From Flavobacteriales bacterium (GTDB taxonomy: Bacteria > Bacteroidota > Bacteroidia > Flavobacteriales_D > Crocinitomicaceae): a stretch of 64,000 bases of DNA. The translations under genes and the position numbers were made by a program. The notes below the pieces were generated by a model. The model saw only the letters and a list, made by a program, of their open reading frames with translations, did no database searches and was not told where the DNA came from. The stretch covers positions 1 to 64,000 of the forward strand of contig JABXHO010000004.1 of the NCBI GenBank assembly GCA_013373595.1, given 5' to 3'. Positions 1 through 64,000 of this stretch are shown here, piece after piece (positions within the stretch are counted from its first letter, which is position 1; every line of letters starts with the position of its first letter).

Positions 1-2
1 AT

Positions 3-77
3 CGCATCGCGCAGCGCATGAACGAAAGCATGACAGATCCGAGTCAGAAAAAACTAATTCGGCGCTTAATTCGCTAG
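3..77 (+). CDS. C-terminal fragment of an unidentified protein
   Basis: A reading frame is open from the left window edge and stops at TAG (75-77), giving 24 residues rich in Arg, Lys and Gln. The next gene converges on it from the minus strand after a 9-base gap, a plausible gene-end arrangement. There is too little sequence to identify a family, and an open frame this short could also occur by chance. Position and basic composition are all that can be seen. Confidence 0.35.
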   Translation, partial: RIAQRMNESMTDPSQKKLIRRLIR

Positions 78-86
78 CGTTATTTT

Positions 87-1442
87 CTACAGGTTTTTAT
101 CGAGCAAAAACAAGAGCGAAGCAATGGCTGCTGCTCCTAATTCCAATTCACGCTTATTGACGTTTTCGAAGACATCACTCGGTGCATGATGAAAGTCGAA
201 ATAGCGCTGAGAGTCAGGTACAAATCCAAACAACGGAATTTCTGGATAATATTTTTTTAGTGGACTGATGTCAACACCGCCGTAGCCTTTTTCAAACACA
301 TGTAAGTCGTAGTGCGTTAAATCTTCTTCGAAGGTTTCGAGCAATTGCACATAATTTTCTTCTCCATCACAATGAAACCCACGAGGAGCAAATCCACCGC
401 GATCACTCTCAACAGCCGCTATTTGTTTTTCTCCTAAATCACTCACAATTTTTGCGTAGGATTGTCCACCACGATTCCCATTCTCCTCATTCATGAAAAA
501 CACAAGTCGTAGGGTGTGTTTCGGGCGGTAGTTGAGTGTTTTCAGAATGCGTAGCGCTTCCAGGCAATGAACAATGCCGGCACCATCATCGTGCGCTCCT
601 TCTCCCGTGTCCCACGAGTCTAGATGTCCACCGAAGGTAATGATCTCTTCAGGTGATTCTGTTCCCGTCATTTCGCCGATAACGTTGTAAGAAGTAGCAT
701 CTGGATATGCTCTACAGTCCATTTCCAGTACAAATTTCGCCGATCCGTTCGTTAAAACTTCGGATAATTTCTCTGCATCTAAGGTGGATAATGCGGCAGC
801 GGGAATGCGTTCCACAGTATCGACATAATGCATAGACCCTGTATGTGGATGCTCATCGATGGGAAGTCCTAAAGAACGGATTAAAACCGCTTTTGCTCCT
901 AACTTTGATGCTTCCACGGCACCAAATCCTCGGATGGCATAACATCCTCCGTAGGCACGAAAGGTGTTGATCTGCTGCTCATCCATCGGCTGGTTGATAA
1001 AAACAATTTTTCCTTCAACTTGCTTTGAATTGGCCTTCTTGAGGTCTTCCAATGAGTTGAATTCAATTATGTCGGCTTCCATCGTTCCGTTGGTGCCAAT
1101 TGATCCGCCAAGAGCGAGTAAATGCACTTTGATAATTTCACCTTTATTGGTTTTAATCCATCCAGCTTCTTTCGTCCCGCGTTCCCAGTGAGGTACTTGA
1201 ATTTCCTGTAGGTAGACTTTATCAAACCCGTATTCTTCCATCTTCGATTTCCCCCAAAGTACGGCCATTTCGGCTTCAGCAGAACCTGTAATACGCGCGC
1301 CGATGTCTTTGCATAGACTGCGTAAATCTTCATATGCTTCTCCATCGGAAAGTGCCGTGTTGTATACCGAACGGATAAAGGTGGAGTCGTTTTGAGCGCT
1401 TACAGAATAGGAGAGAAGTAAAAAGAGAAAAATGCGATACAT
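87..1442 (-). CDS. Secreted M28-family metallopeptidase with PA domain
   Basis: Predicted exported zinc aminopeptidase/carboxypeptidase of the M28 (carboxypeptidase Q-like) group, 451 residues. A signal peptide covers residues 1-16 (ending SVSA). A protease-associated insert lies around residues 100-240. The dinuclear zinc site is readable: GGHLDSWD (His273, Asp275), AHDDGAG (Asp285), MNEENG (Glu319/320) and, near the C-terminus, FDFHHAPSD (His418/419). Length and motif order fit the family. It would remove terminal amino acids from peptides in the periplasm or outside the cell, supplying amino acids. It is preceded by about 200 bases without a gene on this strand, so it probably has its own promoter. 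Confidence 0.9.
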   Translation of the reverse strand: MYRIFLFLLLSYSVSAQNDSTFIRSVYNTALSDGEAYEDLRSLCKDIGARITGSAEAEMAVLWGKSKMEEYGFDKVYLQEIQVPHWERGTKEAGWIKTNKGEIIKVHLLALGGSIGTNGTMEADIIEFNSLEDLKKANSKQVEGKIVFINQPMDEQQINTFRAYGGCYAIRGFGAVEASKLGAKAVLIRSLGLPIDEHPHTGSMHYVDTVERIPAAALSTLDAEKLSEVLTNGSAKFVLEMDCRAYPDATSYNVIGEMTGTESPEEIITFGGHLDSWDTGEGAHDDGAGIVHCLEALRILKTLNYRPKHTLRLVFFMNEENGNRGGQSYAKIVSDLGEKQIAAVESDRGGFAPRGFHCDGEENYVQLLETFEEDLTHYDLHVFEKGYGGVDISPLKKYYPEIPLFGFVPDSQRYFDFHHAPSDVFENVNKRELELGAAAIASLLFLLDKNL

Positions 1443-1641
1443 GAAACTAATTTTTGGCTAAGATAAACAACAAACATTAATCTATTCGGAATCAAAACGC
1501 ATGCAACTTCTTGTTTTCCATTTTCGTCTATGTATGAAACGGACAAAAGAAGAACCTTTTTGATCCCGTTAGACAAAGACTTTTAATCGTATTTACTCTG
1601 CCTAAACGATGACTGAGGACTGGATTTCCAGTCCTTTTTTT
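1443..1641 (+). ncRNA. Possible small RNA ending in a plus-facing terminator
   Basis: This stretch between two minus-strand genes holds no convincing protein gene. At its right end is a perfect 8-bp hairpin (1616-1635, AGGACTGG / CCAGTCCT, loop ATTT) followed by a run of T on the plus strand (1635-1641). No plus-strand gene precedes it, so it may end a short plus-strand transcript. I could not find a clear TAnnTTTG promoter for it. A bidirectional or imperfect terminator for the minus-strand gene is the simpler alternative. Confidence 0.25.
1616..1641 (+). terminator. Rho-independent terminator, T-run on the plus strand
   Basis: Perfect 8-bp stem with a 4-base loop followed by seven T on the plus strand. 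It lies immediately beyond the displaced stop codon (1640-1642) of the minus-strand frameshifted gene, yet its U-tract serves plus-strand transcription. On the minus strand the hairpin is not followed by T. Confidence 0.6.
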
Positions 1642-1903
1642 ATTTATCCGAATTCTCGATTTCGTTTTGTCCTTTCGGGAAAGCATTCATTTCAACGACC
1701 CGTCGAATTAATTCAAAATCTTCGTCAAGTTGCTCATTTTTCTGTTGTGCTGGGCAGGTATGTTTTGCTGAAGGATCTATTTCTACACATCTGGCCTCTT
1801 GTTTTTTGATTTCCTCAAATGACTGAATAAACTGAGGGTAGGTTAAATCGGTAACGACCTTTCCATTTTCATTCAGTTGTATGCGGTCAAGGTGTGTTTT
1901 TTT
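1640..1903 (-). pseudogene. Out-of-frame C-terminal part of the upstream exported protein
   Basis: After the stop of the 1887-2378 gene, a different minus-strand frame stays open for 87 residues down to TAA at 1640-1642. Its codon use and composition look coding: it is rich in Glu, Lys and Gln and contains two cysteines about 11 residues apart. It joins the upstream frame if one A is removed from the A9 run at 1897-1905 (T9 on the plus strand), giving a continuous protein of about 245 residues. No start codon of its own is convincing. Either the gene is broken, the run is miscounted, or transcriptional slippage on the homopolymer produces the full protein. Confidence 0.6.
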
Positions 1904-2378
1904 TTAGGAGGTAGACGGAGTCTAAGCATTCGCATTGAGAGAGAGCTTCACCTTTGCGCTGAATGGTTAACTGAAAAATGATTTGCTTGTGGTTTTTAGT
2001 TTGCCGCCAGACTTCTAGGGTTTCAATATCTCGACTGATTCTACTTGTTGGTAGTATAAATCGCTCACTGTAATTGGTTGAGTCATCAAAGGATAGGAAT
2101 AGGTCTTTTCGAGTAAGCTGGTTAACCGTAAGAAATAGACTGGAACTATTCATCCAACGTACGTCCGAGGAACAATGAAACAAAAGTGTATCATTTTCCG
2201 AGTTTAATAGAATTTCTACTAGCACTGGATCATCAAATTCCCTCCACTTGCCGACGAGTTCATCTCCTTGATAGAGACCAATTGAATCCAAGGCATCTTT
2301 CTTAACAAGAGGCGTACTGGATGAAAGGAATAGTAGCGAAAAAAAGCAGAATTGTAAGATGTATAAAACTTGTTTCAT
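1887..2378 (-). CDS. Exported protein of unknown function, frameshifted at an A9 run
   Basis: The first 163 residues of a predicted exported protein; residues 1-22 form a hydrophobic signal segment. I do not recognise a domain. The mature part looks like a small beta-rich protein with a Cys-Glu-Cys near residue 146. The frame ends 4 residues after passing through an A9 homopolymer (1897-1905), and a well-formed continuation is found in another frame (1640-1903), so the intended product is probably about 245 residues. The next gene upstream, DUF2071, is only 8 bases away, so the two are probably co-transcribed. Confidence 0.6.
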   Translation of the reverse strand: MKQVLYILQFCFFSLLFLSSSTPLVKKDALDSIGLYQGDELVGKWREFDDPVLVEILLNSENDTLLFHCSSDVRWMNSSSLFLTVNQLTRKDLFLSFDDSTNYSERFILPTSRISRDIETLEVWRQTKNHKQIIFQLTIQRKGEALSQCECLDSVYLLKKNTP

Positions 2379-2386
2379 GTTTGTGC

Positions 2387-3097
2387 TTAAATGATTGTAC
2401 GATTTTTTTCAACGGTAATTTCTGACCCTTCCGCGAGCATGACGGATGTTGGTTGCATATCATTTAAACTACTGAATTCTTCTCCATATACAGCACCAAA
2501 ATCGACATCAATGGAGGAGTTATTTACTTCGTACGTGTTCCAGCGTGGGTGCGTCACTTCATATTCATTCGTTTTTGACGCGCTTACACGAGCATATCCC
2601 CAATAATGTTCTGTAATGAACTCTGTTTCGCTTTTTGCAACAAGTGGTATACTCTCTAAACTTGCCTCAATGTGTATGGAATGCCACTTTTTGTTTTTCT
2701 TCCATTTGTATTGAACAATTCGACTCAAGTCATTTTCACCCCATAGATGATCCATACGCATCGTTTCGTAGTGTTCTTTGTAAATTGTATTGGCTACAAG
2801 CGTTATTGCATGTCTTGGAACAATTTCCTTGATGAAAACAACACCACGTTTCCATTCATTGTTTTCTAACCGTTTCACGTAAAAACGCAAATTAACTTCT
2901 TCAAAGTTTGTATGAAATGGAATTTTGATTCCGAGTATTTTGGTGTTAATAAACCGAAAGCCAACGAGACTAACAAAGCACTGTCCTTCCCACAAATCAA
3001 GTTCCGTTCCGAAAGGAAGGTGAGGCTCTAAAATACTAGGGTTAACTGCGTAATTTGCAATTGCTAACTTTCTCCATTCTGCTTTAAGAAAACTCAT
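2387..3097 (-). CDS. DUF2071 (YqjF-like) family protein
   Basis: A cytoplasmic protein of 236 residues matching the DUF2071/YqjF family in length and pattern. The family N-terminus is visible: a W-R-x-L-x-x-x-N-Y motif, then H-L-P-x-G-T-E-L-D around residues 26-34, then the G-x-R-F and V-N-L-R-x-Y-V segments. The family adopts an acetoacetate-decarboxylase-like fold but has no settled function. It lies in a run of small minus-strand genes with gaps of 8 bases downstream and 25 upstream, so it is probably read as part of an operon. Confidence 0.85.
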   Translation of the reverse strand: MSFLKAEWRKLAIANYAVNPSILEPHLPFGTELDLWEGQCFVSLVGFRFINTKILGIKIPFHTNFEEVNLRFYVKRLENNEWKRGVVFIKEIVPRHAITLVANTIYKEHYETMRMDHLWGENDLSRIVQYKWKKNKKWHSIHIEASLESIPLVAKSETEFITEHYWGYARVSASKTNEYEVTHPRWNTYEVNNSSIDVDFGAVYGEEFSSLNDMQPTSVMLAEGSEITVEKNRTII

Positions 3098-3122
3098 GCG
3101 CCTTCGTTTTTGACTTGCTTAT

Positions 3123-3563
3123 TCAATTGTGTTTCTCCCAATTCTGCAACGCATGCTCATAAAACTGATAGGTCCTGGAACTATCTGCATCCACATACAC
3201 CTCAAAATGATGACCATCCGACTTGTAAACAGTAATGTAAGACGCATATGTTAATTTGGAAACAAGATCAGTTAGCGACATGGAGTCAACTTCGTTGAAG
3301 TAAGCCGATTCAATTCTTCGATTGTCATCTTCAATCCAATAACTCGCAATACGATTCGGTGTAATAAAGTTTCCTGATTGTTTTATACCATCGAGTCCTC
3401 CATTAGATTCGAATAGTTCAATCGTTTCTCCTTTGTCTAAAATTCCTAAACGTTTGATGTACGAAATGTCTTTTGAATTAAGTGAAGCTTCATCTTTATC
3501 CATTCCGCACGAAAAAAGGATTGCGAACAAGAAGAAAAATAATGTGTTCCTTTTGTTGGGCAT
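3123..3563 (-). CDS. Putative lipoprotein of unknown function
   Basis: 146 residues. Residues 1-19 form a lipoprotein signal peptide ending in the lipobox LFSC-G, so the mature protein would start at Cys19 and be attached to a membrane. The mature part is acidic and has no domain I recognise. It lies 25 bases upstream of the DUF2071 gene and 26 bases after another small exported protein. Function unknown. Confidence 0.7.
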   Translation of the reverse strand: MPNKRNTLFFFLFAILFSCGMDKDEASLNSKDISYIKRLGILDKGETIELFESNGGLDGIKQSGNFITPNRIASYWIEDDNRRIESAYFNEVDSMSLTDLVSKLTYASYITVYKSDGHHFEVYVDADSSRTYQFYEHALQNWEKHN

Positions 3564-3589
3564 ACGCGCTTAAAATAAGGAATCTTTAC

Positions 3590-4081
3590 CTATTTGATAT
3601 ATTCAATGTTTATGTTCGTGACGTTATCGAGAAGAATCAATGGTACATTAATCAAATCAAGGGAATAGGTGTAAATTATTCCATTACCTGTTTTTCCTTG
3701 CCAAAGCTTTAGTTTGTCTTTTGAGATATAGGTTTCCATTAAAAGGTCTCCTGTCTTATTATAGAATTCAAGGTGATATTTTTGTCTCCTGTTTCTTCCT
3801 TCTTCCATATTTCGTTCTCTCGATTTGATAGAAGTATTCGAAACAAATTCTAAATGCCATTCGGTGTACGCATATGCGTAGCCATAGCTTTCGTTTTCCA
3901 GTGCAGATGACTTGGAAACAGCTTTTGGTCGTTCCAAAAGCGTTTGTTTAATAACGTCCAGGTTGTAGCTGTTCGAGGTGAACGTAAAGTTACAATCAAC
4001 ACCACCCATTTGATCGGTAATTGTCTGGGAAGAAGAGTAGAAGCACAGAGCAGAAAATAATGTGATGAGTAAGGTTTTCAT
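3590..4081 (-). CDS. Exported protein of unknown function
   Basis: 163 residues with an N-terminal signal peptide (residues 1-18, ending FYSSSQ). The mature region begins with a Gly-Gly-x-Asp-Cys segment and has alternating hydrophobic/polar strands that suggest a beta-rich fold. I recognise no family. A terminator hairpin (4134-4160) separates it from the T9SS gene upstream, so it is probably the first gene of the small-protein run that continues to 1.9 kb. Confidence 0.65.
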   Translation of the reverse strand: MKTLLITLFSALCFYSSSQTITDQMGGVDCNFTFTSNSYNLDVIKQTLLERPKAVSKSSALENESYGYAYAYTEWHLEFVSNTSIKSRERNMEEGRNRRQKYHLEFYNKTGDLLMETYISKDKLKLWQGKTGNGIIYTYSLDLINVPLILLDNVTNINIEYIK

Positions 4082-4130
4082 AAAGGAATTTTTCTTCTGA
4101 AAGCCTCAAAATTCATGCCGATTATTCAAC

Positions 4131-4160
4131 AAAAAAAGCGCAGATCTTCTCTGCGCTTTT
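4131..4160 (-). terminator. Rho-independent terminator
   Basis: Hairpin AAAAGCGCAGA / TCTGCGCTTTT (11-bp perfect stem, 5-base loop) with a run of T after it on the minus strand. It lies 37 bases past the stop codon of the T9SS cargo gene that ends at 4197 and separates it from the gene starting at 4081. Confidence 0.85.
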
Positions 4161-4196
4161 ACAAGGGAAATATAAATAATGGGTACGTTGAATATA

Positions 4197-5666
4197 TTAT
4201 TTCAATACAGTCAAGCGTTGAGTTTCCGTACCTTGATCTGTTGAGATTGTCACGTAATACACTCCATTTCTCCAGTCTGAAACATTCAAGTTGTAATTGT
4301 GTACACCTAAGGTCTCAATAGTTTCGGTGGTTCTTCCTTGAGCATTTGTCACTAAAATCGAATTCATTGAAGCATTCGAGCGCAAAGCCGTAACGGAATT
4401 TCCTGGATTAGGATACATTTCAAAAGAGCCAACAGCACTATTGTTTACCGAGATGATATCAGAAAAATTCACTGAGCCATCAAAATCAACTTGTTTCAGA
4501 CGGTAGTAAGAAATACGATCGTACGGTTTCGAGTCTATACTTTCGTAATTCGTTAGCGAAGTAGTGGTACCTACACCTGCTACAACATCAAATGCTTGCC
4601 AGTCCAGTCCGTCAATCGATCGTTCTACCACGAAGTGGCTGTTATTTGTTTCGGACGCCGTTGACCAATTCAATTTTACGCGGTTACCATCTCTATATCC
4701 GCTAAATAATGCCAATTCAACAGGTAATGGAACAATTGAACAATCTGTTGTAGCTGTATTTGAAGGAGCATCGTTTAGCGTAATTGTTTGCACCGTATTC
4801 GCATAATTTGTAACGAGCAAGACATACACTTCACCTGCGACTACGCTATTTACATTTGCTTGTTCAACTGCTGATGTCGAATAGCTACAGTCTAAGGGAA
4901 GTCCATATGAGTTACAATTGGTAGTGGCAGTAGCAACATCTGCAAAAGGTCCCCAGATGGCAAAATCAACATCCGATCCTGCTGTGATATCAATTGCTAG
5001 GCTTCCTCCCTGATCAATTTCCAAATAATACCATGACGGGTTGGGAGAAGTACTTAAACAATCGTAGTTGTTTCCTGGATCAATAACAGCAGCTTCTGTA
5101 CCATTTGCTTGAGCAGTAAACGAAATTGGACTTCCAGAACAAATAGGATCAGGAATGCTACAGTCGATATTGGTTGGTGGAGGAGTAACGTTAATTTCAG
5201 AAATACAGATATCCATGGTACCAGAAGTTGAGCTAAAGTTCCAAATTCTGATGAAGTACGTATCTCCAGGCGTTAATCCTGATAATGAAATTTCTGGCAT
5301 TAATCCATTCGCGTCATCATTACACGCAACTTCTGTTGGGGTTGGGCAAGGACCACTGTACACCGCCATTACAGCATCCGTAATGCTTCCAGCCTGAGTA
5401 GTAATTGTCACAGCTCCAGAGGCAGGAACTGTAAAACTAAACCAACCATCCGGAGATGAAATGGAGTTACACGAAGGAGAACCACCATTACTTGCGTCTG
5501 TTTGAAGCGATAGTCCATTTGTACTTGCTGCTGTAAATGAACAGCTTGAGTTCACTGGTAAATTGGGAGCGCCACCACCTCCACAGGGTGTATCTGATTG
5601 TCCAAAAGCGAATTCAAAACAAACGGTTAGGGCGAAAAGGCTGATGATTTTAATGCTGCGCTTCAT
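4197..5666 (-). CDS. T9SS cargo protein with two PPC-like domains and sorting domain
   Basis: A secreted surface protein of 489 residues from the ATG at 5666. A signal peptide (ending AFGQS) is followed by a Cys-rich N-terminus. Two tandem beta-sandwich repeats resembling pre-peptidase C-terminal (PPC) domains follow, with GPCPTP..ACNDD and SGLTPGDTYFIRIWN in the first. A segment typical of Bacteroidota surface proteins comes next (LNWSTASETNN, FVVERSIDG, YYRLKQVDFDG). A type A T9SS sorting domain starts at FEMYPNPGN and ends TQRLTVLK. An in-frame ATG at 5684 is also possible, but its product would begin with extra residues before the signal peptide. It overlaps the gene upstream by 17 bases, so they are probably co-expressed. 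Confidence 0.85.
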   Translation of the reverse strand: MKRSIKIISLFALTVCFEFAFGQSDTPCGGGGAPNLPVNSSCSFTAASTNGLSLQTDASNGGSPSCNSISSPDGWFSFTVPASGAVTITTQAGSITDAVMAVYSGPCPTPTEVACNDDANGLMPEISLSGLTPGDTYFIRIWNFSSTSGTMDICISEINVTPPPTNIDCSIPDPICSGSPISFTAQANGTEAAVIDPGNNYDCLSTSPNPSWYYLEIDQGGSLAIDITAGSDVDFAIWGPFADVATATTNCNSYGLPLDCSYSTSAVEQANVNSVVAGEVYVLLVTNYANTVQTITLNDAPSNTATTDCSIVPLPVELALFSGYRDGNRVKLNWSTASETNNSHFVVERSIDGLDWQAFDVVAGVGTTTSLTNYESIDSKPYDRISYYRLKQVDFDGSVNFSDIISVNNSAVGSFEMYPNPGNSVTALRSNASMNSILVTNAQGRTTETIETLGVHNYNLNVSDWRNGVYYVTISTDQGTETQRLTVLK

Positions 5667-6105
5667 AATTCTCAATGTCTTCAATGGTTAATGCTTTTCC
5701 TTCTACGATAACGACTCCGTGAGAATTATACTTCTCCTGATCTTCAGCCGATAAACTGTCATATTGATCCTTGTGAATGATCTTCACGTCCGGATGATAG
5801 TATAACCACGTTTTGATTTCACTAGCGTATTCTTCCGAAATTAACGAGCGCGAAGTAGAGGAATCTGTTTGTTTAGATTCATATTTTTGGATATCATCTG
5901 GAGTTAATTCTCCATTAAACAGGATGATTTCTTCTCCAAGTAAAATCTTTTTTTCTTCACTTAAGCTAGAATAGTCCGATTCGTCCATAATGACAACGGA
6001 AGGATGAGAGTTTACCCAAGCAGAGAGCGACTCCTTATTTTCCTGACCATACACGGAGAAAACTGCTAAGAACAGTGAAGTTAAAGTTAAATTAGGTTTC
6101 AGCAT
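5650..6105 (-). CDS. Small exported protein with two tandem ~50-residue repeats
   Basis: 151 residues with a signal peptide (1-20, ending SVYGQ). The mature part consists of two copies of one unit, about residues 27-80 and 96-148. Each has the pattern W-(V/L)-x-x-H-P-x-V-x-I, then Y-x-S-L-S-x-E, then a hydrophobic strand with G, then L-T-x-(D/E)-D-I-x-x-Y-E. I do not recognise the unit. Its stop codon lies inside the start of the downstream T9SS cargo gene, so the two proteins may act together at the cell surface. No catalytic motif is visible. Confidence 0.7.
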   Translation of the reverse strand: MLKPNLTLTSLFLAVFSVYGQENKESLSAWVNSHPSVVIMDESDYSSLSEEKKILLGEEIILFNGELTPDDIQKYESKQTDSSTSRSLISEEYASEIKTWLYYHPDVKIIHKDQYDSLSAEDQEKYNSHGVVIVEGKALTIEDIENYEAQH

Positions 6106-6464
6106 AAGCTACTTATTTATTGGTGTTCAATTCTAGAGACGAAATTTCTCACCTAAAGGTCACGATAAATGAGCAGATTGACTCTCTTCAATAACAAACA
6201 TACTATTTTATCTTTTAATTCGATGAATTGACTGAAAAAATCGATGAATTAACGTTTTTCGTCGATTCGATAAGTTTTTAAAAGTGTTTAAATTATTGAT
6301 TAATAGTATTTTGATAGGGTTGTGGATAGTGTCAGAAGTGAGTGATTTATACCATTTTTGGCGATAGAAAAAAAATCCACATGAATGGAAGGGTACGTTA
6401 TTCAATTTGGAATTCATCATGAAAATTCCCGCATTCAATTATCTTTGTTAAAAATTGAAATTAC
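6106..6464. promoter_or_regulatory. AT-rich divergent intergenic region
   Basis: 359 bases between divergent genes. I see no convincing gene here. It holds a direct repeat TCGATGAATT at 6220-6229 and 6241-6250 (21-base spacing), two DnaA-box-like sequences facing each other (TGTGGATAG at 6321-6329 and AAATCCACA at 6373-6381, 8/9 and 7/9 matches), and the ychF promoter element at 6440-6447. Confidence 0.5.
6440..6447 (+). promoter_or_regulatory. Promoter -7 element for ychF
   Basis: TATCTTTG is an exact match to the Bacteroidota -7 consensus TAnnTTTG, 17 bases before the ychF ATG at 6465. It implies a leader of roughly 10-13 bases. Confidence 0.6.
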
Positions 6465-7562
6465 ATGGCGTTAAAATGCGGAATTGTGGGGTTGCCTAAT
6501 GTAGGAAAATCCACTCTTTTTAACTGTTTGTCGAATGCCAAAGCGCAATCGGCCAATTATCCTTTTTGTACAATCGAACCGAATGTTGGTACGATTTCAG
6601 TACCAGATCCTCGCTTGGAGAATCTTGAAAAATTGGTAAATCCAGAGCGAGTTGTTCCTACAACAATGGAAATTGTGGACATCGCAGGATTGGTGAAAGG
6701 TGCTTCGAAAGGGGAAGGACTAGGAAACCAGTTCTTGGCAAATATTCGTGAAACAGACGCGATTATTCACGTTTTGCGCTGTTTCGACGATGGAAATGTT
6801 GTACACGTGGATGGAAAAGTTGATCCCGTGGCCGACAAAGAAATTATTGATATCGAACTTCAATTGAAAGATTTGGAGACGGTTGAAAAGAAGATAAGTG
6901 GTCTTGCACGTGTGATCAAATCTGGTGATAAGGACGCGATCAAAGAACATGCATTGGCTGAGCGCGCAAAAGATGCTTTGGAAAATGGTCGATCTGTTCG
7001 CACATTGGATTTGGATGAGACGGAAGCTGCGATCATGAAATCCTTTCAGTTGATTACATCAAAACCCGTGATGTATTTGTGTAACGTAGATGAGGCGTCT
7101 GTGAAATCAGGAAATAAATACGTGGACGCTGTTCGCGAAGCCGTGAAAGATGAAAATGCGGAAGTATTGGTGATCGGTGCGAAAATTGAAGCGGATATTA
7201 CTGAATTAGAAGAATACGAAGAGCGTCAAATGTTCTTGGATGAACTTGGTTTGGAAGAGCCAGGAGTAAATCGTTTGATTCGCTCGGCATACTCACTTCT
7301 TGATTTGGATACTTACTTCACGGCAGGAGTGAAGGAAGTGCGTGCATGGACAATCAAAAAAGGAATGACAGCACCACAAGCGGCAGGAGTGATTCACACA
7401 GATTTTGAAAAAGGATTTATCCGCGCCGAAGTGATGAAATACAAGGATTTTATCGAATTTGGAAGTGAAGCAGCTGTGAAAGAAGCAGGAAAGTTTCGCG
7501 TAGAAGGAAAGGAATACATTGTAGAAGATGGAGATGTGATGCATTTCCGCTTCAACGTTTAA
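6465..7562 (+). CDS. ychF: Redox-regulated ATPase/GTPase YchF (Obg family)
   Basis: A 365-residue P-loop NTPase of the universally conserved YchF/OLA1 group, thought to act on ribosomes and in stress responses. Visible motifs: P-loop GLPNVGKST (residues 9-17), switch region with DIAGLV, and a degenerate base-specificity motif NVDE where most GTPases have NKxD; in this family that accompanies ATP preference. A helical coiled-coil insert is in the middle, and the C-terminal TGS domain ends with EDGDVMHFRFNV. Length is normal for the family. The fumarylacetoacetase gene starts 19 bases downstream, so they may share a transcript. Confidence 0.95.
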   Translation: MALKCGIVGLPNVGKSTLFNCLSNAKAQSANYPFCTIEPNVGTISVPDPRLENLEKLVNPERVVPTTMEIVDIAGLVKGASKGEGLGNQFLANIRETDAIIHVLRCFDDGNVVHVDGKVDPVADKEIIDIELQLKDLETVEKKISGLARVIKSGDKDAIKEHALAERAKDALENGRSVRTLDLDETEAAIMKSFQLITSKPVMYLCNVDEASVKSGNKYVDAVREAVKDENAEVLVIGAKIEADITELEEYEERQMFLDELGLEEPGVNRLIRSAYSLLDLDTYFTAGVKEVRAWTIKKGMTAPQAAGVIHTDFEKGFIRAEVMKYKDFIEFGSEAAVKEAGKFRVEGKEYIVEDGDVMHFRFNV

Positions 7563-7581
7563 TATAAAAATTACGAAGAGC

Positions 7582-8856
7582 ATGAATTTACCAGCAAACA
7601 ACCCAACATTAACTTCTTGGGTAGAAGTATCAAAAGAATCTGATTTTCCGATTCAAAATCTTCCGTTTGGAGTTATCCAAGTGGGGGAGGGAAAACCTCG
7701 TGTCGCTTCTCGAATTGGTGATTTCGCTATTGACTTGAAATCGCTATTCGTTTTAGGGTATATGGAAAACCTTCCGTTTGTTTTGGAAGATTTTGATACA
7801 AACTCACTCAATAAAATGATGTTGAAAGGGAAGATGGGAACACGAAAACTGCGTGAACGTCTTTCAAAATTGTTTCAATCGGATAACACAGATTTGCAAG
7901 GAAAACAACACCATGTAGATCAAGTACTGATTTCTATGGATGAGGTAACCATGCTTATGCCTATCGAAATTGGCGACTACACAGATTTCTACTCAAGCGA
8001 GCAACACGCTTTCAATGTGGGATGTTTGTTCAGAGATCCAAACAACGCTTTATTGCCAAACTGGAAGCATATTCCAGTGGGATATCATGGTCGCTCAAGC
8101 TCTATCGTTCCTTCAGGATTGGATTTCCACCGTCCAAAAGGACAAAAGAAACCGCCTACAGCTGAGGTGCCTGTTTACGGACCTTCGAACCTATTGGATT
8201 TCGAGTTGGAAACAGCATTTTTTACATACCAAGGGAAGCCATTGGGAGAAACAATCTCCACAGCAGAGGCAGATGATTACATTTTTGGAATGGCACTACT
8301 CAACGATTGGAGTGCACGCGATATTCAAGGATGGGAATATGTTCCATTGGGACCTTTCCTTGGGAAAAACTTTGCTTCGCACATTTCATGTTGGATCGTA
8401 ACATTGGATGCATTGGAGCCTTTCCGCATCCCTGGACCTGTTCAAGATCCAAAAGTACAACCGTACTTGGAGTATGAAGGAGATAAACACATCGACATGA
8501 ATTTGGATGTTTTCATCAAACCGGAAGGACAAGATGAGGTTTCTGTATGTCATTCGAACTTTAAATACATGTACTGGAACATGAACCAGCAGTTGGCGCA
8601 CCACACAGTGAACGGTTGTAATATTCGTGTTGGAGATTGCATGGGGTCAGGAACCATTAGTGGACCTGAAGAAGGAGAATTTGGTTCAATGTTGGAAATT
8701 TCCTGGAAGGGAACGAAGCCTGTTCCAATGCCTGATGGATCAGAACGAAAATTCATCCTCGATAATGACACGGTAATCATGCGTGGATACTGCGAGAAAG
8801 ACGGAGTCCGCATTGGTTTCGGTGAAGTAGCAGCAAAAGTATTACCAGCAACGTAA
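7582..8856 (+). CDS. Fumarylacetoacetase (last step of tyrosine breakdown)
   Basis: Cleaves 4-fumarylacetoacetate to fumarate and acetoacetate in the homogentisate pathway. 424 residues, as expected for the two-domain bacterial and eukaryotic enzyme. An N-terminal SH3-like domain (about 1-120) is followed by the catalytic FAH fold. Recognisable pieces include DFYSSEQHAFNVG, PVGYHGRSSSIVPSG, the acidic metal ligands in LDFELETAFF, NDWSARDIQGWEYVPLGPF and GSGTISGPEEGEFGS. No other tyrosine-degradation gene is present here, so the pathway genes are dispersed. The stop codon is 12 bases before the GTG start of the stringent-response gene. Confidence 0.93.
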   Translation: MNLPANNPTLTSWVEVSKESDFPIQNLPFGVIQVGEGKPRVASRIGDFAIDLKSLFVLGYMENLPFVLEDFDTNSLNKMMLKGKMGTRKLRERLSKLFQSDNTDLQGKQHHVDQVLISMDEVTMLMPIEIGDYTDFYSSEQHAFNVGCLFRDPNNALLPNWKHIPVGYHGRSSSIVPSGLDFHRPKGQKKPPTAEVPVYGPSNLLDFELETAFFTYQGKPLGETISTAEADDYIFGMALLNDWSARDIQGWEYVPLGPFLGKNFASHISCWIVTLDALEPFRIPGPVQDPKVQPYLEYEGDKHIDMNLDVFIKPEGQDEVSVCHSNFKYMYWNMNQQLAHHTVNGCNIRVGDCMGSGTISGPEEGEFGSMLEISWKGTKPVPMPDGSERKFILDNDTVIMRGYCEKDGVRIGFGEVAAKVLPAT

Positions 8857-8868
8857 TCAGTAAAGAGT

Positions 8869-11079
8869 GTGAGCGAACAACCTGCAAATATTGATCTTGA
8901 GAAAGAAAGAAAGGAAATTCTAAATGCCTTTCGTGGTTTGCTGCGCAATGTGAAAGACCGCAGTAGAGAAGACACACGCATGATTCGAAAAGCATTCGAT
9001 GTTGCAGTGGATGCTCACAAGGAAATGCGACGCAAGTCAGGTGAACCTTACATTTATCACCCAATTGCTGTAGCGCGTATTTGTGCGGAAGAAATGGGAT
9101 TAGGTCCTACGGCTATCGTATGTGCCTTGCTGCACGATACGGTGGAAGATACGCACATCACGCTCGAAGATATTGAAGATTTGTTCGGACTTCGCGTTCG
9201 CTCAATTATTGATGGATTAACGAAAATCCCTGAAGTGTTCGATGAGAATGCTTCGGTTCAAGCGGAGAATTTCCGTAAAATGGTACTGACGATATCTGAC
9301 GATATTCGCGTGGTAATCATAAAATTAGCGGATCGACTGCATAACATGCGTACGCTCGGAAGCATGCGTCCAGACAAGCAAATGAAAATTGCGTCTGAAA
9401 CGAAGTTTTTGTACGCACCTTTGGCGCACCGCCTCGGATTGTATTCGGTGAAAAGTGAACTGGAGGATTTAGCACTTCGCTACACGGAGCCTTCAATTTA
9501 TTTAGACATTGAACGCAAGCTGAAATCAACGAAAGATGCGCGGAACCGATTCATTCGCAAGTTTGTACAGCCGATCAAGGAATCACTAACGAAAGAAGGG
9601 TACGATTTTGAGATCAAGGCGCGAACGAAATCGATTTCTTCAATTTGGCGGAAAATGTCAACGAAGGGCGTGCCGTTTGAAGAAGTCTTTGACCTATTCG
9701 CAATTCGAATCATCCTTGATACACCTCTTATACAGGAAAAACCAGATTGTTGGCGTGTGTATAGTATCGTAACCGATTTCTATCAACCAAGTCCTGATCG
9801 TTTGAGGGATTGGATTTCAACACCGCGTGCAAACGGATACGAGTCCTTGCACACAACGGTGATGTCGAACTCTGGAAAATGGGTAGAGGTGCAAATTCGT
9901 TCGAAACGAATGGATGAAATTGCCGAAAAAGGACTTGCAGCGCACTACAAATACAAAGAATCTAAAACGAACGAAACGAAGTTCGACCGTTGGATCGGAG
10001 AAATTCGAGACTTATTATCGAATCCTGACGCCAATGCAATGGATTTCATCGAAGAGTTCAAATTGAACTTGTTCAATGATGAGATTTACATTTTTACGCC
10101 AAAAGGAGATTTGCGCGTCCTTCCAACGGGAGCAACCATCTTGGATTTCGCCTACGATATCCACACGCAAATTGGAGATACATGTATCGGTGCGAAAGTG
10201 AACAATCGCTTGGTGCCGCTGAGTTATCAGTTGCAAAGTGGTGATCAGGTGGATATCATTACATCATCGAAACAGAAGCCAAATGAAGAATGGTTGAAGT
10301 TTGTGGTGACGGCACGTGCTCGACAAAAGATTAAGTCTTCGTTGAATGAAGAATTGAAGCGAATTGCAATGGACGGCAAGGAGATTCTAGATCGAAAATT
10401 CCGTCAGCACAACCTTCGCTACGTTTCCGAGAATATTTCTGTATTAGAGCGGTACTTCAAAGTTCCTTCGGCAACAGAACTGTACTTCAGAATCGCCAAG
10501 GGAAAAATCGACCTCACCAAATTGCGTGAGATTGAAAATGTCAATGGAATTCTTCAGCCTGAGAAACCGAAATCGACCCGAAAGAAATCGAAAGAAATCT
10601 ACTCCAAGGTTGATAAGAAGGAAGACACGATTGTTATTGGTGATGATTTCAAAAACATCGATTACACCTTGTCGCAATGCTGTAATCCAATTCCAGGAGA
10701 TAAAGTGTTTGGCTTCGTTACGATTAACGATGGAATCAAAATTCACCGCTACAACTGTCCGAATGCCGAGCATCTCATGTCAAAAATGGCGTACCGTTGC
10801 TTGAAAGCAAAATGGAAGGATACAGAGATCAAAGAGAACATTGCCGCCATTACCGTTCACGGAATCGATCGATTGGGAATTGTGAATCAATTGACGCAGA
10901 TCTTGTCCAATGAAGATGGTATCAACATGCGTTCGATTTCTTTTGAAACGAATGATGGTATTTTCGAAGGGCGAATGACGGTTCTCGTTTACGATACTGA
11001 GCACCTGAGTAGCTTGATGTCTAAGTTGCAGCAAGTGGAAGGTGTGCAGCGTGTCGAGCGTACAACGAAGACGCTTTAA
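8869..11079 (+). CDS. rel: Bifunctional (p)ppGpp synthetase/hydrolase, RelA/SpoT family
   Basis: Controls the stringent response by making and degrading (p)ppGpp. 736 residues in the usual order: an HD hydrolase domain with intact metal ligands (YHP at 63-65, LLHDTVEDT with His89-Asp90), a synthetase domain (RANGYESLHTTV), a TGS domain (IYIFTPKGDL, then DFAYDIHTQIG), a zinc-finger-like segment (LSQCCNPIPGD and HRYNCPN) and a C-terminal ACT domain (GIDRLGIVNQLTQILS). The intact HD motif indicates that hydrolase activity is kept. The start is GTG at 8869, 12 bases after the preceding gene; no in-frame ATG lies near it, so translation from this GTG is the best choice. Confidence 0.95.
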   Translation: MSEQPANIDLEKERKEILNAFRGLLRNVKDRSREDTRMIRKAFDVAVDAHKEMRRKSGEPYIYHPIAVARICAEEMGLGPTAIVCALLHDTVEDTHITLEDIEDLFGLRVRSIIDGLTKIPEVFDENASVQAENFRKMVLTISDDIRVVIIKLADRLHNMRTLGSMRPDKQMKIASETKFLYAPLAHRLGLYSVKSELEDLALRYTEPSIYLDIERKLKSTKDARNRFIRKFVQPIKESLTKEGYDFEIKARTKSISSIWRKMSTKGVPFEEVFDLFAIRIILDTPLIQEKPDCWRVYSIVTDFYQPSPDRLRDWISTPRANGYESLHTTVMSNSGKWVEVQIRSKRMDEIAEKGLAAHYKYKESKTNETKFDRWIGEIRDLLSNPDANAMDFIEEFKLNLFNDEIYIFTPKGDLRVLPTGATILDFAYDIHTQIGDTCIGAKVNNRLVPLSYQLQSGDQVDIITSSKQKPNEEWLKFVVTARARQKIKSSLNEELKRIAMDGKEILDRKFRQHNLRYVSENISVLERYFKVPSATELYFRIAKGKIDLTKLREIENVNGILQPEKPKSTRKKSKEIYSKVDKKEDTIVIGDDFKNIDYTLSQCCNPIPGDKVFGFVTINDGIKIHRYNCPNAEHLMSKMAYRCLKAKWKDTEIKENIAAITVHGIDRLGIVNQLTQILSNEDGINMRSISFETNDGIFEGRMTVLVYDTEHLSSLMSKLQQVEGVQRVERTTKTL

Positions 11080-11129
11080 TTGTTCGTCTTTGGCGAGCAG
11101 CATACTTCGGATAACATAAAATCAACACC

Positions 11130-11714
11130 ATGAAAACAATAGTGATTATTCTGGCTGTGCTCGTCTTGATTTTTATCGGGATTCAAATCTATGCAATGTT
11201 GAGTAGAAAGAGCATTGAAAGTTATCCGTACAAAGTGGTTGAACAGTACGATAAATTTGAAATCCGTGATTACGAAGCAAGTTTGTTCACAACGGTAAAA
11301 TTGCCCTACAACGATTACAAAAGTGCATCAAGTCGTGGTTTTTCTATGTTGGCTGGGTATATTTTTGGAGGAAATGATCAAAAGGAGAAAATTGCAATGA
11401 CCTCTCCCGTTGCGATGTCGATTGAAGATTCAATGACGATGATGTTCATGGTGCCCAAGAAATATAAACGGGAAGACTTACCGACTCCAAATCAATCGGG
11501 AATTGAAATTATCGATGTGCCTGCAAAGCGTGTTGCAGCAATTACTTTCGGAGGATGGGCAAACACCAAAAAGATTGAGCAATACAAAAATGAGCTGATT
11601 GCTTTACTCGAAGCCAATGGCTTGGAATATACATCGCGCTTTTTCTTCTTGGGATACAATCCTCCTTATGATTTAATCAACCGCAAGAACGAGGTAATCA
11701 TCGAATTGAAATAA
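11130..11714 (+). CDS. Membrane-anchored SOUL heme-binding family protein
   Basis: 194 residues. A single N-terminal transmembrane helix (about 3-24) anchors a SOUL/HBP23-type domain. Family features include ESYPYKVVEQYDKFEIRDYE, the I-A-M-T-S-P-V motif (about residues 88-94), MMFMVPKKY and F-x-G-W near the middle, and a FFFLGYNPP segment close to the end. Members bind tetrapyrroles loosely or act in lipid or heme handling; the function of bacterial members is unsettled. The next gene starts 9 bases downstream. Confidence 0.85.
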   Translation: MKTIVIILAVLVLIFIGIQIYAMLSRKSIESYPYKVVEQYDKFEIRDYEASLFTTVKLPYNDYKSASSRGFSMLAGYIFGGNDQKEKIAMTSPVAMSIEDSMTMMFMVPKKYKREDLPTPNQSGIEIIDVPAKRVAAITFGGWANTKKIEQYKNELIALLEANGLEYTSRFFFLGYNPPYDLINRKNEVIIELK

Positions 11715-11723
11715 ATTATCATC

Positions 11724-12278
11724 TTGAGCATCAAACGAAATACGTCTCTTCAATTTATTAAGAACTTTTTTGATACTGGAGCCATTAAGGAAACCAGTAG
11801 AGAGGTTGAGTTGGAAATTTGTCAGCGCATACCTACCGACCGTGATGTGATTGTGGTTGAGTTCGGAATGGGACACGGAAATATCACTCAAGAAATTTTG
11901 TCTACGATTACGCCTGGTTCGAAAGTTTACGCATTTGAAGTGGTAGAAGAATTCTGTGATCACGTGAAAGAGATCATTCAAGACGATCGCTTGGTGATTG
12001 TGAACGACAGCGCTGAAAATATTAAACAGCACATTTCTTTTCCGATTGATTCGGTCATTTCTTCCATTCCATTTTCTTTTTTCTCGGAAGCAAAAGGTAC
12101 CACGATTATTCAAGATTCGTACGATTTACTGAAAGATGGGGCAGTGTACAGTCAAGTATTGCTCACGAAATTCAACTTTAAGAAATTTGAAGCCGTTTTT
12201 GAAGAGTGTGGAATGGTTAAACTTCCCAATTTCCCATCAGAATACGTTTACCATTGCCAGAAAAAGGTAAAACGTTAA
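11724..12278 (+). CDS. SAM-dependent methyltransferase, phospholipid/rRNA-type
   Basis: A class I methyltransferase of 184 residues. The SAM-binding motif I reads VVEFGMGHGNIT (about residues 44-55), followed by the acidic motif FEVVEEF. The opening F-x-x-N-F-F-x-x-G-A-I resembles the PmtA-like phospholipid N-methyltransferase group, which is related to KsgA/Erm rRNA dimethyltransferases. Motif IV (SSIPFSFFS) stands where rRNA enzymes carry N-L-P-Y. Substrate is therefore uncertain; a membrane lipid is my first guess. The start is TTG at 11724, nine bases after the SOUL gene, suggesting co-transcription. Confidence 0.7.
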   Translation: MSIKRNTSLQFIKNFFDTGAIKETSREVELEICQRIPTDRDVIVVEFGMGHGNITQEILSTITPGSKVYAFEVVEEFCDHVKEIIQDDRLVIVNDSAENIKQHISFPIDSVISSIPFSFFSEAKGTTIIQDSYDLLKDGAVYSQVLLTKFNFKKFEAVFEECGMVKLPNFPSEYVYHCQKKVKR

Positions 12279-12282
12279 TTTT

Positions 12283-12298
12283 CAACTAGGTATAGTTG
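12283..12298. other. Short hairpin at convergent gene ends
   Basis: CAACTA / TAGTTG with a GGTA loop, 4 bases after the methyltransferase stop. There is no clear T-run, so it would be a weak terminator at best. Confidence 0.3.
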
Positions 12299-12333
12299 TT
12301 GTGAGTCACGTAGATTCACCTTCGATTCAGTAT

Positions 12334-13467
12334 CTATTTTTTCTTATCCAATTCTTTACGCAATGCACCTTCGCTAAACGCATTCGCATCAATTCCATCG
12401 GAGAAATAACGAACATTTCCATTCCACAAGTAAACAACGCCAGGCGTGTCTTTACTCATCCCGATGATTTCCCAGAAACTCACAATATCCTCAACCTTAT
12501 ACGAGTACTTTGCGCCCGCATAATCGAAGAAATTCGGAATTTCCTCTGGACCTTCATCCATGAAAATGATAAAGATTTTCGGGAAGTTTGGATCTTTCTT
12601 CCGCATTTCCGTCAAGGTTTTTGCTGTTTCCATACAATGCTCACAAGTCGGAGCAAACAGACATAAAATTTTCTTTCCTTCGTCCAATTTGATAGACGCA
12701 GGAACGTGTTTACTGAACTCAGAAGTAACTTTCTTTGGAGCAGTATCTTTTGGTTTTTCTATAACTTCCTCAGGATCTTTATCCGTCGTATTCGTATCTG
12801 GATTGTCAACATTTACGGTTGTATTTGTATCCAAAGGAATCTCATTCGGAATGGTATCAACAATTGGTTCATCTTCAATAATTACCACTTCGCCTACCGT
12901 GATATTTTCATCTCCTGTTGGCGCAGATTTTTTCTGAATGGGTGAAATCATGAAAAGAGCCAATGCGCACAAGGCGTAGATCAACGCTAAAAATGGGAAA
13001 TTGTGAGGAGGCTTGTCTTTTGGGAGCATGCGCATCAACCAAACCAATAAGCCAATGGTGATGATGTTTTTGATCAAAGCTTCCAATGGCGTCATTTTGA
13101 TAAGCTCCCCGAAGCATCCACAGTTTCCACCGACATCATTCGCAATGCTGTAGGTGAGGTGTACACAGAATACCACCAACAATAAAATCGTAGCTGGAAC
13201 AACAATTCGTTTCAGAAAATGCGGCTGAAGAATACCAATTCCCAAAGCAAATTCCGCTGCCACAAGCAAACGCGAGAAATACGGAGCAACGTCACGGGAG
13301 AATCCAAGAGCATACAGTTGCTTTACCTCCATCGTTCCTAAACCTAAATCTGCACTTGGATAAAGTTTTGAATAGGCTGAGAATAAGAATAATACGGAAA
13401 CAATAACACGAATTGTCCACGCAAAATAAACTTTGTTTTCCTTGTAAAAGCGAATAATCTGATCCAT
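12334..13467 (-). CDS. BT_3928-type membrane protein: MauE/DoxX domain plus thioredoxin-like domain
   Basis: 377 residues. The N-terminal half (about 10-185) has five hydrophobic helices of the MauE/DoxX type, including the cysteine motif GGNCGCFGE (about residues 113-121). A Thr/Asp/Pro-rich linker follows (about 190-250). The C-terminal thioredoxin-like domain carries the redox motif C-E-H-C in LFAPTCEHCMET. The topology suggests a membrane thiol-disulfide relay: the MauE part passes electrons or disulfides to the periplasmic thioredoxin domain. In this genome neighbourhood exported Cys-containing proteins are common, so they are possible clients. Monocistronic, converging on the methyltransferase. 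Confidence 0.8.
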   Translation of the reverse strand: MDQIIRFYKENKVYFAWTIRVIVSVLFLFSAYSKLYPSADLGLGTMEVKQLYALGFSRDVAPYFSRLLVAAEFALGIGILQPHFLKRIVVPATILLLVVFCVHLTYSIANDVGGNCGCFGELIKMTPLEALIKNIITIGLLVWLMRMLPKDKPPHNFPFLALIYALCALALFMISPIQKKSAPTGDENITVGEVVIIEDEPIVDTIPNEIPLDTNTTVNVDNPDTNTTDKDPEEVIEKPKDTAPKKVTSEFSKHVPASIKLDEGKKILCLFAPTCEHCMETAKTLTEMRKKDPNFPKIFIIFMDEGPEEIPNFFDYAGAKYSYKVEDIVSFWEIIGMSKDTPGVVYLWNGNVRYFSDGIDANAFSEGALRKELDKKK

Positions 13468-13560
13468 AAGTCAACTTTGTGACCGTTAAATTAATTGAAA
13501 TTATTCAGTTCCACGAGGGATCGGGAAGGAATAGGAAATTTTTAACGAATTACGAGTGAA

Positions 13561-13624
13561 TTGAAAGATTGAAGTAAAACGTTACTACGTAAGAAACCAT
13601 CAAATGGCTACTTCAATCCTTCAA
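13561..13624. repeat. Long imperfect inverted repeat downstream of the fibre-like gene
   Basis: Arms TTGAAAGATTGAAGTA (13561-13576) and TACTTCAATCCTTCAA (13609-13624) pair at 15 of 16 positions around a 32-base loop. It lies 12 bases past the stop codon of the gene ending at 13637. It could terminate or stabilise that mRNA. The ATTGAA unit also repeats directly within the arms. Confidence 0.6.
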
Positions 13625-13636
13625 TTTTTCAATCGC

Positions 13637-15208
13637 TTAGTCTCTTTTGAGTTCTAACTGCGTTTGCTCGACGCCTGTTTCAGGATTCACTGTTCCCGTT
13701 TCCAATGGCTTCACAATCTTCTTGCTATCTGGCTGACCGTACAAATCAGGTTGAAGGTATTTTCCTTGGTTCCATGACTCTTTCTCAACTTCTACCGCTT
13801 TCGATTCAGGGTGTTGTTGCAAGTAAGGATCATTTCGCTCTGCGTAAACCGTCCATGAAACTTCCATAGATGATGAACCTCCAGCAATTACAAATTGGCC
13901 GTTTTCAATTTTTTCCTTGATGAAAAGCGGTGCATATCCTCCGATTGGCGTCAATTGGTAACTGAAGTTCGCATTCACAGCGTCAAAATAATCGGGTAGG
14001 GTTACCGTTGCTTCTCCGTTTGCGTCGAAGGCGATTGTTCCGCGGTAAACGTTCAATACCTCATTCGATTCGATGCTGTAGTGCTTCAAGTATTTTTGCT
14101 CTGGATCTAGTGGGTGATCAATGGCGAAGGCTTTTGTTCCTGCAGCTCCGAAATCACCGTTTGCGTAAATTGAATATCCATTTGGATCGGTTTGATCTCC
14201 CCAAACACCAATATATCCATAACCATAAGTTCCAACGGCATTTCCAAGTGGACCAATTGCATCGTAGTTTCTACCATAAACTCCAAATCCGAGTTGATAG
14301 TTCGTTTCTCCAACGGTTCCTGTATGTCCGATTCCATACACACCGTATCCGCCCGTCGTACGAAGGTTACTTCCGTAAACTCCTTGAGCTGCGGTAGCGG
14401 TTGATTCTACTTGACCAGAAACAGCCGAAGCCCCACCAGAAGTGCTTCCTACAATTGCAGATGTCGTATTAGTTGTAGCATTCGTTGTTGCTTGAATGGC
14501 TGAGAATCCGTTTGCTGAATTCGTTGATGTCGCCAAAATTCCAACTCCCGTGTTGCTTGTTGAAGCGCGTAATCCAATTCCGTTCGCAGTAGCATTTACG
14601 AGTTCTACTTCGCCAGCGTCAACAGTGATAATTCTTCCTGCTCCAGCACCACCTTGATCGTATGCTTGATCGAGTGTATTTCCCGATTGCGGAAGTGTTA
14701 CCGAATTTCCTCCTGAAATGGATAAACTTTGTCCAGATAAGGATAGCGATTGAATTTCATTTGTTGGATCTGCATCGGCGTCGTTTACCAAATCAATGGC
14801 TGTACTTCCAGCAGTTTCTGCATAAAGTGCATACGGTACGCTCAATAATTGAGTCGTTCCTGAGATGGTGTAAGCTGTTCCTCCATTTGGATCGGTTTCC
14901 GTTTTTAGGAAATAAGGGCCATTTGCCCAATCAATTCCAGAAAATGATCCTGCCACAACGGTTCCTGTTCCAATCTCTAGCGTAGCTAGTCCATTGTTGT
15001 TTGTTGTTGGCGTATGTGTTTCAATATAAACGGCGACACCTGTTGCACTTGTTTGCAAAATACTTATTTGCATGCCGACAGGCGCATTGCTTACCAATTG
15101 ATCGGAAGCATCGCGAATCACAGACTGAAACGACATTTGTTGAGGAGATTGTCCCCAGGCAGTAAGAATTCCGAATAGAAAAAGGGTCGTAGTAATAATG
15201 CGTTTCAT
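13637..15208 (-). CDS. Secreted fibre-like surface protein without a T9SS sorting domain
   Basis: 523 residues with a signal peptide (1-19, ending TAWGQ). Residues 20-135 form a domain common at the start of Bacteroidota repeat proteins: QMSFQSVIRD, PVGMQISILQ, VYIETH, NGLATLEIGTG, GPYFLKTE, LLSVPYALYAE. The middle is rich in Ala, Ser, Thr and Gly, then has repeated G-(V/F)-x-V-Y-G motifs resembling phage-tail-fibre or adhesin shafts (about 275-345). The C-terminal 150 residues are beta-rich and end in a charged tail. No catalytic residues are visible. Only 4 bases separate it from the T9SS gene upstream, so both are likely made together. Confidence 0.7.
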   Translation of the reverse strand: MKRIITTTLFLFGILTAWGQSPQQMSFQSVIRDASDQLVSNAPVGMQISILQTSATGVAVYIETHTPTTNNNGLATLEIGTGTVVAGSFSGIDWANGPYFLKTETDPNGGTAYTISGTTQLLSVPYALYAETAGSTAIDLVNDADADPTNEIQSLSLSGQSLSISGGNSVTLPQSGNTLDQAYDQGGAGAGRIITVDAGEVELVNATANGIGLRASTSNTGVGILATSTNSANGFSAIQATTNATTNTTSAIVGSTSGGASAVSGQVESTATAAQGVYGSNLRTTGGYGVYGIGHTGTVGETNYQLGFGVYGRNYDAIGPLGNAVGTYGYGYIGVWGDQTDPNGYSIYANGDFGAAGTKAFAIDHPLDPEQKYLKHYSIESNEVLNVYRGTIAFDANGEATVTLPDYFDAVNANFSYQLTPIGGYAPLFIKEKIENGQFVIAGGSSSMEVSWTVYAERNDPYLQQHPESKAVEVEKESWNQGKYLQPDLYGQPDSKKIVKPLETGTVNPETGVEQTQLELKRD

Positions 15209-15212
15209 GAGT

Positions 15213-15677
15213 TTAGTTTTTAATGATATTAATGGTTTGAAGTGTTGTTGTTTTGTTTTTTAGTGTGAGATGGTACGCTCCACTGGAATATGTGCGCATG
15301 TCAATTTCTGTCTTTGCTGACTCGATCGGATGATTGTCAACCATCTTTCCGTTCATATCCGTAAGCACATATTCGAAATCGGTATGTACTTGATCCAATT
15401 CCAAAATCAGAAAATCTGTTGTTGGGTTGGGATAGATGCTCAACTCAATTGAGTTTACTTCATCGATTTTAACCAAATAGAATTCGTAGGGTTGCTGAAC
15501 TCCTTGATTACTTGATCCGTTCGCGCTCTGATGATTGGTATAATCGATTTGTCCAACCGAATAACTAACAGATCCGCCTGTTCCCGTAGCGTTTCCTCCC
15601 GTTGAGACGGTACTTTGTTGAGAAAAACCGAGTAAAGATAGGCATCCGAAGATGAGTGATAGGGTGATTTTTGTCAT
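15213..15677 (-). CDS. Small T9SS cargo protein
   Basis: About 154 residues from the ATG at 15677, which directly precedes a signal peptide (MTKITLSLIFG...GFSQ); the longer frame to 15740 would put 21 basic residues in front of it. The mature part begins with a motif of many Bacteroidota cell-surface proteins: GGNATGTGGSVSYSVGQ, then D-Y-T-N, then GVQQPYE. A type A T9SS sorting domain follows (ELSIYPNPTTD ... INIIKN). Nothing but these two parts is present, so the secreted product after removal of the sorting domain would be very small, about 70 residues. It leads the operon with the fibre-like gene. Confidence 0.8.
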   Translation of the reverse strand: MTKITLSLIFGCLSLLGFSQQSTVSTGGNATGTGGSVSYSVGQIDYTNHQSANGSSNQGVQQPYEFYLVKIDEVNSIELSIYPNPTTDFLILELDQVHTDFEYVLTDMNGKMVDNHPIESAKTEIDMRTYSSGAYHLTLKNKTTTLQTINIIKN

Positions 15678-15766
15678 AGAGTAGTATTTGATATTCCTTA
15701 AATATAGTTGTTTGAGCGTTTTTGTTCTAATCGTTCTCAAAATATTTGTGCTCTATTTCAATAAAA

Positions 15767-15782
15767 TCCCCTGTGTAGGGGA
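15767..15782. promoter_or_regulatory. Candidate operator palindrome between divergent surface-protein genes
   Basis: TCCCCTGTGTAGGGGA is a perfect 6+6 bp inverted repeat with a GTGT centre, strikingly GC-rich inside an AT-rich spacer. It lies about 90 bases from the start of the leftward T9SS gene and 57 bases from the rightward one. A regulator bound here could control both. A small RNA hairpin is the alternative. Confidence 0.45.
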
Positions 15783-15839
15783 GGTGATAACACGCGCTAT
15801 TTTGATTAATTGCAGTATTAATAACCAATATTTAATTTT

Positions 15840-17393
15840 ATGAAAAAGATTTATAAGTATGCGTTTTGGGCATGTCTCGGTCTTGCCCCAACGAATCAAC
15901 TCTTTGCACAAACCAATACTGCAGTTGGTAATTCAGCGGGAGGCGGAGGAAGCGACAACTCTTTTTTCGGCTACTCTACGGGTCAAGTGAATTCGAGCGG
16001 AACCCAAAATACCTTTTTAGGTTCCTCAACAGGAATATCTAATACGACAGGAAATAAAAACGTGTTTGTCGGGTGGTATTCAGGAAATTCAACTACAACG
16101 GGATTCAATAATCTATTTGTTGGATCAAAGACGGGGAAGGAAAATACCACAGGATATCGCAATACCTTTATCGGTCCAGGTGCTGGGCTTTTGAATGTTT
16201 CTGGGTACCACAATACCGCGTTGGGGTATTTGGCGGGAAGAAATAACCAAGTCGGAAACAATAATGTATACCTCGGACCTTTTGCGGGATACAGTAATTT
16301 GGGCTCCTCGAATGTATTCATCGGAAATCAGGCGGGATACTACGAAACTGGAAGTAACAAGTTGTACATTGATAATTCAAGTACTTCAACACCGTTGATT
16401 CAAGGTGATTTTTCTGCGGATCAATTGACGGTGAACGGTGACCTTTCTGTTACGGATGGATTGCAAGCTTCTTCCATCAGTTTGAACGGCGCTGGAGGTA
16501 TCAATTTCGGATTAAATTCAGAGTCCATTCTAAGTTGTAATGAAACTAGATGGCATTTTGAGCTTCAGAGAACGTGTGGGATAGGACCACTTCCGCCTCC
16601 GTTTAAGGCAATGACGCTTCGCTACGCAGGTGATGGAATCGATTTAGGAGTCGGAACTCAGGCACCTCAATATAAATTGGATGTGAACGGAAGAGTTCGT
16701 GCGACACAGTATTTAACTTTTTCGGATAAGCGTTTAAAACAAGATATTCAGTCGATTGAGAATGCTTCAGAATTGTTGAGTAAACTCGAGGGAGTGACGT
16801 ACTCGTACCGTCAGGATTTAAAAGAAGAAGGTAGAAACCTGGCTCCAGGTAAGCAAATTGGATTCATTGCACAAGATGTTCAAAAAGTATTGCCAGAAAT
16901 TGTCGCGCAAGATAAGGAAGGATACCTCAGTGTATCTTATCAAAGCTTGATTCCTCTCTTGGTAGAGAGCCAGAATGAATTGAAATCGGAGAATGATGAA
17001 CTAAAAGCGATGTTGAAGGAAACTCAAGAAGTAAATAAACAACTTCAATTGGAGATGGAAAGCATCAAGGCACTTCTTTCTAATATGAGCGAAACAATGC
17101 CAACCACTACGGTTCAATTGGAGGGAGAAGCTAAGGAGATGTTGCTTCAAAATGCACCAAACCCTTTTACCGAGTCTACGAAGATTGAGTATGATTTACC
17201 TGCGGATTGTTCAGGATCTCAATTGCTCATTACAGATGCAAATGGTGTGGTCATTAAAACGATTGAAGTATTGGAAACAGGACGAGGAAGAATTGTTCTA
17301 GAGGCCAATTCATTAGCACCTGGAAATTATCGCTACACCTTGGTTTGCCAAGGACAAACATTGGCATCAAAAACAATGGTGATTGTTCGATAA
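15840..17393 (+). CDS. T9SS cargo protein with head-repeat region and S74 self-cleaving chaperone domain
   Basis: 517 residues. After a signal peptide (1-23, ending LFAQ), residues 25-180 are about ten imperfect repeats of the N-x-F-x-G-x-x-(S/A)-G-x-x-N-x-x-G type, like trimeric adhesin heads. Residues about 285-400 form a Peptidase_S74 intramolecular chaperone: S295-D-K-R-L-K300 keeps the Ser/Lys dyad with the expected five-residue offset, followed by GKQIGFIAQDVQKVLPEIV and SVSYQSLIPLLVE. A coiled coil follows (about 375-415), then a T9SS sorting domain (LLQNAPNPFTEST ... SKTMVIVR). By analogy with phage tail proteins it probably trimerises. Cleavage before Ser295 would separate the head from the sorting domain. 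Confidence 0.85.
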   Translation: MKKIYKYAFWACLGLAPTNQLFAQTNTAVGNSAGGGGSDNSFFGYSTGQVNSSGTQNTFLGSSTGISNTTGNKNVFVGWYSGNSTTTGFNNLFVGSKTGKENTTGYRNTFIGPGAGLLNVSGYHNTALGYLAGRNNQVGNNNVYLGPFAGYSNLGSSNVFIGNQAGYYETGSNKLYIDNSSTSTPLIQGDFSADQLTVNGDLSVTDGLQASSISLNGAGGINFGLNSESILSCNETRWHFELQRTCGIGPLPPPFKAMTLRYAGDGIDLGVGTQAPQYKLDVNGRVRATQYLTFSDKRLKQDIQSIENASELLSKLEGVTYSYRQDLKEEGRNLAPGKQIGFIAQDVQKVLPEIVAQDKEGYLSVSYQSLIPLLVESQNELKSENDELKAMLKETQEVNKQLQLEMESIKALLSNMSETMPTTTVQLEGEAKEMLLQNAPNPFTESTKIEYDLPADCSGSQLLITDANGVVIKTIEVLETGRGRIVLEANSLAPGNYRYTLVCQGQTLASKTMVIVR

Positions 17394-17406
17394 TGAATCA
17401 ATAGCT

Positions 17407-17478
17407 AATTGGACTCTTTCATATGGATCAAACTCTTAAAGCAATTTGTTCAACTGATTCTCATGAAAGAGTCCAATT
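17407..17478. repeat. Perfect 16-bp inverted repeat between two T9SS genes
   Basis: Arms AATTGGACTCTTTCAT (17407-17422) and ATGAAAGAGTCCAATT (17463-17478) are exactly complementary around a 40-base loop. It starts 14 bases after the stop of the S74 protein and ends 46 bases before the next gene on the same strand. No T-run follows, so a classical terminator is doubtful. A long RNA hairpin that stabilises mRNA, a recombination or regulator site, or the relic of a small mobile element are possible. Confidence 0.7.
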
Positions 17479-17523
17479 TAAAACGCTTGTTTAATATCTC
17501 GTTTTATCAGAAAACCCTATACA

Positions 17524-18432
17524 ATGAAAAAAATCTATCTTATTATGTGCGCTACGAGTTTATCACTTGTAGCACAAGCACAAACAGTTTTAGTAGACGA
17601 AGACTTTGAGTCGTATGCTTCAAATCAATCGGTGGCGCAACAATCCACTTTGTGGGAAACGTGGTCGGGTTCTCTCGGAGGATCAGATGATGCGATAGTG
17701 TCTAGTGATGCAGCATTGAGCGGATCAAACTCTCTTCTGATTTATCACGATAATGACATGATTTTGCCTATTGGCAATTACAACTCCGGACATTTTATCA
17801 TTGAGTTCAATGCGTACATGATTGAAGAAGCGTATTTCAATGTCATGCACACGTGTAAATCGTCGTGGGCTTTTGATCTTTACATGACTTCGTCCGATGA
17901 GATTGTATATTTAGATGAGCCGAATGCATCCGCAAACAATGTCCTGATTGATTCTTACACAAATAACGAATGGGTCAATTTTCGATTTGATATCAACATT
18001 GACCTCGACTCGGTAACGACGTACATTAATAACGTTAAGCGTCATCAATCGGTATTTAGTAACGCCGTGACAGGGAGTACGGGAAGTGGTTTGACGTGTA
18101 TGAATTTTTACGGACTCGCTGGATTTAATGGAGTGGATCATTCAAATTACCACATCGATGATATTTTGATTACTCAATTGAATACGTCTGATGTAGAAGA
18201 GTTGAAAGTGGCGGATGTTTCCATTTATCCAAATCCATCGAATGGTAATTTTGAGGTGAAAAGCACCGCTGTGATTAAGCAAATTTCTGTGGTGGATTAC
18301 CTCGGACAGGAGGTGGTTCAGTTTGAGACAGAATCGAATTTGGATATCTCACAATTGGCGAATGGGATTTATCAGGTAATTGTGGAAACTGAATCAGGAG
18401 TGGTACGAAAAGAGCTCGTGGTCAATCATTAG
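17524..18432 (+). CDS. T9SS cargo protein with lectin/jelly-roll-like domain
   Basis: 302 residues. Signal peptide 1-19 (ending AQAQ). The start of the mature part, VDEDFESYASNQSV, is typical of Bacteroidota proteins with an MAM/laminin-G-like beta-sandwich; GNYNSGHFIIEFNAYM and HIDDILI near residue 210 fit a concanavalin-like carbohydrate-binding fold. A type A T9SS sorting domain starts at VSIYPNPSNGNF and ends RKELVVNH. It is in the same orientation as the S74 protein upstream but separated from it by a strong inverted repeat, so it may be transcribed separately. Confidence 0.85.
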   Translation: MKKIYLIMCATSLSLVAQAQTVLVDEDFESYASNQSVAQQSTLWETWSGSLGGSDDAIVSSDAALSGSNSLLIYHDNDMILPIGNYNSGHFIIEFNAYMIEEAYFNVMHTCKSSWAFDLYMTSSDEIVYLDEPNASANNVLIDSYTNNEWVNFRFDINIDLDSVTTYINNVKRHQSVFSNAVTGSTGSGLTCMNFYGLAGFNGVDHSNYHIDDILITQLNTSDVEELKVADVSIYPNPSNGNFEVKSTAVIKQISVVDYLGQEVVQFETESNLDISQLANGIYQVIVETESGVVRKELVVNH

Positions 18433-18445
18433 TAAGAAGTCAACC

Positions 18446-18488
18446 AAAAACGAGAGTGAAGCTTGGCAGCAATGTCGGGCTTTTTCGT
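18446..18488. terminator. Probable bidirectional terminator at convergent genes
   Basis: An imperfect stem (AACGA..AAGC with GCTT..TCGTT) closes the 55-base gap between the T9SS gene and the OstA-like gene, with T-rich sequence on both sides. The pairing is interrupted, so the call is tentative. Confidence 0.35.
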
Positions 18489-20113
18489 TACTTCAACTCA
18501 ACCTTTTGTAAAATCGGATCTTCTTCTTCCGGTGTGGCTTCTTGTAATTCTTCTTCAAGATTTTCACTCACAATATCCACATCTTCCAACAAAGCCTCAG
18601 GCGACTTCGGTCTCAAGGCCTCTTTCCATTCAAATCCTTGAATGAATTGTTCCTCTTTTTTGATCTGATCCATCGGATAAAAAACGCCGTCGGGTTCTTC
18701 CAAATACGTGATACCACTTACTTCATTACTATCAATATCGATACGTAAAGTACTGGAATAAAGTCGATTCATTCCGTTGCGTTCTTTCACTACCGTAGTG
18801 TCTGTTTTCTTCTCTTCTTCCGGATAAAAAATCGTTACAGCATTACCGTTTACATTTGCTCGATACAGATCGTTGTCCCTGAAGTAGGCAATGATGTCTT
18901 TCCCTCCAATTTGATTGAAATATTGGTCATCATCCACAGACATGACGACAGAACTTTTGTTCTTGATCAGTACTTGGTGGAGCGTAGAATCGCTGAGTTG
19001 TAATTCCATCGAATCGCCTTTGAGTTCGGCACCGTTCGACCACACAATTGGATCTCGGAAAAGTTCCATTTTATCCTCGTTTGGCGCGTACGAAATACTA
19101 TCGGCACGACACTGGAATTTCGTTGAGTAGATAGATGCTCTTTGATATGCGCGCATGTATTCAACGCTGTCTTCTTTATAGGAATAAAGTGTGTCAGCAT
19201 GAACGTACAGTGTATCATCTTTCAATTCCTTCACAGCTAATGCGTGCCCAGTCAGGTAAGAGTAGTGCAAACTATCCGAAATAAAGGCGTAATCACCTTT
19301 GAAGGACATTTTTTGTGTGGTATCGCTATAGAAAACATTTCCCTTGCCAATAGATGTTCCTTCCTTCGGAAGATAGAGTAGGGTATCGCCACGAATGATA
19401 TCGCTTTCACGTTTGATTTCCGCATTTTTTCTCAATTCACCTTCTTCCGTATCGGTATTGTACCAACCTTCCTCGCAGTAAATGGTATTTCCTTGTGTTT
19501 CAATCTGCGTTGGACCGTAGAAATAGGTCTTTTTTTCACTGTAGCGATAACGCAGCGTATCAGTTGTCATGTGGATATCTTTGCTTTGATATTCTACATC
19601 GTGACTGAAAAAGAAATTCTTTGATTCTGGGTGGAAATAACCCACCTGACTTGTTAAAACTTCTCGTGAAAGAATGCTTTCCACCCGTCCACCGTGTTTA
19701 TAGTTTGCTTGACTTTGTCGTGCGTCGTATTCGAGTGTGTCGGTGGTCAGTTTGTATTCGTTGTCGCGAACCCGCACATTTCCCCACAATTTTGCCAACC
19801 GCGTTCTGCCGTTGTAGTACAGTGAGTCACAAAAGAGATTCAGCGTGTCGCGCTTGTTGATGTGTACACGACCGTAGGCTCTAACGATCTGCTTTTTCTC
19901 AAAGTAGTGTGCCGAATCGCAGTACATTTTGTTTCCCTGGTAGAGGAAATTGACATTTCCGATCAGTCGGAGTTTCTCCGAATTCTCATCCATGATCATT
20001 TTTTTTGCACCCGGCAACAGCTCCAGAATACTCTGGGTAAAAGCTTGCATTGGAAGCAAAAAAAGTGCGCATCCGAGGAGCGCACTTTTCACTATATGTT
20101 TTTTTGTGATCAA
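18488..20113 (-). CDS. OstA-like protein (LptA/LptD N-terminal fold), putative LPS transport
   Basis: 541 residues with a signal peptide (1-26, ending AFTQS). The rest is a long series of OstA/LptA-type beta-taco repeats (M-Y-C-D-S-A-H-Y, then R-x-x-G-x-V-x-x, L-x-x-D-T-L-x-Y) over about residues 30-450, with an acidic C-terminal tail. Such proteins form a groove that shields lipid A acyl chains crossing the periplasm, or a related lipid path. Its length is two to three times LptA and it lacks the LptD barrel. The start overlaps the purA stop by 4 bases, so it is translationally coupled to that operon. Confidence 0.82.
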   Translation of the reverse strand: MITKKHIVKSALLGCALFLLPMQAFTQSILELLPGAKKMIMDENSEKLRLIGNVNFLYQGNKMYCDSAHYFEKKQIVRAYGRVHINKRDTLNLFCDSLYYNGRTRLAKLWGNVRVRDNEYKLTTDTLEYDARQSQANYKHGGRVESILSREVLTSQVGYFHPESKNFFFSHDVEYQSKDIHMTTDTLRYRYSEKKTYFYGPTQIETQGNTIYCEEGWYNTDTEEGELRKNAEIKRESDIIRGDTLLYLPKEGTSIGKGNVFYSDTTQKMSFKGDYAFISDSLHYSYLTGHALAVKELKDDTLYVHADTLYSYKEDSVEYMRAYQRASIYSTKFQCRADSISYAPNEDKMELFRDPIVWSNGAELKGDSMELQLSDSTLHQVLIKNKSSVVMSVDDDQYFNQIGGKDIIAYFRDNDLYRANVNGNAVTIFYPEEEKKTDTTVVKERNGMNRLYSSTLRIDIDSNEVSGITYLEEPDGVFYPMDQIKKEEQFIQGFEWKEALRPKSPEALLEDVDIVSENLEEELQEATPEEEDPILQKVELK

Positions 20114-21390
20114 GCGAGCACTTTGTTTTTTAATGTTTGTGTTCTATCCGGTCCAACAGACACGGTTGCAATTGGTACTTCCAATTTTTGTTCCAAATAC
20201 TGAACGTAGTCTTTCAACGCTTGTGGCGCATCATCGTATGAGGCCAACTTCGTTGTGTCACAATTCCATCCTTTGATTTCTTCGTAAACAGGAACTACTT
20301 CAACGTCATTAACGTCGTAAGGGAAGTAATCGTATCGTTCGCCATCAATTAAATAATGCGTACATGCTTTGATTGTTTCGAAGGCATCCAAAACATCCGC
20401 TTTCATCATGGAAAGTTCAGACACTCCGTTAATCATGATGGCGTATCTCAATTGAGGAAGGTCAATCCATCCACATCGTCTTGGACGTCCAGTTGTAGCA
20501 CCAAATTCACCTCCTTCTTTACGAATTCGTTCTCCAACTTCGTCATCTAACTCAGTAGGGAAGGGACCGCTTCCGACACGCGTACAGTAGGCTTTGAAAA
20601 TTCCAATAACATCTCCAATTTTCGTTGGAGCGACTCCCAATCCAGTACATGTTCCAGCAGTTACCGTGTTCGAAGATGTCACAAATGGATATGTTCCGAA
20701 GTCAATATCGAGCATTGTTCCTTGTGCTCCTTCCGCTAACACTTTTTTACCCGCTTTCATCGCATCGTTGATGAATTGCTCGCTGTCGATGGCTTTCAAT
20801 TCTTTCAGTTCAGCTACAGCTTGCAACCAAGGACCTTCCAATTCTGTCAAATCGTATTCAAAATCAGGGAAGTGTTTCAACATGTCCTTGTGCTTGTTCA
20901 CCAAGGCCGTGTACTTTTTCTCAAAGTTCGGAGAGAAAATATCTCCTACACGCAAGCCATTACGACCTGTTTTGTCCATGTATGTTGGGCCGATTCCTTT
21001 CAAAGTAGAACCGATTTTATCTTTTCCTTTTGCCGCTTCAGACGCTGCATCCAACAAACGGTGTGTTGGCAAAATAAGGTGTGCTTTTTTCGAAATCACC
21101 AAACGCGATTTAATATCGATGTTGTATGGAGCCAATTTCTCCAATTCACCTTTGAAAATCACGGGATCAATCACAACGCCATTTCCAATGATATTCAGCA
21201 CGCCATCACGAAAGATACCAGATGGAATCGTGTGGAGAACATGCTTGTTTCCTTCAAATTCAAGTGTGTGTCCAGCATTTGGACCTCCCTGAAAACGAGC
21301 AATGATGTCGTATTGTGGCGTTAAAACGTCAACAATCTTTCCTTTGCCTTCGTCTCCCCATTGTAAACCAAGTAAAACGTCTACTTTCAT
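20110..21390 (-). CDS. purA: Adenylosuccinate synthetase
   Basis: Joins IMP and aspartate with GTP hydrolysis, the first committed step to AMP. 426 residues, normal length. The N-terminal P-loop GLQWGDEGKGKIVD (residues 8-21) contains the catalytic Asp and Lys; GNGVVIDP, the GPNAGH motif, the KGIGPTYMDKTGRNGLR region, GAQGTMLDIDFGTYPFVTSSN and TGRPRRCGW follow. It overlaps the STAS gene upstream and the OstA-like gene downstream by 4 bases each, in one operon headed by a Fur-family regulator. Confidence 0.97.
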   Translation of the reverse strand: MKVDVLLGLQWGDEGKGKIVDVLTPQYDIIARFQGGPNAGHTLEFEGNKHVLHTIPSGIFRDGVLNIIGNGVVIDPVIFKGELEKLAPYNIDIKSRLVISKKAHLILPTHRLLDAASEAAKGKDKIGSTLKGIGPTYMDKTGRNGLRVGDIFSPNFEKKYTALVNKHKDMLKHFPDFEYDLTELEGPWLQAVAELKELKAIDSEQFINDAMKAGKKVLAEGAQGTMLDIDFGTYPFVTSSNTVTAGTCTGLGVAPTKIGDVIGIFKAYCTRVGSGPFPTELDDEVGERIRKEGGEFGATTGRPRRCGWIDLPQLRYAIMINGVSELSMMKADVLDAFETIKACTHYLIDGERYDYFPYDVNDVEVVPVYEEIKGWNCDTTKLASYDDAPQALKDYVQYLEQKLEVPIATVSVGPDRTQTLKNKVLA

Positions 21391-21740
21391 TTTTTTGTAT
21401 TAAAAAATTCGATTCCAGCTGCTTCGTTTTCACAGATGGTATATACTTCAGTTAATTTAGCTATTTCAAAAATTTTCAGGACATTTCCTGATATGTTGGT
21501 GAGGACTAAATCGCCTCCCATAATGCGTGATTTCGTGAGTGTTCGCATGAAAAATCCGATTCCTGATGAATTGGTATGCGTAAGTTCCGCCAAATTGAAT
21601 ACAATGCGGAAGTAGTTTTGGTTGAGTAAATCAAATACTTCGCGTTCTAGTTCTTGGTAGTCTTCATCGGTAGTGATTTTTCCGCGAAGGGAATAAACGA
21701 TCACGGGATCGTGGATATCGATATCGTAACTTAAACTCAC
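21387..21740 (-). CDS. STAS-domain protein (anti-sigma factor antagonist type)
   Basis: 117 residues forming one STAS domain: strand I-V-Y-S-L-R-G-K-I, helix, strand [10 protein letters not shown], then [15 protein letters not shown], where the Ser-Ser stands at the site phosphorylated in anti-anti-sigma factors. The usual D-S-S-G reads N-S-S-G here. No kinase or sigma factor gene is next to it; instead it overlaps fur upstream and purA downstream by 4 bases each. It may sense or relay a signal linked to the operon rather than control sigma factors. Confidence 0.85.
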
Positions 21741-22210
21741 TTTTTCTCAGTTTTATCGTTAGCGTCGGGTTGATCTTGCTTGCGCGTACCGTAGAAGTAA
21801 AGCGAATGATGTTGGATATCAATTCCAAAAATCTCTTCGATGGTCGCTTTAATGGTTTGAATGCGCGGATCACAGAATTCGAGAAGTTCTCCCGTATCTG
21901 TTAGAATTACATGGTCGTGTTGTTTTGATCCGTGTGATTTCTCAAATTGGGCGATGTTCTTCCCAAATTGGTGTTTTCGAACCAAGTTACACGCCAACAA
22001 CAATTCAATTGTATTGTACAAGGTGGCTCTCGATACACGGTAATTTTGATTCTTCATCTCAACGTAGAGTGATTCGATATCAAAATGTCCAGTATAATTG
22101 TAGATTTCCGCGAGTATGGCGAAACGTTCCGGTGTTTTTCGGTGACCATTTTTCTCAAGGTAAGCTGAGAAAATATCCTTAACGGTGCTTTGTAACTCTT
22201 CCTGAATCAT
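21737..22210 (-). CDS. Fur-family transcriptional regulator lacking the CxxC zinc motif
   Basis: 157 residues. The winged-helix part has [12 protein letters not shown] and the recognition helix [19 protein letters not shown]. The regulatory metal site is partly visible: His42, HGSKQHDHV (His93, His98, His100), EFCDPRI and HH at 134-135. The structural C-x-x-C that normally follows the H-x-H motif is absent (ILTDTGE). This suggests a Fur/PerR-like regulator without the tetrahedral cysteine zinc. It heads the fur-STAS-purA-OstA operon, with a consensus promoter (22229-22236) and a palindrome (22288-22304) upstream that could be its own operator. Confidence 0.9.
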
Positions 22211-22471
22211 TCATAATTCATTAAGCAGCAAATTTAGTGATTATTGATCGTTTCGATACAAGAAATTTAATAATCAATTAACGGAGTTATTCACAATGTG
22301 AATATTCCGTGATGTTTAGTAAGGGGAGAAGCTTTTAATTTTGTGGGAACAGTTGATTTTGCCCCTCCTCAAATGTACATTAGTTAACGGCAGTTAGTCA
22401 GTAGGACGTATTCTTATTAACATTTGATGATCCTACAGTTGGAATTGCCTTTAATCCTTCTCTAGAAAAAC
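22211..22471. promoter_or_regulatory. Upstream region of the fur-STAS-purA operon
   Basis: About 260 bases with no visible gene. It contains the promoter element TAAATTTG (minus strand, 22229-22236, 18 bases before the fur ATG) and a perfect 8+1+8 palindrome TATTCACA-A-TGTGAATA at 22288-22304, a plausible operator. I saw no structured RNA in the rest. Confidence 0.5.
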
Positions 22472-22500
22472 GAAAAAAGCCACCTCAATGAGATGGCTTT
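22472..22500 (-). terminator. Rho-independent terminator of the TerB-like gene
   Basis: Stem AAAGCCA-x-CTC / GAG-x-TGGCTTT with a 3-base loop, followed on the minus strand by a run of six T. It lies 22 bases after the TerB-like stop codon. Confidence 0.85.
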
Positions 22501-22521
22501 CAATATCGATTAGTATGCTTA

Positions 22522-22944
22522 CTACATAACTTCTTCCAAAATATCTTGACGGCTAACTCCCGCGTGAATTCTTTCTAAAATAATTGGGTACTTCTCTTCG
22601 ATGCGATCTTCTGTAAATCCGAGTGCAATTCCGTATTTGTACACCAATTTCTCTTCAGTAGGATCTACTTTACCATCAACGGTTACCATTTTCACGAACT
22701 GAATAAAACGCTCGTAACGCTCTTCACGAGAAACGGGCGGAACCATTGGGTATTGATCAGAGTGCGCAATAATCTCTTTGACTTGCTCCGAAGTGAGTCC
22801 AAGACGTGTTGCAATACGAGAAAGTAAGTTTACTTCTTCCGTGTCTATTTTACCGTCAACACGCGCTAACATTACCAAGTTGTTAAAGTATCCTTTGTCG
22901 GCGCTACGTTCACCTGACTCAAATAATTGTGCAATTGTTCCCAT
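22522..22944 (-). CDS. TerB-like protein
   Basis: 140 residues from the ATG at 22944. An upstream TTG at 22968 is in frame but overlaps the promoter element at 22966-22973, so it is excluded. Two similar helical halves, each with a D-G-K-(I/V)-D-x-x-E-x-x-L motif (LARVDGKIDTEEVNLLSRIA and VTVDGKVDPTEEKLVYKYG), are typical of the TerB fold, where acidic residues can bind a metal ion. TerB-like proteins occur both in tellurite-resistance clusters and alone; no other ter gene is here, so its role is unknown. It has its own promoter and terminator. Confidence 0.8.
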   Translation of the reverse strand: MGTIAQLFESGERSADKGYFNNLVMLARVDGKIDTEEVNLLSRIATRLGLTSEQVKEIIAHSDQYPMVPPVSREERYERFIQFVKMVTVDGKVDPTEEKLVYKYGIALGFTEDRIEEKYPIILERIHAGVSRQDILEEVM

Positions 22945-22965
22945 TATTGTTCTTAAAATTCGGGG

Positions 22966-22973
22966 CAAAGATA
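22966..22973 (-). promoter_or_regulatory. Promoter -7 element of the TerB-like gene
   Basis: TATCTTTG (minus strand) matches TAnnTTTG exactly, 21 bases before the ATG at 22944. It decides the start, since the longer reading would begin inside the promoter. Confidence 0.6.
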
Positions 22974-22997
22974 CGATTTTCTAATGCCTAAAAATGA

Positions 22998-23570
22998 TTA
23001 TTCAAAATTATTTTCGATGTAATGAATGAATGAGTGGATCACCTTAATATGTATTTCCTGTGCGCGATCAGCATATTCGGATTTTGGGGCGCGAATTTCT
23101 ACATCGCAAAGGGAAGCCATTTCTCCACCTGTTTTCCCAGTTAAGCCCACCACTTTCATTCCTTTCTTTTTCGCTGCGTGAATTGCATTCACGACATTTT
23201 TTGAATTTCCACTGGTCGAAATACCCAACAATACATCGTGTTCGTTGCCCATTCCTTCTACATATCTCGAAAAAATATAGTCGAAACCGTAGTCGTTACC
23301 AACGCACGTAATATGACTTGGGTCTGAAATGGAAACTGCTCCAATCGAAGGGCGATCATCTCTAAATCTACCCGTTAATTCCTCAGCGAAATGCATCGCA
23401 TCACACATCGAACCACCGTTTCCGCAACTGATAATCTTTCCGCCATTTTTTACAGCGTTTACCATCAATTCTCCAGCCTGTGTGATTTTTTTGATATTTT
23501 CAGGAGTGTTAAATATTTGCAAAATTTCTGCTGCCTGAGAAAATTGGTCTGCTATTTGTTTTTCACTCAT
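22998..23570 (-). CDS. gmhA: Sedoheptulose-7-phosphate isomerase (phosphoheptose isomerase) family
   Basis: Converts sedoheptulose 7-phosphate to D-glycero-D-manno-heptose 7-phosphate, the first step to ADP-heptose for the LPS core. 190 residues, a single SIS domain. The family signature is intact: [20 protein letters not shown] (residues 48-67), then GRF, then [13 protein letters not shown] for the phosphate and [13 protein letters not shown] at the C-terminus. No other heptose gene is nearby. A TATTTTTG promoter element (minus strand, 23587-23594) stands 16 bases before the ATG, divergent from the small exported protein to the right. Confidence 0.88.
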
Positions 23571-23675
23571 CGAAAAAGATTTTCGCCAAAAATACGAATT
23601 CTTAAATGCAGGAGAGAAAATATTGGATCAATCTTGCTATATTTGAAACCCGAGCCATGCTCAAAAACGACAAAC

Positions 23676-24098
23676 ATGAAAAAAAGTTTACTGCTCATTC
23701 TAACTGTATTTATCTCATTAGCTGCTCAATCGCAGGATTGTTTTACTCGCTTGCAAAAAGCGTTTGACGATCGAGGTGCTTACTCTGTTTCCGACGACAT
23801 GCACAGAAATGTTATTCTTACTTTCTTCGAAGAAGGTGGAACTTCTTACTGCATCTCTGGAAAAGCAAGAGTGGAGAATGGATTGATTCAATCAGTGTTT
23901 CGTCAGTACGAAGACGACACGTATGAGTTGATGGAAAAGAAGTTTTACAGTGCTTCGAAACAAGCTCCTGTAATTGTGAATGGAATCTCAGAAATGATTT
24001 ACAATACAGACGGTGAAAAATTCAAAATTGTATTCATCGAGGCATTGAAGCCGAAACAAAAATCATACAAAGAAATTACGCTTCCAGACGATTTGTAG
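23676..24098 (+). CDS. Small exported protein of unknown function
   Basis: 140 residues from the ATG at 23676; a longer in-frame reading to 23391 runs antisense through gmhA and is not credible. Signal peptide 1-18 (ending AAQSQ). The mature protein has a Cys near residue 20 and another in GGTSYCISG, and alternates strands and charged turns. No family recognised. A TATATTTG promoter element (23638-23645) precedes it and a strong terminator follows, so it is a single-gene unit. Confidence 0.7.
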   Translation: MKKSLLLILTVFISLAAQSQDCFTRLQKAFDDRGAYSVSDDMHRNVILTFFEEGGTSYCISGKARVENGLIQSVFRQYEDDTYELMEKKFYSASKQAPVIVNGISEMIYNTDGEKFKIVFIEALKPKQKSYKEITLPDDL

Positions 24099-24118
24099 GA
24101 AGCATCTAGAATAAATTT

Positions 24119-24155
24119 AATCCCGTTTCGATCATTTTGGAACGGGATTTTTTTT
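24119..24155 (+). terminator. Rho-independent terminator
   Basis: Stem AATCCCGTT / AACGGGATT with a 13-base loop and a run of eight T including the stem end, 20 bases after the stop codon of the small exported protein. Confidence 0.9.
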
Positions 24156-24179
24156 GATCGGTTTTTCCTGAATCTTCAT

Positions 24180-24187
24180 TAGCTTTG
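24180..24187 (+). promoter_or_regulatory. Promoter -7 element 4 bases before the SDR start codon
   Basis: TAGCTTTG matches TAnnTTTG. Only TTGC separates it from the ATG at 24192, which predicts transcription starting at or next to the start codon, so a leaderless mRNA. Confidence 0.6.
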
Positions 24188-24191
24188 TTGC

Positions 24192-24986
24192 ATGATCGAT
24201 TGGAAAGATAAAGTCGTTTGGGTGACTGGAGCGTCATCTGGAATTGGAGCTGAGATTGCGAAACAAGTGGCAGAACGTGGAGCTAAAGTGATTCTTTCGG
24301 CACGAAGTGAAGGTAAACTGCAGGAAGTAAGAAGCAGTCTTCCGAATCCAGAATCGCACATGGTGTTACCATTGGATTTGAGTCAATCGGATCATTTTGA
24401 TTCCTTGGTAGAGCAGGTGATGTCGAAATTCAATCGAATTGATGTGTTAGTCAATAACGGAGGATTATCGCAACGCTCGGAAGTACATGAAACGCCCATA
24501 GAAGTTGATCGCCGCATCATGGAAGTGAATTACTTCGGGAATGTTGCATTAACGAAAGCGGTTCTTCCCATTTTCAGAAAACAAAAATCAGGACAGTTCG
24601 TGGTGATCTCCAGTATCGCTGGGAAGTTCGGATTCTTCTTGCGCAGTGCATACAGTGCTTCGAAACATGCACTTCACGGATTTTACGAGAGTTTGATGTT
24701 GGAAGAAGAAAAGAACAACATCAAGGTGTTAATTGCTTGTCCAGGAAAAATCAACACGCCAATTTCCATGAGTGCATTGAATTCAGAAGGAAAGTCTCAC
24801 GGTGTGATGGATCACAATCAAGAAACTGGAATGCCCGTAGATGAGTGCGTGAATCAGCTTTTGAGCGGAGTAGAGAAGGGGAAGAAAGAACTCTTGATCG
24901 GGAACAAGGAGATCAAAGCGGTTACATTGAAGCGATTTGCTCCGCGATTGTTCTGGAAAGTGATTAAGAAGCAGAGGGCGACATAA
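24192..24986 (+). CDS. Short-chain dehydrogenase/reductase
   Basis: An NAD(P)-dependent oxidoreductase of 264 residues with the classical SDR layout: cofactor motif TGASSGIG (residues 12-19), VNNGG, catalytic Ser in VVISSIAGKFG and the Y-x-x-x-K in YSASKHALHG. The C-terminus (LKRFAPRLFWKVIKKQRAT) is basic and resembles the DHRS7/DltE-type group that acts on lipids or retinoid-like substrates. Substrate unknown. It is a single-gene unit that converges on glyA, with a shared terminator between them. Confidence 0.88.
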   Translation: MIDWKDKVVWVTGASSGIGAEIAKQVAERGAKVILSARSEGKLQEVRSSLPNPESHMVLPLDLSQSDHFDSLVEQVMSKFNRIDVLVNNGGLSQRSEVHETPIEVDRRIMEVNYFGNVALTKAVLPIFRKQKSGQFVVISSIAGKFGFFLRSAYSASKHALHGFYESLMLEEEKNNIKVLIACPGKINTPISMSALNSEGKSHGVMDHNQETGMPVDECVNQLLSGVEKGKKELLIGNKEIKAVTLKRFAPRLFWKVIKKQRAT

Positions 24987-25020
24987 AAAAAAACTCCGAA
25001 GCTTTCACCTCGGAGTTTCC
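24981..25020. terminator. Bidirectional terminator between the SDR gene and glyA
   Basis: Stem AAACTCCGA (24991-24999) / TCGGAGTTT (25010-25018). On the minus strand it is followed by a run of ten T, which serves glyA. On the plus strand the T content is weaker. Confidence 0.85.
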
Positions 25021-25041
25021 GTTTATTTTATGTGCAATCGA

Positions 25042-26316
25042 TTACCACTGAAACAATGGTCGACCGCTCATCATCGTATTTACTTTTGATCGTACTGAAG
25101 TAACAACATCTTCGTTTTCGATATCCGAAAGTACTTCATCAATAAATCCTACGATTGCAGGGATTTCATCTTCTTTTACTCCACGAGAAGTAATTGCTGA
25201 TGTTCCAACACGAATTCCTGATGTTACGAATGGCGATTCTGTATCGAATGGCACCATGTTTTTATTTACTGTGATGTCAGCATCTACCAAACGGTTCTCA
25301 GCATCTTTCCCGGTAACATTTTTCGAACGAAGATCAATCAACATTGAGTGATTGTCTGTTCCTCCAGAAATAACGGCATATCCACGTTTTACAAACTCAT
25401 CAGCCATTACTCTTGCATTGGCAAGAACTTGCTTCATGTATGTTTTGTAGTTATCCGTAAGTGCTTCACCGAAGGCAACTGCTTTTGCGGCAATCACGTG
25501 TTCCAACGGTCCACCTTGTGTTCCTGGGAATACTGCAGCATCTAATAATGCAGCCATCGATTTTGGGTTTCCGTTTTTCCATTTCAATCCAAATGGGTTG
25601 TCGAAATTTTTCCCCATCATGATGACACCTCCACGCGGTCCACGAAGTGTTTTGTGCGTCGTTGTTGTTACGATATGACAGTGCTCCAATGGGTTGTTCA
25701 ATAATCCCGCAGCAATCAATCCCGCAGGGTGAGAAATATCTGCCAATACAAGCGCTCCGATTTCATCGGCTACTTTTCTGATACGTGCATAATCCCAATC
25801 ACGACTGTAAGCCGAGGCTCCACAGATGATCAATTTTGGCTGCTCACGACGAGCTACTTCTTCAAGCATATCGTAATCCACCAAGCCTGTTTCTTTGCTT
25901 ACTCCATAGAAGTGAGGCTCGTAGTATTTTCCTGAAATGTTTACTGGAGAACCGTGAGATAGGTGTCCACCGTGTGAAAGATCAAATCCAAGGATTTTAT
26001 CTCCTGGTTGCAGACACGCAAGGAATACAGCTGTATTCGCTTGAGCTCCTGAGTGTGGTTGAACATTCGCCCATTCCGCACCGAACAGTTCTTTCAATCG
26101 TTCGATTGCAAGTGTTTCTACTTGATCTACAATTTGACATCCTCCGTAGTAACGTTTTCCTGGAAGTCCTTCTGCATACTTGTTGGTGAGAACGCTTCCC
26201 ATAGCACTCATCACTTCATCACTCACAAAGTTTTCCGATGCGATCAATTCAATTCCATTCAATTGTCGATCCTTCTCGGCTTCAATTAAATCAAAGATGG
26301 CTTTATCTCTTGACAT
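25042..26316 (-). CDS. glyA: Serine hydroxymethyltransferase
   Basis: A PLP enzyme converting serine and tetrahydrofolate to glycine and methylene-THF, the main one-carbon source. 424 residues, normal length. Visible: [46 protein letters not shown], the substrate loop [14 protein letters not shown] and the PLP lysine in [14 protein letters not shown]. The gene upstream, an epimerase, ends 2 bases before its start, so they are probably co-transcribed. Confidence 0.97.
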
Positions 26317-26318
26317 GT

Positions 26319-27242
26319 TTATTTGTAATTACGTTCGTAAATTTTTTCTAATCCTTCTGATAATGTAGTTTCAGGTTTGTAGTCGGTAAACTTCAATAGT
26401 TTGTCTGAGCTTCCTACGCGTCTTTCTACTTCGTAGTCGTACCGTTTTTTAGGAGCTTCAATGAATACAATTTTGGAAGAAGAGTCGGTGATCTCTTTAA
26501 TCTTTTTGGCTACGTCGATAATACACCATTCTGCTTCATTGGCAATGTTGATGATGTGGCACCCTTTGACGTCCATCAAGCGCACACACGCTTCAATAGT
26601 ATCGTCGATGTACGTGAAGTCACGCGTTTGTTTCCCTGAACCGAAAACCGTGATGTCTTTTCCTGCACGTGCTTGTTCAAAAAAGAGTGGAATCACCATT
26701 CGCGTATCTTGATTCCATCCGTATACATTGAAGAAACGCAACGAAACAATGTTGACTCCTTTTTCTTCGTAGTGCGACGCAAGGTAGATTTCATTGTAGC
26801 GCTTGGCCATGGCATAAGACGTTCGAGGATCTACTAAAACCTCTTCTGTTAATGCCGACTCTTCAATTGCCGAGTGACCATAAATCCCACTCGTGGATGC
26901 GTACATGATTTTTTTGATGTTGTTGACTTCTGCCGCATGAACAATGTTCCGCGTTCCGATCACTTCAACGTCCATTGTTTCGACAGGATTGTCGGCTACG
27001 ATGTCTACTCCGAGAACTGCTGCAAAGTGGAAAATAAGATCACAACCTGCACATGCATTCAGTACCGTATCGTAATCGCGCACATCTCCTTTGATGAATT
27101 TGATTTTCGAGAATGTTTCTTTTTCCAGTTTATTTCCGCGAATCAACGAGTCCAATACGACTACCTCGTGACCATCGTCAACAAGTCGTTTTGTTAAATT
27201 GCTTCCAATAAAGCCAGCTCCTCCAGTTATAAGTATTTTCAT
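26319..27242 (-). CDS. NAD-dependent nucleotide-sugar epimerase/dehydratase
   Basis: 307 residues, extended SDR superfamily. The N-terminal Rossmann motif [15 protein letters not shown]-x-x-x-R-G region, FHFAAVLGV and the catalytic Tyr/Lys of YAMAKRYNE are present, with the Ser/Thr in YASTSGIYG. Likely substrates are UDP- or GDP-sugars for surface polysaccharides; UDP-glucuronate decarboxylase and UDP-glucose 4-epimerase-like enzymes are close relatives, and I cannot decide between them. It precedes glyA by 2 bases. Confidence 0.85.
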
Positions 27243-27301
27243 TCGAGTAGATTTCGTGCAAATATCGACAATAATTTTAACCTATGTTCGATACCTCATT
27301 G

Positions 27302-28054
27302 TCACAAGCGTTTGATTAGGTAGAGTGGATGTGTTAACGATTCAATGTCTTCACGATAGATGCCGTCTCTCACAAATTGATCTCTACGTACATGCCCGCT
27401 CGCGTGGATAATTCCTCCTTTTCCGTCTAGAATTCCGACGTGCGTCACCTTGCCAGATTTACTTTTGAAAAATGCGAGGTCTCCCGCTTGAATATCGTCG
27501 AATTCAATTTCTTGACCATGATCCACTTGTTCTGAACAATCACGCGGTAAATTCCAACCAAAAAGTCGATAGATTATTTGTGTGATTCCCGAGCAATCGA
27601 TGCCAAATGGAGACTTTCCTCCCCACAAGTAAGGCGTATTTAAATAGTCTTCAGCATATTCCAAAATGGTCTCAAAGTTCTCCCATTTCTTTTTTTCGAT
27701 TTTGAAGACGTCACCCCCAATAGAAAAGTCGGTAACTCCTTCAGGAATAAATGACCCTCTACAAATGCGTTGTCTTCCCCAAGGCGTTTGCAGTGTCACT
27801 TCGCGTTCTTTCAAATAGGAGAGACCTTCACTCCATCGTCTTGCTTCTTTTTTTGTGAGAAACGAGACATGTTTGTGATCAATATAGCCTTCGTAACCAT
27901 CCGCAATGGTTCTGATTTTTGCCCAAGGATGCTCAATCGAGTGAACTTCGACTAATTCGCCAAAAAGTAATTGTGTTACGATTTCAGAACGATCGTCTCC
28001 GTCTTGTCGGACGGGAGCAATGCTCACAAGGCAATAGGCGTCTTTTACTTCCAT
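27302..28054 (-). CDS. NlpC/P60 cell-wall endopeptidase with SH3 domains
   Basis: 250 residues. Two SH3b-like modules (about 5-65 and 80-120) precede a C40 domain. The catalytic triad is visible: Cys154 in GIDCSGITQI, His205 in THVGILDG and His217 in IIHASG. It would cut D-Glu-meso-DAP bonds in peptidoglycan or imported muropeptides. No signal peptide is visible, so it could work on recycled peptides in the cytoplasm, as YkfC-type enzymes do, or use a non-classical route. Start and stop overlap the DinB gene as TAATG, so they are translationally coupled. Confidence 0.9.
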   Translation of the reverse strand: MEVKDAYCLVSIAPVRQDGDDRSEIVTQLLFGELVEVHSIEHPWAKIRTIADGYEGYIDHKHVSFLTKKEARRWSEGLSYLKEREVTLQTPWGRQRICRGSFIPEGVTDFSIGGDVFKIEKKKWENFETILEYAEDYLNTPYLWGGKSPFGIDCSGITQIIYRLFGWNLPRDCSEQVDHGQEIEFDDIQAGDLAFFKSKSGKVTHVGILDGKGGIIHASGHVRRDQFVRDGIYREDIESLTHPLYLIKRL

Positions 28055-28635
28055 TATTTTTTTGGGAAATTTTTATGCGTCTTCAAATTTAGAATTTGTT
28101 GCATGTGTCGTTCGTTGTGATAAGTGATGAACAGTAATGCATCTCCCAGACGAAGGCGAACAATTTTCGAAATCGAAATGGGGATTTTCACTTTACGAAC
28201 ATTCACTTCCGCAGAAGACTTGATGATTTCCAGTAGCTCATTTTGTTGTTGAATGAAGTCGCTCACTTCTGTCCCTTGCACCAATTCGGTGTCAATTGTA
28301 GGATTGTGTCCCTTGGGAGCTTTGAACTTTCGCTTTACGTTATTCAGTCGACCTAGCTTCATGGATTTCCATGCAGATTTTCCAAGCGGAGAACTAATGA
28401 AGTCTTCCTTCACATTACGAAAACGTGTCGACTCAATTTTTCGCTGAATGGTAGGATGATAATAACGTGCGTATGAATTTAAATGTGCCAGCACCTCAGC
28501 AATTGACCACACACCAGGGTTTGGACGCCAGTTCAATTGTTTTTCGGATAATTTGCCCATCCAACTAGTTGCCTGTTGAATGTTGTTCGAAGTAATTTCC
28601 GAAAGCGCTGATCTCAATTCTCGTGTAGTCATCAT
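28054..28635 (-). CDS. DinB-superfamily protein
   Basis: 193 residues in the four-helix DinB/YfiT fold. Potential metal ligands are visible as histidines in VLAHLNSYARYYH (about residues 49-61) and HNERHMQQI near the C-terminus. DinB proteins include thiol-dependent transferases (bacillithiol or other thiols) and hydrolases, but the substrate is unknown here. Two Met codons open the frame; either could be used. A TACTTTTG element (minus strand, 28668-28675) is 32 bases upstream. The stop overlaps the NlpC/P60 start. Confidence 0.8.
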   Translation of the reverse strand: MMTTRELRSALSEITSNNIQQATSWMGKLSEKQLNWRPNPGVWSIAEVLAHLNSYARYYHPTIQRKIESTRFRNVKEDFISSPLGKSAWKSMKLGRLNNVKRKFKAPKGHNPTIDTELVQGTEVSDFIQQQNELLEIIKSSAEVNVRKVKIPISISKIVRLRLGDALLFITYHNERHMQQILNLKTHKNFPKK

Positions 28636-28762
28636 GGTGCGACCTGTTCTGCTTTAAATGCTAATATCAAAAGTAGCAATTTCGGAAGGAATCCTCCTAA
28701 GTATTTTCGAAAGAATCTGAGAACTTTAGTTACTTTCGTACTCCGAGTAATTCTATTGAGAG

Positions 28763-29530
28763 ATGACAGACAAAAAACCGTTGATATTTGTAACGAACGA
28801 TGATGGTATTTCCGCTAAGGGAATTCGATCGTTGTATGAAGCGATTGCTCCATTTGGAGAAGTAGTATTGATTGCTCCGGATTCGGCTCAATCAGGTATG
28901 GGACACGCGATTACAATCAATCATCCTTTGCGATTACAAGCGTCTACTTTGTTCGATTGCACGGCTTATTCGTGTAGTGGAACGCCTGTTGATTGCGTGA
29001 AATTGGGAGTGTATGAAATCATGCATCGAAAGCCAGATTTAATTGTTTCGGGAATCAATCATGGTGCCAATGTGGCTACAAATGTGTTGTATTCAGGAAC
29101 GATGTCGGCAGCGGTTGAAGGAGCGATGGAAGGGGTGCCATCTATTGGTTTTTCACTGTGCTCTTTTGAAGCGAATGCTGATTTTGATCTCGCAAAGGAA
29201 GTTGTAGCGAAAGTCGTGAAAGAAGTATTGGCGAAAAAGCTACCGCTTGGAGTCTGTCTGAATGTAAACATTCCTTACGTGTCAAAAGATGCGTTCAAAG
29301 GAATTAAAGTATGTAAGCAAGCGAATGCATATTGGGATGATCGTTTTGATAAGCGAGAAGATCAATTTAACCGAACTTATTACTGGTTGACAGGAGATTT
29401 TATCGACCAAGACCAAAGCGATGATACCGATGTTTATTGGATCGATCGTGGATATGCATCGGTTGTTCCAACTCAATATGATTTAACAGCGTACGCTTCA
29501 ATGAAAGAATTAGAAAACTGGAATTTATGA
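28763..29530 (+). CDS. surE: 5'/3'-nucleotidase SurE
   Basis: A metal-dependent phosphatase acting on nucleoside monophosphates and short polyphosphate, linked to stationary-phase survival. 255 residues. The active site is intact: VTNDDGISAKGI (Asp-Asp at residues 12-13), the Ser/Asn loop DSAQSGMGHAITI, and SGINHGANVATNVLYSGTMSAA. Its last codon overlaps the start of a small membrane-protein gene (ATGA), followed 3 bases later by lpxB. Confidence 0.95.
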   Translation: MTDKKPLIFVTNDDGISAKGIRSLYEAIAPFGEVVLIAPDSAQSGMGHAITINHPLRLQASTLFDCTAYSCSGTPVDCVKLGVYEIMHRKPDLIVSGINHGANVATNVLYSGTMSAAVEGAMEGVPSIGFSLCSFEANADFDLAKEVVAKVVKEVLAKKLPLGVCLNVNIPYVSKDAFKGIKVCKQANAYWDDRFDKREDQFNRTYYWLTGDFIDQDQSDDTDVYWIDRGYASVVPTQYDLTAYASMKELENWNL

Positions 29531-29832
29531 ATGTAAGAAAGTGGTCGAGGGGACATACATTTGGAATGCTGTTGGGGATTATTACTCCTATAATTGTTGT
29601 TCCCGCTTTGATTTTGTTTTTGTCATGGGTGCAAGATTATGATTTCTCGTATCTCTGGCACAAATTCAGTTACAACGGTCCGTATCGAGTGCGTATGCTC
29701 ACGCTTTCGATTATTGCGAACTTGCTTTGGTTCTATTTTTTCCTGAACCGTTCGAAGTGGGATTACGGGATGGGTGTTATTTTAGGATCGATCGCCTTTG
29801 CACCTTACATCGTCTATATCAAATTTTTCTAG
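29527..29832 (+). CDS. Small three-helix membrane protein between surE and lpxB
   Basis: 101 residues with three predicted membrane helices (about 14-36, 56-75 and 80-99), the first preceded by a basic segment. No family recognised. It overlaps surE by 4 bases and lies 3 bases before lpxB, so it is firmly part of this unit. A role in the membrane phase of lipid A synthesis is possible from position alone. Confidence 0.7.
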   Translation: MNVRKWSRGHTFGMLLGIITPIIVVPALILFLSWVQDYDFSYLWHKFSYNGPYRVRMLTLSIIANLLWFYFFLNRSKWDYGMGVILGSIAFAPYIVYIKFF

Positions 29833-29835
29833 TGC

Positions 29836-30963
29836 ATGGCGCAAGGCAAAAAAATCTACGTTATTGCTGGTGAGGCATCAGGCGATTTACACGCAAGTAA
29901 TCTTATGGCTGCAATGCTCGAGCGAGATCCAAATTTGGATTTTCGATTTTGGGGTGGCGATAAAATGGCAGAAGTTCATTCTGGTTTGGTGAAACACATT
30001 CGCGATTTGGCCTTCATGGGGTTTTGGGAGGTAATTACGAACATCCGTACTATTCTTAAAAACATTTCTTTCTGCAAAGAAGATATTCTGGCGTATGAAC
30101 CGGATGCGATTTTATTGGTCGATTATCCCGGATTTAACTTGAGAATTGCCGAGTGGGCGCACGAGAAAGGAATTAAGGTGATTTACTACATTTCGCCGCA
30201 GGTTTGGGCCTGGAAACAAAAGCGTGTTCACAAGATTAAACAGGTAGTCGATAAAATGTTTGTGATTCTTCCTTTCGAAAAGGAATTCTACGAACGATTC
30301 AACTATGATGTGACCTACGTGGGACATCCACTTTTGGATGAAATTGCCAAGCATGGCTTCTCAGAGGAGCAGCGAAAGGCATTCTACGCCAAACACGAAC
30401 TGGATGCTCGACCGATTATTGCGGTGTTGCCAGGAAGTAGACGTCAAGAAGTAAGTAAGAAGCTTCCTATCATGTTGGATGCGTTGAAACCCTTCACGGA
30501 GTATCAAGTGGTGATTGCAGGAGCTCCAAGTTTGGATGAGGCATTTTACGCACCGTTCAATAGTGAGAATGTCAAAATGATATCGAATGAAACGTATCAT
30601 TTGTTGCAAAGTTCGGAAGCCGCTGTAGTTACGTCAGGAACGGCTACGCTCGAGACAGCTTTGTTCAAAGTACCTGAAGTTGTGTGCTACAAAAGTTCAC
30701 GTTTTTCATACGAAATTGCAAAACGCCTGGTGAAGGTGAAATACATTTCTTTGGTCAATTTAATCATGGATCGAGAAGTAGTGCGCGAACTCATTCAAGG
30801 AGATTGTAATTCGGAAGCAATCCGCGAAGAATTGTCGAAATTATTGAAGGATGATGCCTATCGAGCTGCCTTGATGAAAAACTACGACGAACTAGAAGTA
30901 ATTCTAGGTGGAGGAGGAGCTAGTGATAAAGTGGCTGAATCTTTGTTGCTTGAGTTGAAATAA
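29836..30963 (+). CDS. lpxB: Lipid-A-disaccharide synthase
   Basis: A GT19 glycosyltransferase that joins UDP-diacylglucosamine and lipid X to make the lipid A disaccharide at the inner membrane. 375 residues, normal length. Motifs: AGEASGDLHASNL (residues 9-21), SPQVWAWKQKR, VGHPLLDE, LPGSRRQEV and TSGTATLETAL. Its presence shows the organism makes lipopolysaccharide. Last gene of the surE unit, ending at a terminator shared with the M16 peptidase gene. Confidence 0.95.
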   Translation: MAQGKKIYVIAGEASGDLHASNLMAAMLERDPNLDFRFWGGDKMAEVHSGLVKHIRDLAFMGFWEVITNIRTILKNISFCKEDILAYEPDAILLVDYPGFNLRIAEWAHEKGIKVIYYISPQVWAWKQKRVHKIKQVVDKMFVILPFEKEFYERFNYDVTYVGHPLLDEIAKHGFSEEQRKAFYAKHELDARPIIAVLPGSRRQEVSKKLPIMLDALKPFTEYQVVIAGAPSLDEAFYAPFNSENVKMISNETYHLLQSSEAAVVTSGTATLETALFKVPEVVCYKSSRFSYEIAKRLVKVKYISLVNLIMDREVVRELIQGDCNSEAIREELSKLLKDDAYRAALMKNYDELEVILGGGGASDKVAESLLLELK

Positions 30964-30995
30964 AAAAAGGGCGATCAATGTGACCGCCCAGTTTT
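30962..30995. terminator. Bidirectional terminator between lpxB and the M16 peptidase gene
   Basis: Stem GGGCG-x-TCA / TGA-x-CGCCC (30969-30989). The minus strand carries seven T after it; the plus strand has four. Confidence 0.8.
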
Positions 30996-30998
30996 GAC

Positions 30999-33890
30999 TT
31001 AGTATCCAAATATTTCTTCGAGTGTTAGTTCTTTTACTTCGCCTAATGCTTCAAGCGATTTCATGTCCATATCGGCTTTTTTACCAATCACGCAGAAGAC
31101 GTAGGTTCGTCCCTTGATGTTTTTATTGAAATATGTTTCAAGGTCATTCAGGCTCATCTCACTTACTGCTTCGTAATTCTTTTTCGGAGTATCATGTGGA
31201 AGTCCCGCTTTTTCGTACGAGCGATACTTCCAATAAATTTCCGTTTTTGTAGTTCGGTCAGATTCCATTTTTTTCAAAGCAGCAATCTTTGATTCATTGA
31301 ACTGAATTTCAGCTTTCGGCATGTTATTCATGAGTTCAATGATAGCTTCGGTTGCTTGTCCCAATTTGTTTACTTGAGTTCCAATAAAAGCATTTACATA
31401 ATGTGATTCTCCTTCTTTGTATGGAGCCGACATGTACGCATACGCACTGTATGCAAGTGCTTTTGATTCGCGAATTTCTTGGAAAACAATTGACGATAAT
31501 CCTGATCCGAAATAGGCATTGAACAAGGAGATAGAAGGAAGTAACTCTGGATTCCATTCTTCAGCTTTGGACAACATAAGCAGTTGAGTTTGTACCATGT
31601 CATAATCCACGAAATAAACTATGTTTTTGTCCGTCTCCAGTTCTGGGTACTTCATTTCTGGTGCTGATTTTACAGCTTCGGGTAAAATATGGTGCTTTTT
31701 GACAATCGCGTAGGATTGATCAAATGAGTTGTTTCCATAATAAAACACGGAGTGCTTGTATGTTGTAATAGAATGCAAGATGTCAACAAGTTCTTGACCA
31801 GAAATGGCATCTAGTTCTTCGTCACTCAAGACATTGTTAAACTCATTTTCTGGTCCGTACTTCGCGTAGCTATACAGGCCACTGTATAAGATTCTCCATT
31901 TATTCTTCTTTGCATTCGCTCGTTTCTTTTTGGCATCTTCAATCAAGTTTTTTAGTGCGTTTTCATCGACTTTCGATTCCAACAGAAGGTGCTCAAACAA
32001 GGTCAATGCTTCCTCAAACGATTCGTTAAGGCCACGAATGTAAATTGAGGAGGAGCTGATGTAATACTGAACCCCCAATTCATAGAAGTGCTGTTTTAAT
32101 TCTGAGGCGGAGTATTTGTCTGTTCCTAAAAAACTGAGGTATTCAATCGCCAATTGAACCTTGTTGTCTTTCTTGAGGTTTTCGTCGAGATCCAAGAAAA
32201 GGGTAAATAAGTCGTTGGATTTGTTCTCTACGTAGTAGAATGGAACATCTTTGATGATTTCTTTCTGTTTCAAGGCTTGATCGAAATCAACGAATTCTGG
32301 TTGCAAGCGGATGGATTTCATCTTTTCAAAATCCATGTAGAATGCAGATTGATCTTCTCGGTTGAGTTCAACAGGAGTAATTTGTGGCTTGTCCACTTTG
32401 TAAGTGTTTTTGTCTTCTCCTGTACGTTTGTACACCACACAATAATTATCCTCTAAATGCTCGTTTGCCCAATCTACAAGTTCTTGCTTCGTGACTTTAG
32501 CCAATCGGTCGTAGAAGTTTACAAAGTTTTCCCAGTCCGCTTCCATAATGAATGCATCGGACAAGTACATGGCACGTGCCCAGTTATAATCGTATTGTGC
32601 CAAACGATCCTTTCGCTCATTTTTAACAATGGTTTCGAGTAATTTCTCGTCAAATTCACCGTTTTTTAATTTCTCAATTTCAGCCAGAAGTAAATCTTTC
32701 ACTTGCTCTAACGTTTGTCCTTCTTTCGGAGAACCGCTCAATTGAATGGTGGAGTAGTCGTGCATGGTACTCGAATAAGCGCTTGCTTTGATTACTTTTT
32801 GCGATTGAACGAGGTTCAAATCGATTAATCCAGCTTGCCTGTTGTACAAAACGGATGTGATCAACGATGCCATTAAGTAATCTTCGGTGTGATAACCACC
32901 TACTCTGTAGGCAATCGCGATCGATTCTTCGTTGGGTCCGAAAACTTCTGTTGTTTTGATTGTAGTTTGAGGCGATTCGGTTGGCATTTTTCGGGGATTT
33001 ACCTCCTTCGCCTCCATACTTCCAAAGTACTTGTCAACCCAAGCAATGGTTTGATCAAAATCTAAATCGCCCGCTAGGATAATGGCCATGTTATTCGGAA
33101 CGTAATACTGACTGAAGTACGCATGAATTTTCTCCATGGATGGATTTTTCAAGTGCTCTCCCTCGCCAATTGTTGTTTGCGTACCGTATGGATGAGTAGG
33201 GAAAAGCAATTTGTTCATGGCAGTATACGCTTTTCGGTAGTCGTTATCTTGCCCCATATTAAACTCTTCGTAAACAGCTTCAAGTTCGGTGTGGAACAAG
33301 CGCAGGACGAGTTCACTGAACCGTTCGGATTCCAAGTACATCCATTTCTCTAACTCAGTGGATGGAATATCGTTGATATACACAGTTCGTTCGTGAGAGG
33401 TATACGCATTCGTTCCTTTGGCTCCAAGTCCTGAAACCATTTTATCATATTCATTAGCGATAGCATACTTGGCTGCTTCATTCGAAACGCTGTCGATCTG
33501 CGCATAAATGGCTTTCTTCTTTTCGGGGTCCTTTTCCGCCTTTTGAGCTTCATACAGGTCGGAAATCTTTTTCAAGAGCACTTTTTCCTTTTCCCAATTG
33601 GACGTTCCGTATTTAGATGTTCCTTTGAACACCATGTGCTCGAGGTAATGGGCAAGTCCTGTCACATCCGAAGGGTCATTTTTGCTGCCCGTTTTTACCG
33701 TGATGTAGGTTTGAATACGAGGCTCATCCTTGTTTACTGAAAGGTAAACTTTCAATCCGTTGTCTAAGGTGTAAATTCGAGTACCAATTGGATCGTTTTC
33801 AACGGTTTCGTACGAATAGGACTGTGCATACGCTACGTGTAGAAGAAGAAATGCGAGTCCTGAAAGAATAATTTTAGAAATCATTTTCAT
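30999..33890 (-). CDS. Exported M16-family zinc metallopeptidase, fused double unit
   Basis: 963 residues with a signal peptide (1-22, ending AYAQS). The first half holds the inverted zinc motif H-x-x-E-H as HYLEHMVFKG (His81, Glu84, His85), with the third ligand in ELEAVYEEFNMG. About 60 charged helical residues are inserted after the motif (about 95-155). The second half (about 520-940) has the M16 C-terminal fold without a zinc motif, as in pitrilysin-type enzymes where two halves enclose the substrate. It should degrade peptides in the periplasm. A partly symmetric sequence at 33915-33940 lies 25 bases upstream. Confidence 0.92.
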   Translation of the reverse strand: MKMISKIILSGLAFLLLHVAYAQSYSYETVENDPIGTRIYTLDNGLKVYLSVNKDEPRIQTYITVKTGSKNDPSDVTGLAHYLEHMVFKGTSKYGTSNWEKEKVLLKKISDLYEAQKAEKDPEKKKAIYAQIDSVSNEAAKYAIANEYDKMVSGLGAKGTNAYTSHERTVYINDIPSTELEKWMYLESERFSELVLRLFHTELEAVYEEFNMGQDNDYRKAYTAMNKLLFPTHPYGTQTTIGEGEHLKNPSMEKIHAYFSQYYVPNNMAIILAGDLDFDQTIAWVDKYFGSMEAKEVNPRKMPTESPQTTIKTTEVFGPNEESIAIAYRVGGYHTEDYLMASLITSVLYNRQAGLIDLNLVQSQKVIKASAYSSTMHDYSTIQLSGSPKEGQTLEQVKDLLLAEIEKLKNGEFDEKLLETIVKNERKDRLAQYDYNWARAMYLSDAFIMEADWENFVNFYDRLAKVTKQELVDWANEHLEDNYCVVYKRTGEDKNTYKVDKPQITPVELNREDQSAFYMDFEKMKSIRLQPEFVDFDQALKQKEIIKDVPFYYVENKSNDLFTLFLDLDENLKKDNKVQLAIEYLSFLGTDKYSASELKQHFYELGVQYYISSSSIYIRGLNESFEEALTLFEHLLLESKVDENALKNLIEDAKKKRANAKKNKWRILYSGLYSYAKYGPENEFNNVLSDEELDAISGQELVDILHSITTYKHSVFYYGNNSFDQSYAIVKKHHILPEAVKSAPEMKYPELETDKNIVYFVDYDMVQTQLLMLSKAEEWNPELLPSISLFNAYFGSGLSSIVFQEIRESKALAYSAYAYMSAPYKEGESHYVNAFIGTQVNKLGQATEAIIELMNNMPKAEIQFNESKIAALKKMESDRTTKTEIYWKYRSYEKAGLPHDTPKKNYEAVSEMSLNDLETYFNKNIKGRTYVFCVIGKKADMDMKSLEALGEVKELTLEEIFGY

Positions 33891-34130
33891 AGTGGTTAAA
33901 CATTTTTGGTTTCTGATGCAAGTTTTGTGGAACCTGCATCTAATTTTGTGTAATTAATAACTGATTAATAGTCTATAGGTTACACATGGAAGTTAAGAAA
34001 TTTATTCCTTTATCCTTGAAGGTGAACCTAATCGTTTATGTACACATTTCTAAAATGTAACTATTTTTCAGAAATTATTTTGGGATGGTGCGTTTATTGC
34101 AAGTAACAAAATGTTGAATCAATCGTACAT
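33891..34130. promoter_or_regulatory. Divergent promoter region
   Basis: 240 bases between divergent genes and no gene seen. It contains an interrupted inverted repeat GATGCA-a-GTT / AAC-c-TGCATC at 33915-33940, close to the M16 peptidase start, which could be an operator or an RNA hairpin. Confidence 0.4.
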
Positions 34131-35282
34131 GTGAGCGTGCGCATAGTTAGTAGTATACTTTTTTTAATTCTATTTTTCTCTTCCTTCGGGCAAGAGCAAA
34201 GCATTGGTATATTGCGTGATTACAAAGTAAAACGCGTTACATTCAGCCATCACTTGGGAACATACAATGTTCAGGCAGACAATTCAATTATTGGCACAAT
34301 TGAAGCACAGCAATTTGTTGAGGTAGAGTTGGTAGGAGGGAAGTTAGCATTGAAGTATAATACTATTCCTCAAGGAACATTTTCTCGCATTTCGATTGTA
34401 GCAAATGGAAATGGTACACTGGCCATCAAGTCGAAATCACCTGCGGTTCGAGAACGAAAGTATCAAGATCATATTGAAATTTCGGTCGTTAAAGGCCGTA
34501 TGACAATCGTCAACAAAGTGAGCATGGAGAATTACCTCTGCGGTGTGATTGAATCGGAGGGAGGTGGCGGTCGTCATTTGGAGTATTACAAAGTCCAAGC
34601 AGTGATGAGTCGAACGTATGCCTTGAGAAACCAATCGAGACACACCAAAGAAGGATTTGGATTGTGCGACGGTGTTCATTGCCAGGCTTATCATAACATG
34701 TTGAAGTACACGCCTGAAATTAGAACGGCTGTTCGTGCAACAAAGGAGGACGTTTTGGTAGATGAAAAGAACCGATTGGTGACAACGTATTTCTCTGCGA
34801 ATTGTGGGGGCGAGGTGTGTGATGCGTCGCAGGTGTGGAACAACTCGGTGCCGCACGTTCAATCTTTTATTGATACGTTTTGCATTCACACGCATCAAGC
34901 AACATGGACGAAGCGCGTTCCGAAATCGGAGTTTAGAAATTTTCTCGTCAAGCAGTATGGCTTTCCCATCTATGATTCGATTATGGCAGCGAACATGTAT
35001 ACCTTCGAGCAGGAGAGAAGAAAGGCATTTTATATTCACCCATGTTTGGGGATTCCACTTCGCGATTTGCGAAAAGAGTTTAAGCTAAAATCGACTTTTT
35101 TTAGCACGCATCCAGAAGGCAATGAAATCGTTTTTGAAGGTCGTGGTTTCGGACATGGCGTTGGATTGTGCCAGGAAGGAGCGATGAACATGGCAAAGAA
35201 TAATTTCACGTATCGCCAGATTGCGGAGTTCTATTTCCATGGAGTGAGGGTGAAAAAGTATTCGAAGTTATTGCCGAATTGA
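34131..35282 (+). CDS. Exported SpoIID/LytB-domain protein, putative peptidoglycan lytic transglycosylase
   Basis: 383 residues. Signal peptide 1-20 (ending SSFGQ). The SpoIID domain (about 115-375) has the family opening VNKVSMENYLCGVIESEGG, where Glu143 corresponds to the catalytic acid, then KVQAVMSRTYAL, GLCDGVHCQAYHNM, TYFSANCGGEVCDASQVW and the end motif GRGFGHGVGLCQEGAMNMA. In spore-formers SpoIID cleaves denuded glycan strands; here it probably trims or remodels peptidoglycan. The start is GTG at 34131. The last 15 bases overlap the end of the convergent YhcG-type nuclease gene. Confidence 0.88.
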   Translation: MSVRIVSSILFLILFFSSFGQEQSIGILRDYKVKRVTFSHHLGTYNVQADNSIIGTIEAQQFVEVELVGGKLALKYNTIPQGTFSRISIVANGNGTLAIKSKSPAVRERKYQDHIEISVVKGRMTIVNKVSMENYLCGVIESEGGGGRHLEYYKVQAVMSRTYALRNQSRHTKEGFGLCDGVHCQAYHNMLKYTPEIRTAVRATKEDVLVDEKNRLVTTYFSANCGGEVCDASQVWNNSVPHVQSFIDTFCIHTHQATWTKRVPKSEFRNFLVKQYGFPIYDSIMAANMYTFEQERRKAFYIHPCLGIPLRDLRKEFKLKSTFFSTHPEGNEIVFEGRGFGHGVGLCQEGAMNMAKNNFTYRQIAEFYFHGVRVKKYSKLLPN

Positions 35283-36314
35283 AGCTTGGCTTTCACTTTG
35301 AATGATGGACATAAATTCTTCGGTACTTGGAAGAATCGTTTCATACTTGCTTGCGAATATTTGTTCATTGTCTTCGGGGAGTGTATATCGAACTAATGCT
35401 TCACTTTTATTTTGACATAGAATAATTCCGATTGTCTTATTCTCATCGGGTAATTTTATTTCGCGATCATAGTAGTGTACATACATCTGCATTTGTCCTA
35501 TATCCTGATGGCGTATTTCTCCAATTTTTAAATCGATCAACACAAAAGATCGTAACATTCGATTGTATAAAACAAGGTCAATGTAAAAGTGTTTCTCATC
35601 AAATGATATACGTTTCTGCCTTGAAACAAAGGTGAATCCATTCCCGAGTTCCATCAAAAAATGTTCGAGTTTCCCAATGATTCGTTCCTCTAAATCGGAT
35701 TCAGAATAGAACTGCACATTACTTAGACCGAGAAACTCCAAGATGTATGGGTCTTTGACGACGTCACGTGCTTTTTCAGGAATCAGTCCCTTTTCGCATA
35801 TTGCTTGAAGTTTCTCATTGTCTTTGCTTATTGCCACACGTGTGAAGAGCGCAGTGTCGTAATGCCTGTTCAGTTCGCGAACACTCCAATTGTTATGAAT
35901 AGCTTCGACTTCATAAAAACGTCGCTCAAATTCATTGTCAATGCGCATTAACTTCAAATAATGAGACCAGCTTAATTTGAATTCAGCAGACACTGTCTGC
36001 TGTTTTCCAGATTTAGCAGACAGCGTCTGCTGTTTTTCGTAGATGAGGTAAAATTTGCGCATTTGTCGTAGGTTCGTTGTCGAGAAACCAGCTCCAAATT
36101 CTGCGGTAAGTACTTTTGAGAGGTTGATGATTAATTTCTTCCCGTAATCAGCTCTGTCTTTTCCGCTTTGCTCTTTTTCGATGATCATTTTACCTACTTC
36201 GTAATAGGTATGGACCATAGTTGTGTTTATCTGACGGTTGATTTCACGTCTTGCGGACTGTATTAGTTGTATGGCTTTTTGGAAAAAGTCCAAGTCAGGT
36301 GTAGTTGTATTCAT
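35268..36314 (-). CDS. YhcG-type PDDEXK nuclease (DUF1016)
   Basis: 348 residues. The N-terminal helical domain carries VHTYYEVGKMI, FSTTNLRQMRKFYLIY and LSWSHYLKLM. The C-terminal YhcG nuclease domain has the family landmarks FLGLSNVQFYSESDLEE, HFYIDLVLYNRML (catalytic Asp) and SFVLIDLKIGEI (D-x-K). Members are predicted DNases found with mobile or defence genes. Within residues 95-112 a decapeptide is duplicated (QQTLSAKSGK, QQTVSAEFK), and its DNA consists of two palindromes. Its 3' end overlaps the SpoIID gene. A single accessory-type gene among conserved ones, it was probably acquired by transfer. Confidence 0.88.
   Translation of the reverse strand: MNTTTPDLDFFQKAIQLIQSARREINRQINTTMVHTYYEVGKMIIEKEQSGKDRADYGKKLIINLSKVLTAEFGAGFSTTNLRQMRKFYLIYEKQQTLSAKSGKQQTVSAEFKLSWSHYLKLMRIDNEFERRFYEVEAIHNNWSVRELNRHYDTALFTRVAISKDNEKLQAICEKGLIPEKARDVVKDPYILEFLGLSNVQFYSESDLEERIIGKLEHFLMELGNGFTFVSRQKRISFDEKHFYIDLVLYNRMLRSFVLIDLKIGEIRHQDIGQMQMYVHYYDREIKLPDENKTIGIILCQNKSEALVRYTLPEDNEQIFASKYETILPSTEEFMSIIQSESQASIRQ
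35985..36031. repeat. Two tandem palindromes within the nuclease gene
   Basis: AGCAGACA-C-TGTCTGCT (35985-36001) and AGCAGAC-AGC-GTCTGCT (36015-36031) repeat at a 30-base period, each able to form a hairpin. They encode the duplicated QQT(L/V)SA segments. Confidence 0.75.
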
Positions 36315-36378
36315 TGTAAATAGTGGTTTTGTTGAATTTGTTCATCAACACTATTTAAAATACAAAAACGAAAACAAA

Positions 36379-36663
36379 TTACTCTTCAAAAATCACGAAA
36401 ATATCTTCGTCATCTTTCTTAAAGAATTTCTCCTCACGCGCATAGCGTTCAAGTTCACTTTTGTTGGTCAATTCGTTGAGTGTTTCGCGCGCTTTAACGA
36501 GATCACGGCTCACTTCTTCTTTAGCCAGTTCCAACTGTTTTAACTTGCGATTATGACGAATGATCGTGAAGAGATCATTTTCATCCAGAAATAAGGTGTA
36601 CACCAAAAAGATGACGGTCGTCAGGATGAATTTGTTCTTGAGATATGGAAGTAATTTCTTCAC
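36379..36663 (-). CDS. FtsB/DivIC-type septum formation initiator
   Basis: 94 residues. A short basic N-terminus is followed by one transmembrane helix (about 10-27) and then a coiled coil (about 35-75) with a heptad pattern, ending in E-x-Y-A-R-E-x-x-x-F-x-x, the hallmark of FtsB/DivIC proteins. It would join FtsL and FtsQ in the divisome. The start is GTG at 36663; a TAATTTTG promoter element ends 4 bases before it, which supports this choice and suggests a leaderless mRNA. Confidence 0.88.
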   Translation of the reverse strand: MKKLLPYLKNKFILTTVIFLVYTLFLDENDLFTIIRHNRKLKQLELAKEEVSRDLVKARETLNELTNKSELERYAREEKFFKKDDEDIFVIFEE

Positions 36664-36667
36664 ATCA

Positions 36668-36675
36668 CAAAATTA
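36668..36675 (-). promoter_or_regulatory. Promoter -7 element 4 bases before the FtsB-like GTG start
   Basis: TAATTTTG on the minus strand, then TGAT, then GTG. Matches TAnnTTTG and predicts a leaderless transcript. Confidence 0.55.
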
Positions 36676-36739
36676 CGGATCAATTGATTGAGTAGAAGGG
36701 AGGACGCAGATTCTTTTACAATTGATGTTGTTCAAAACC

Positions 36740-38233
36740 TCACTCGGGCAATTTGACGCTTTGTGGGTACCGAAACGTATTATTACTGTCGTATGTTTGT
36801 TTGATGGCTTGAAGTCGTTCGTAGTTTTCTCCAAAATAAGCCGATTCCCAATCTTTGAAGCCTATACTCGGGTAATTTCGGTATTGTGCCCGATTTCCAT
36901 TCTCGTAAAACAAATGCTGAATGGCTTCAAATTCTGTTAAGTATCGATCGCGCTTCGTATCTTGTCCTTCATTCCAGTAGGATTGAAGTTCACTCAGATA
37001 GTGATAGGATCGATGCGGATAGCTCGATTTTTCGGTGTATTCTGGCTTGTTAATGGCTCCTCCCAACGTATTGACTTGATAGATCAGACCTGGTGTGGAA
37101 ACAACTTTTTCAAGGACCTCATCAATACAGCCTTCAATATCGGAAAAGGTGGAGTAGTATCCCGCTGAGGCATTTTTGAAGTAAATCGGATGTTGAATTC
37201 CGTAGTAGTTCTTCAAGGCTCCAGCTACATCCGAGTTTCGTTTGGAAGTCACAGAGTCGCATAGCTCAGTTAATGCATCAACCATTTCCTTGAGTTTGGG
37301 CGAAGCCGTTTCAAAGTGAGTGATGAGAATAGTGAGCGATTTTCCGTTCAGTACAAAGGCAGAAAAACAGTCTTCTGGCAGTTGATGCGCATTTTCGAAC
37401 CATGTTTCCAATAATGTTCGCGCTCTTTCCCGATCAAGTTGTTTGGCTTTTAATCGGGTGTAGCTAAAATGATTCGGAGCTGGATGTGTTTTAAATCGAA
37501 AGGAAGTTGCGACACCAAAATTCCCGTTTCCACCTCCGCGCAGCGCCCATAAAAGTTCGTTATTACCTGAGAGCTCATGAATTTTACCGTTTCCATCAAC
37601 GAAGGTAACTCCCAATAGATTGTCACAGGTCAACCCATATTTTCTTGCGAAAAATCCATAACCTCCACCGAGCGTCAATCCGCCAACTCCAACAGTTCCG
37701 CACGATCCTGCTGGCAAAATGCGTTTTTTGGGGAGTAGTTCGTCATACATTTCTTTCAATAAGCAAGCTGGACCAATTTCCACTTCATTGTCATCTTTCC
37801 ATTCAACGGTATTTAGTAGGGACAAATTGATGACCAATCCACCATTGTTGGAAGAGAATTGTTCGAATGAATGTCCACCGCTTTTGACCGAAACAGGAAG
37901 ACCTTGTTCTTTCGCATAGGCAATCGCTTCGGCAACTCCTTCGGTATTCGAAACGAGTGCAATAATGGCGGGACTTTTTTGCGTGTGCTTATTGAAATAG
38001 GTCGCCAAAGAATCAAATTGTTCGTCTTCTTTGGTGAGATAAACGACATTCGTACTACTTATCTGCTCCTCAATTTCTTCCACACGTTTTTCTGTCTCAA
38101 CCGATTTCTTTTTCGCTGGATTTTCTTTGGGAGCTTTTTCTGGCTCGCTAGAACATCCGATTAAATGGACTCCAAACCCGGCAAGAACAAGTGTTTTAAT
38201 GATTCTTCTTCGATCTTCCTGAAGTTGCGACAT
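36740..38233 (-). CDS. Lipoprotein FAD-linked oxidoreductase (BBE type), probable Tat substrate
   Basis: 497 residues. An R-R-R at residues 8-10 is followed by a hydrophobic stretch and the lipobox HLIGC (Cys27), suggesting Tat export of a folded flavoprotein and lipid anchoring. The FAD_binding_4 domain has VSVKSGGHSFEQF (His121) and PAGSCGTVGVGGLTLGGGYGF (Cys178); these match the His and Cys that hold FAD by two covalent bonds in berberine-bridge and oligosaccharide oxidases. The BBE domain is at the C-terminus (YRNYPS .. YFGENYERLQAIK). A role in oxidising sugars or aromatics at the cell surface is inferred. Single gene. Confidence 0.85.
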   Translation of the reverse strand: MSQLQEDRRRIIKTLVLAGFGVHLIGCSSEPEKAPKENPAKKKSVETEKRVEEIEEQISSTNVVYLTKEDEQFDSLATYFNKHTQKSPAIIALVSNTEGVAEAIAYAKEQGLPVSVKSGGHSFEQFSSNNGGLVINLSLLNTVEWKDDNEVEIGPACLLKEMYDELLPKKRILPAGSCGTVGVGGLTLGGGYGFFARKYGLTCDNLLGVTFVDGNGKIHELSGNNELLWALRGGGNGNFGVATSFRFKTHPAPNHFSYTRLKAKQLDRERARTLLETWFENAHQLPEDCFSAFVLNGKSLTILITHFETASPKLKEMVDALTELCDSVTSKRNSDVAGALKNYYGIQHPIYFKNASAGYYSTFSDIEGCIDEVLEKVVSTPGLIYQVNTLGGAINKPEYTEKSSYPHRSYHYLSELQSYWNEGQDTKRDRYLTEFEAIQHLFYENGNRAQYRNYPSIGFKDWESAYFGENYERLQAIKQTYDSNNTFRYPQSVKLPE

Positions 38234-38284
38234 AGTTTCGTTCGATTGATTCTTGCTAAAGATAAGAAATCACACGCGCATCGG

Positions 38285-38938
38285 CTATCGATCGATTGTA
38301 TTCACTTCCGTTCCTTCAAATTCAATTCGAGAATCGAAAACGGAAATCAATTCATTGAGTTCGTACACATTTTTGTAGCCGTAGCCATAGAGATTAATGT
38401 ATGTCGGAATATTGAGTGCGAGCGTGATGGGTTTTTCGCTGATGCCCGTCTCGGTAATTGAATTCATTTCAGATTGGTTTTGGACTTCTTGAGAGCTGGA
38501 TAATTGAATGGTCTGAGTTACAATCGGCTCAACGATTGGTCGCGATACTTTTGATGCGAAGTTTCGATCTTCCAGAATCTTTCCCTCTTGAATTTCGGTC
38601 ATGAAATTGTTATTGCAGTAGATTAGAATAACTGCATCTCTGTTTGGGAAAAGAGCGTCTAAGTTTTCTTGTGTAAAATTAGAAAAGTTCAAGTGGATGG
38701 CACCTTTTACGTGTTTTCGGTCGTACATCTCCTTTGAGCGCGTATCCAAAATGTAGACATCCTGTCGCATGCTCATTCGTTGGAAGGTGTTCAAGTCGAC
38801 GAGTCGCGCCTTTCTGTGTTCTTTTACTTCCGACATTAAGCGTTCGTAATCTTCAAAACTGACGAGTGGAGAGCCGCTGTCTTGCGCAAATGATGTAAAT
38901 CCAACAAAAAGGAATAGGAGGAAGGCGATATTTTTCAT
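38285..38938 (-). CDS. Exported rhodanese-like protein with atypical active-site loop
   Basis: 217 residues from the ATG at 38938, which begins a signal peptide (1-19, ending SFAQ). A longer frame starts at 38992 but places 18 polar residues before it. Rhodanese features: VYILDTRSKEMYDRKHVKGAIHLNF (about 61-85) and the active-site strand VILIYCNNNF with Cys108. The usual C-x-x-x-x-(R/T)-loop is altered, and about 50 residues with little structure (about 120-170) are inserted before the final helix. It may move sulfur in the periplasm or be a non-catalytic domain. Confidence 0.75.
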   Translation of the reverse strand: MKNIAFLLFLFVGFTSFAQDSGSPLVSFEDYERLMSEVKEHRKARLVDLNTFQRMSMRQDVYILDTRSKEMYDRKHVKGAIHLNFSNFTQENLDALFPNRDAVILIYCNNNFMTEIQEGKILEDRNFASKVSRPIVEPIVTQTIQLSSSQEVQNQSEMNSITETGISEKPITLALNIPTYINLYGYGYKNVYELNELISVFDSRIEFEGTEVNTIDR

Positions 38939-39006
38939 GAGATGAGTTGTTATTGTTTTCATTGGGTACAACTCGTTCGAGGTTTGGTTCAAATGATGGG
39001 GGTAAC

Positions 39007-39582
39007 CTATTTGGATACTGTTTTCTCTTTTCGATACGCATTGAGTTCTTGAATCATACTTTTTTGCTGTATTAAATGCTCAGACCAAAATGAATGTTTC
39101 GGATTTATTTCTCCAATAACCGTGTTTTTAGATTTATTCCGAAATATAATTTTCTGTCGTTTTTCATTGTTGTACGTTCTCAATTTTTCAATGGAGTACT
39201 CAAATTCAGTGGTTGGTATTTCGACCCTTTTTGTTTTTGAGAAATACAAGTTGGTTAACTCTATTTGGATGTGATTTTGATCATGTGCAATGTGGGTAAT
39301 GTGTTTAATTTTCTGGTTCTTAAAAATGATATAAATATTAATGATCACTACAGCCAAAACTGAAAGCCCAATTTGTACTTCAGGGTGCTCGATGATGAAT
39401 TTTATTATTGCGTAGGACAGTCGGTTCTCAGCATCTACTCCTCTTGATTTTGAACCAAGCATCATTGGACCGAAGAAAAGCATTGCAAATGATCCAATAA
39501 AGGCAACGGAAGATTTCAAAAGATGCTCCCAAAATATAAAACTACTTCCTTTAGGTTTGGATATGTTTAGTAAGGTTTTCAT
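39007..39582 (-). CDS. Membrane protein of unknown function, two helices
   Basis: 191 residues. Two hydrophobic helices (about 22-45 and 70-90) are followed by a basic C-terminal domain of about 100 residues with alternating strands, a layout seen in PH-like membrane-anchored proteins. No motif identifies it. It overlaps the gene upstream by 4 bases (ATGA), so the two products probably act together. Confidence 0.6.
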   Translation of the reverse strand: MKTLLNISKPKGSSFIFWEHLLKSSVAFIGSFAMLFFGPMMLGSKSRGVDAENRLSYAIIKFIIEHPEVQIGLSVLAVVIINIYIIFKNQKIKHITHIAHDQNHIQIELTNLYFSKTKRVEIPTTEFEYSIEKLRTYNNEKRQKIIFRNKSKNTVIGEINPKHSFWSEHLIQQKSMIQELNAYRKEKTVSK

Positions 39583-40220
39583 CCTTTCAAAACTAGCATT
39601 CCATTTTCATCGAATGAGTACTTTTCGGAAAGCTTCATCCATTTTTTTCCAATTTCACTCTCTAACCATTCTTTTCCCTTTTCATCGTTGAATGCCCAAT
39701 GAGTTTTGTCAATTAATTCACGTAAGTGCATGAGCTCCTCATTTTCAAATTTGAAATGGTACAGCCTGCTGCTTAATTCAACCATAAGGTCGTGAGCAAA
39801 TAATTTTGATTCATTTTCATTTGGTACATCTAGATTGTTTTCAGTTAAATAAGCCAAAATACCGTCAATTGTATAACTGGCGAATAAATCCAAAGGGTAG
39901 GTTTGGTATCCATTCTCCTTGAATACGAAATCAAATTTTTTCGAATAAAAAATGTAGTCATGCTCATAGTAAAGATGTCGATTGGGTAGAACAATTTCCT
40001 GGGTAATATTTGTTCCTTTCTCTCGATGTTTTGTGCTTCCTCCCAGTCTAAGATCATCGGCGTTACTAGTCAGACAAATAATACTTAAATCAAGATTCAG
40101 TTCCGTATTGATGTTAGAGAAATGCTCGTTCAATCTTCTTTCTAGAAATAAGATGTAATGGTGCGATATATGGTACGTGCACTTCGGGTCTGTTTGGAAT
40201 GAAATAATTCGAATCTTCAT
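39579..40220 (-). CDS. Protein of unknown function coupled to the membrane protein downstream
   Basis: 213 residues from the ATG at 40220. The frame stays open to 40397, but its first part runs through the terminator of the gene upstream, so translation is unlikely to begin there; TTG codons near 40345 remain possible. The protein starts with a strand KIRIISFQ, contains Y-x-x-H-D-Y-I-F-Y and F-D-F-V-F, and has an acidic helical second half. No family recognised. Overlap with the downstream membrane-protein gene suggests a two-gene unit. Confidence 0.55.
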   Translation of the reverse strand: MKIRIISFQTDPKCTYHISHHYILFLERRLNEHFSNINTELNLDLSIICLTSNADDLRLGGSTKHREKGTNITQEIVLPNRHLYYEHDYIFYSKKFDFVFKENGYQTYPLDLFASYTIDGILAYLTENNLDVPNENESKLFAHDLMVELSSRLYHFKFENEELMHLRELIDKTHWAFNDEKGKEWLESEIGKKWMKLSEKYSFDENGMLVLKG

Positions 40221-40351
40221 TAGGTTATTCACTAGGAGGTAATTCTTACAAAAATTGATTTCCCGAAGATAAGAATTGACAGCGTCAACAAATAAGGGAT
40301 TTTTAGAAAGGTAAATATCACTCAACTTCTTATTTTCAAAACCAACCTCCA

Positions 40352-40386
40352 AAACCAAAAAAAAGCCCCCGCAATCGGAGGCTTTT
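40352..40386 (-). terminator. Rho-independent terminator
   Basis: Stem AAAAGCC-x-CCG / CGG-x-GGCTTTT with a 4-base loop and a run of nine T on the minus strand, 38 bases after the stop codon of the gene ending at 40425. Confidence 0.88.
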
Positions 40387-40424
40387 CGCGAATCCATCGG
40401 ATTCTAATTTCATTCTATAAATGA

Positions 40425-41180
40425 TTACTCTTTCGGCTTGTTCACGATTTCATCGTAAAGATCTTGCCAATCATCGTCCTCTTCGAACCATTGTGCAACT
40501 TTACCAACGAGTTCTTTCGCTTTATCTTCTTGGCGTGAGTTTTTCAATGCTGCAGCCGAGTGAAGCACTCCGTATTTCAACATTTTTCTGTCTGCTTCGC
40601 TCCAGTTTTCAATCGATTCGATCTCTTCTAATTGTGCGTTTGCCGTTTTCCAGTACTCACGCGCAGTGTATTTATCGTCTGCGTTGTGCTTACAAGCTCC
40701 CATCAAGTAATTAGGACCTACTTCGTTGGTCGTGATTTTTCCATATTTCAATACCCAACCGAACGCGCGTTTGAAGCTTCCATCAAGGATTTCGTTGTTA
40801 ATTGTTTCGAATAATGTTAACTGAAACATACTTACAAATTCTTGTTCTTCGGCCGTGTACGCTCCATCGTTATACTTGAGATCGTTTTTGATTCCTTTAC
40901 CCAAGTACTTGATAGCATCTTTGTAGGCGTTTTTGTAATTGTCATCGTCTGTTCCAGAGATAGAGATTTTGTAAAGTCCTTTTGCCATCCAGAAATAGGG
41001 AGCAGGGTCTTTTTTCGTATCGTCTTTCATCGTGTACTTTTCGGCTTGCTTTACGAGCTTTTTGTAGCTATCGTAAGTACCATCTGCATAGAGAATGATC
41101 AAGTCTTTGTACTCTCTCGTTTGAGAAAATACGGTTACCGATAAAAATAGAAAGCTTAAAATGGCTACTAAATGTTTCAT
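40425..41180 (-). CDS. Exported TPR-like helical protein of unknown function
   Basis: 251 residues. Signal peptide 1-19 (ending TVFSQ). The mature part is made of amphipathic helices with repeated aromatic/alanine positions (AEKYTMKDD, APYFWMAKGLYKI, YKDAIKYLGKGI, NYLMGACKHNADDKYTAREY), resembling degenerate tetratricopeptide repeats. TPR proteins serve as binding scaffolds; no partner is evident. It ends in a strong terminator. The gap to the methylmalonyl-CoA mutase genes is 85 bases, so it is probably independent of them. Confidence 0.7.
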   Translation of the reverse strand: MKHLVAILSFLFLSVTVFSQTREYKDLIILYADGTYDSYKKLVKQAEKYTMKDDTKKDPAPYFWMAKGLYKISISGTDDDNYKNAYKDAIKYLGKGIKNDLKYNDGAYTAEEQEFVSMFQLTLFETINNEILDGSFKRAFGWVLKYGKITTNEVGPNYLMGACKHNADDKYTAREYWKTANAQLEEIESIENWSEADRKMLKYGVLHSAAALKNSRQEDKAKELVGKVAQWFEEDDDWQDLYDEIVNKPKE

Positions 41181-41265
41181 GTTTTGTTTGTTTTACATGT
41201 ATAAATTCAAATACTGTGCCGAATCCACAATTCACTCAAAAATAGGGAATTTTCGACAATTTGGA

Positions 41266-43392
41266 TTACTCAAAACTTTTTATGAGTAACGAGAGGATTT
41301 CCTGCGCTGCACGCGAAATCTTTGTCCCCGGTCCAAACACTCCGAAGACACCTGCGTCGTACAGAAAATCGTAGTCTTGCTGTGGAATAACCCCTCCAGC
41401 AATGACCATAATGTCCCCACGGCCTAACTTTTCCAATTCAGCAATCACTTTTGGAATAAGTGTTTTATGTCCCGCGGCGAGCGAAGAAACTCCGAGAATA
41501 TGCACGTCGTTTTCGACAGCTTGTTTGGCGGCTTCTTCTGGCGTTTGGAATAGTGGTCCGATGTCTACATCAAATCCAATGTCCGCGAAAGACGTAGCGA
41601 TTACTTTTGCACCTCGATCATGACCATCTTGCCCCATTTTAGCAATCATAATTCGAGGTCTTCTTCCTTCGAGTTGACTGAACTGATCCGCCAAGTCGAG
41701 TGCTTTTTTGAAATCTTCGTCTCCCATTGATTCTGATGAATAAACGCCATTAATCGAGCGAATTGTTGCTTGATACCTACCGTACGCCTTTTCCAGTGCG
41801 GCAGAAATTTCCCCCAGTGAAGCCCGCTCACGTGCACATCGGATGGCGATTTCAAGGAGGTTACCCGAGTTGTTTTTGGCTGCCTGCTCTAATTCTTCCA
41901 GAACTTCAGCTACTTTTTGGGCGTTTCGATTTGTTTTGAGCTCATTCAAGCGTTCGATTTGTGCATCGCGCACTTTTGTATTGTCAACTTCAAGAATATC
42001 CATTTCGGCTTCTTCATCAAGCTGATAGCGGTTCACACCAACAATAATGTCTTTTCCCGCATCAATACGTGCTTGCTTCCGTGCGGCAGCTTCTTCAATG
42101 CGCATTTTTGGAATTCCTGTTTCAATGGCTTTTGCCATCCCTCCGAGTTCTTCCACTTCCTCGATCAATTTCCACGCTTCTTCTACCAATTGATTGGTGA
42201 GCTCTTCCACGTAGTAACTTCCGCCAAGTGGGTCCACATGGTCGGTGATTCCTGTTTCTTGTTGAAGATAAATTTGTGTGTTACGCGCAATACGCGCTGA
42301 GAAATCGGTAGGAAGTGCAATGGCTTCATCCAATGCGTTGGTATGCAAGGACTGTGTTCCTCCAAAGGCTGCGGCAAGTGCTTCGATGCATGTACGCGCG
42401 ACATTATTGAAAGGATCTTGCTCAGTTAAACTCCATCCTGAAGTTTGACAGTGCGTACGTAATGCCAATGATTTACTATTCTTCGGATCGAATTGTTTGA
42501 CAATTTTTGCCCAAAGTAATCTTCCAGCACGCATTTTCGCGACTTCCGTGTAATGGTTCATGCCAATTGCCCAGAAAAAACTCAACCTTGGGGCGAAATC
42601 ATCGATGTTCATTCCTGCATTTACTCCAGCTTTCAGGTATTCCAATCCATCGGCGAGGGTGTACGCCAACTCAATTGCTGCCGTAGCTCCTGCTTCCTGC
42701 ATGTGATAACCAGAAATAGAAATGGAATTAAATCGCGGCATGTTTTGCGACGTATATTCGAAAATATCCGAAATGATGCGCATCGATGGCAATGGGGGAT
42801 AGATGTAGGTGTTTCGCACCATGAACTCCTTTAGAATATCATTCTGAATGGTTCCCGAAAGTTTTTCTTGGCTTACACCTTGTTCTTCAGCCGCAACAAC
42901 GTAAAATGCCATAATTGGAAGCACAGCTCCGTTCATGGTCATGGAAACCGACATCTGGTCCAATGGAATTTGATCGAACAAGACTTTCATATCCAAGATC
43001 GAATCGATGGCAACTCCCGCTTTTCCAACATCTCCTTCTACACGAGGGTGATCAGAATCGTATCCGCGGTGCGTAGCTAAATCAAAGGCAACGGACAATC
43101 CTTTCTGTCCTGCAGCCAAATTTCGTCGGTAAAACGCATTGGATTCTTCCGCAGTGGAAAATCCTGCGTATTGTCGAATTGTCCACGGACGAACCGCATA
43201 CATCGAGCTGTACGGACCTCTTAAGTACGGTGGAATTCCAGAGACAAACTCTTTGGTTTTTGTTTCTCCTTCGTGTTGATAAAACTGCTTAAGTTCAATC
43301 TTATCTGCAGTTGTATAGGTGGTAGAAGCAACTGTGTCGCGTTGTTCTATTTCTGATTCGAATGGGATGGTACTAAAATCTACTCGTTTCAT
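41266..43392 (-). CDS. scpA: Methylmalonyl-CoA mutase, large (catalytic) subunit
   Basis: Coenzyme-B12 enzyme interconverting succinyl-CoA and (R)-methylmalonyl-CoA, linking the TCA cycle to propionate. 708 residues, normal. The TIM-barrel half shows [46 protein letters not shown] and [11 protein letters not shown]. The cobalamin domain (about 575-708) has the D-x-H-x-x-G motif as DGHDRGAKV, then GVSSLAAGH and AGGVIP. It overlaps the small subunit gene by 4 bases and is the last gene of a long operon. Confidence 0.96.
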
Positions 43393-44732
43393 GCAGATAC
43401 TGTTTTAGTGATGAGCTCAAAATTTAATGGTTTCATTCCGAGGTATTCGGGGAGTGCGTTCCAGTTGCTTACGACAGGATCGGGATTAGCAAATTTGTTG
43501 ATTCCAATCAATAATGTATCTCCTGCCAAGAAGGCTTTTTCTCTCAACGAACGTTTCGATTCGACATCTTTTTTGAAGGCATGAAGTGTGCTTTCTTCGA
43601 ACAGTCCTCCATTTTTCTCAAGTGATTGAAATGTTTCCCACGCCTTTTGTCCAATAGCATTTGTTAGGTGCTCCAACGAATAGCTTCCTCCAATCGGGTC
43701 GATTACCTTATCCAAATACGATTCTTCTTTTAAAATCAATGGAATGTTAATGGCCATTCTTGCCGAAATCGAATCAACTCCTTTGTCCGAATAGAGGTCG
43801 TGAGGCAAGGTCACGATATTTTCAACACCCGCATTTAGTGCAGACATCACTTCTGTTGTTTGACGAAGTAAATTGGTGTGCGGATCACTCAATGATTTAT
43901 TTGTGTGTCCAATGATTGCGGTAATTGCACAATTATAGGAACAGTTATGTTCGGGCTGATATGCTTTGATAATCTTCGCCCACAATGCACGAAGCGTTCG
44001 AATTTTGGCTACTTCGTAGAAGTAATTGCTTCCTACTCCGATATGAAAACCGATGCAGGCTGCCGCATCATCTACGTTTAATCCTGCTTCCATCAATCGG
44101 ACGAGGTATTCATGACCGACATTCAGAGAAAAAGCAATTTCCTGCCACGTTGTAGCACCGCTTTGTTGCACACCAAAACCATTAACCAATGCAAATCGTT
44201 GCTGCTGTTGTTGAAAGTGCGCTGCGAATGCTTGAATGTCGACATTTGACAAGCTGAGAAAATCAACATTGAAATGAACCGTATTCAGAGTGTGCGCAGA
44301 AAGTGCCTGAATGGATTGAACATCTTCTAACGAATTTACGCTAAATTGAGAGTGAATGTGCTCAAGCTGAACATCGCTGAGTACTTTGTTCCAATCGATG
44401 TTTTCCTTTTTCGCAACAATCCAAAGTGCATCTGCACCTGTCATTAAAAAATGCAAAATCTTAACGTTCGCTTCGTCTTCATCCTCAACAGGAATATACG
44501 CCGTATTTTTCCAATCGTTGAGATTCGTTTTTAATCCACGTGTAAAGGGGAAGGAACCAGGTGCTTCATACGTAGTTCGATCACTAATGTGGTAAACACT
44601 CGAGTAATTGATTTCCTCAATTTCATCGTTGTGTTCCAAGAGACTCGGGTCTTTCCCTTTTAAGTCGGCGTGAATCTTTTCAATCCACTCTTCTTTTCCG
44701 ACGAGATTAAATTCCTTAAAAAAACTATTCAT
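43389..44732 (-). CDS. mutA: Methylmalonyl-CoA mutase, small (non-catalytic) subunit
   Basis: 447 residues, homologous to the barrel of the large subunit ([59 protein letters not shown]), but without the D-x-H-x-x-G cobalamin motif and shorter than the roughly 615 residues of classical small subunits: the B12-domain remnant is missing. It should stabilise the heterodimer. The gene upstream overlaps it by 8 bases and the catalytic subunit follows with a 4-base overlap. Confidence 0.9.
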
Positions 44733-45468
44733 TCGACAGTTGTTTTGATTTTGGCAATTGTTTGGTGTAGTATGCGTACGCTACCGTTGAAATCATCACG
44801 ACTAAAACAGGAGCAAGTGGGATTCCGATGTAGGGAATGGCATAAATGGCATTAAAAATGACTCCAATAATGATCATTCCGAGTGGCGCTTGGAAGGCAA
44901 AGGCAAGTGAAGCTCCCACTCCTTTAGCATAGCGTTCCAAAGCGAAATCGTAAAAAGTAAACCCAAAGAAAAATCCGATGATACAGTACTTTATGACTTT
45001 ATCAACCACCTCTGGAAATCCGAAAAGAGCATCAATCATCCAATAGAAGAATAAGAAAACTCCTTGCAAAAATAGAGAGACAATAACGATCCATATCATA
45101 CGCAGGAAGTCGTTTATGAAGCGCAGAATTCCGCCTTCCACTTCATAACCTGTCAGTTCTTTGTCAAATTTTTCACCTAAAGCCGTAAAGAAAGGGGAGA
45201 GTGCCGTCAATACAAGAAAAATATATAATGACTCTAGTGCTGAATCGAGAAAGCTCAATACGCCGGAGAAACCAGTGTCTAACCAACTCAACCAAGAATA
45301 CCCTCCGCTAATATCAACGGATTCATCGATCTCCTTAAAGGTTGAACCGTAGATCATAAATAATCCTGTCAGGATTAAGCCTGGAATGAAGAAGAGCAAA
45401 TATTTGCCTTTGAACAAATATTCAAAGGTGGTAATGATTCCTCTTATGTGATAATTTATTGCTTTCAT
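44725..45468 (-). CDS. EI24/CysZ-like integral membrane protein
   Basis: 247 residues with at least four long hydrophobic segments (about 20-40, 65-95, 120-150, 165-225) typical of the EI24/CysZ fold. The family members known in bacteria transport sulfate; the Bacteroidota branch has no proven substrate. It overlaps mutA by 8 bases and follows the 53-residue membrane protein by 27 bases, in the operon headed by the LTA-synthase-like gene. Confidence 0.8.
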   Translation of the reverse strand: MKAINYHIRGIITTFEYLFKGKYLLFFIPGLILTGLFMIYGSTFKEIDESVDISGGYSWLSWLDTGFSGVLSFLDSALESLYIFLVLTALSPFFTALGEKFDKELTGYEVEGGILRFINDFLRMIWIVIVSLFLQGVFLFFYWMIDALFGFPEVVDKVIKYCIIGFFFGFTFYDFALERYAKGVGASLAFAFQAPLGMIIIGVIFNAIYAIPYIGIPLAPVLVVMISTVAYAYYTKQLPKSKQLSNE

Positions 45469-45495
45469 GATTCGTTTCTGGTCAACTGGCTGTAA

Positions 45496-45657
45496 TTAAA
45501 CAAAAATTTTGAAAAGGCTATAAAAAATGCCGTAAAACACGATTATTCCTATAAATAGTTGTGGTATCGAGTTGTATCCCTGCTTCCGATAATACAACCA
45601 TACGAGCAATCCAAAGGCCACAGCAGGAAATATTGGGTAGACAAGTAGTGTGGGCAT
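45496..45657 (-). CDS. 53-residue membrane protein
   Basis: A short gene with two hydrophobic segments (about 2-22 and 32-53), the first followed by Y-Y-R-K-Q. It begins with M-P-T-L-L-V-Y and ends in K-I-F-V. Its ATG (45655-45657) overlaps the stop of the DUF1569 gene as TAATG, a typical coupling signal, and 27 bases follow before the EI24-like gene. Overlapping start, hydrophobic content and operon position support it as a real gene. Function unknown; it may be a subunit or stabiliser of a neighbouring membrane protein. Confidence 0.7.
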   Translation of the reverse strand: MPTLLVYPIFPAVAFGLLVWLYYRKQGYNSIPQLFIGIIVFYGIFYSLFKIFV

Positions 45658-46109
45658 TACAAGTTAAACTGCGTAAAGTGATGAGTGAAATGCTTCGAAT
45701 GAACACGGAGCCAATCTTGGTAATTGAGATTACCGTAAACGGGATGCATGTTCTTTGCTTCAGGCGAGTCGATGTAGTATTCTTCAAAACCTACCCATTT
45801 CATTGCAAGCTCGTCAATCGCATCGTCTAAGCTTTCGTTACGCAAAGGTGGATTCTCTGGGGCATAATCAACTTTAAATCCTCGTGGAAATGGCTTGTCC
45901 GAATGCAAAAACTCAACGGCTTTCGGAACTTTTTCTTCGGGAATACTCAACGATGCTTTTAATTCACCAGTTGAAAGATCAAGACTGTTGGAAAGATGTT
46001 CAACCATTTGCTGAGCATTCATCGTTCCCCATTCGGGTTGGCGATCCTCCGTTAGCTGATTCAGTTTTCCAAGAAAAGTTTCGAGGTTGGGAGAAAGAAA
46101 ATCGTTCAT
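45657..46109 (-). CDS. DUF1569 (DinB-like) family protein
   Basis: 150 residues. The family pattern is visible: WGTMNAQQMVEHLSNS (His36 region) and, near the C-terminus, HSKHFTHHFTQF, whose histidines can bind metal as in the related DinB fold. Length and order match DUF1569. Its chemistry is unknown. It overlaps the diacylglycerol-kinase gene by 4 bases and the small membrane protein by 1. Confidence 0.8.
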   Translation of the reverse strand: MNDFLSPNLETFLGKLNQLTEDRQPEWGTMNAQQMVEHLSNSLDLSTGELKASLSIPEEKVPKAVEFLHSDKPFPRGFKVDYAPENPPLRNESLDDAIDELAMKWVGFEEYYIDSPEAKNMHPVYGNLNYQDWLRVHSKHFTHHFTQFNL

Positions 46110-46990
46110 TGTCCTTTTTTACCGACTAAAACATGTAGACTTTTCGGAACAACACTCACGCTCAATTCATCTGTAACGTCAATGGGTTCTCCATCATAGT
46201 GTGCAATCTTCTTCGAAAGCTTGATTCGCGCATTCTTAAATCGAATGATCTCTCCGAATTTCTTTTTTTGTCGCTTCTTGCGGAAGAAGTTGTATGCAAT
46301 TTGAGGGGCCGACCAAATGGAGAAAGGTTTTAGAATGAACAACTCTAATTCTCCGTCTTCCACATTTGAGTCTGGCGAAACCGTGAAACCATTACCGAAC
46401 TGCGATGAATTCGCTACTGTACAAAGCATTACAGGAAGTGATTTGACTTTACCGTCAATATCAATGGATACGTTGAGTGGGTTAAACTTGAAGAATTCTT
46501 TAATCACCGTAATGATGTAGCCAAGAAGTCCACGCTTTTTTCCTTTATCGAATTCCTTTGCAACGACAGCGTCAAAACCATATCCACCAATCCCGATGAA
46601 GGAACGATTATTCACTTTCACGGTATCCATGTGGATGTATTTCCCGTCGTTAATGCATAAAATGGCATCCTTTACATTCAGTGGAATATTGAGGTGTCGG
46701 GCTAAACCATTTCCAGATCCAACTGGAATAATCGCCATCTGCGTATCTGTTCCGATTAGGGCTGTTCCAACTTCGTGTACAGATCCGTCACCTCCCACGG
46801 CACAAACAATGTCAATTCCCTCTTTCGAACATTGCTTAGCAATTTTAATCGCGTGCTTTCTATATTCTGTGTAGGAAATGCCGTATTCAAACTTGTCTTT
46901 GTCTATATGCGCATCAATCAACCCAGGAATATCCGTTTTCTTGTGGATTCCTGATATAGGATTGATGATAAATTGAATACGTTGTTTCAT
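46106..46990 (-). CDS. Diacylglycerol kinase family lipid kinase
   Basis: 294 residues of the DagK/YegS type, with the ATP motif VGGDGSVHEV (about residues 63-72) and PVGSGNGLARHL, plus the N-terminal INPISG that marks the family. These kinases phosphorylate diacylglycerol, sphingoid or related lipids; here the overlapping neighbour is an LTA-synthase-like phosphoglycerol transferase, whose reaction releases diacylglycerol, so recycling of this lipid to phosphatidate is the likely role. It overlaps that gene and the DUF1569 gene by 4 bases each. Confidence 0.88.
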   Translation of the reverse strand: MKQRIQFIINPISGIHKKTDIPGLIDAHIDKDKFEYGISYTEYRKHAIKIAKQCSKEGIDIVCAVGGDGSVHEVGTALIGTDTQMAIIPVGSGNGLARHLNIPLNVKDAILCINDGKYIHMDTVKVNNRSFIGIGGYGFDAVVAKEFDKGKKRGLLGYIITVIKEFFKFNPLNVSIDIDGKVKSLPVMLCTVANSSQFGNGFTVSPDSNVEDGELELFILKPFSIWSAPQIAYNFFRKKRQKKKFGEIIRFKNARIKLSKKIAHYDGEPIDVTDELSVSVVPKSLHVLVGKKGQ

Positions 46991-48885
46991 TTTACTTTTG
47001 TTTGATTCGAAATCAAATCTCTTGAGTATCGTTGCAAAATTGCCTTCAGTCGATTCTCCCGTTCCTGAATTATTTCATCATAATTGGGAAGTTCTTCCTT
47101 CGTGACAACACTGCCCTTCGTAAAGTTAAGCAAATTTTGTGCTTGATCCGAACTGAAAATCATCATTTGTTCACCATCAAAGTAGTAATAACTTCCTTCA
47201 AGGTGCGCAAGCCCATATTTTTCGGTGCTTTGCAGTAATGATGAACCGTACGAATAGTAGGTGCTTTTAATGTTTAAAAGGTCCAAAATGGTCGGAAATA
47301 TGTCTAATTGTTGGGCAATTTCAGTTCTTTTTTTGGCTTTTAGGAGTCCTTTCGGATGGTAAAATGCAAGGGGAATGCGGTACATTTCATTGCGGGTATT
47401 GTACTGCGGAGTGACGCTTGCAGGACTGTGATCTGCGACAAAAACAAAGAGGGTATTTTCGTACCAATCTTGCTTCTTTGCTTCTTCAAAAAACAGTTTC
47501 AATGCATAATCCGAATAGCTAATAGCTTTGGCAATTTCTTGCTCACCAGTTTTTGTGAATTGTTGAAACTCTTTGGGGACAAAGTAGGGGTGATGCGACG
47601 AAGTATTGAATAAAAGACCACAAAACGGTTGTTTCAAATCGCTCATTTTTTTCGCTGCCCAAGGATTAAAGTAAGCGTCTGAAATGGCCCAATGACCATC
47701 GAAATGAGCATCGTTCGGGTATTCATTTCGTCCAAAATAATAGTCCATTCCTGATCTGAATGAAAAACTGTCGAAGAGCATTGATCCATTGGAAGCTCCG
47801 TGGAAGAAGGCGCTTGTATAGCCATTTTTCTTCAGAATACTTGGAAGTGCTTCGATGTCGTTGTCGCCATATTGTGACGAAATATAGGGGTTGGGAGTTA
47901 ACGAAGGGATTGATGCCAAGATAGCGGGAATGGCTTCGTTGGATTTCTTTCCATTCGCGAATGCGTATTCGAAGTTCATCGACTCGGAAAGTAGGGAGTC
48001 GAGAAATGGCGTAAACGTTTCTTTACCACTCAACGCTCCCACGAATTCTTTTCCAAAGCTCTCTAAAACGAGAATGACCACATTGCTACTGTCGGGGAGT
48101 AAATTCGCTGGTTGCGATTGGTGTATGGGATCGAAAAGTTCGTGTTCTCGCTCGATCGAAAAGTAATTTTTCTGCTCAATTCCAGTAATACTAATGGTTT
48201 TCAAAAAGGTAAATGGAGTATTTAATACTAGGGCGGTATTTTGTGAACTGGTGAAAGAGGTCGCGTCAAGAATTCCGATTGGAACGGGACGTGTACCACC
48301 ACGACCAATGAGAATTGTAAGCGGAACAATGATGAGAAACCAGAGCCAATTCGTTTTTTGGAATTGTAGGGTCGACATGCTTGGTTTTTCTTTGCTGTCG
48401 TGTGAAAAACGGTACAAGCGCTCAATCACAAAAATAAGCGCAATGAAAGTCAATAGGAAATACCAGTTTTCGGCGAGAAAAGTTCCGACCAATTGTCCGA
48501 AATCACTTCCCGTTGAAACGGTACTCACCAAGTCTGCCGTCGATCGTTTTTGCGTATAGGGAAAGTACGAAATATCGACAAGATTCAGGAAAGCCATAAA
48601 TCCCGTCAGGAGAATAAAACTGATTTTGAAAAATAGTCGGTGCCATTTGAAATGTCGAATTGGCAATGGAAGCATATACAGACCAATATAAGCCAAGAAA
48701 TAGAGGGATATGGTGATGATGTCAAACCATGCGCCCCAAAAAAAGTCCATGAATCCTACTTCAGCAAACGAACTCGAATTACTAAAGTAAAAGATAAAAC
48801 GGGTGAATTGGAGGATACCAAAAACGATAGCGAGTCGAATACCAATATTTCGAACGTGTTCGGGAAAAATCTGCTTAATACTCAT
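46987..48885 (-). CDS. LTA-synthase-like phosphoglycerol transferase (alkaline phosphatase superfamily)
   Basis: About 632 residues from the ATG at 48885; a frame to 48960 adds 25 polar residues and starts upstream of the promoter element. Five N-terminal membrane helices (about residues 10-190) precede an extracytoplasmic sulfatase-fold domain: VVILVLESFG (metal ligand Glu275), FANGKKSNEAIPAILASIP, where Ser315 stands near the nucleophilic Thr of LtaS, FFHGASNGSMLFDSF, SSHHPYF and FVADHSP (Asp-His). It would transfer glycerophosphate from phosphatidylglycerol to an envelope acceptor. Acceptor unknown. It heads a seven-gene operon. Confidence 0.85.
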   Translation of the reverse strand: MSIKQIFPEHVRNIGIRLAIVFGILQFTRFIFYFSNSSSFAEVGFMDFFWGAWFDIITISLYFLAYIGLYMLPLPIRHFKWHRLFFKISFILLTGFMAFLNLVDISYFPYTQKRSTADLVSTVSTGSDFGQLVGTFLAENWYFLLTFIALIFVIERLYRFSHDSKEKPSMSTLQFQKTNWLWFLIIVPLTILIGRGGTRPVPIGILDATSFTSSQNTALVLNTPFTFLKTISITGIEQKNYFSIEREHELFDPIHQSQPANLLPDSSNVVILVLESFGKEFVGALSGKETFTPFLDSLLSESMNFEYAFANGKKSNEAIPAILASIPSLTPNPYISSQYGDNDIEALPSILKKNGYTSAFFHGASNGSMLFDSFSFRSGMDYYFGRNEYPNDAHFDGHWAISDAYFNPWAAKKMSDLKQPFCGLLFNTSSHHPYFVPKEFQQFTKTGEQEIAKAISYSDYALKLFFEEAKKQDWYENTLFVFVADHSPASVTPQYNTRNEMYRIPLAFYHPKGLLKAKKRTEIAQQLDIFPTILDLLNIKSTYYSYGSSLLQSTEKYGLAHLEGSYYYFDGEQMMIFSSDQAQNLLNFTKGSVVTKEELPNYDEIIQERENRLKAILQRYSRDLISNQTKVK

Positions 48886-48890
48886 TCCCG

Positions 48891-48898
48891 CAAAAATA
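48891..48898 (-). promoter_or_regulatory. Promoter -7 element 5 bases before the LTA-synthase-like start
   Basis: TATTTTTG (minus strand), then CGGGA, then ATG. Matches TAnnTTTG and supports the ATG at 48885 as the start, with a leaderless mRNA. Confidence 0.55.
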
Positions 48899-49074
48899 AT
48901 CATTTTAGAAGATCGTGAGAGTGAGAATTGCGCGTCAGTGGAACGCGTAAACGATCGCATAATGGATCGATGGAGAAGAATTAATGAGTGTGCTAACTTA
49001 TGTATTCATTGAGTGAATGGAAGCGCATTTATCCGCCTATTTTGCGATATTTGTACCTTTAAGAATCCATCAAG

Positions 49075-49827
49075 ATGAGAAAACAAGGAATCACATTGCT
49101 TTTGGCCCTAACCGCGAGTTTTTCAGGATTTAGCCAGATTGAATTAGGCGGAGAGGAGCCTGCGAAAGAGGATAAAAAGAAGAAAGAAGTCGAAGTTAAA
49201 CCCAAGCGTGAACAGGATGGAAGCACCGAAGTGTACATGGTTGCGAACTGGTCCAATACATCGCGTAAGCTAGAAATGAACGACGCGCCTTTTGGTGATC
49301 CACTTGGAAATCGAGAGTTTGAATCGCCTTTAAATAAATGGTCGTTCGGGATCGGTTTTAGAAATCGTTTGAACCGCAGTATTTCTGTTCAGGGTGGAAT
49401 TAGCTTCATGAGAAATGGTGAAAGTTATTTGTTCGAGGAGGAAGATACCTTGTTTAGATATGAAACAACCTATTCGTACGTTGCGATGCCGATAAAAGTA
49501 TTGTATACGTATGGTGATAAGTTGACCTTGCTTGCCGGTGGAGGATTAACGCCTCAGCTTTTTTTGAGCTCTGTGCAAGAACAGGAATGGAGAGATACGC
49601 AGGATGAAACAGGAAATCAAACAATCAAGCAACAGAACGGTTACTCTTCATTTGTATTGAGTGCGGCACTTAATGTTGGGGTTCAGTATCAGTTTTCAGA
49701 CAACTGGACGCTTTTGTTTTTGCCAGAGTACCGTGTTCAGCTAACCGATACGTACGAGAAAACAGATTCATTTAATCACTTCGGTCGAGCACTAGGATTC
49801 GATATCGGGTTAACCTTTAAATTATAA
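49075..49827 (+). CDS. Outer-membrane beta-barrel protein
   Basis: 250 residues. Signal peptide 1-20 (ending GFSQ), then a short Lys/Glu-rich stretch (about 25-47), then alternating strands typical of a small outer-membrane barrel: TEVYMVANWSN, KWSFGIGFRNR, SISVQGGISFM, SYVAMPIKVLYTY, LTLLAGGGLTPQLF, VGVQYQFSDNWTLLFLPEYR. It ends in a Leu after a strand (LGFDIGLTFKL), consistent with BAM recognition. Probably binds a periplasmic partner or peptidoglycan through its charged N-terminus. First gene of a unit with Nif3, which starts 1 base later. Confidence 0.82.
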   Translation: MRKQGITLLLALTASFSGFSQIELGGEEPAKEDKKKKEVEVKPKREQDGSTEVYMVANWSNTSRKLEMNDAPFGDPLGNREFESPLNKWSFGIGFRNRLNRSISVQGGISFMRNGESYLFEEEDTLFRYETTYSYVAMPIKVLYTYGDKLTLLAGGGLTPQLFLSSVQEQEWRDTQDETGNQTIKQQNGYSSFVLSAALNVGVQYQFSDNWTLLFLPEYRVQLTDTYEKTDSFNHFGRALGFDIGLTFKL

Positions 49828-49828
49828 C

Positions 49829-50923
49829 ATGAAGCTATTTGAGCTAACAAACTACTTGGAGTCGCTGGCTCCACTTTCGAGTCAAGAATCATACGACAAC
49901 TCAGGATTGATTGTTGGAGATCCTCAAATGGAACTGACAGGTGCACTGATCAGTCTAGATTGCATTGAGTCGGTAGTTGAAGAAGCCATCCAAAAGAAAT
50001 GCAACGTTGTCGTAGCGCATCATCCTATTTTGTTCAAAGGTTTGAAGCGATTAAACGGTTCCGATTATGTTCAGCGCACGATTATCAAAGCGATCAAAAA
50101 TGACATTGCTTTGTATGCTATTCATACCAACCTCGATAATTATCAATTTGGAGTGAATGCGGAAATTGGAAAACGAATTGGTTTGGAAAATCTTCGTGTT
50201 TTGGCACCAAAGAAAGATGTGCTCACCAAATTGGTGGTGTACGTTCCCGACGATTACGTCGACAATGTAATGAATGCTTTGTTTGAAGCAGGAGCAGGCT
50301 CAATTGGAAATTACGGCGAATGTAGTTTTTCAACATCTGGAACGGGAACATTCATGCCTTTGGAGGGAGCTGATCCTTTTTCTGGAAATCACGGTCAGAG
50401 GGAAAATAGTTTGGAGACGAAAGTCGAAGTGCTTGTGTCCAAACATATTTTGAATCGAGTTGTACGTGCAATGAAGCAAGCGCACCCGTATGAAGAAGTC
50501 GCTTACGAAGCGTATCCGATTTTAAATGAAAATCAGTTCGAAGGAGCGGGAATGATTGGAGAATTACCAAACCCAATGGACACAACATCCTTTCTGCAAC
50601 AGGTGAAATCAGCTTTTGGTTGCGGAGTGATTCGTCATACCAATCCAATCAAGGATACCATTGAAACGGTGGCTTTTTGCGGCGGAGCGGGAAGCTTTTT
50701 GCTGCGAAATGCGATTTCTCAGAAGGCAGATGTGTACATCACGGGAGACTACAAATACCATGAGTTTTTTGACGCAGATCAACAAATAATGATCGCCGAT
50801 ATTGGTCATTATGAAAGTGAACAATATACTTCTCAGTTGTTAGAAGGTATTTTGACGAAAAAATTTCCTAAATTTGCGGTTCATTTAACAGAGGTCAACA
50901 CAAACCCGATAAATTATTTTTAG
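49829..50923 (+). CDS. Nif3-like dinuclear metal-centre protein (DUF34)
   Basis: 364 residues: the hexamer-forming NIF3/YbgI fold with an inserted PII-like domain (about 130-230), as in Bacillus YqfO. Metal ligands visible in VVAHHPILF (His64-His65), AIHTNLDN (His/Asp) and DIGHYESEQ. GTP cyclohydrolase I type 2 was an early, unproven name; more recent work links the family to metal or nucleotide metabolism. The zinc-ribbon gene starts 3 bases later, a pairing conserved in many bacteria. Confidence 0.9.
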   Translation: MKLFELTNYLESLAPLSSQESYDNSGLIVGDPQMELTGALISLDCIESVVEEAIQKKCNVVVAHHPILFKGLKRLNGSDYVQRTIIKAIKNDIALYAIHTNLDNYQFGVNAEIGKRIGLENLRVLAPKKDVLTKLVVYVPDDYVDNVMNALFEAGAGSIGNYGECSFSTSGTGTFMPLEGADPFSGNHGQRENSLETKVEVLVSKHILNRVVRAMKQAHPYEEVAYEAYPILNENQFEGAGMIGELPNPMDTTSFLQQVKSAFGCGVIRHTNPIKDTIETVAFCGGAGSFLLRNAISQKADVYITGDYKYHEFFDADQQIMIADIGHYESEQYTSQLLEGILTKKFPKFAVHLTEVNTNPINYF

Positions 50924-50926
50924 CTC

Positions 50927-51676
50927 ATGGCAAAAACGGCAACGAAAAAAGAAATGACAATCGCTGAAAAGCTAGACAGTCTTTACAATTTGCAAAAAAT
51001 TGACTCTGAGATCGATCGAATTCGAACGATTCGTGGAGAACTTCCGTTGGAAGTACAGGATTTGGAAGACGAAATTGAAGGATTGGACAAGCGAATTGCC
51101 AATATTGAGTCGGAAATAAAAGACTTGGAAACAGAGATTTCGAACCGAAAAAACGCAAACAAAGACGCTGAAGCGGCAATTGCTAAGTACAAAGAGCAAC
51201 AAAATAACGTACGAAACAACCGCGAATTCGAATCAATTGCGAAAGAAATTGAGTTCCAAGAATTGGAAATCAGATTGAACGAAAAGCGTTCGAAAGAATC
51301 GAAAGCGAAAATTGCTGGTAAGAAAGAAGTACTTGACGAAGCAAAGGAAAGAAGAGATTTCCGTGCTGAAGATTTGTCTTCAAAGAAAGCTGAGCTAGAT
51401 GAAATTATCGCTGAAACGCAAGCCCAAGAGGAAAAACTTGAGAAAAAATCGAAGTCTGCATTGAAAAAATTGGACGATCGTTTGGCGAACGCGTACACTC
51501 GTCTTCGTTCTAATGCTCGTAACGGTTTGGCTGTAGTTCCTGTTGATCGCGATTCATGTGGAGGATGTTTCAACAAGATTCCACCACAACGTCAGTTAGA
51601 TATTCAAACAAAGAAAAAAGTGATTACTTGTGAGCACTGTGGACGTATCCTCGTTCCATCGGAATCAGAAGATTAA
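50927..51676 (+). CDS. C4-type zinc-ribbon/coiled-coil protein (DUF164)
   Basis: 249 residues. A long charged coiled coil (about 10-180, including repeated E-I-E, N-R-K, K-S-K patterns) leads to a four-cysteine ribbon: CGGCFNKIPPQ and CEHCGRIL (about 206-245). The family binds nucleic acid or acts near the ribosome and is often adjacent to Nif3. No enzyme motif. It ends the unit that begins with the barrel gene. Confidence 0.88.
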   Translation: MAKTATKKEMTIAEKLDSLYNLQKIDSEIDRIRTIRGELPLEVQDLEDEIEGLDKRIANIESEIKDLETEISNRKNANKDAEAAIAKYKEQQNNVRNNREFESIAKEIEFQELEIRLNEKRSKESKAKIAGKKEVLDEAKERRDFRAEDLSSKKAELDEIIAETQAQEEKLEKKSKSALKKLDDRLANAYTRLRSNARNGLAVVPVDRDSCGGCFNKIPPQRQLDIQTKKKVITCEHCGRILVPSESED

Positions 51677-51697
51677 TCAAAACCAATAAGGTATTTT

Positions 51698-51739
51698 AAA
51701 GGACTTCGTACTCGATGGCTATCGGGATAGAGGTCCTTT
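51698..51739 (+). terminator. Terminator of the barrel-Nif3-zinc ribbon unit
   Basis: AAAGGAC-x-TC and GA-x-GTCCTTTTTT enclose a loop of about 26 bases and finish in a T-run, 22 bases after the stop codon. Confidence 0.7.
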
Positions 51740-51763
51740 TTTATTTACGCCAAATTTGTTCCT

Positions 51764-52993
51764 ATGAAGTTTGCCGATTACAAAATTGCCCCTGAAATCA
51801 AGAAACAGTTGGATACATTGGGTTACAAACGACCTACTGATATTCAATACAAAGCGATTCGTCCTATTTTGGATGGAGAAGACGTAATGGCAATTGCGCA
51901 AACGGGAACGGGAAAAACAGCCGCCTTCGCTATCCCAACCATTGATATGATTAGTCGTTCGAAGGCGAAGTATGCGAAAAGCAAAGGAGTGAAATGCCTT
52001 GTGTTGGTTCCAACACGTGAGTTGGCAAAACAAATTGCAGGCGTATATCACGACCTCGCCAAGTTCACGAAGGTTAAAACCTATGGTTTATTTGGTGGAG
52101 TAGAGCAAGAACAACAAATTGCAACACTCAACAATGGAGTTGATATTTTGGTGGCAACACCCGGACGGATGTTTGATCTCATTTCTCAAGGAGCGTTGGA
52201 TGTTACGAGTGTAAAGCATTTGGTGCTCGACGAAGCAGATTTAATGCTCGATCTTGGTTTTGCGAAAGATATCACAGATGTACTCCGATTTGTTCCCCGA
52301 AAACGACAGACTTTATTCTTTTCAGCAACCATTTCCAAGAAAATCAAAGCCTTGGCGTATGATGTTGTAAAAAATCCGATTCGTATTCAAATTTCACCGA
52401 AGAATCCTGTTGCTAAAACCATTACGCACTCCATTGTGATGGTGGAAATGGATGATAAACGTTTCTTCCTAGAGAACATGGCGAAGGAATATCCAGAGCA
52501 AAAGATGGTGGTTTTTGTGCGTACACAGGTGCGCGCTGGACGTGTGGTGGCCGCAATGGAACGCGTTCAAATTGCATCAGAAGCCTTGCACGGAGGAATT
52601 GATCAAAACGATCGCTTCGCTATTTTGGATCGTTTCCGAAAAGGCGAAAATAAAATACTCATAACAACAGACGTGGCCGCGCGTGGGATCGATATTCCGA
52701 ACGTCGACATGGTGATCAATTATGATCTTCCTGATTTACCCGAAAACTACGTTCACCGCTGTGGACGAACAGGTCGAGGAAACAAGCAGGGGCAAGCACT
52801 TTCGTTTTGCAGCTCTGGTGAGTTAAGCTTGTTGGAAGAAATTGAAACTTACACGGGCGACACCATTGATCGCTACGAAATGGACAAGCACGAATACTTG
52901 AGTATCGTTAAAGACTCTGAGGATGGTTCCTACAATTGGAAAGCCCTCATCGACGAAGCAAACGAAGAAGACGGGACGGAAGATACTTGGTAA
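51764..52993 (+). CDS. DEAD-box RNA helicase, RhlE-like
   Basis: 409 residues, an ATP-dependent RNA helicase for ribosome assembly or RNA turnover. Core motifs in order: Q motif with IQYKAIRPIL, Walker A AQTGTGKTAAF, PTRELA, TPGRMFD, DEAD (LVLDEADLMLD), SAT, then the second lobe with TTDVAARGIDIP, YVHRCGRTGRG. The C-terminal extension is short and has an acidic end rather than the basic tail of cold-shock helicases. A near-consensus promoter element CAAATTTG lies 5 bases before the ATG. Confidence 0.95.
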   Translation: MKFADYKIAPEIKKQLDTLGYKRPTDIQYKAIRPILDGEDVMAIAQTGTGKTAAFAIPTIDMISRSKAKYAKSKGVKCLVLVPTRELAKQIAGVYHDLAKFTKVKTYGLFGGVEQEQQIATLNNGVDILVATPGRMFDLISQGALDVTSVKHLVLDEADLMLDLGFAKDITDVLRFVPRKRQTLFFSATISKKIKALAYDVVKNPIRIQISPKNPVAKTITHSIVMVEMDDKRFFLENMAKEYPEQKMVVFVRTQVRAGRVVAAMERVQIASEALHGGIDQNDRFAILDRFRKGENKILITTDVAARGIDIPNVDMVINYDLPDLPENYVHRCGRTGRGNKQGQALSFCSSGELSLLEEIETYTGDTIDRYEMDKHEYLSIVKDSEDGSYNWKALIDEANEEDGTEDTW

Positions 52994-53043
52994 TTGTTGT
53001 AAGCGATTGAAGCGGTAATCGTCTTAGCGCTAAACAAACATAA

Positions 53044-53853
53044 ATGCACATGATGAAGTTGCTGGTGATCTCTTTGTTAGCAATGGGACTTGTTTCCTGC
53101 ACAACATCGACAGAAAAAGAAGAAACGACCACTTTGTTCAAGAATAAAGGGCATGAATTGGTGGTAAAACTGTCAGAAAAAGTCGGAGAGTATCAAAAGT
53201 TGCGCAACAAACATGATGTAATTTACACGTATCGATATGAAACGCCTGATGGAAAAGTAGATGTCTCAACAGAGAAGTACATGTTCGACGGAGAGCTTTC
53301 GTACGGTGAATATCGTCAGCATGAAAGAACGTTCCCAGAAATGGAGGGAACAGTCGAAATGGCATATGACGGAAATGACTACTGGCTGAAGAATAACGGC
53401 GTTCTGATCACGGATTCAGCAAAAATCGATGTTGTAAAATTCAAACGTCCGACAAATTTCTATTGGTTCGCCATGTTCCAAAAATTATTGAATCCAGGGG
53501 TGAATTACGAATACCTCGGAGAGGAAAAATCGAATGATCAGGAGTATGACATTGTGAAGATCACGTTTGATTCGAAAAATGGCAACCCAACGGATATTTA
53601 CCAGTTGTACATCAACAGAGAAACAATGTTGGTCGATCATTTCTTGTTCACCGTTGTCGATTATGGAGTGGTAGACACGCCTTTTCTCATGGAATTGGAG
53701 TACGAAGAAATCGATGGCTTATTGATTCCAACGAAACGTCGTTACAAAAAGTCTACGTGGGATGCAAAATTAACAGATGAACCGTGGATCTTGGTAAACT
53801 GGACAAATATCAAGTTTGATAACGGTCTTACCCCAAAGGATTTTGAAAGATAA
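53044..53853 (+). CDS. Lipoprotein with LolA-like/DUF6503-type fold (tentative)
   Basis: 269 residues. A lipoprotein signal (about 1-19) ends in LVSC, giving Cys19 as the lipid site; the ATGs at 53050 and 53053 are alternative starts. The mature protein has paired strands (VIYTYRYETPDGKVDVSTEK, AYDGNDYWLKNNG, YDIVKITFDS, LYINRETMLVDHF) as in outer-membrane lipoprotein-sorting-like folds; DUF6503 is my closest guess. No catalytic motif. Single gene, convergent with murB. A hydrophobic-ligand or sensor role is possible. Confidence 0.65.
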   Translation: MHMMKLLVISLLAMGLVSCTTSTEKEETTTLFKNKGHELVVKLSEKVGEYQKLRNKHDVIYTYRYETPDGKVDVSTEKYMFDGELSYGEYRQHERTFPEMEGTVEMAYDGNDYWLKNNGVLITDSAKIDVVKFKRPTNFYWFAMFQKLLNPGVNYEYLGEEKSNDQEYDIVKITFDSKNGNPTDIYQLYINRETMLVDHFLFTVVDYGVVDTPFLMELEYEEIDGLLIPTKRRYKKSTWDAKLTDEPWILVNWTNIKFDNGLTPKDFER

Positions 53854-53894
53854 CGCAGCTTAGCTGTTATAGCGAACAAGGTTACTAGCGTTAT
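53850..53894. other. Stem at convergent gene ends
   Basis: ATAACGC (53850-53856) and GCGTTAT (53888-53894) pair across the gap between the lipoprotein gene and murB; the first arm includes the lipoprotein stop codon. No T-run. Possible weak terminator for one side. Confidence 0.3.
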
Positions 53895-53902
53895 GGTTTA
53901 CC

Positions 53903-54910
53903 TTAGTAGATGTTTACTTCACGCTCCAACTCAACACCAAACTTTTGGTAAATATCTTGAATAATTTCTGTGGATAAATCGAAAATTTTCGAGCCTTCCG
54001 TGTCCGAATAATTCACCAAAACAAGTGCTTGTAATTTATGTACACCGTAGGTGTCGAAGGTTTTTCCTTTCCATCCTGCCTGATCGATGAGCCAACCTGC
54101 GGCCAATTTCACTTTCCCATTTGGAGCGGGGTAGTTGGGCACATTTTCGTAGTTCAACTGAATGTTTTCCAAGACTTCTTTTTCCACCACGGGATTTTTG
54201 AAGAAGCTTCCCGCATTGCCAATTTCCGCTGGATTTGGCAGTTTACTAGAGCGAATAGCGATTACGGCTTTACTGATGTCTTTGATCGTCGGGAAGTCGA
54301 CACCCATTACCTTGAGTTCGTTCTCAATAGCGCCGTAGCTTGAATTAATGGTATGCTTCTTACTCAATCGATATGTCACCGAAACAATCACATATTGATT
54401 CTTCAATTTACGTTTGAATACGCTCTCGCGGTAACCGAACTCACACGCGTCTTTGTCGAAGGTATGTACTTCACCACTTTCGATGTGATACGCTTCCAAT
54501 GAAACAAATACATCTTTTATTTCTACACCGTACGCACCAATATTTTGCATCGGACTCGCGCCAACACTTCCAGGAATGAGCGATAAATTCTCAATTCCAC
54601 CGAAATCGTTTTCAACACAGTACAGCACGAAATCATGCCAAACTTCACCTGCCCCTGCTTTAATTAGAACATGATCGTCTGTTTCTTCGACCTTTTCAAT
54701 TCCATGGATTTCATTTCGCAAAACAAAGCCATCAAAATTCTGCGTGAAAAGAACATTACTTCCTCCTCCTAAAAACAACAATTCATCACCGTCGCGATGT
54801 TGCAAAAAATGAGAAAGTTCCTCAATAGATGAGAATGCTGCAAATCGTTTCGCAAAAACCTCAATACCAAAGGTATTGTATGGGCGTAAATTGAAATGTT
54901 CTTGAATCAT
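53903..54910 (-). CDS. murB: UDP-N-acetylenolpyruvoylglucosamine reductase, type I
   Basis: FAD enzyme that reduces enolpyruvyl-UDP-GlcNAc with NADPH to UDP-MurNAc, a cytoplasmic step of peptidoglycan synthesis. 335 residues. FAD-binding LGGGSNVLF (residues 48-56), NIGAYGVEIKD, the loop FGYRESVFKRK that marks type I enzymes like that of E. coli, and catalytic Ser in GNAGSFFKNP. Its start codon lies 4 bases after a consensus promoter element and inside an array of three ATGAAACAT boxes. Confidence 0.96.
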   Translation of the reverse strand: MIQEHFNLRPYNTFGIEVFAKRFAAFSSIEELSHFLQHRDGDELLFLGGGSNVLFTQNFDGFVLRNEIHGIEKVEETDDHVLIKAGAGEVWHDFVLYCVENDFGGIENLSLIPGSVGASPMQNIGAYGVEIKDVFVSLEAYHIESGEVHTFDKDACEFGYRESVFKRKLKNQYVIVSVTYRLSKKHTINSSYGAIENELKVMGVDFPTIKDISKAVIAIRSSKLPNPAEIGNAGSFFKNPVVEKEVLENIQLNYENVPNYPAPNGKVKLAAGWLIDQAGWKGKTFDTYGVHKLQALVLVNYSDTEGSKIFDLSTEIIQDIYQKFGVELEREVNIY

Positions 54911-54961
54911 GTTTCAAAATTAGAAGTAAAATGAAACATAAGTACACAAAAAATGAAACAT
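54909..54961. promoter_or_regulatory. Three 9-base boxes at 22-base spacing over the murB promoter
   Basis: ATGTTTCA (54909-54916, inverted and one base short), ATGAAACAT (54931-54939) and ATGAAACAT (54953-54961) stand exactly 22 bases apart, about two helical turns. The first box overlaps the murB start codon and the second lies between the -7 region and upstream DNA. They look like operator sites of a cooperative DNA-binding protein. Confidence 0.5.
54915..54922 (-). promoter_or_regulatory. Promoter -7 element 4 bases before the murB start codon
   Basis: TAATTTTG on the minus strand, then AAAC, then ATG. Exact TAnnTTTG match. Predicts a leaderless murB mRNA. Confidence 0.55.
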
Positions 54962-55070
54962 CATCAACGATCAATTGTTCTTAACGTGCACAACTGAGTA
55001 TGGAAAATTGGGAGACGACTTCTTGTATTGAATCTTGTAATCTAATCCTTCAATCAAGTATATTTATGGC

Positions 55071-55493
55071 ATGAAATTGAAACAAGTGCCCTTAGAAAGG
55101 GTGAATGCAGTGAGTAAGAATACCTTGATGGAGGTATTGGGGATTGAATGTGTTGAAATTGGTGATGATTACCTTGTGGCAACGATGCCTGTAGATCATC
55201 GAACGCACCAACCAATGGGAATACTTCATGGTGGAGCAAGCGCAGCGTTAATTGAAACGATTGGGTCGATGGGATCTGTGTTGGTAATTGACACGGATAA
55301 ACAGGCTCCTGTTGGCGTAGAAGTGAATGCAAACCACGTGGGATCGGTGAAATCGGGTAGCGTTCGCGCAAAAGGAACAATCGTTCATGCTGGGAAACGC
55401 ACGCATGTGTGGCAAGTGGATATTTTCGACGAAGCAACCGATAAATTGGTCTGCACAGGACGTTTAACGGTAATGATCGTAGAAAGAAAGTAG
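55071..55493 (+). CDS. menI: Hot-dog thioesterase, probably 1,4-dihydroxy-2-naphthoyl-CoA hydrolase
   Basis: 140 residues with the PaaI/MenI hot-dog pattern: HQPMGILHGGASAALIETIGSMGS (about residues 45-67), where the Glu in L-I-E-T is the catalytic acid, then GVEVNANHVGSVKSGSVRAKG. It releases the DHNA-CoA thioester in menaquinone synthesis. The assignment to MenI rests mainly on position: menF starts 1 base later and menD follows, so these are consecutive genes of one pathway. A phenylacetyl- or other acyl-CoA thioesterase is the alternative. Confidence 0.85.
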   Translation: MKLKQVPLERVNAVSKNTLMEVLGIECVEIGDDYLVATMPVDHRTHQPMGILHGGASAALIETIGSMGSVLVIDTDKQAPVGVEVNANHVGSVKSGSVRAKGTIVHAGKRTHVWQVDIFDEATDKLVCTGRLTVMIVERK

Positions 55494-55494
55494 G

Positions 55495-56445
55495 TTGAGT
55501 GATTTATTGAAATACCGTCTCCCAGAGGGGAAAGTTGTCGAGAAATTGGGGGCTTTTGTTCCTGTTCAGCTGAATGATTTAACCAAGGGATTTGTTGTCG
55601 CGAATGCAGATAAATCCATGGTGTTTGCGTTCGAAGAAGGGGAGAGAGCAATAGAGAAAACCTCATTCACGAAGCCCAACTGCTACGCAAAGGAGGAATA
55701 CCTTGAAAAAGCTGATACGTTCATAGCGGCAATTCAATCCAAGGGATTATCAAAGGCGATTTTCTCAAGAGTGAAGTCGCATACTTCGGATAAAAGTGGT
55801 GAACAATTATTCAATGCACTGATCGATGCGTATCCTGCTGCGTTTGTGTATTTGATCTCCAGTGAACACTTCGGAACATGGATTGGCGCCACGCCCGAAA
55901 AATTAATTCGAACCACGGACGAGCAGGCAGAAACGGTATCTCTCGCCGGAACCATGAAAGCAAATGATTCACAGAGTTGGGGTGAAAAAGAACGCTTTGA
56001 ACAGCAGTTTGTTTCGGATTTTATCGAAGAGCAGTTGAGGGAAATCGGTATTAAGAATCTTACGATAAACGGACCGCATGATCGAGTGGCTGGTCCTGTA
56101 AAGCATTTGGAAACACAGTTTCAATTTGATTTGAATCAAATTTCTCCTATCCAAATTGCGGATAAGTTACATCCAACGCCTGCTGTAAGCGGATTGCCTC
56201 AGAAAGAAGCCTTGAATTTGATTGCTTCCATTGAAACGCACGATCGAAGTTTGTATACAGGCTTCATCGGTGTTGTGGGAGAAGAAACGGATTTATTTGT
56301 GAATTTACGCTGCGCTCAAATTATTGGAAATGAGTATTTCCTCTATCTCGGTGGTGGTTTTACCAAAGATTCGATTGCCGAAAAGGAGTGGGAAGAAACG
56401 GAAAATAAATCCAGAACGCTGCTCAACATCCTCGAAAACTCCTAG
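55495..56445 (+). CDS. menF: Isochorismate synthase
   Basis: Converts chorismate to isochorismate, the entry to menaquinone. 316 residues, shorter than E. coli MenF (431): the N-terminal region is reduced, but the chorismate-binding core is complete. Motifs: SLAGTMKANDS, HLETQF, HPTPAVSGLPQKEAL, YTGFIGVV and the Mg-binding end LGGGFTKDSIAEKEWEETENKSRTLL. The start is TTG at 55495, one base after the thioesterase stop. menD begins 23 bases downstream. Confidence 0.9.
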   Translation: MSDLLKYRLPEGKVVEKLGAFVPVQLNDLTKGFVVANADKSMVFAFEEGERAIEKTSFTKPNCYAKEEYLEKADTFIAAIQSKGLSKAIFSRVKSHTSDKSGEQLFNALIDAYPAAFVYLISSEHFGTWIGATPEKLIRTTDEQAETVSLAGTMKANDSQSWGEKERFEQQFVSDFIEEQLREIGIKNLTINGPHDRVAGPVKHLETQFQFDLNQISPIQIADKLHPTPAVSGLPQKEALNLIASIETHDRSLYTGFIGVVGEETDLFVNLRCAQIIGNEYFLYLGGGFTKDSIAEKEWEETENKSRTLLNILENS

Positions 56446-56468
56446 TTTTGTAGTCTGATAGATAGATT

Positions 56469-58151
56469 ATGCGAATTACAACAACGGATAAGGAACACAT
56501 AACAACATTTATTCACGCCTGTATTCGCAATAGGATGACGCGCGTAGTATGCTCTCCTGGATCTCGAAATTCCTCAATAGTTATTGCGCTGGATGAACAT
56601 CCTGCAATAGAGACGTTGATCGTTCACGACGAAAGAAGTGCTGCGTTCTATGCGATGGGAATGGCCTTGCAATTGAAGGCTCCTGTTGGTGTGGTATGTA
56701 CTTCTGGATCGGCTATGCTGAATTATTATCCGGCAGTAGCTGAGGCGTTCTATCAATCCATTCCTTTGGTGGTGATGAGCGCTGATCGTCCAACTGAATG
56801 GGTAAACCACGGGGATGGACAAACGATTGTTCAAGAAGGCGTTTATGAGAATCACATTCGCTATCAAACGCGTATTTCGAAGGATTTAGTGGAGAGTGAG
56901 ATTAATGCGGAGGTCGATAAAGCCTTTGAAGCTGCGTTACGAACGTGGGTTGGTCCCGTTCATTTTAATCTTCCTTTGGAAGAACCTTTGTACGGAACAC
57001 GCGAAGTAGAGTGGGAGAGTGAGGAAGCTGTTGAGTTCAATCACGAGCGATTGGAGTTGTCGGATGAAATGAAGTCTGAGTTATCCAAAATTTGGAATGA
57101 TTCTCCAAAGAAGATGATTTTGGTCGGACAGCATGACAAAGATTTGGCGCTCAAAAACGGACTGTTTGATTTGTGCAATGATAGCTCCATTGCTGTGTTG
57201 GTGGAGAATACTTCCAATCTGACGCATCAGCGATGGGTACATTGTATTGATCGTACATTGGCAGGAATTTCGGAAGATGAAATCGAAAAATTTCAACCTG
57301 ATTTATTGATCACTTTGGGGGGAGCTATCGTTTCGAAGCGTATCAAACAGTTTCTGAGAAATGCACCCATTAAAGCACACTGGAAGGCAGGATACGAGTT
57401 TCCAGCTATGGATACCTACCGAAAGCTGACGCATTCATTTGAAGCGAAACCTTCAGATTTTGTGGATGCATTGGTTTCGATGAATTTGAATAGAAATACT
57501 TCAAATTTTGGCTCAGTGTGGAAGCAAAAAGACTTTTTGAATCAGGATAAACTTCCTGCTTTCTTCGAAACGGTTCCTTATTCCGATATGGCGGTGTTCG
57601 AAACGCTGTTGGATTACATTCCTGAAAATTGTCACCTGCACATGGCCAATAGTTCGGTCGTGCGTTATTGTCAATTGTACGATCCGATCCCTTCTATTCG
57701 TTATTTCGCGAACCGCGGAACGAGTGGAATTGACGGAAGTACGAGCACGGCTTGCGGTGTTGCAGTAGCAAGTCCGAATACGTGCAACGTGTTGATTACA
57801 GGCGATGTCAGCTTTTTCTACGATACGAATGCCTTTTGGAACAAGCAATTACCCTCCAATTTGCGTGTTTTCCTGATTAACAACGGAGGTGGAGGAATTT
57901 TCCGAATCATTCCAGGGCCAAGGGAAAGTGCACAGTTGGAAGATTATTTCGAAGCACATCACGATCGTAAGGCGGAGTTCATTTGCAAAGCACACGATGT
58001 GAATTATGTTTCGGCGACTTCATTAGAAGATATTGAAAGCCAAATGGCAGAATTCTTTGAGGAAAGTGATCGTCCGAAAGTAATGGAGATTTTCACTCCT
58101 AGAGAATTGAATGCAGGTGTGCTGGATGACTACTTTTCGTTTTTGAAGTAG
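56469..58151 (+). CDS. menD: 2-succinyl-5-enolpyruvyl-6-hydroxy-3-cyclohexene-1-carboxylate synthase
   Basis: Thiamine-diphosphate enzyme that joins isochorismate and 2-oxoglutarate in the second step of menaquinone synthesis. 560 residues, normal. N-terminal SPGSRNSSI (residues 24-32), the catalytic Glu region IVHDERSAAFYAMG, GVVCTSGSAMLNYYPA, and the TPP domain with GDVSFFYDTNAF and NNGGGGIFRIIPG. Last gene of menI-menF-menD; the remaining men genes lie elsewhere. Confidence 0.96.
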   Translation: MRITTTDKEHITTFIHACIRNRMTRVVCSPGSRNSSIVIALDEHPAIETLIVHDERSAAFYAMGMALQLKAPVGVVCTSGSAMLNYYPAVAEAFYQSIPLVVMSADRPTEWVNHGDGQTIVQEGVYENHIRYQTRISKDLVESEINAEVDKAFEAALRTWVGPVHFNLPLEEPLYGTREVEWESEEAVEFNHERLELSDEMKSELSKIWNDSPKKMILVGQHDKDLALKNGLFDLCNDSSIAVLVENTSNLTHQRWVHCIDRTLAGISEDEIEKFQPDLLITLGGAIVSKRIKQFLRNAPIKAHWKAGYEFPAMDTYRKLTHSFEAKPSDFVDALVSMNLNRNTSNFGSVWKQKDFLNQDKLPAFFETVPYSDMAVFETLLDYIPENCHLHMANSSVVRYCQLYDPIPSIRYFANRGTSGIDGSTSTACGVAVASPNTCNVLITGDVSFFYDTNAFWNKQLPSNLRVFLINNGGGGIFRIIPGPRESAQLEDYFEAHHDRKAEFICKAHDVNYVSATSLEDIESQMAEFFEESDRPKVMEIFTPRELNAGVLDDYFSFLK

Positions 58152-58165
58152 TTTTCGCGTAGGTA

Positions 58166-58462
58166 TTACTTGAGCTTGGATGGATTTCTTCGGTTATCCC
58201 AGAATAATAGTAGCCGAATTCTTTTTTTACTTTCAATACGATAAAACAAAGTACTGTGAGGATGTATTACCGCTTTTCTTGTTGATTTGAGTTTTTTGCG
58301 CTCTGATTTGGGAAATGCTCTCGGGAATTCTCGAATGGAAGCAATAGTCTGAAAGGTTTGAACAACAAATTCAGCTTCTTCTTTTGGAGTGAATTTTTTA
58401 CAAATGTCTTTCCGGATTTTCAGATAAGATTTTTTCGCTCGCTCTCCCCAAACAATCTCCAT
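58166..58462 (-). CDS. RelE/ParE-superfamily toxin
   Basis: 98 residues with the family pattern I-V-W-G-E-R-A-K-K-S-Y-L-K-I, then KEEAEFVVQTFQTIASI, and the C-terminal strands with HSTLFYRIESKKRIRLLLFWDNRRNP. Basic and compact, as RelE/ParE toxins are. The 85-residue acidic protein starts 3 bases upstream and is its likely antitoxin. The toxin could cut mRNA on ribosomes or inhibit gyrase; a Y-R-I and terminal W-D-N-R-R favour the ParE/RelE fold but not one function. Confidence 0.85.
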   Translation of the reverse strand: MEIVWGERAKKSYLKIRKDICKKFTPKEEAEFVVQTFQTIASIREFPRAFPKSERKKLKSTRKAVIHPHSTLFYRIESKKRIRLLLFWDNRRNPSKLK

Positions 58463-58465
58463 TGA

Positions 58466-58723
58466 TTAGATATTAAGGTCAGGAAAATCTTTACGAGCTG
58501 CATTTAACATATCGTCATGGGAAGTTCCAATTTCTCCATTTTCTGCATCTTCAATACTTTGGATTAATTCGCTTAATATTTCAGGGGGAAGTTCGTCGGA
58601 CCAGTCAGAAGCATTTTCTCTCTTCAATGCACGCGCAAAACGAGTAAGTTTCGTGATGAAACTTTGGTCTTCTGATTCAATGATCATTTGAAGTAAATCT
58701 AGTTTGTTTTCTGCGGTGCTCAT
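58466..58723 (-). CDS. Cognate antitoxin of the RelE/ParE toxin
   Basis: 85 residues, acidic (many Glu and Asp), helical, without a recognisable DNA-binding domain. It lies 3 bases before the toxin and is read first, as usual for type II antitoxins. A TATCTTTG promoter element ends 4 bases before its ATG, predicting leaderless translation. The family is common in Bacteroidota but unnamed. Confidence 0.75.
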   Translation of the reverse strand: MSTAENKLDLLQMIIESEDQSFITKLTRFARALKRENASDWSDELPPEILSELIQSIEDAENGEIGTSHDDMLNAARKDFPDLNI

Positions 58724-58727
58724 GTAT

Positions 58728-58735
58728 CAAAGATA
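58728..58735 (-). promoter_or_regulatory. Promoter -7 element 4 bases before the antitoxin start codon
   Basis: TATCTTTG (minus strand), then ATAC, then ATG at 58723. Exact match to TAnnTTTG. Confidence 0.6.
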
Positions 58736-58879
58736 ACGCAAATACCTTTAGAATCATACAATTGTTGTTTAAAAGGTGAACCTTTGAAGGTTTCATTTTG
58801 ATCTACATTATTAACTCAAAAGAGTTTACTTGTGACAAGTCGGAGAGTATAACTTCATCCATTTCCTTATATTCACGCT

Positions 58880-60286
58880 ATGAAAAAAATGGCATTGCAC
58901 TGGAAAATTCTGATCGCTATGGCTCTCGGGGTCGTTTGGGCGTTCATGTCTGGAAAGTTTGGTTGGAATGATTTCACGGAAGATTGGATCGACCCTTTTG
59001 GAACAATATTTATCAATTCGCTGAAATTTATTGCGGTGCCCTTGGTGCTTTTCTCTATCATCACGGGGGTTGCAGGAATGGGAGATCCTTCTAAGCTTGG
59101 ACGAATGGGAGGGAAGACGCTTGGTTTGTATTTGATTACGACAGTTTTTTCGATCTCGATGGGGTTACTTCTTGTGAACTTGTTTTCTCCAGGAGTGCAG
59201 CATGATGAGGAAACACGATTGAAAAATCGACTTCAATACGAACTATGGGCAGAAGAAAGTGGTGTGGAGGTGAAAGACGGCCGACACGAGTTAGCCACTG
59301 CCACTCCCGAACAAATCAAAAATGCGAATTCGGAATTAGCGGCATTGAAAGACTCCAAGGAGTATAAAAAAGCTGAGGAGAAGCGCGAAAAAGCAAATGA
59401 AGCGAAAAAAGGTGATGGTCCATTGCAACCGTTAGTAGATATGGTTCCTGAAAATCTTGTGATTTCTTTGAGCGATGGACGTTTCATGTTACAAGTAATT
59501 TTCTTCGCGTTGTTTTTTGGTATTTCTCTGGCTTTTCTTCCGAAGGAAAAAACCAAAATGGTACACAGCTTTTTCGATGGTATGAATGAAGTCTTTGTGA
59601 AGATGGTACACATCATCATGAGGGCTGCGCCGTTTTTTGTTTTCTGTTTAATGGCAGGTGTTCTGGCTAAATCAGCGGATAGTCTTGATGAGCTCATTAG
59701 TATTTTCACCAAACTACTCGGCTATTCGCTTGCCGTTATTTTTGGACTTTCGGTCATGCTTTTTGGATTCTACCCATTATTCATGCGCATTTTTGGTGTG
59801 AAAATCAGTTACAGAAAGTTCTTCCAAGGGATGAGCCCAGCACAATTCTTAGCATTTTCTACCAGTTCAAGTGCTGCGACACTTCCCGTAACCATCGAAT
59901 GTGTAAATGAGAATTTGGGCGTTCCTGAAGAATCAACTGACTTTGTGTTGCCAATTGGCGCAACGGTGAACATGGATGGAACCTCACTCTATCAAGCGGT
60001 AGCGGTGATATTCTTGGCGCAATTTTTTGATGTTGATTTATCCATCATGCAGCAATTGGGAATTGTGGTAACAGCAACCTTGGCTTCCATTGGTGCTGCT
60101 GCCGTTCCTGGTGCAGGGTTGATCATGTTGATGATTGTTCTGGAATCCGTAGGATTGAACCCAATGTGGGTGGCAATTGTTTTGCCGATGGATCGCATCC
60201 TCGATATGTGTCGCACGGTGATTAACGTAACCAGTGATGCTTCTGTCTCAGCGATTATTGCGAAGTCGGAAAAAATGATGGATTGA
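58880..60286 (+). CDS. Dicarboxylate/amino acid:cation symporter (DAACS/GltP family)
   Basis: 468 residues, an inner-membrane Na+- or H+-driven carrier for glutamate, aspartate or C4-dicarboxylates. The signature serine-rich hairpin SxSSAATLP (FSTSSSAATLPVTIECV), NMDGTSLYQ, and MDRILDMCRTVINVTSD are intact. Between helices 3 and 4, about residues 105-182, sits an extra hydrophilic and coiled-coil-like stretch rich in Lys, Glu and Ala. This loop is longer than in E. coli GltP. A near-consensus promoter TATATTCA lies 4 bases before the ATG. Confidence 0.92.
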   Translation: MKKMALHWKILIAMALGVVWAFMSGKFGWNDFTEDWIDPFGTIFINSLKFIAVPLVLFSIITGVAGMGDPSKLGRMGGKTLGLYLITTVFSISMGLLLVNLFSPGVQHDEETRLKNRLQYELWAEESGVEVKDGRHELATATPEQIKNANSELAALKDSKEYKKAEEKREKANEAKKGDGPLQPLVDMVPENLVISLSDGRFMLQVIFFALFFGISLAFLPKEKTKMVHSFFDGMNEVFVKMVHIIMRAAPFFVFCLMAGVLAKSADSLDELISIFTKLLGYSLAVIFGLSVMLFGFYPLFMRIFGVKISYRKFFQGMSPAQFLAFSTSSSAATLPVTIECVNENLGVPEESTDFVLPIGATVNMDGTSLYQAVAVIFLAQFFDVDLSIMQQLGIVVTATLASIGAAAVPGAGLIMLMIVLESVGLNPMWVAIVLPMDRILDMCRTVINVTSDASVSAIIAKSEKMMD

Positions 60287-60303
60287 AACGTGTGCCGCGT
60301 TAG

Positions 60304-60379
60304 TGATATGAGTGGAAAGCTGCCGATAGCAGTATGATTTCGGCACTTGCAACGTTAGCACGCTCGAACGCCCATATCA
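60304..60379. other. Nested inverted repeats at a convergent junction
   Basis: Outer arms TGATATGAGTG (60304-60314) and CGCCCATATCA (60369-60379) pair at 10 of 11 positions counting one G-U. Inside, TGCCGA (60321-60326) and TCGGCA (60340-60345) form a second stem. It lies between the symporter and the degenerate PBP gene and may act as a terminator or structured element. Confidence 0.45.
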
Positions 60380-60449
60380 AACACCGTTTACGTTTCTGTA
60401 TCGATGTGTTAATTCAGCTATTTTTTTCATCAGGTTCAATCGCTTTCTT

Positions 60450-62060
60450 TTATTTGGTGGAGTTACAATCAAAGCGTTCAGATGGATAGTTGAGCGGTGC
60501 GTCCCAACCACTTGTAGAAATGGCAAGCGATGAATCGGCGTAAACGGATTGCATATAATAACCATAAATGGGAAGCGAGGCGCGTGCTCCTTGTCCCCAC
60601 AGCATCGAACGAAAGCGGACTTGTTTGTCCTCGCCACCTGTCCAGATTCCTGTTACTAAATCGGGTGTGATTCCAACGAACCACATATCGGCATTGCCTT
60701 GAGTTGTTCCGGCATAAGATGCAGTTGGATAGGTAATTCCTCCCCATTCTTCGTGCCAACGTAAACTGGTAGAAGTGCCGCTACGTGTTGTTGATTTCAT
60801 CAATTGAAGTACATCATGAGCAAATATTTCGTTGAGCACTTTTTTCGACTCTTTGACTGACTCATAAATTACATTTCCGTGCTTGTCTTCAATGCGACGG
60901 ATCGTTCGTGGAGTAACGTAGGTTCCTCCATTTGGAAAGATGGAACAAGCACTGGTGATCTCAATTAAAGACATATCTGGAGTTCCCAGGCAAATTGAAG
61001 GAACAATTTGCATTTCAGGAATAGTGATATTCATCTTCTGGAATAGGTCAGCGATGTTTTGTGGACCTTCGCAAGCGCCCATTTTGGACATGACAGAAAT
61101 GGTAGTTCCGCCTCCACTTGAAATGACAAAACCTTCTTTTACTGTTTTACTTGGTGTTCCAGAAGGGCACCAACGTTCTCCGCTTGGGTCGCAAGGATCC
61201 ATACAATATTGCTCGGGGCTTAATTTTGTACAAGGCTCAACAACTCCCATAGAAAATGCTGTGGCGTACGTAAACGGACGAATCAAGGAGCCAATTTGTC
61301 GCTTTCCTTGTCGCACATGATCAAATTTGAAATGATCATAATCAATGCCTCCTACCCATGCTTTGACCTCACCTGAGGCAGGCTCGATGGAAATCAATCC
61401 TGCGCGAATCATATTTTTCGCGTAGCGAATGGAATCGTTGGGTGTAAGAACGGTGTCAACTTCACCTTTCCAAGAAAAGAGTTGCATGCGTACGGGGACG
61501 TCAAAACTTTTCTCAATTTCACTCTCAGAATAACCGTTTGTTTTCAGGTTCACGTAACGATCGGATGATTTTCGAGCGCGCCGCATGATGTTTTCAATGG
61601 TTTCGTCTGTTACTTTTCGACCATTGTAAGTGTCGGCGAAAGGAAATCGTTTTACGGTTTGATTGTTTTTCGAAAAGGCAGGCTGAAGGTTCGTTGCCAG
61701 GTGTTTTTTGAGAGCTGCTTCGGCATGCGCTTGCAATTGCGGGTCGATAGTGGTGTATATTCTTAATTCGTCCTCGTACAGGTTGTATTTTTGCCCATTC
61801 TTTTTCCGACGGATATATCGTCCCTTTTTATCTTTTTGATCGAGAAGGGTTTTTACTTCTTCTCGAAGTGATTCACAAAAGTAGGGCGCTGTTTTGTAAC
61901 CGTCGAAAGAAAACGTTCCAAGCAGGGTCGTGTCATCGTCGGCATAAATTAGAGAGGGATGTATCACCTTTCGGTCAAGATCTTTTTCAGTTGAGTAGGA
62001 ACACATGACGAGAAGTGAAACAAGAAAAAGCAAGGAAGAAAGGTAGGTTGTGAGTTTCAT
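60450..62060 (-). CDS. Degenerate PBP1A-like protein without glycosyltransferase domain (putative pseudo-transpeptidase)
   Basis: 536 residues. A signal segment (1-20, ending LVMC) replaces the membrane anchor and GT51 glycosyltransferase domain of PBP1A. From KTAPYFCESLREEVKTLL onward the PBP1A order is kept: LRIYTTIDPQLQAHAEAALK, MQLFSWKGEVDTVLTPNDSI, GLISIEPASGEVKAWVGGID, DHVRQGKRQIG. The active-site motifs are altered: S258-L-I-R261 instead of S-x-x-K, S-S-G-G-G (314-318) where S-x-N is expected, and A450-G-T-T instead of K-T-G-T. Only the serine remains. It cannot be expected to crosslink; a structural or regulatory role in the envelope is likelier. It follows uvrA by 4 bases. Confidence 0.85.
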   Translation of the reverse strand: MKLTTYLSSLLFLVSLLVMCSYSTEKDLDRKVIHPSLIYADDDTTLLGTFSFDGYKTAPYFCESLREEVKTLLDQKDKKGRYIRRKKNGQKYNLYEDELRIYTTIDPQLQAHAEAALKKHLATNLQPAFSKNNQTVKRFPFADTYNGRKVTDETIENIMRRARKSSDRYVNLKTNGYSESEIEKSFDVPVRMQLFSWKGEVDTVLTPNDSIRYAKNMIRAGLISIEPASGEVKAWVGGIDYDHFKFDHVRQGKRQIGSLIRPFTYATAFSMGVVEPCTKLSPEQYCMDPCDPSGERWCPSGTPSKTVKEGFVISSGGGTTISVMSKMGACEGPQNIADLFQKMNITIPEMQIVPSICLGTPDMSLIEITSACSIFPNGGTYVTPRTIRRIEDKHGNVIYESVKESKKVLNEIFAHDVLQLMKSTTRSGTSTSLRWHEEWGGITYPTASYAGTTQGNADMWFVGITPDLVTGIWTGGEDKQVRFRSMLWGQGARASLPIYGYYMQSVYADSSLAISTSGWDAPLNYPSERFDCNSTK

Positions 62061-62064
62061 TTCA

Positions 62065-64000
62065 TCACAATTTCTCCTTCAAAAAACGTCCCGTATGGCT
62101 CTTTTTCTCCTTCACAATATCTTCGGGAGTTCCAGCGAAAACCACATTTCCACCGTCATTTCCACCACCTGGCCCCATATCGATGAGGTAATCGGCACAT
62201 TTGATTACATCTAGGTTGTGTTCAATCACAATTACGGAATGTCCTGCATTGATCAATTCATTGAGGGCAATCACCAATTTGTTTACATCGTGAAAATGCA
62301 ACCCTGTTGTTGGTTCATCGAAGATGAAGAGTGTAGCAGGACTCGACTTTCCTTTCGATAAGAAAGACGCCAGTTTGATCCGTTGTGCTTCACCGCCACT
62401 CAATGTGCTAGAGGGTTGTCCAAGCTTCAAGTAACCCAAACCAACTTTTACCAATGGTTCGATCTTCTCCACAATTTTTTCTTCTGTTCGTGAATCTCCT
62501 TCTTTGAAAAAATCAAACGCTTCGGAAACATCCATGTCGAGCACATCAGCAATGGATTTTTCACGATACAAAATATCCAATGTTTCTGCTTTGTAGCGCG
62601 TCCCTTTACATTGTTCGCATGGTAGATGAACATCCGCCATGAACTGCATTCCGACGGTGATAGATCCTTCGCCATCGCACACTTCACATCGACCTCCATC
62701 CACGTTAAAACTGAAGAATCCGGGTTTGTAATTTCTCGCTTTTGCCAAAGGTTGGCGTGCAAATAGATCACGGATATCGTCAAATGCTTTTACGTACGTA
62801 ACGGGATTACTTCGAGAGGATTTTCCAATTGGGTTTTGATCAACAAACTCAATCGATTTGAGTGTTTTTACGTCACCAGAAAAAGAGCGATAATCGCCTT
62901 GTTGATCCCCATAAATTCCCAATTCTTTGCGCACGGCTGGCAGTAAAATCTCGCGAACCAAGGTTGATTTCCCCGATCCACTTACTCCCGTTACGCACAC
63001 CAAACTATTCAATGGAAAATCGACATCTACATTTTTTAAATTGTGTTGACGTGCCCCTGTGATGCTCAGTTTGTTTTTCGTTTTTCGTCTTCTTTCTGGA
63101 ACAGGAATATTTTCTTTTCCTGTTAAATAATCAGCGGTAAGACTGTTTTTTGCCTTTGGCAATTGTTTGTGTGTTCCTTGGAATACAATTTCACCTCCGT
63201 ATGCGCCAGCCATTGGACCTATGTCAATGATTTCATCGGCGGCTTTCATAATATCTTCTTCGTGCTCAACAACAATTACTGTGTTCCCAATATCCCGGAG
63301 TGAATACAACACTTTGATCAATCGTTCCGTGTCTTTCGGGTGCAATCCAATTGATGGTTCATCTAAAATATACATGGACCCCACCAAGCTACTGCCGAGT
63401 GATGTTGCCAGGTTAATTCGCTGTGATTCTCCTCCAGATAAGGAATTCGATCGACGATTTAACGTCAAATACCCCAATCCTACATCGTCTAAAAATTGAA
63501 GGCGCTGTTGGATTTCGGGAAGAATTTTCTTCGTGATTTGAAGGTCGTGTTGATTGGGTTCGAGGTTTTCAAAAAACGCGATAGAATCTTTAATTGGACT
63601 CAAAACGATATCGGTAATCGATTTCCCTTCAACTTTGACATAATTCGCATCTTTACGCAAACGTGTTCCACGACAATCGTGACAATCCGTTTTCCCACGG
63701 TAGCGAGAAAGCATGACGCGGTATTGAATTTTATACGATTTGCTTTCCACCATTTTAAAAAAATCGTTGATTCCTTTCACGCGCCCTTTTCCATTCCAAA
63801 GAAGTTCTAGTTCTTCATCCGACAACTCAGCAACGGCACGGTGAATCGGGAAGCCAAGATCGGATGCTTGATCAACAAACTTATCTCGGTATTTTCCCAT
63901 TTTTTCTCCTTTCCACGGGGCAACAGCTCCTTCATACACACTTAAATCGCGGTTGGGAATCACCAAATTGCGATCGATGCCGATTACCTGACCAAATCCT
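62065..64000 (-). CDS. uvrA: Excinuclease ABC subunit A, C-terminal two-thirds
   Basis: Part of the UvrABC nucleotide-excision repair enzyme, which recognises bulky DNA damage. The open frame continues past the right window edge; the coding sequence at 63967-64000 reads through without an ATG, so the N-terminal Walker A domain is outside. Present are the zinc motif DCHDCRGTRLR, first ABC signature LSGGESQRINLATSL, its Walker B YILDEPSIGLHP, second Walker A GVSGSGKSTLV, the damage-sensing zinc finger CEVCDGEG ... CEQCKGTRY, and second signature LSGGEAQRIKLASFL. It ends 4 bases before the degenerate PBP gene. Confidence 0.97.
   Translation of the reverse strand, partial: GFGQVIGIDRNLVIPNRDLSVYEGAVAPWKGEKMGKYRDKFVDQASDLGFPIHRAVAELSDEELELLWNGKGRVKGINDFFKMVESKSYKIQYRVMLSRYRGKTDCHDCRGTRLRKDANYVKVEGKSITDIVLSPIKDSIAFFENLEPNQHDLQITKKILPEIQQRLQFLDDVGLGYLTLNRRSNSLSGGESQRINLATSLGSSLVGSMYILDEPSIGLHPKDTERLIKVLYSLRDIGNTVIVVEHEEDIMKAADEIIDIGPMAGAYGGEIVFQGTHKQLPKAKNSLTADYLTGKENIPVPERRRKTKNKLSITGARQHNLKNVDVDFPLNSLVCVTGVSGSGKSTLVREILLPAVRKELGIYGDQQGDYRSFSGDVKTLKSIEFVDQNPIGKSSRSNPVTYVKAFDDIRDLFARQPLAKARNYKPGFFSFNVDGGRCEVCDGEGSITVGMQFMADVHLPCEQCKGTRYKAETLDILYREKSIADVLDMDVSEAFDFFKEGDSRTEEKIVEKIEPLVKVGLGYLKLGQPSSTLSGGEAQRIKLASFLSKGKSSPATLFIFDEPTTGLHFHDVNKLVIALNELINAGHSVIVIEHNLDVIKCADYLIDMGPGGGNDGGNVVFAGTPEDIVKEKKSHTGRFLKEKL

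Follow-up and report, generated by a model that had tools for sequence, protein, structure and literature searches.

A gene at positions 60450-62060 of the window (the whole 64,000-nucleotide stretch of DNA that we analysed) encodes a paralogue of the class A penicillin-binding protein (PBP) PBP1A that lacks the glycosyltransferase domain (GT51), sits directly behind uvrA and has altered residues at four of its seven catalytic positions. We tentatively read the window protein, at slightly under an even chance for the statement as a whole, as a maintained pseudoenzyme that would be anchored in the envelope and act in PBP1A complexes by binding or competition, and we hold any single choice of binding partner with less confidence than that. 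The copy has a narrow range of three species, and its history is well supported as evolution; the function proposed for it is more tentative.

A GT51-less copy of PBP1A behind uvrA

The window belongs to a 4.69 Mb genome (G000; 179 contigs, 99.92% complete) with seven matches to the transpeptidase profile PF00905, the window gene included. The frame at 60450-62060 on the minus strand opens with ATG and runs for 536 codons with zero internal stops, so the unbroken reading frame reported in a preliminary description of this DNA is present as described. The features of the gene and its flanks are as follows.

58880..60286, plus strand: sodium:dicarboxylate-type symporter gene, convergent to the copy
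60450..62060, minus strand: coding sequence of the GT-less PBP1A paralogue, 536 aa (open reading frame and profile matches)
60453..61889, minus strand: residues 58-536, the linker and transpeptidase fold that follow the place of GT51 (alignment and model)
60708..60716, minus strand: KTG position, Y449-A450-G451 (alignment)
61110..61121, minus strand: SxN position, S314-S-G-G317, with Gly for Asn here and in both orthologues (alignment)
61278..61289, minus strand: SxxK position, S258-L-I-R261, Lys to Arg (alignment; also read on the DNA)
61890..61910, minus strand: junction, residues 51-57, with PBP1A residues 96 to ~352, including GT51, missing (alignment)
61911..61955, minus strand: retained pre-GT51 strand, residues 36-50 (SLIYADDDTTLLGTF), aligned with PBP1A residues 81-95 (shuffle test and structural alignments)
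62001..62060, minus strand: N-terminal signal, residues 1-20, ending in Cys20, in place of the PBP1A cytoplasmic tail and membrane helix
62065..64000, minus strand: uvrA (TIGR00630, 776 bits, above cut-off), directly upstream of the copy and extending beyond the window end

The sole Pfam match of the window protein is to PF00905 (E 5.6e-7, 29.5 bits against a cut-off of 22.1, profile positions 162-266 of 299), and the same Pfam search gave no match to GT51 (PF00912) and no signalling domain. Among the NCBIfam profiles, PBP_1a_fam (TIGR02074) scored 197.2 bits over residues 86-507, below its cut-off of 508.75, vs. 21.8 bits for pbp2_mrdA. The second, intact PBP1A that the preliminary description had suggested looking for was found in the same genome on contig C112, with STMK, SSN and KTGTT motifs and with GT51 at residues 97-266; it shares 66% identity with window protein residues 57-533.

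The GT-less form was present in three of the 34 genomes of the genus that we searched, the window genome among them; the other two are G248 and G315, the latter 72% complete, and the near-complete genomes without it include G276 (99%), G242 (98%) and G232 (98%). A scan of genome_contigs with the window protein gave one relative, whose protein equals that of G248, and the two are counted once. Both orthologous frames are without breaks, and frame breaks in sister species are what the preliminary description had named as counting against its reading. Five further genomes of the genus (G288, G303, G304, G309 and G311) gave only broken matches in short frames. In each of them a GT51-like match, in a frame equal or close in length, stands on the contig where the broken match begins, so these were taken as cut PBP1A genes; the five assemblies may still have missed a GT-less copy. 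One such PBP1A (L057, G311:C278) is interrupted by a TAA and by a string of undetermined bases, probably a matter of assembly. In a search for GT-less copies across the phylum (118 genomes, 117 of them others; 117 of the 118 matched), every match listed other than the window gene lay in a frame of at least 712 codons, and in a search of 299 genomes of the order the only frames below 650 codons among the matches listed were those of G000 and G248, G315 being outside that sample.

Reconstruction of the N-terminus places the missing domain inside the protein. Where the preliminary description had the glycosyltransferase domain replaced by an N-terminal signal, GT51 is indeed gone and a signal is indeed present, but GT51 was cut out internally, residues 36-50 still match PBP1A residues 81-95, and what the signal replaces is the tail and the membrane anchor. 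The excision removed ~250 residues, seven residues fill the place of PBP1A residues 96 to ~352, and the post-GT part restarts at PBP1A residue 353-354. Compared with three PBP1As, the strand at residues 36-50 of the window protein was equalled by 1, 1 and 2 of 2000 shuffles, the corresponding strand of the G248 orthologue by 0 of 2000 in all three comparisons and that of the G315 orthologue by 0, 1 and 0. The signal Cys stands at residue 20 in the window protein and at residue 21 in both orthologues; a loose lipobox pattern, which we take to be of the PROSITE type, is matched by G248 and G315 and not by the window protein, in which Met precedes the Cys, whilst a strict pattern is matched by none of the three.

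An AlphaFold2 model made from 31 rows (mean pLDDT 86, pTM 0.86) was compared with known structures. The 50 best of 687 Foldseek matches were all PBPs by title, and VIA-align superposed the model on the PBP1a entry 4oon with a Z of 40.4 (2.8 Å over 377 residues); from the model we infer that the window protein would fold as a class A transpeptidase. Most full-length class A entries align with the model from residue 32-36 onwards, where the retained pre-GT strand lies, and this carries little weight because the ranges give the first and last aligned residue only. The class B entries 6un1 and 4wej, which have no GT51, also start at model residue 33.

The copy directly follows uvrA in all three genomes that carry it, with 4 bases between the uvrA stop and the ATG of the copy in the window and a 4-base overlap in G248 and G315. 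G224 and G226, which are without the copy, have a convergent symporter homologue directly after uvrA (in G226 by eye), an arrangement that looks like an empty site. In G315 a symporter-type gene remains beyond one further open-reading frame, and in G248 a different gene follows the copy. Beside the symporter gene the window also holds a ParE-type toxin gene (58166-58723, minus strand; PF05016, E 2.7e-7), preceded by an 85-aa open-reading frame without a Pfam match that is perhaps an antitoxin.

A midpoint-rooted tree was built from 36 rows, three GT-less and 33 full-length, including five full-length ones that do not belong to the genus, with G224, of the 37 rows picked, and the five broken-match genomes left out. 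The three GT-less proteins form one clade (support 100/100), and a further fork (94/97, not starred) unites this clade with the PBP1As of these three species alone; within that fork the G000 PBP1A, the pair of G248 and G315 PBP1As and the GT-less clade form an open trichotomy. G248 and G315 pair with each other both within the GT-less clade (93/86) and among the PBP1As (98/94). Descent of the window protein from PBP1A is read from the nesting of its clade among the PBP1As of the genus, in a tree that holds no FtsI or MrdA rows. The shared place behind uvrA, taken together with the tree, points to one duplication before the three species parted, and the sequences fit a single duplication of PBP1A to this place in their common ancestor. 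Recent gene conversion with PBP1A left no sign: third-position identity to the PBP1A of the genome is 41% across residues 57-536, and no 30-residue block exceeds 57%.

The transpeptidase site

Class A PBPs require S-x-x-K, S-x-N and K-T-G. The motif positions in the window protein were set by its alignment to 28 full-length PBP1A rows, in an alignment of 31 rows from which five of the 33 full-length rows (G301, G270, G187, G153 and G091) were omitted. At the seven catalytic positions the window protein keeps S258, S314 and G451 and carries K261R, N317G, K449Y and T450A. The SLIR and SSGGG readings of the preliminary description are borne out, but the lost KTG lysine corresponds to Tyr449 and not to A450, and its statement that all but one transpeptidase residue had been lost was too strong, as three of the seven canonical residues remain. 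Neither KTG nor KSG occurs anywhere in the window protein, and its single SxxK is at residue 23, right after the signal. The protein deviates at 24 of the 173 positions that are the same in 27 or all 28 of the rows, vs. four of the seven catalytic ones, an over-representation with a hypergeometric P of 0.008 in a test that was made after the motifs had been seen.

The three GT-less proteins differ from one another in how much of the site they keep. The SxN Asn is Gly in all three and Asn in 28 of 28 full-length rows; the loop has an extra one-residue insertion in the window protein, and because none of the three has an Asn in the loop, its loss does not depend on the alignment. At the SxxK position the orthologues of G248 and G315 read STIK and SAMK, both keep KTG, and that of G315 has Gln at the position of S314. 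The SxxK serine (Ser258) is retained in all three by the motif comparison, and both lysines, of SxxK and of KTG, are lost in the window protein only. Near-total catalytic loss as a settled trait of the lineage is not supported, since the orthologues keep SxxK and KTG and just the SxN Asn is gone from all three. Judged from the aligned sequences, loss of the active site was stepwise, with the Asn lost in all three and both lysines later in the window lineage. At eleven positions of the shared region the GT-less proteins all carry the same residue, one that occurs in none of the 28 full-length rows; these private residues fit constraints of the GT-less proteins' own, and the shared stem alone could yield the same.

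The kept residues bear on whether the copy is an altered enzyme, with a pocket that still acylates slowly or hydrolyses some other ester or peptide, and with orthologues that may be monofunctional D,D-peptidases, lacking a glycosyltransferase domain but still able to bind penicillin. The retention of Ser258 in all three, the SxxK and KTG of G248 and G315, and the 82, 83 and 95% identity of residues 446-505 around KTG in the three orthologue pairs all fit such an enzyme. Against it stand the Gly that has replaced the SxN Asn of every PBP1A row and, in the window protein, the missing KTG and a lone SxxK that lies behind the signal; on balance we consider an altered enzyme unlikely. Elsewhere in the same genome, a class D beta-lactamase-like protein (L003:1342-2178, G000:C52; NF012161, 241.4 bits where the cut-off is 250) carries STFK and KTG and, by eye, a lipoprotein-like signal.

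Selection on the copy

Codon models were fitted to ten rows and 475 gap-free codons, with the GT-less clade fixed as sister to the three PBP1As, a placement that is open in the tree. A single omega for all branches was 0.056, and two classes gave 0.053 for PBP1A and 0.081 for the copy, an improvement of only 3.7 in 2dlnL, which narrowly misses the usual 5% level. When four classes were fitted with free branch lengths, omega was 0.053 for PBP1A, 0.198 on the stem of the copy, 0.085 on the G248 and G315 branches and 0.03 on the window branch, this last value resting on a saturated dS of ~5. Tying dS on each copy branch to the dS of its own species' PBP1A gave an omega of 0.043 for PBP1A, with 0.33 on the stem, 0.116 on the G248 and G315 branches and 0.147 on the window branch (upper 95% limit just under 0.20), in a fit that was worse by 19 log units (lnL -10648.6 vs. 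-10629.4). The window-branch estimate varies fivefold between the fits, because dS is saturated when lengths are free and the tied fit is the worse one.

With free dS, an omega of 1 was rejected by a 2dlnL of 44.9 for the window branch and 335.0 for the orthologue branches, and with tied dS by 122.4 and 525.5, respectively, so the dN/dS check proposed in the preliminary description came out on the side of constraint. On the stem it was not rejected with free dS (2dlnL 2.5) and was rejected with tied dS (11.7). Constraint on the copy is not lost. How far it has weakened depends on the fit: about threefold with tied dS, and with free dS by 1.6-fold for the orthologue branches and by nothing for the window branch. 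In amino acids the copy changes faster than PBP1A, with end branches of 0.5 (window), 0.24 and 0.19 vs. 0.093, 0.087 and 0.052 for the PBP1As. After an unselected divergence of 0.05 per site, a frame of this kind would be free of stops with P 0.026 (indels not counted). An ordinary pseudogene is rejected for most of the history of the gene by the omega tests and this stop expectation.

Decay in progress is a narrower proposal, in which the copy was useful in the ancestor and in the sister species and selection ended recently in the window species, where both lysines were then lost. The lysine loss confined to the window lineage, the longest of the end branches, the lowest Pfam transpeptidase score (29.5 bits, where the orthologues score 61.2 and 43.4 and PBP1A scores 68.3) and the disappearance of the small residue before the Cys are all what such decay would leave; yet the window-branch omega lies well below 1 and the stop-free frame leaves little room. 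We think decay quite improbable as the general explanation, though selection may have ended very recently, over a shorter stretch, in the window species.

Possible function and known systems

The history that the data support begins with duplication of the PBP1A gene to the place behind uvrA in an ancestor shared by the three species, which belong to one Crocinitomicaceae-type genus. The copy lost GT51 by internal deletion whilst keeping the strand before it, carries a short signal with Cys at 20/21 where PBP1A has its cytoplasmic tail and membrane helix, and is without the SxN Asn; both catalytic lysines were lost later, in the window lineage, and purifying selection acted on the copy along the window and orthologue branches. 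Such a copy would have a transpeptidase-like fold and an envelope location, probably lipid-anchored at least in the two orthologues, and the window protein, going by its motifs, would perform no transpeptidation and act by binding. Its most likely partners may be a partner of PBP1A, PBP1A itself or peptidoglycan stem peptides, through which it could tune or compete with intact PBP1A.

Preservation in three species suggests that the copy was recruited for a job free of catalysis. The maintained pseudoenzyme beside an intact PBP1A that the preliminary description had put forward keeps its footing in the purifying selection and the unbroken orthologues, but its near-total catalytic loss is not lineage-wide and the term pseudoenzyme may not fit the orthologues, which keep SxxK and KTG. 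The neighbours, uvrA and a symporter, also speak against this reading, as do the small number of sequences (three), the faster evolution than in PBP1A, the spread of the window-branch omega between fits and the mismatch of the window protein's signal to the loose lipobox pattern.

The copy could instead be a beta-lactam or muropeptide sensor, with a pocket that binds its ligand without turnover and signals. BlaR1 and MecR1 are the precedent for beta-lactam sensors, the surroundings of the pocket motifs are conserved though catalysis is broken, and on its other side uvrA is flanked by a sigma-70-type gene. This gene is not linked to the copy, since a similar-looking sigma gene (by eye) also lies beyond uvrA in G276, which has no copy; Pfam recognised no signalling domain; and with both lysines missing, the beta-lactam sensor floated in the preliminary description is unlikely, in the window protein, to work by acylation. 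A sensor therefore seems to us a poor prospect. A degenerate, stand-alone GT51-like protein of 198-201 aa (G000:C92:4204-4797; L098, L010:1492-2094) has a hydrophobic N-terminal stretch and the C-terminal half of GT51 only (PF00912 positions 94-175 of 178, E 7.4e-14; PBP_1a_fam positions 84-158), its other half being unrecognised; a close homologue (43%, in a 206-codon frame) occurs in G276 only of the 34 genomes. A split synthase with its glycosyltransferase half elsewhere was rejected, as the sole close homologue of this protein is in G276 and not in G248 or G315.

Returning to a binding partner in PBP1A complexes, a bolder form of this reading is that the synthase has yielded its own regulator, the GT-less PBP1A copy, with its stepwise dismantled site and a new signal holding it in the envelope, acting in trans on intact PBP1A or its partners, Lpo-like in Bacteroidota. 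We regard this as conceivable but doubtful. Class A PBPs are drug targets, and to our knowledge their regulation outside Proteobacteria is poorly known. Within the genus the intact parent exists beside two copies that have lost the Asn and one that has lost the lysines as well, and this three-species series offers a direct way to test what a transpeptidase fold does once catalysis is gone, and whether a synthase can give rise to its own regulator.

No natural GT-less class A PBP pseudoenzyme was reported among the titles and abstract starts listed in our search of mostly open-access literature, which is weak evidence of absence. PBP1A is the parent, with 66% identity over residues 57-533, the same transpeptidase fold and linker and the pre-GT strand in common; unlike it, the window protein has no GT51, no cytoplasmic tail or membrane helix, and changes at four of seven catalytic residues. 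Class B PBPs resemble the window protein in having the transpeptidase fold without GT51, but the window protein derives from PBP1A, not FtsI or MrdA, and its motifs are broken. By analogy, the proposed mode would be similar to that of LpoA and LpoB of E. coli PBP1A and PBP1B, envelope lipoproteins that act on a class A PBP. When overexpressed and exported to the periplasm of E. coli, the ODD part of PBP1A is described as titrating LpoA away (PMC3060616), and the same paper gives LpoA and its docking region as limited to gamma-proteobacteria and LpoB to enterobacteria. Catalytically dead B. subtilis PBP2B S309A is described as supporting division, PBP3 then being essential (PMC5656894); it is like the window protein in having a structural role without catalysis and differs in being a laboratory mutant. 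The trypanosome prozyme is a dead paralogue described as activating its enzyme (PMC5201418), and so offers a case of a dead paralogue that regulates an active one, although, unlike the window protein, it belongs to an unrelated enzyme.
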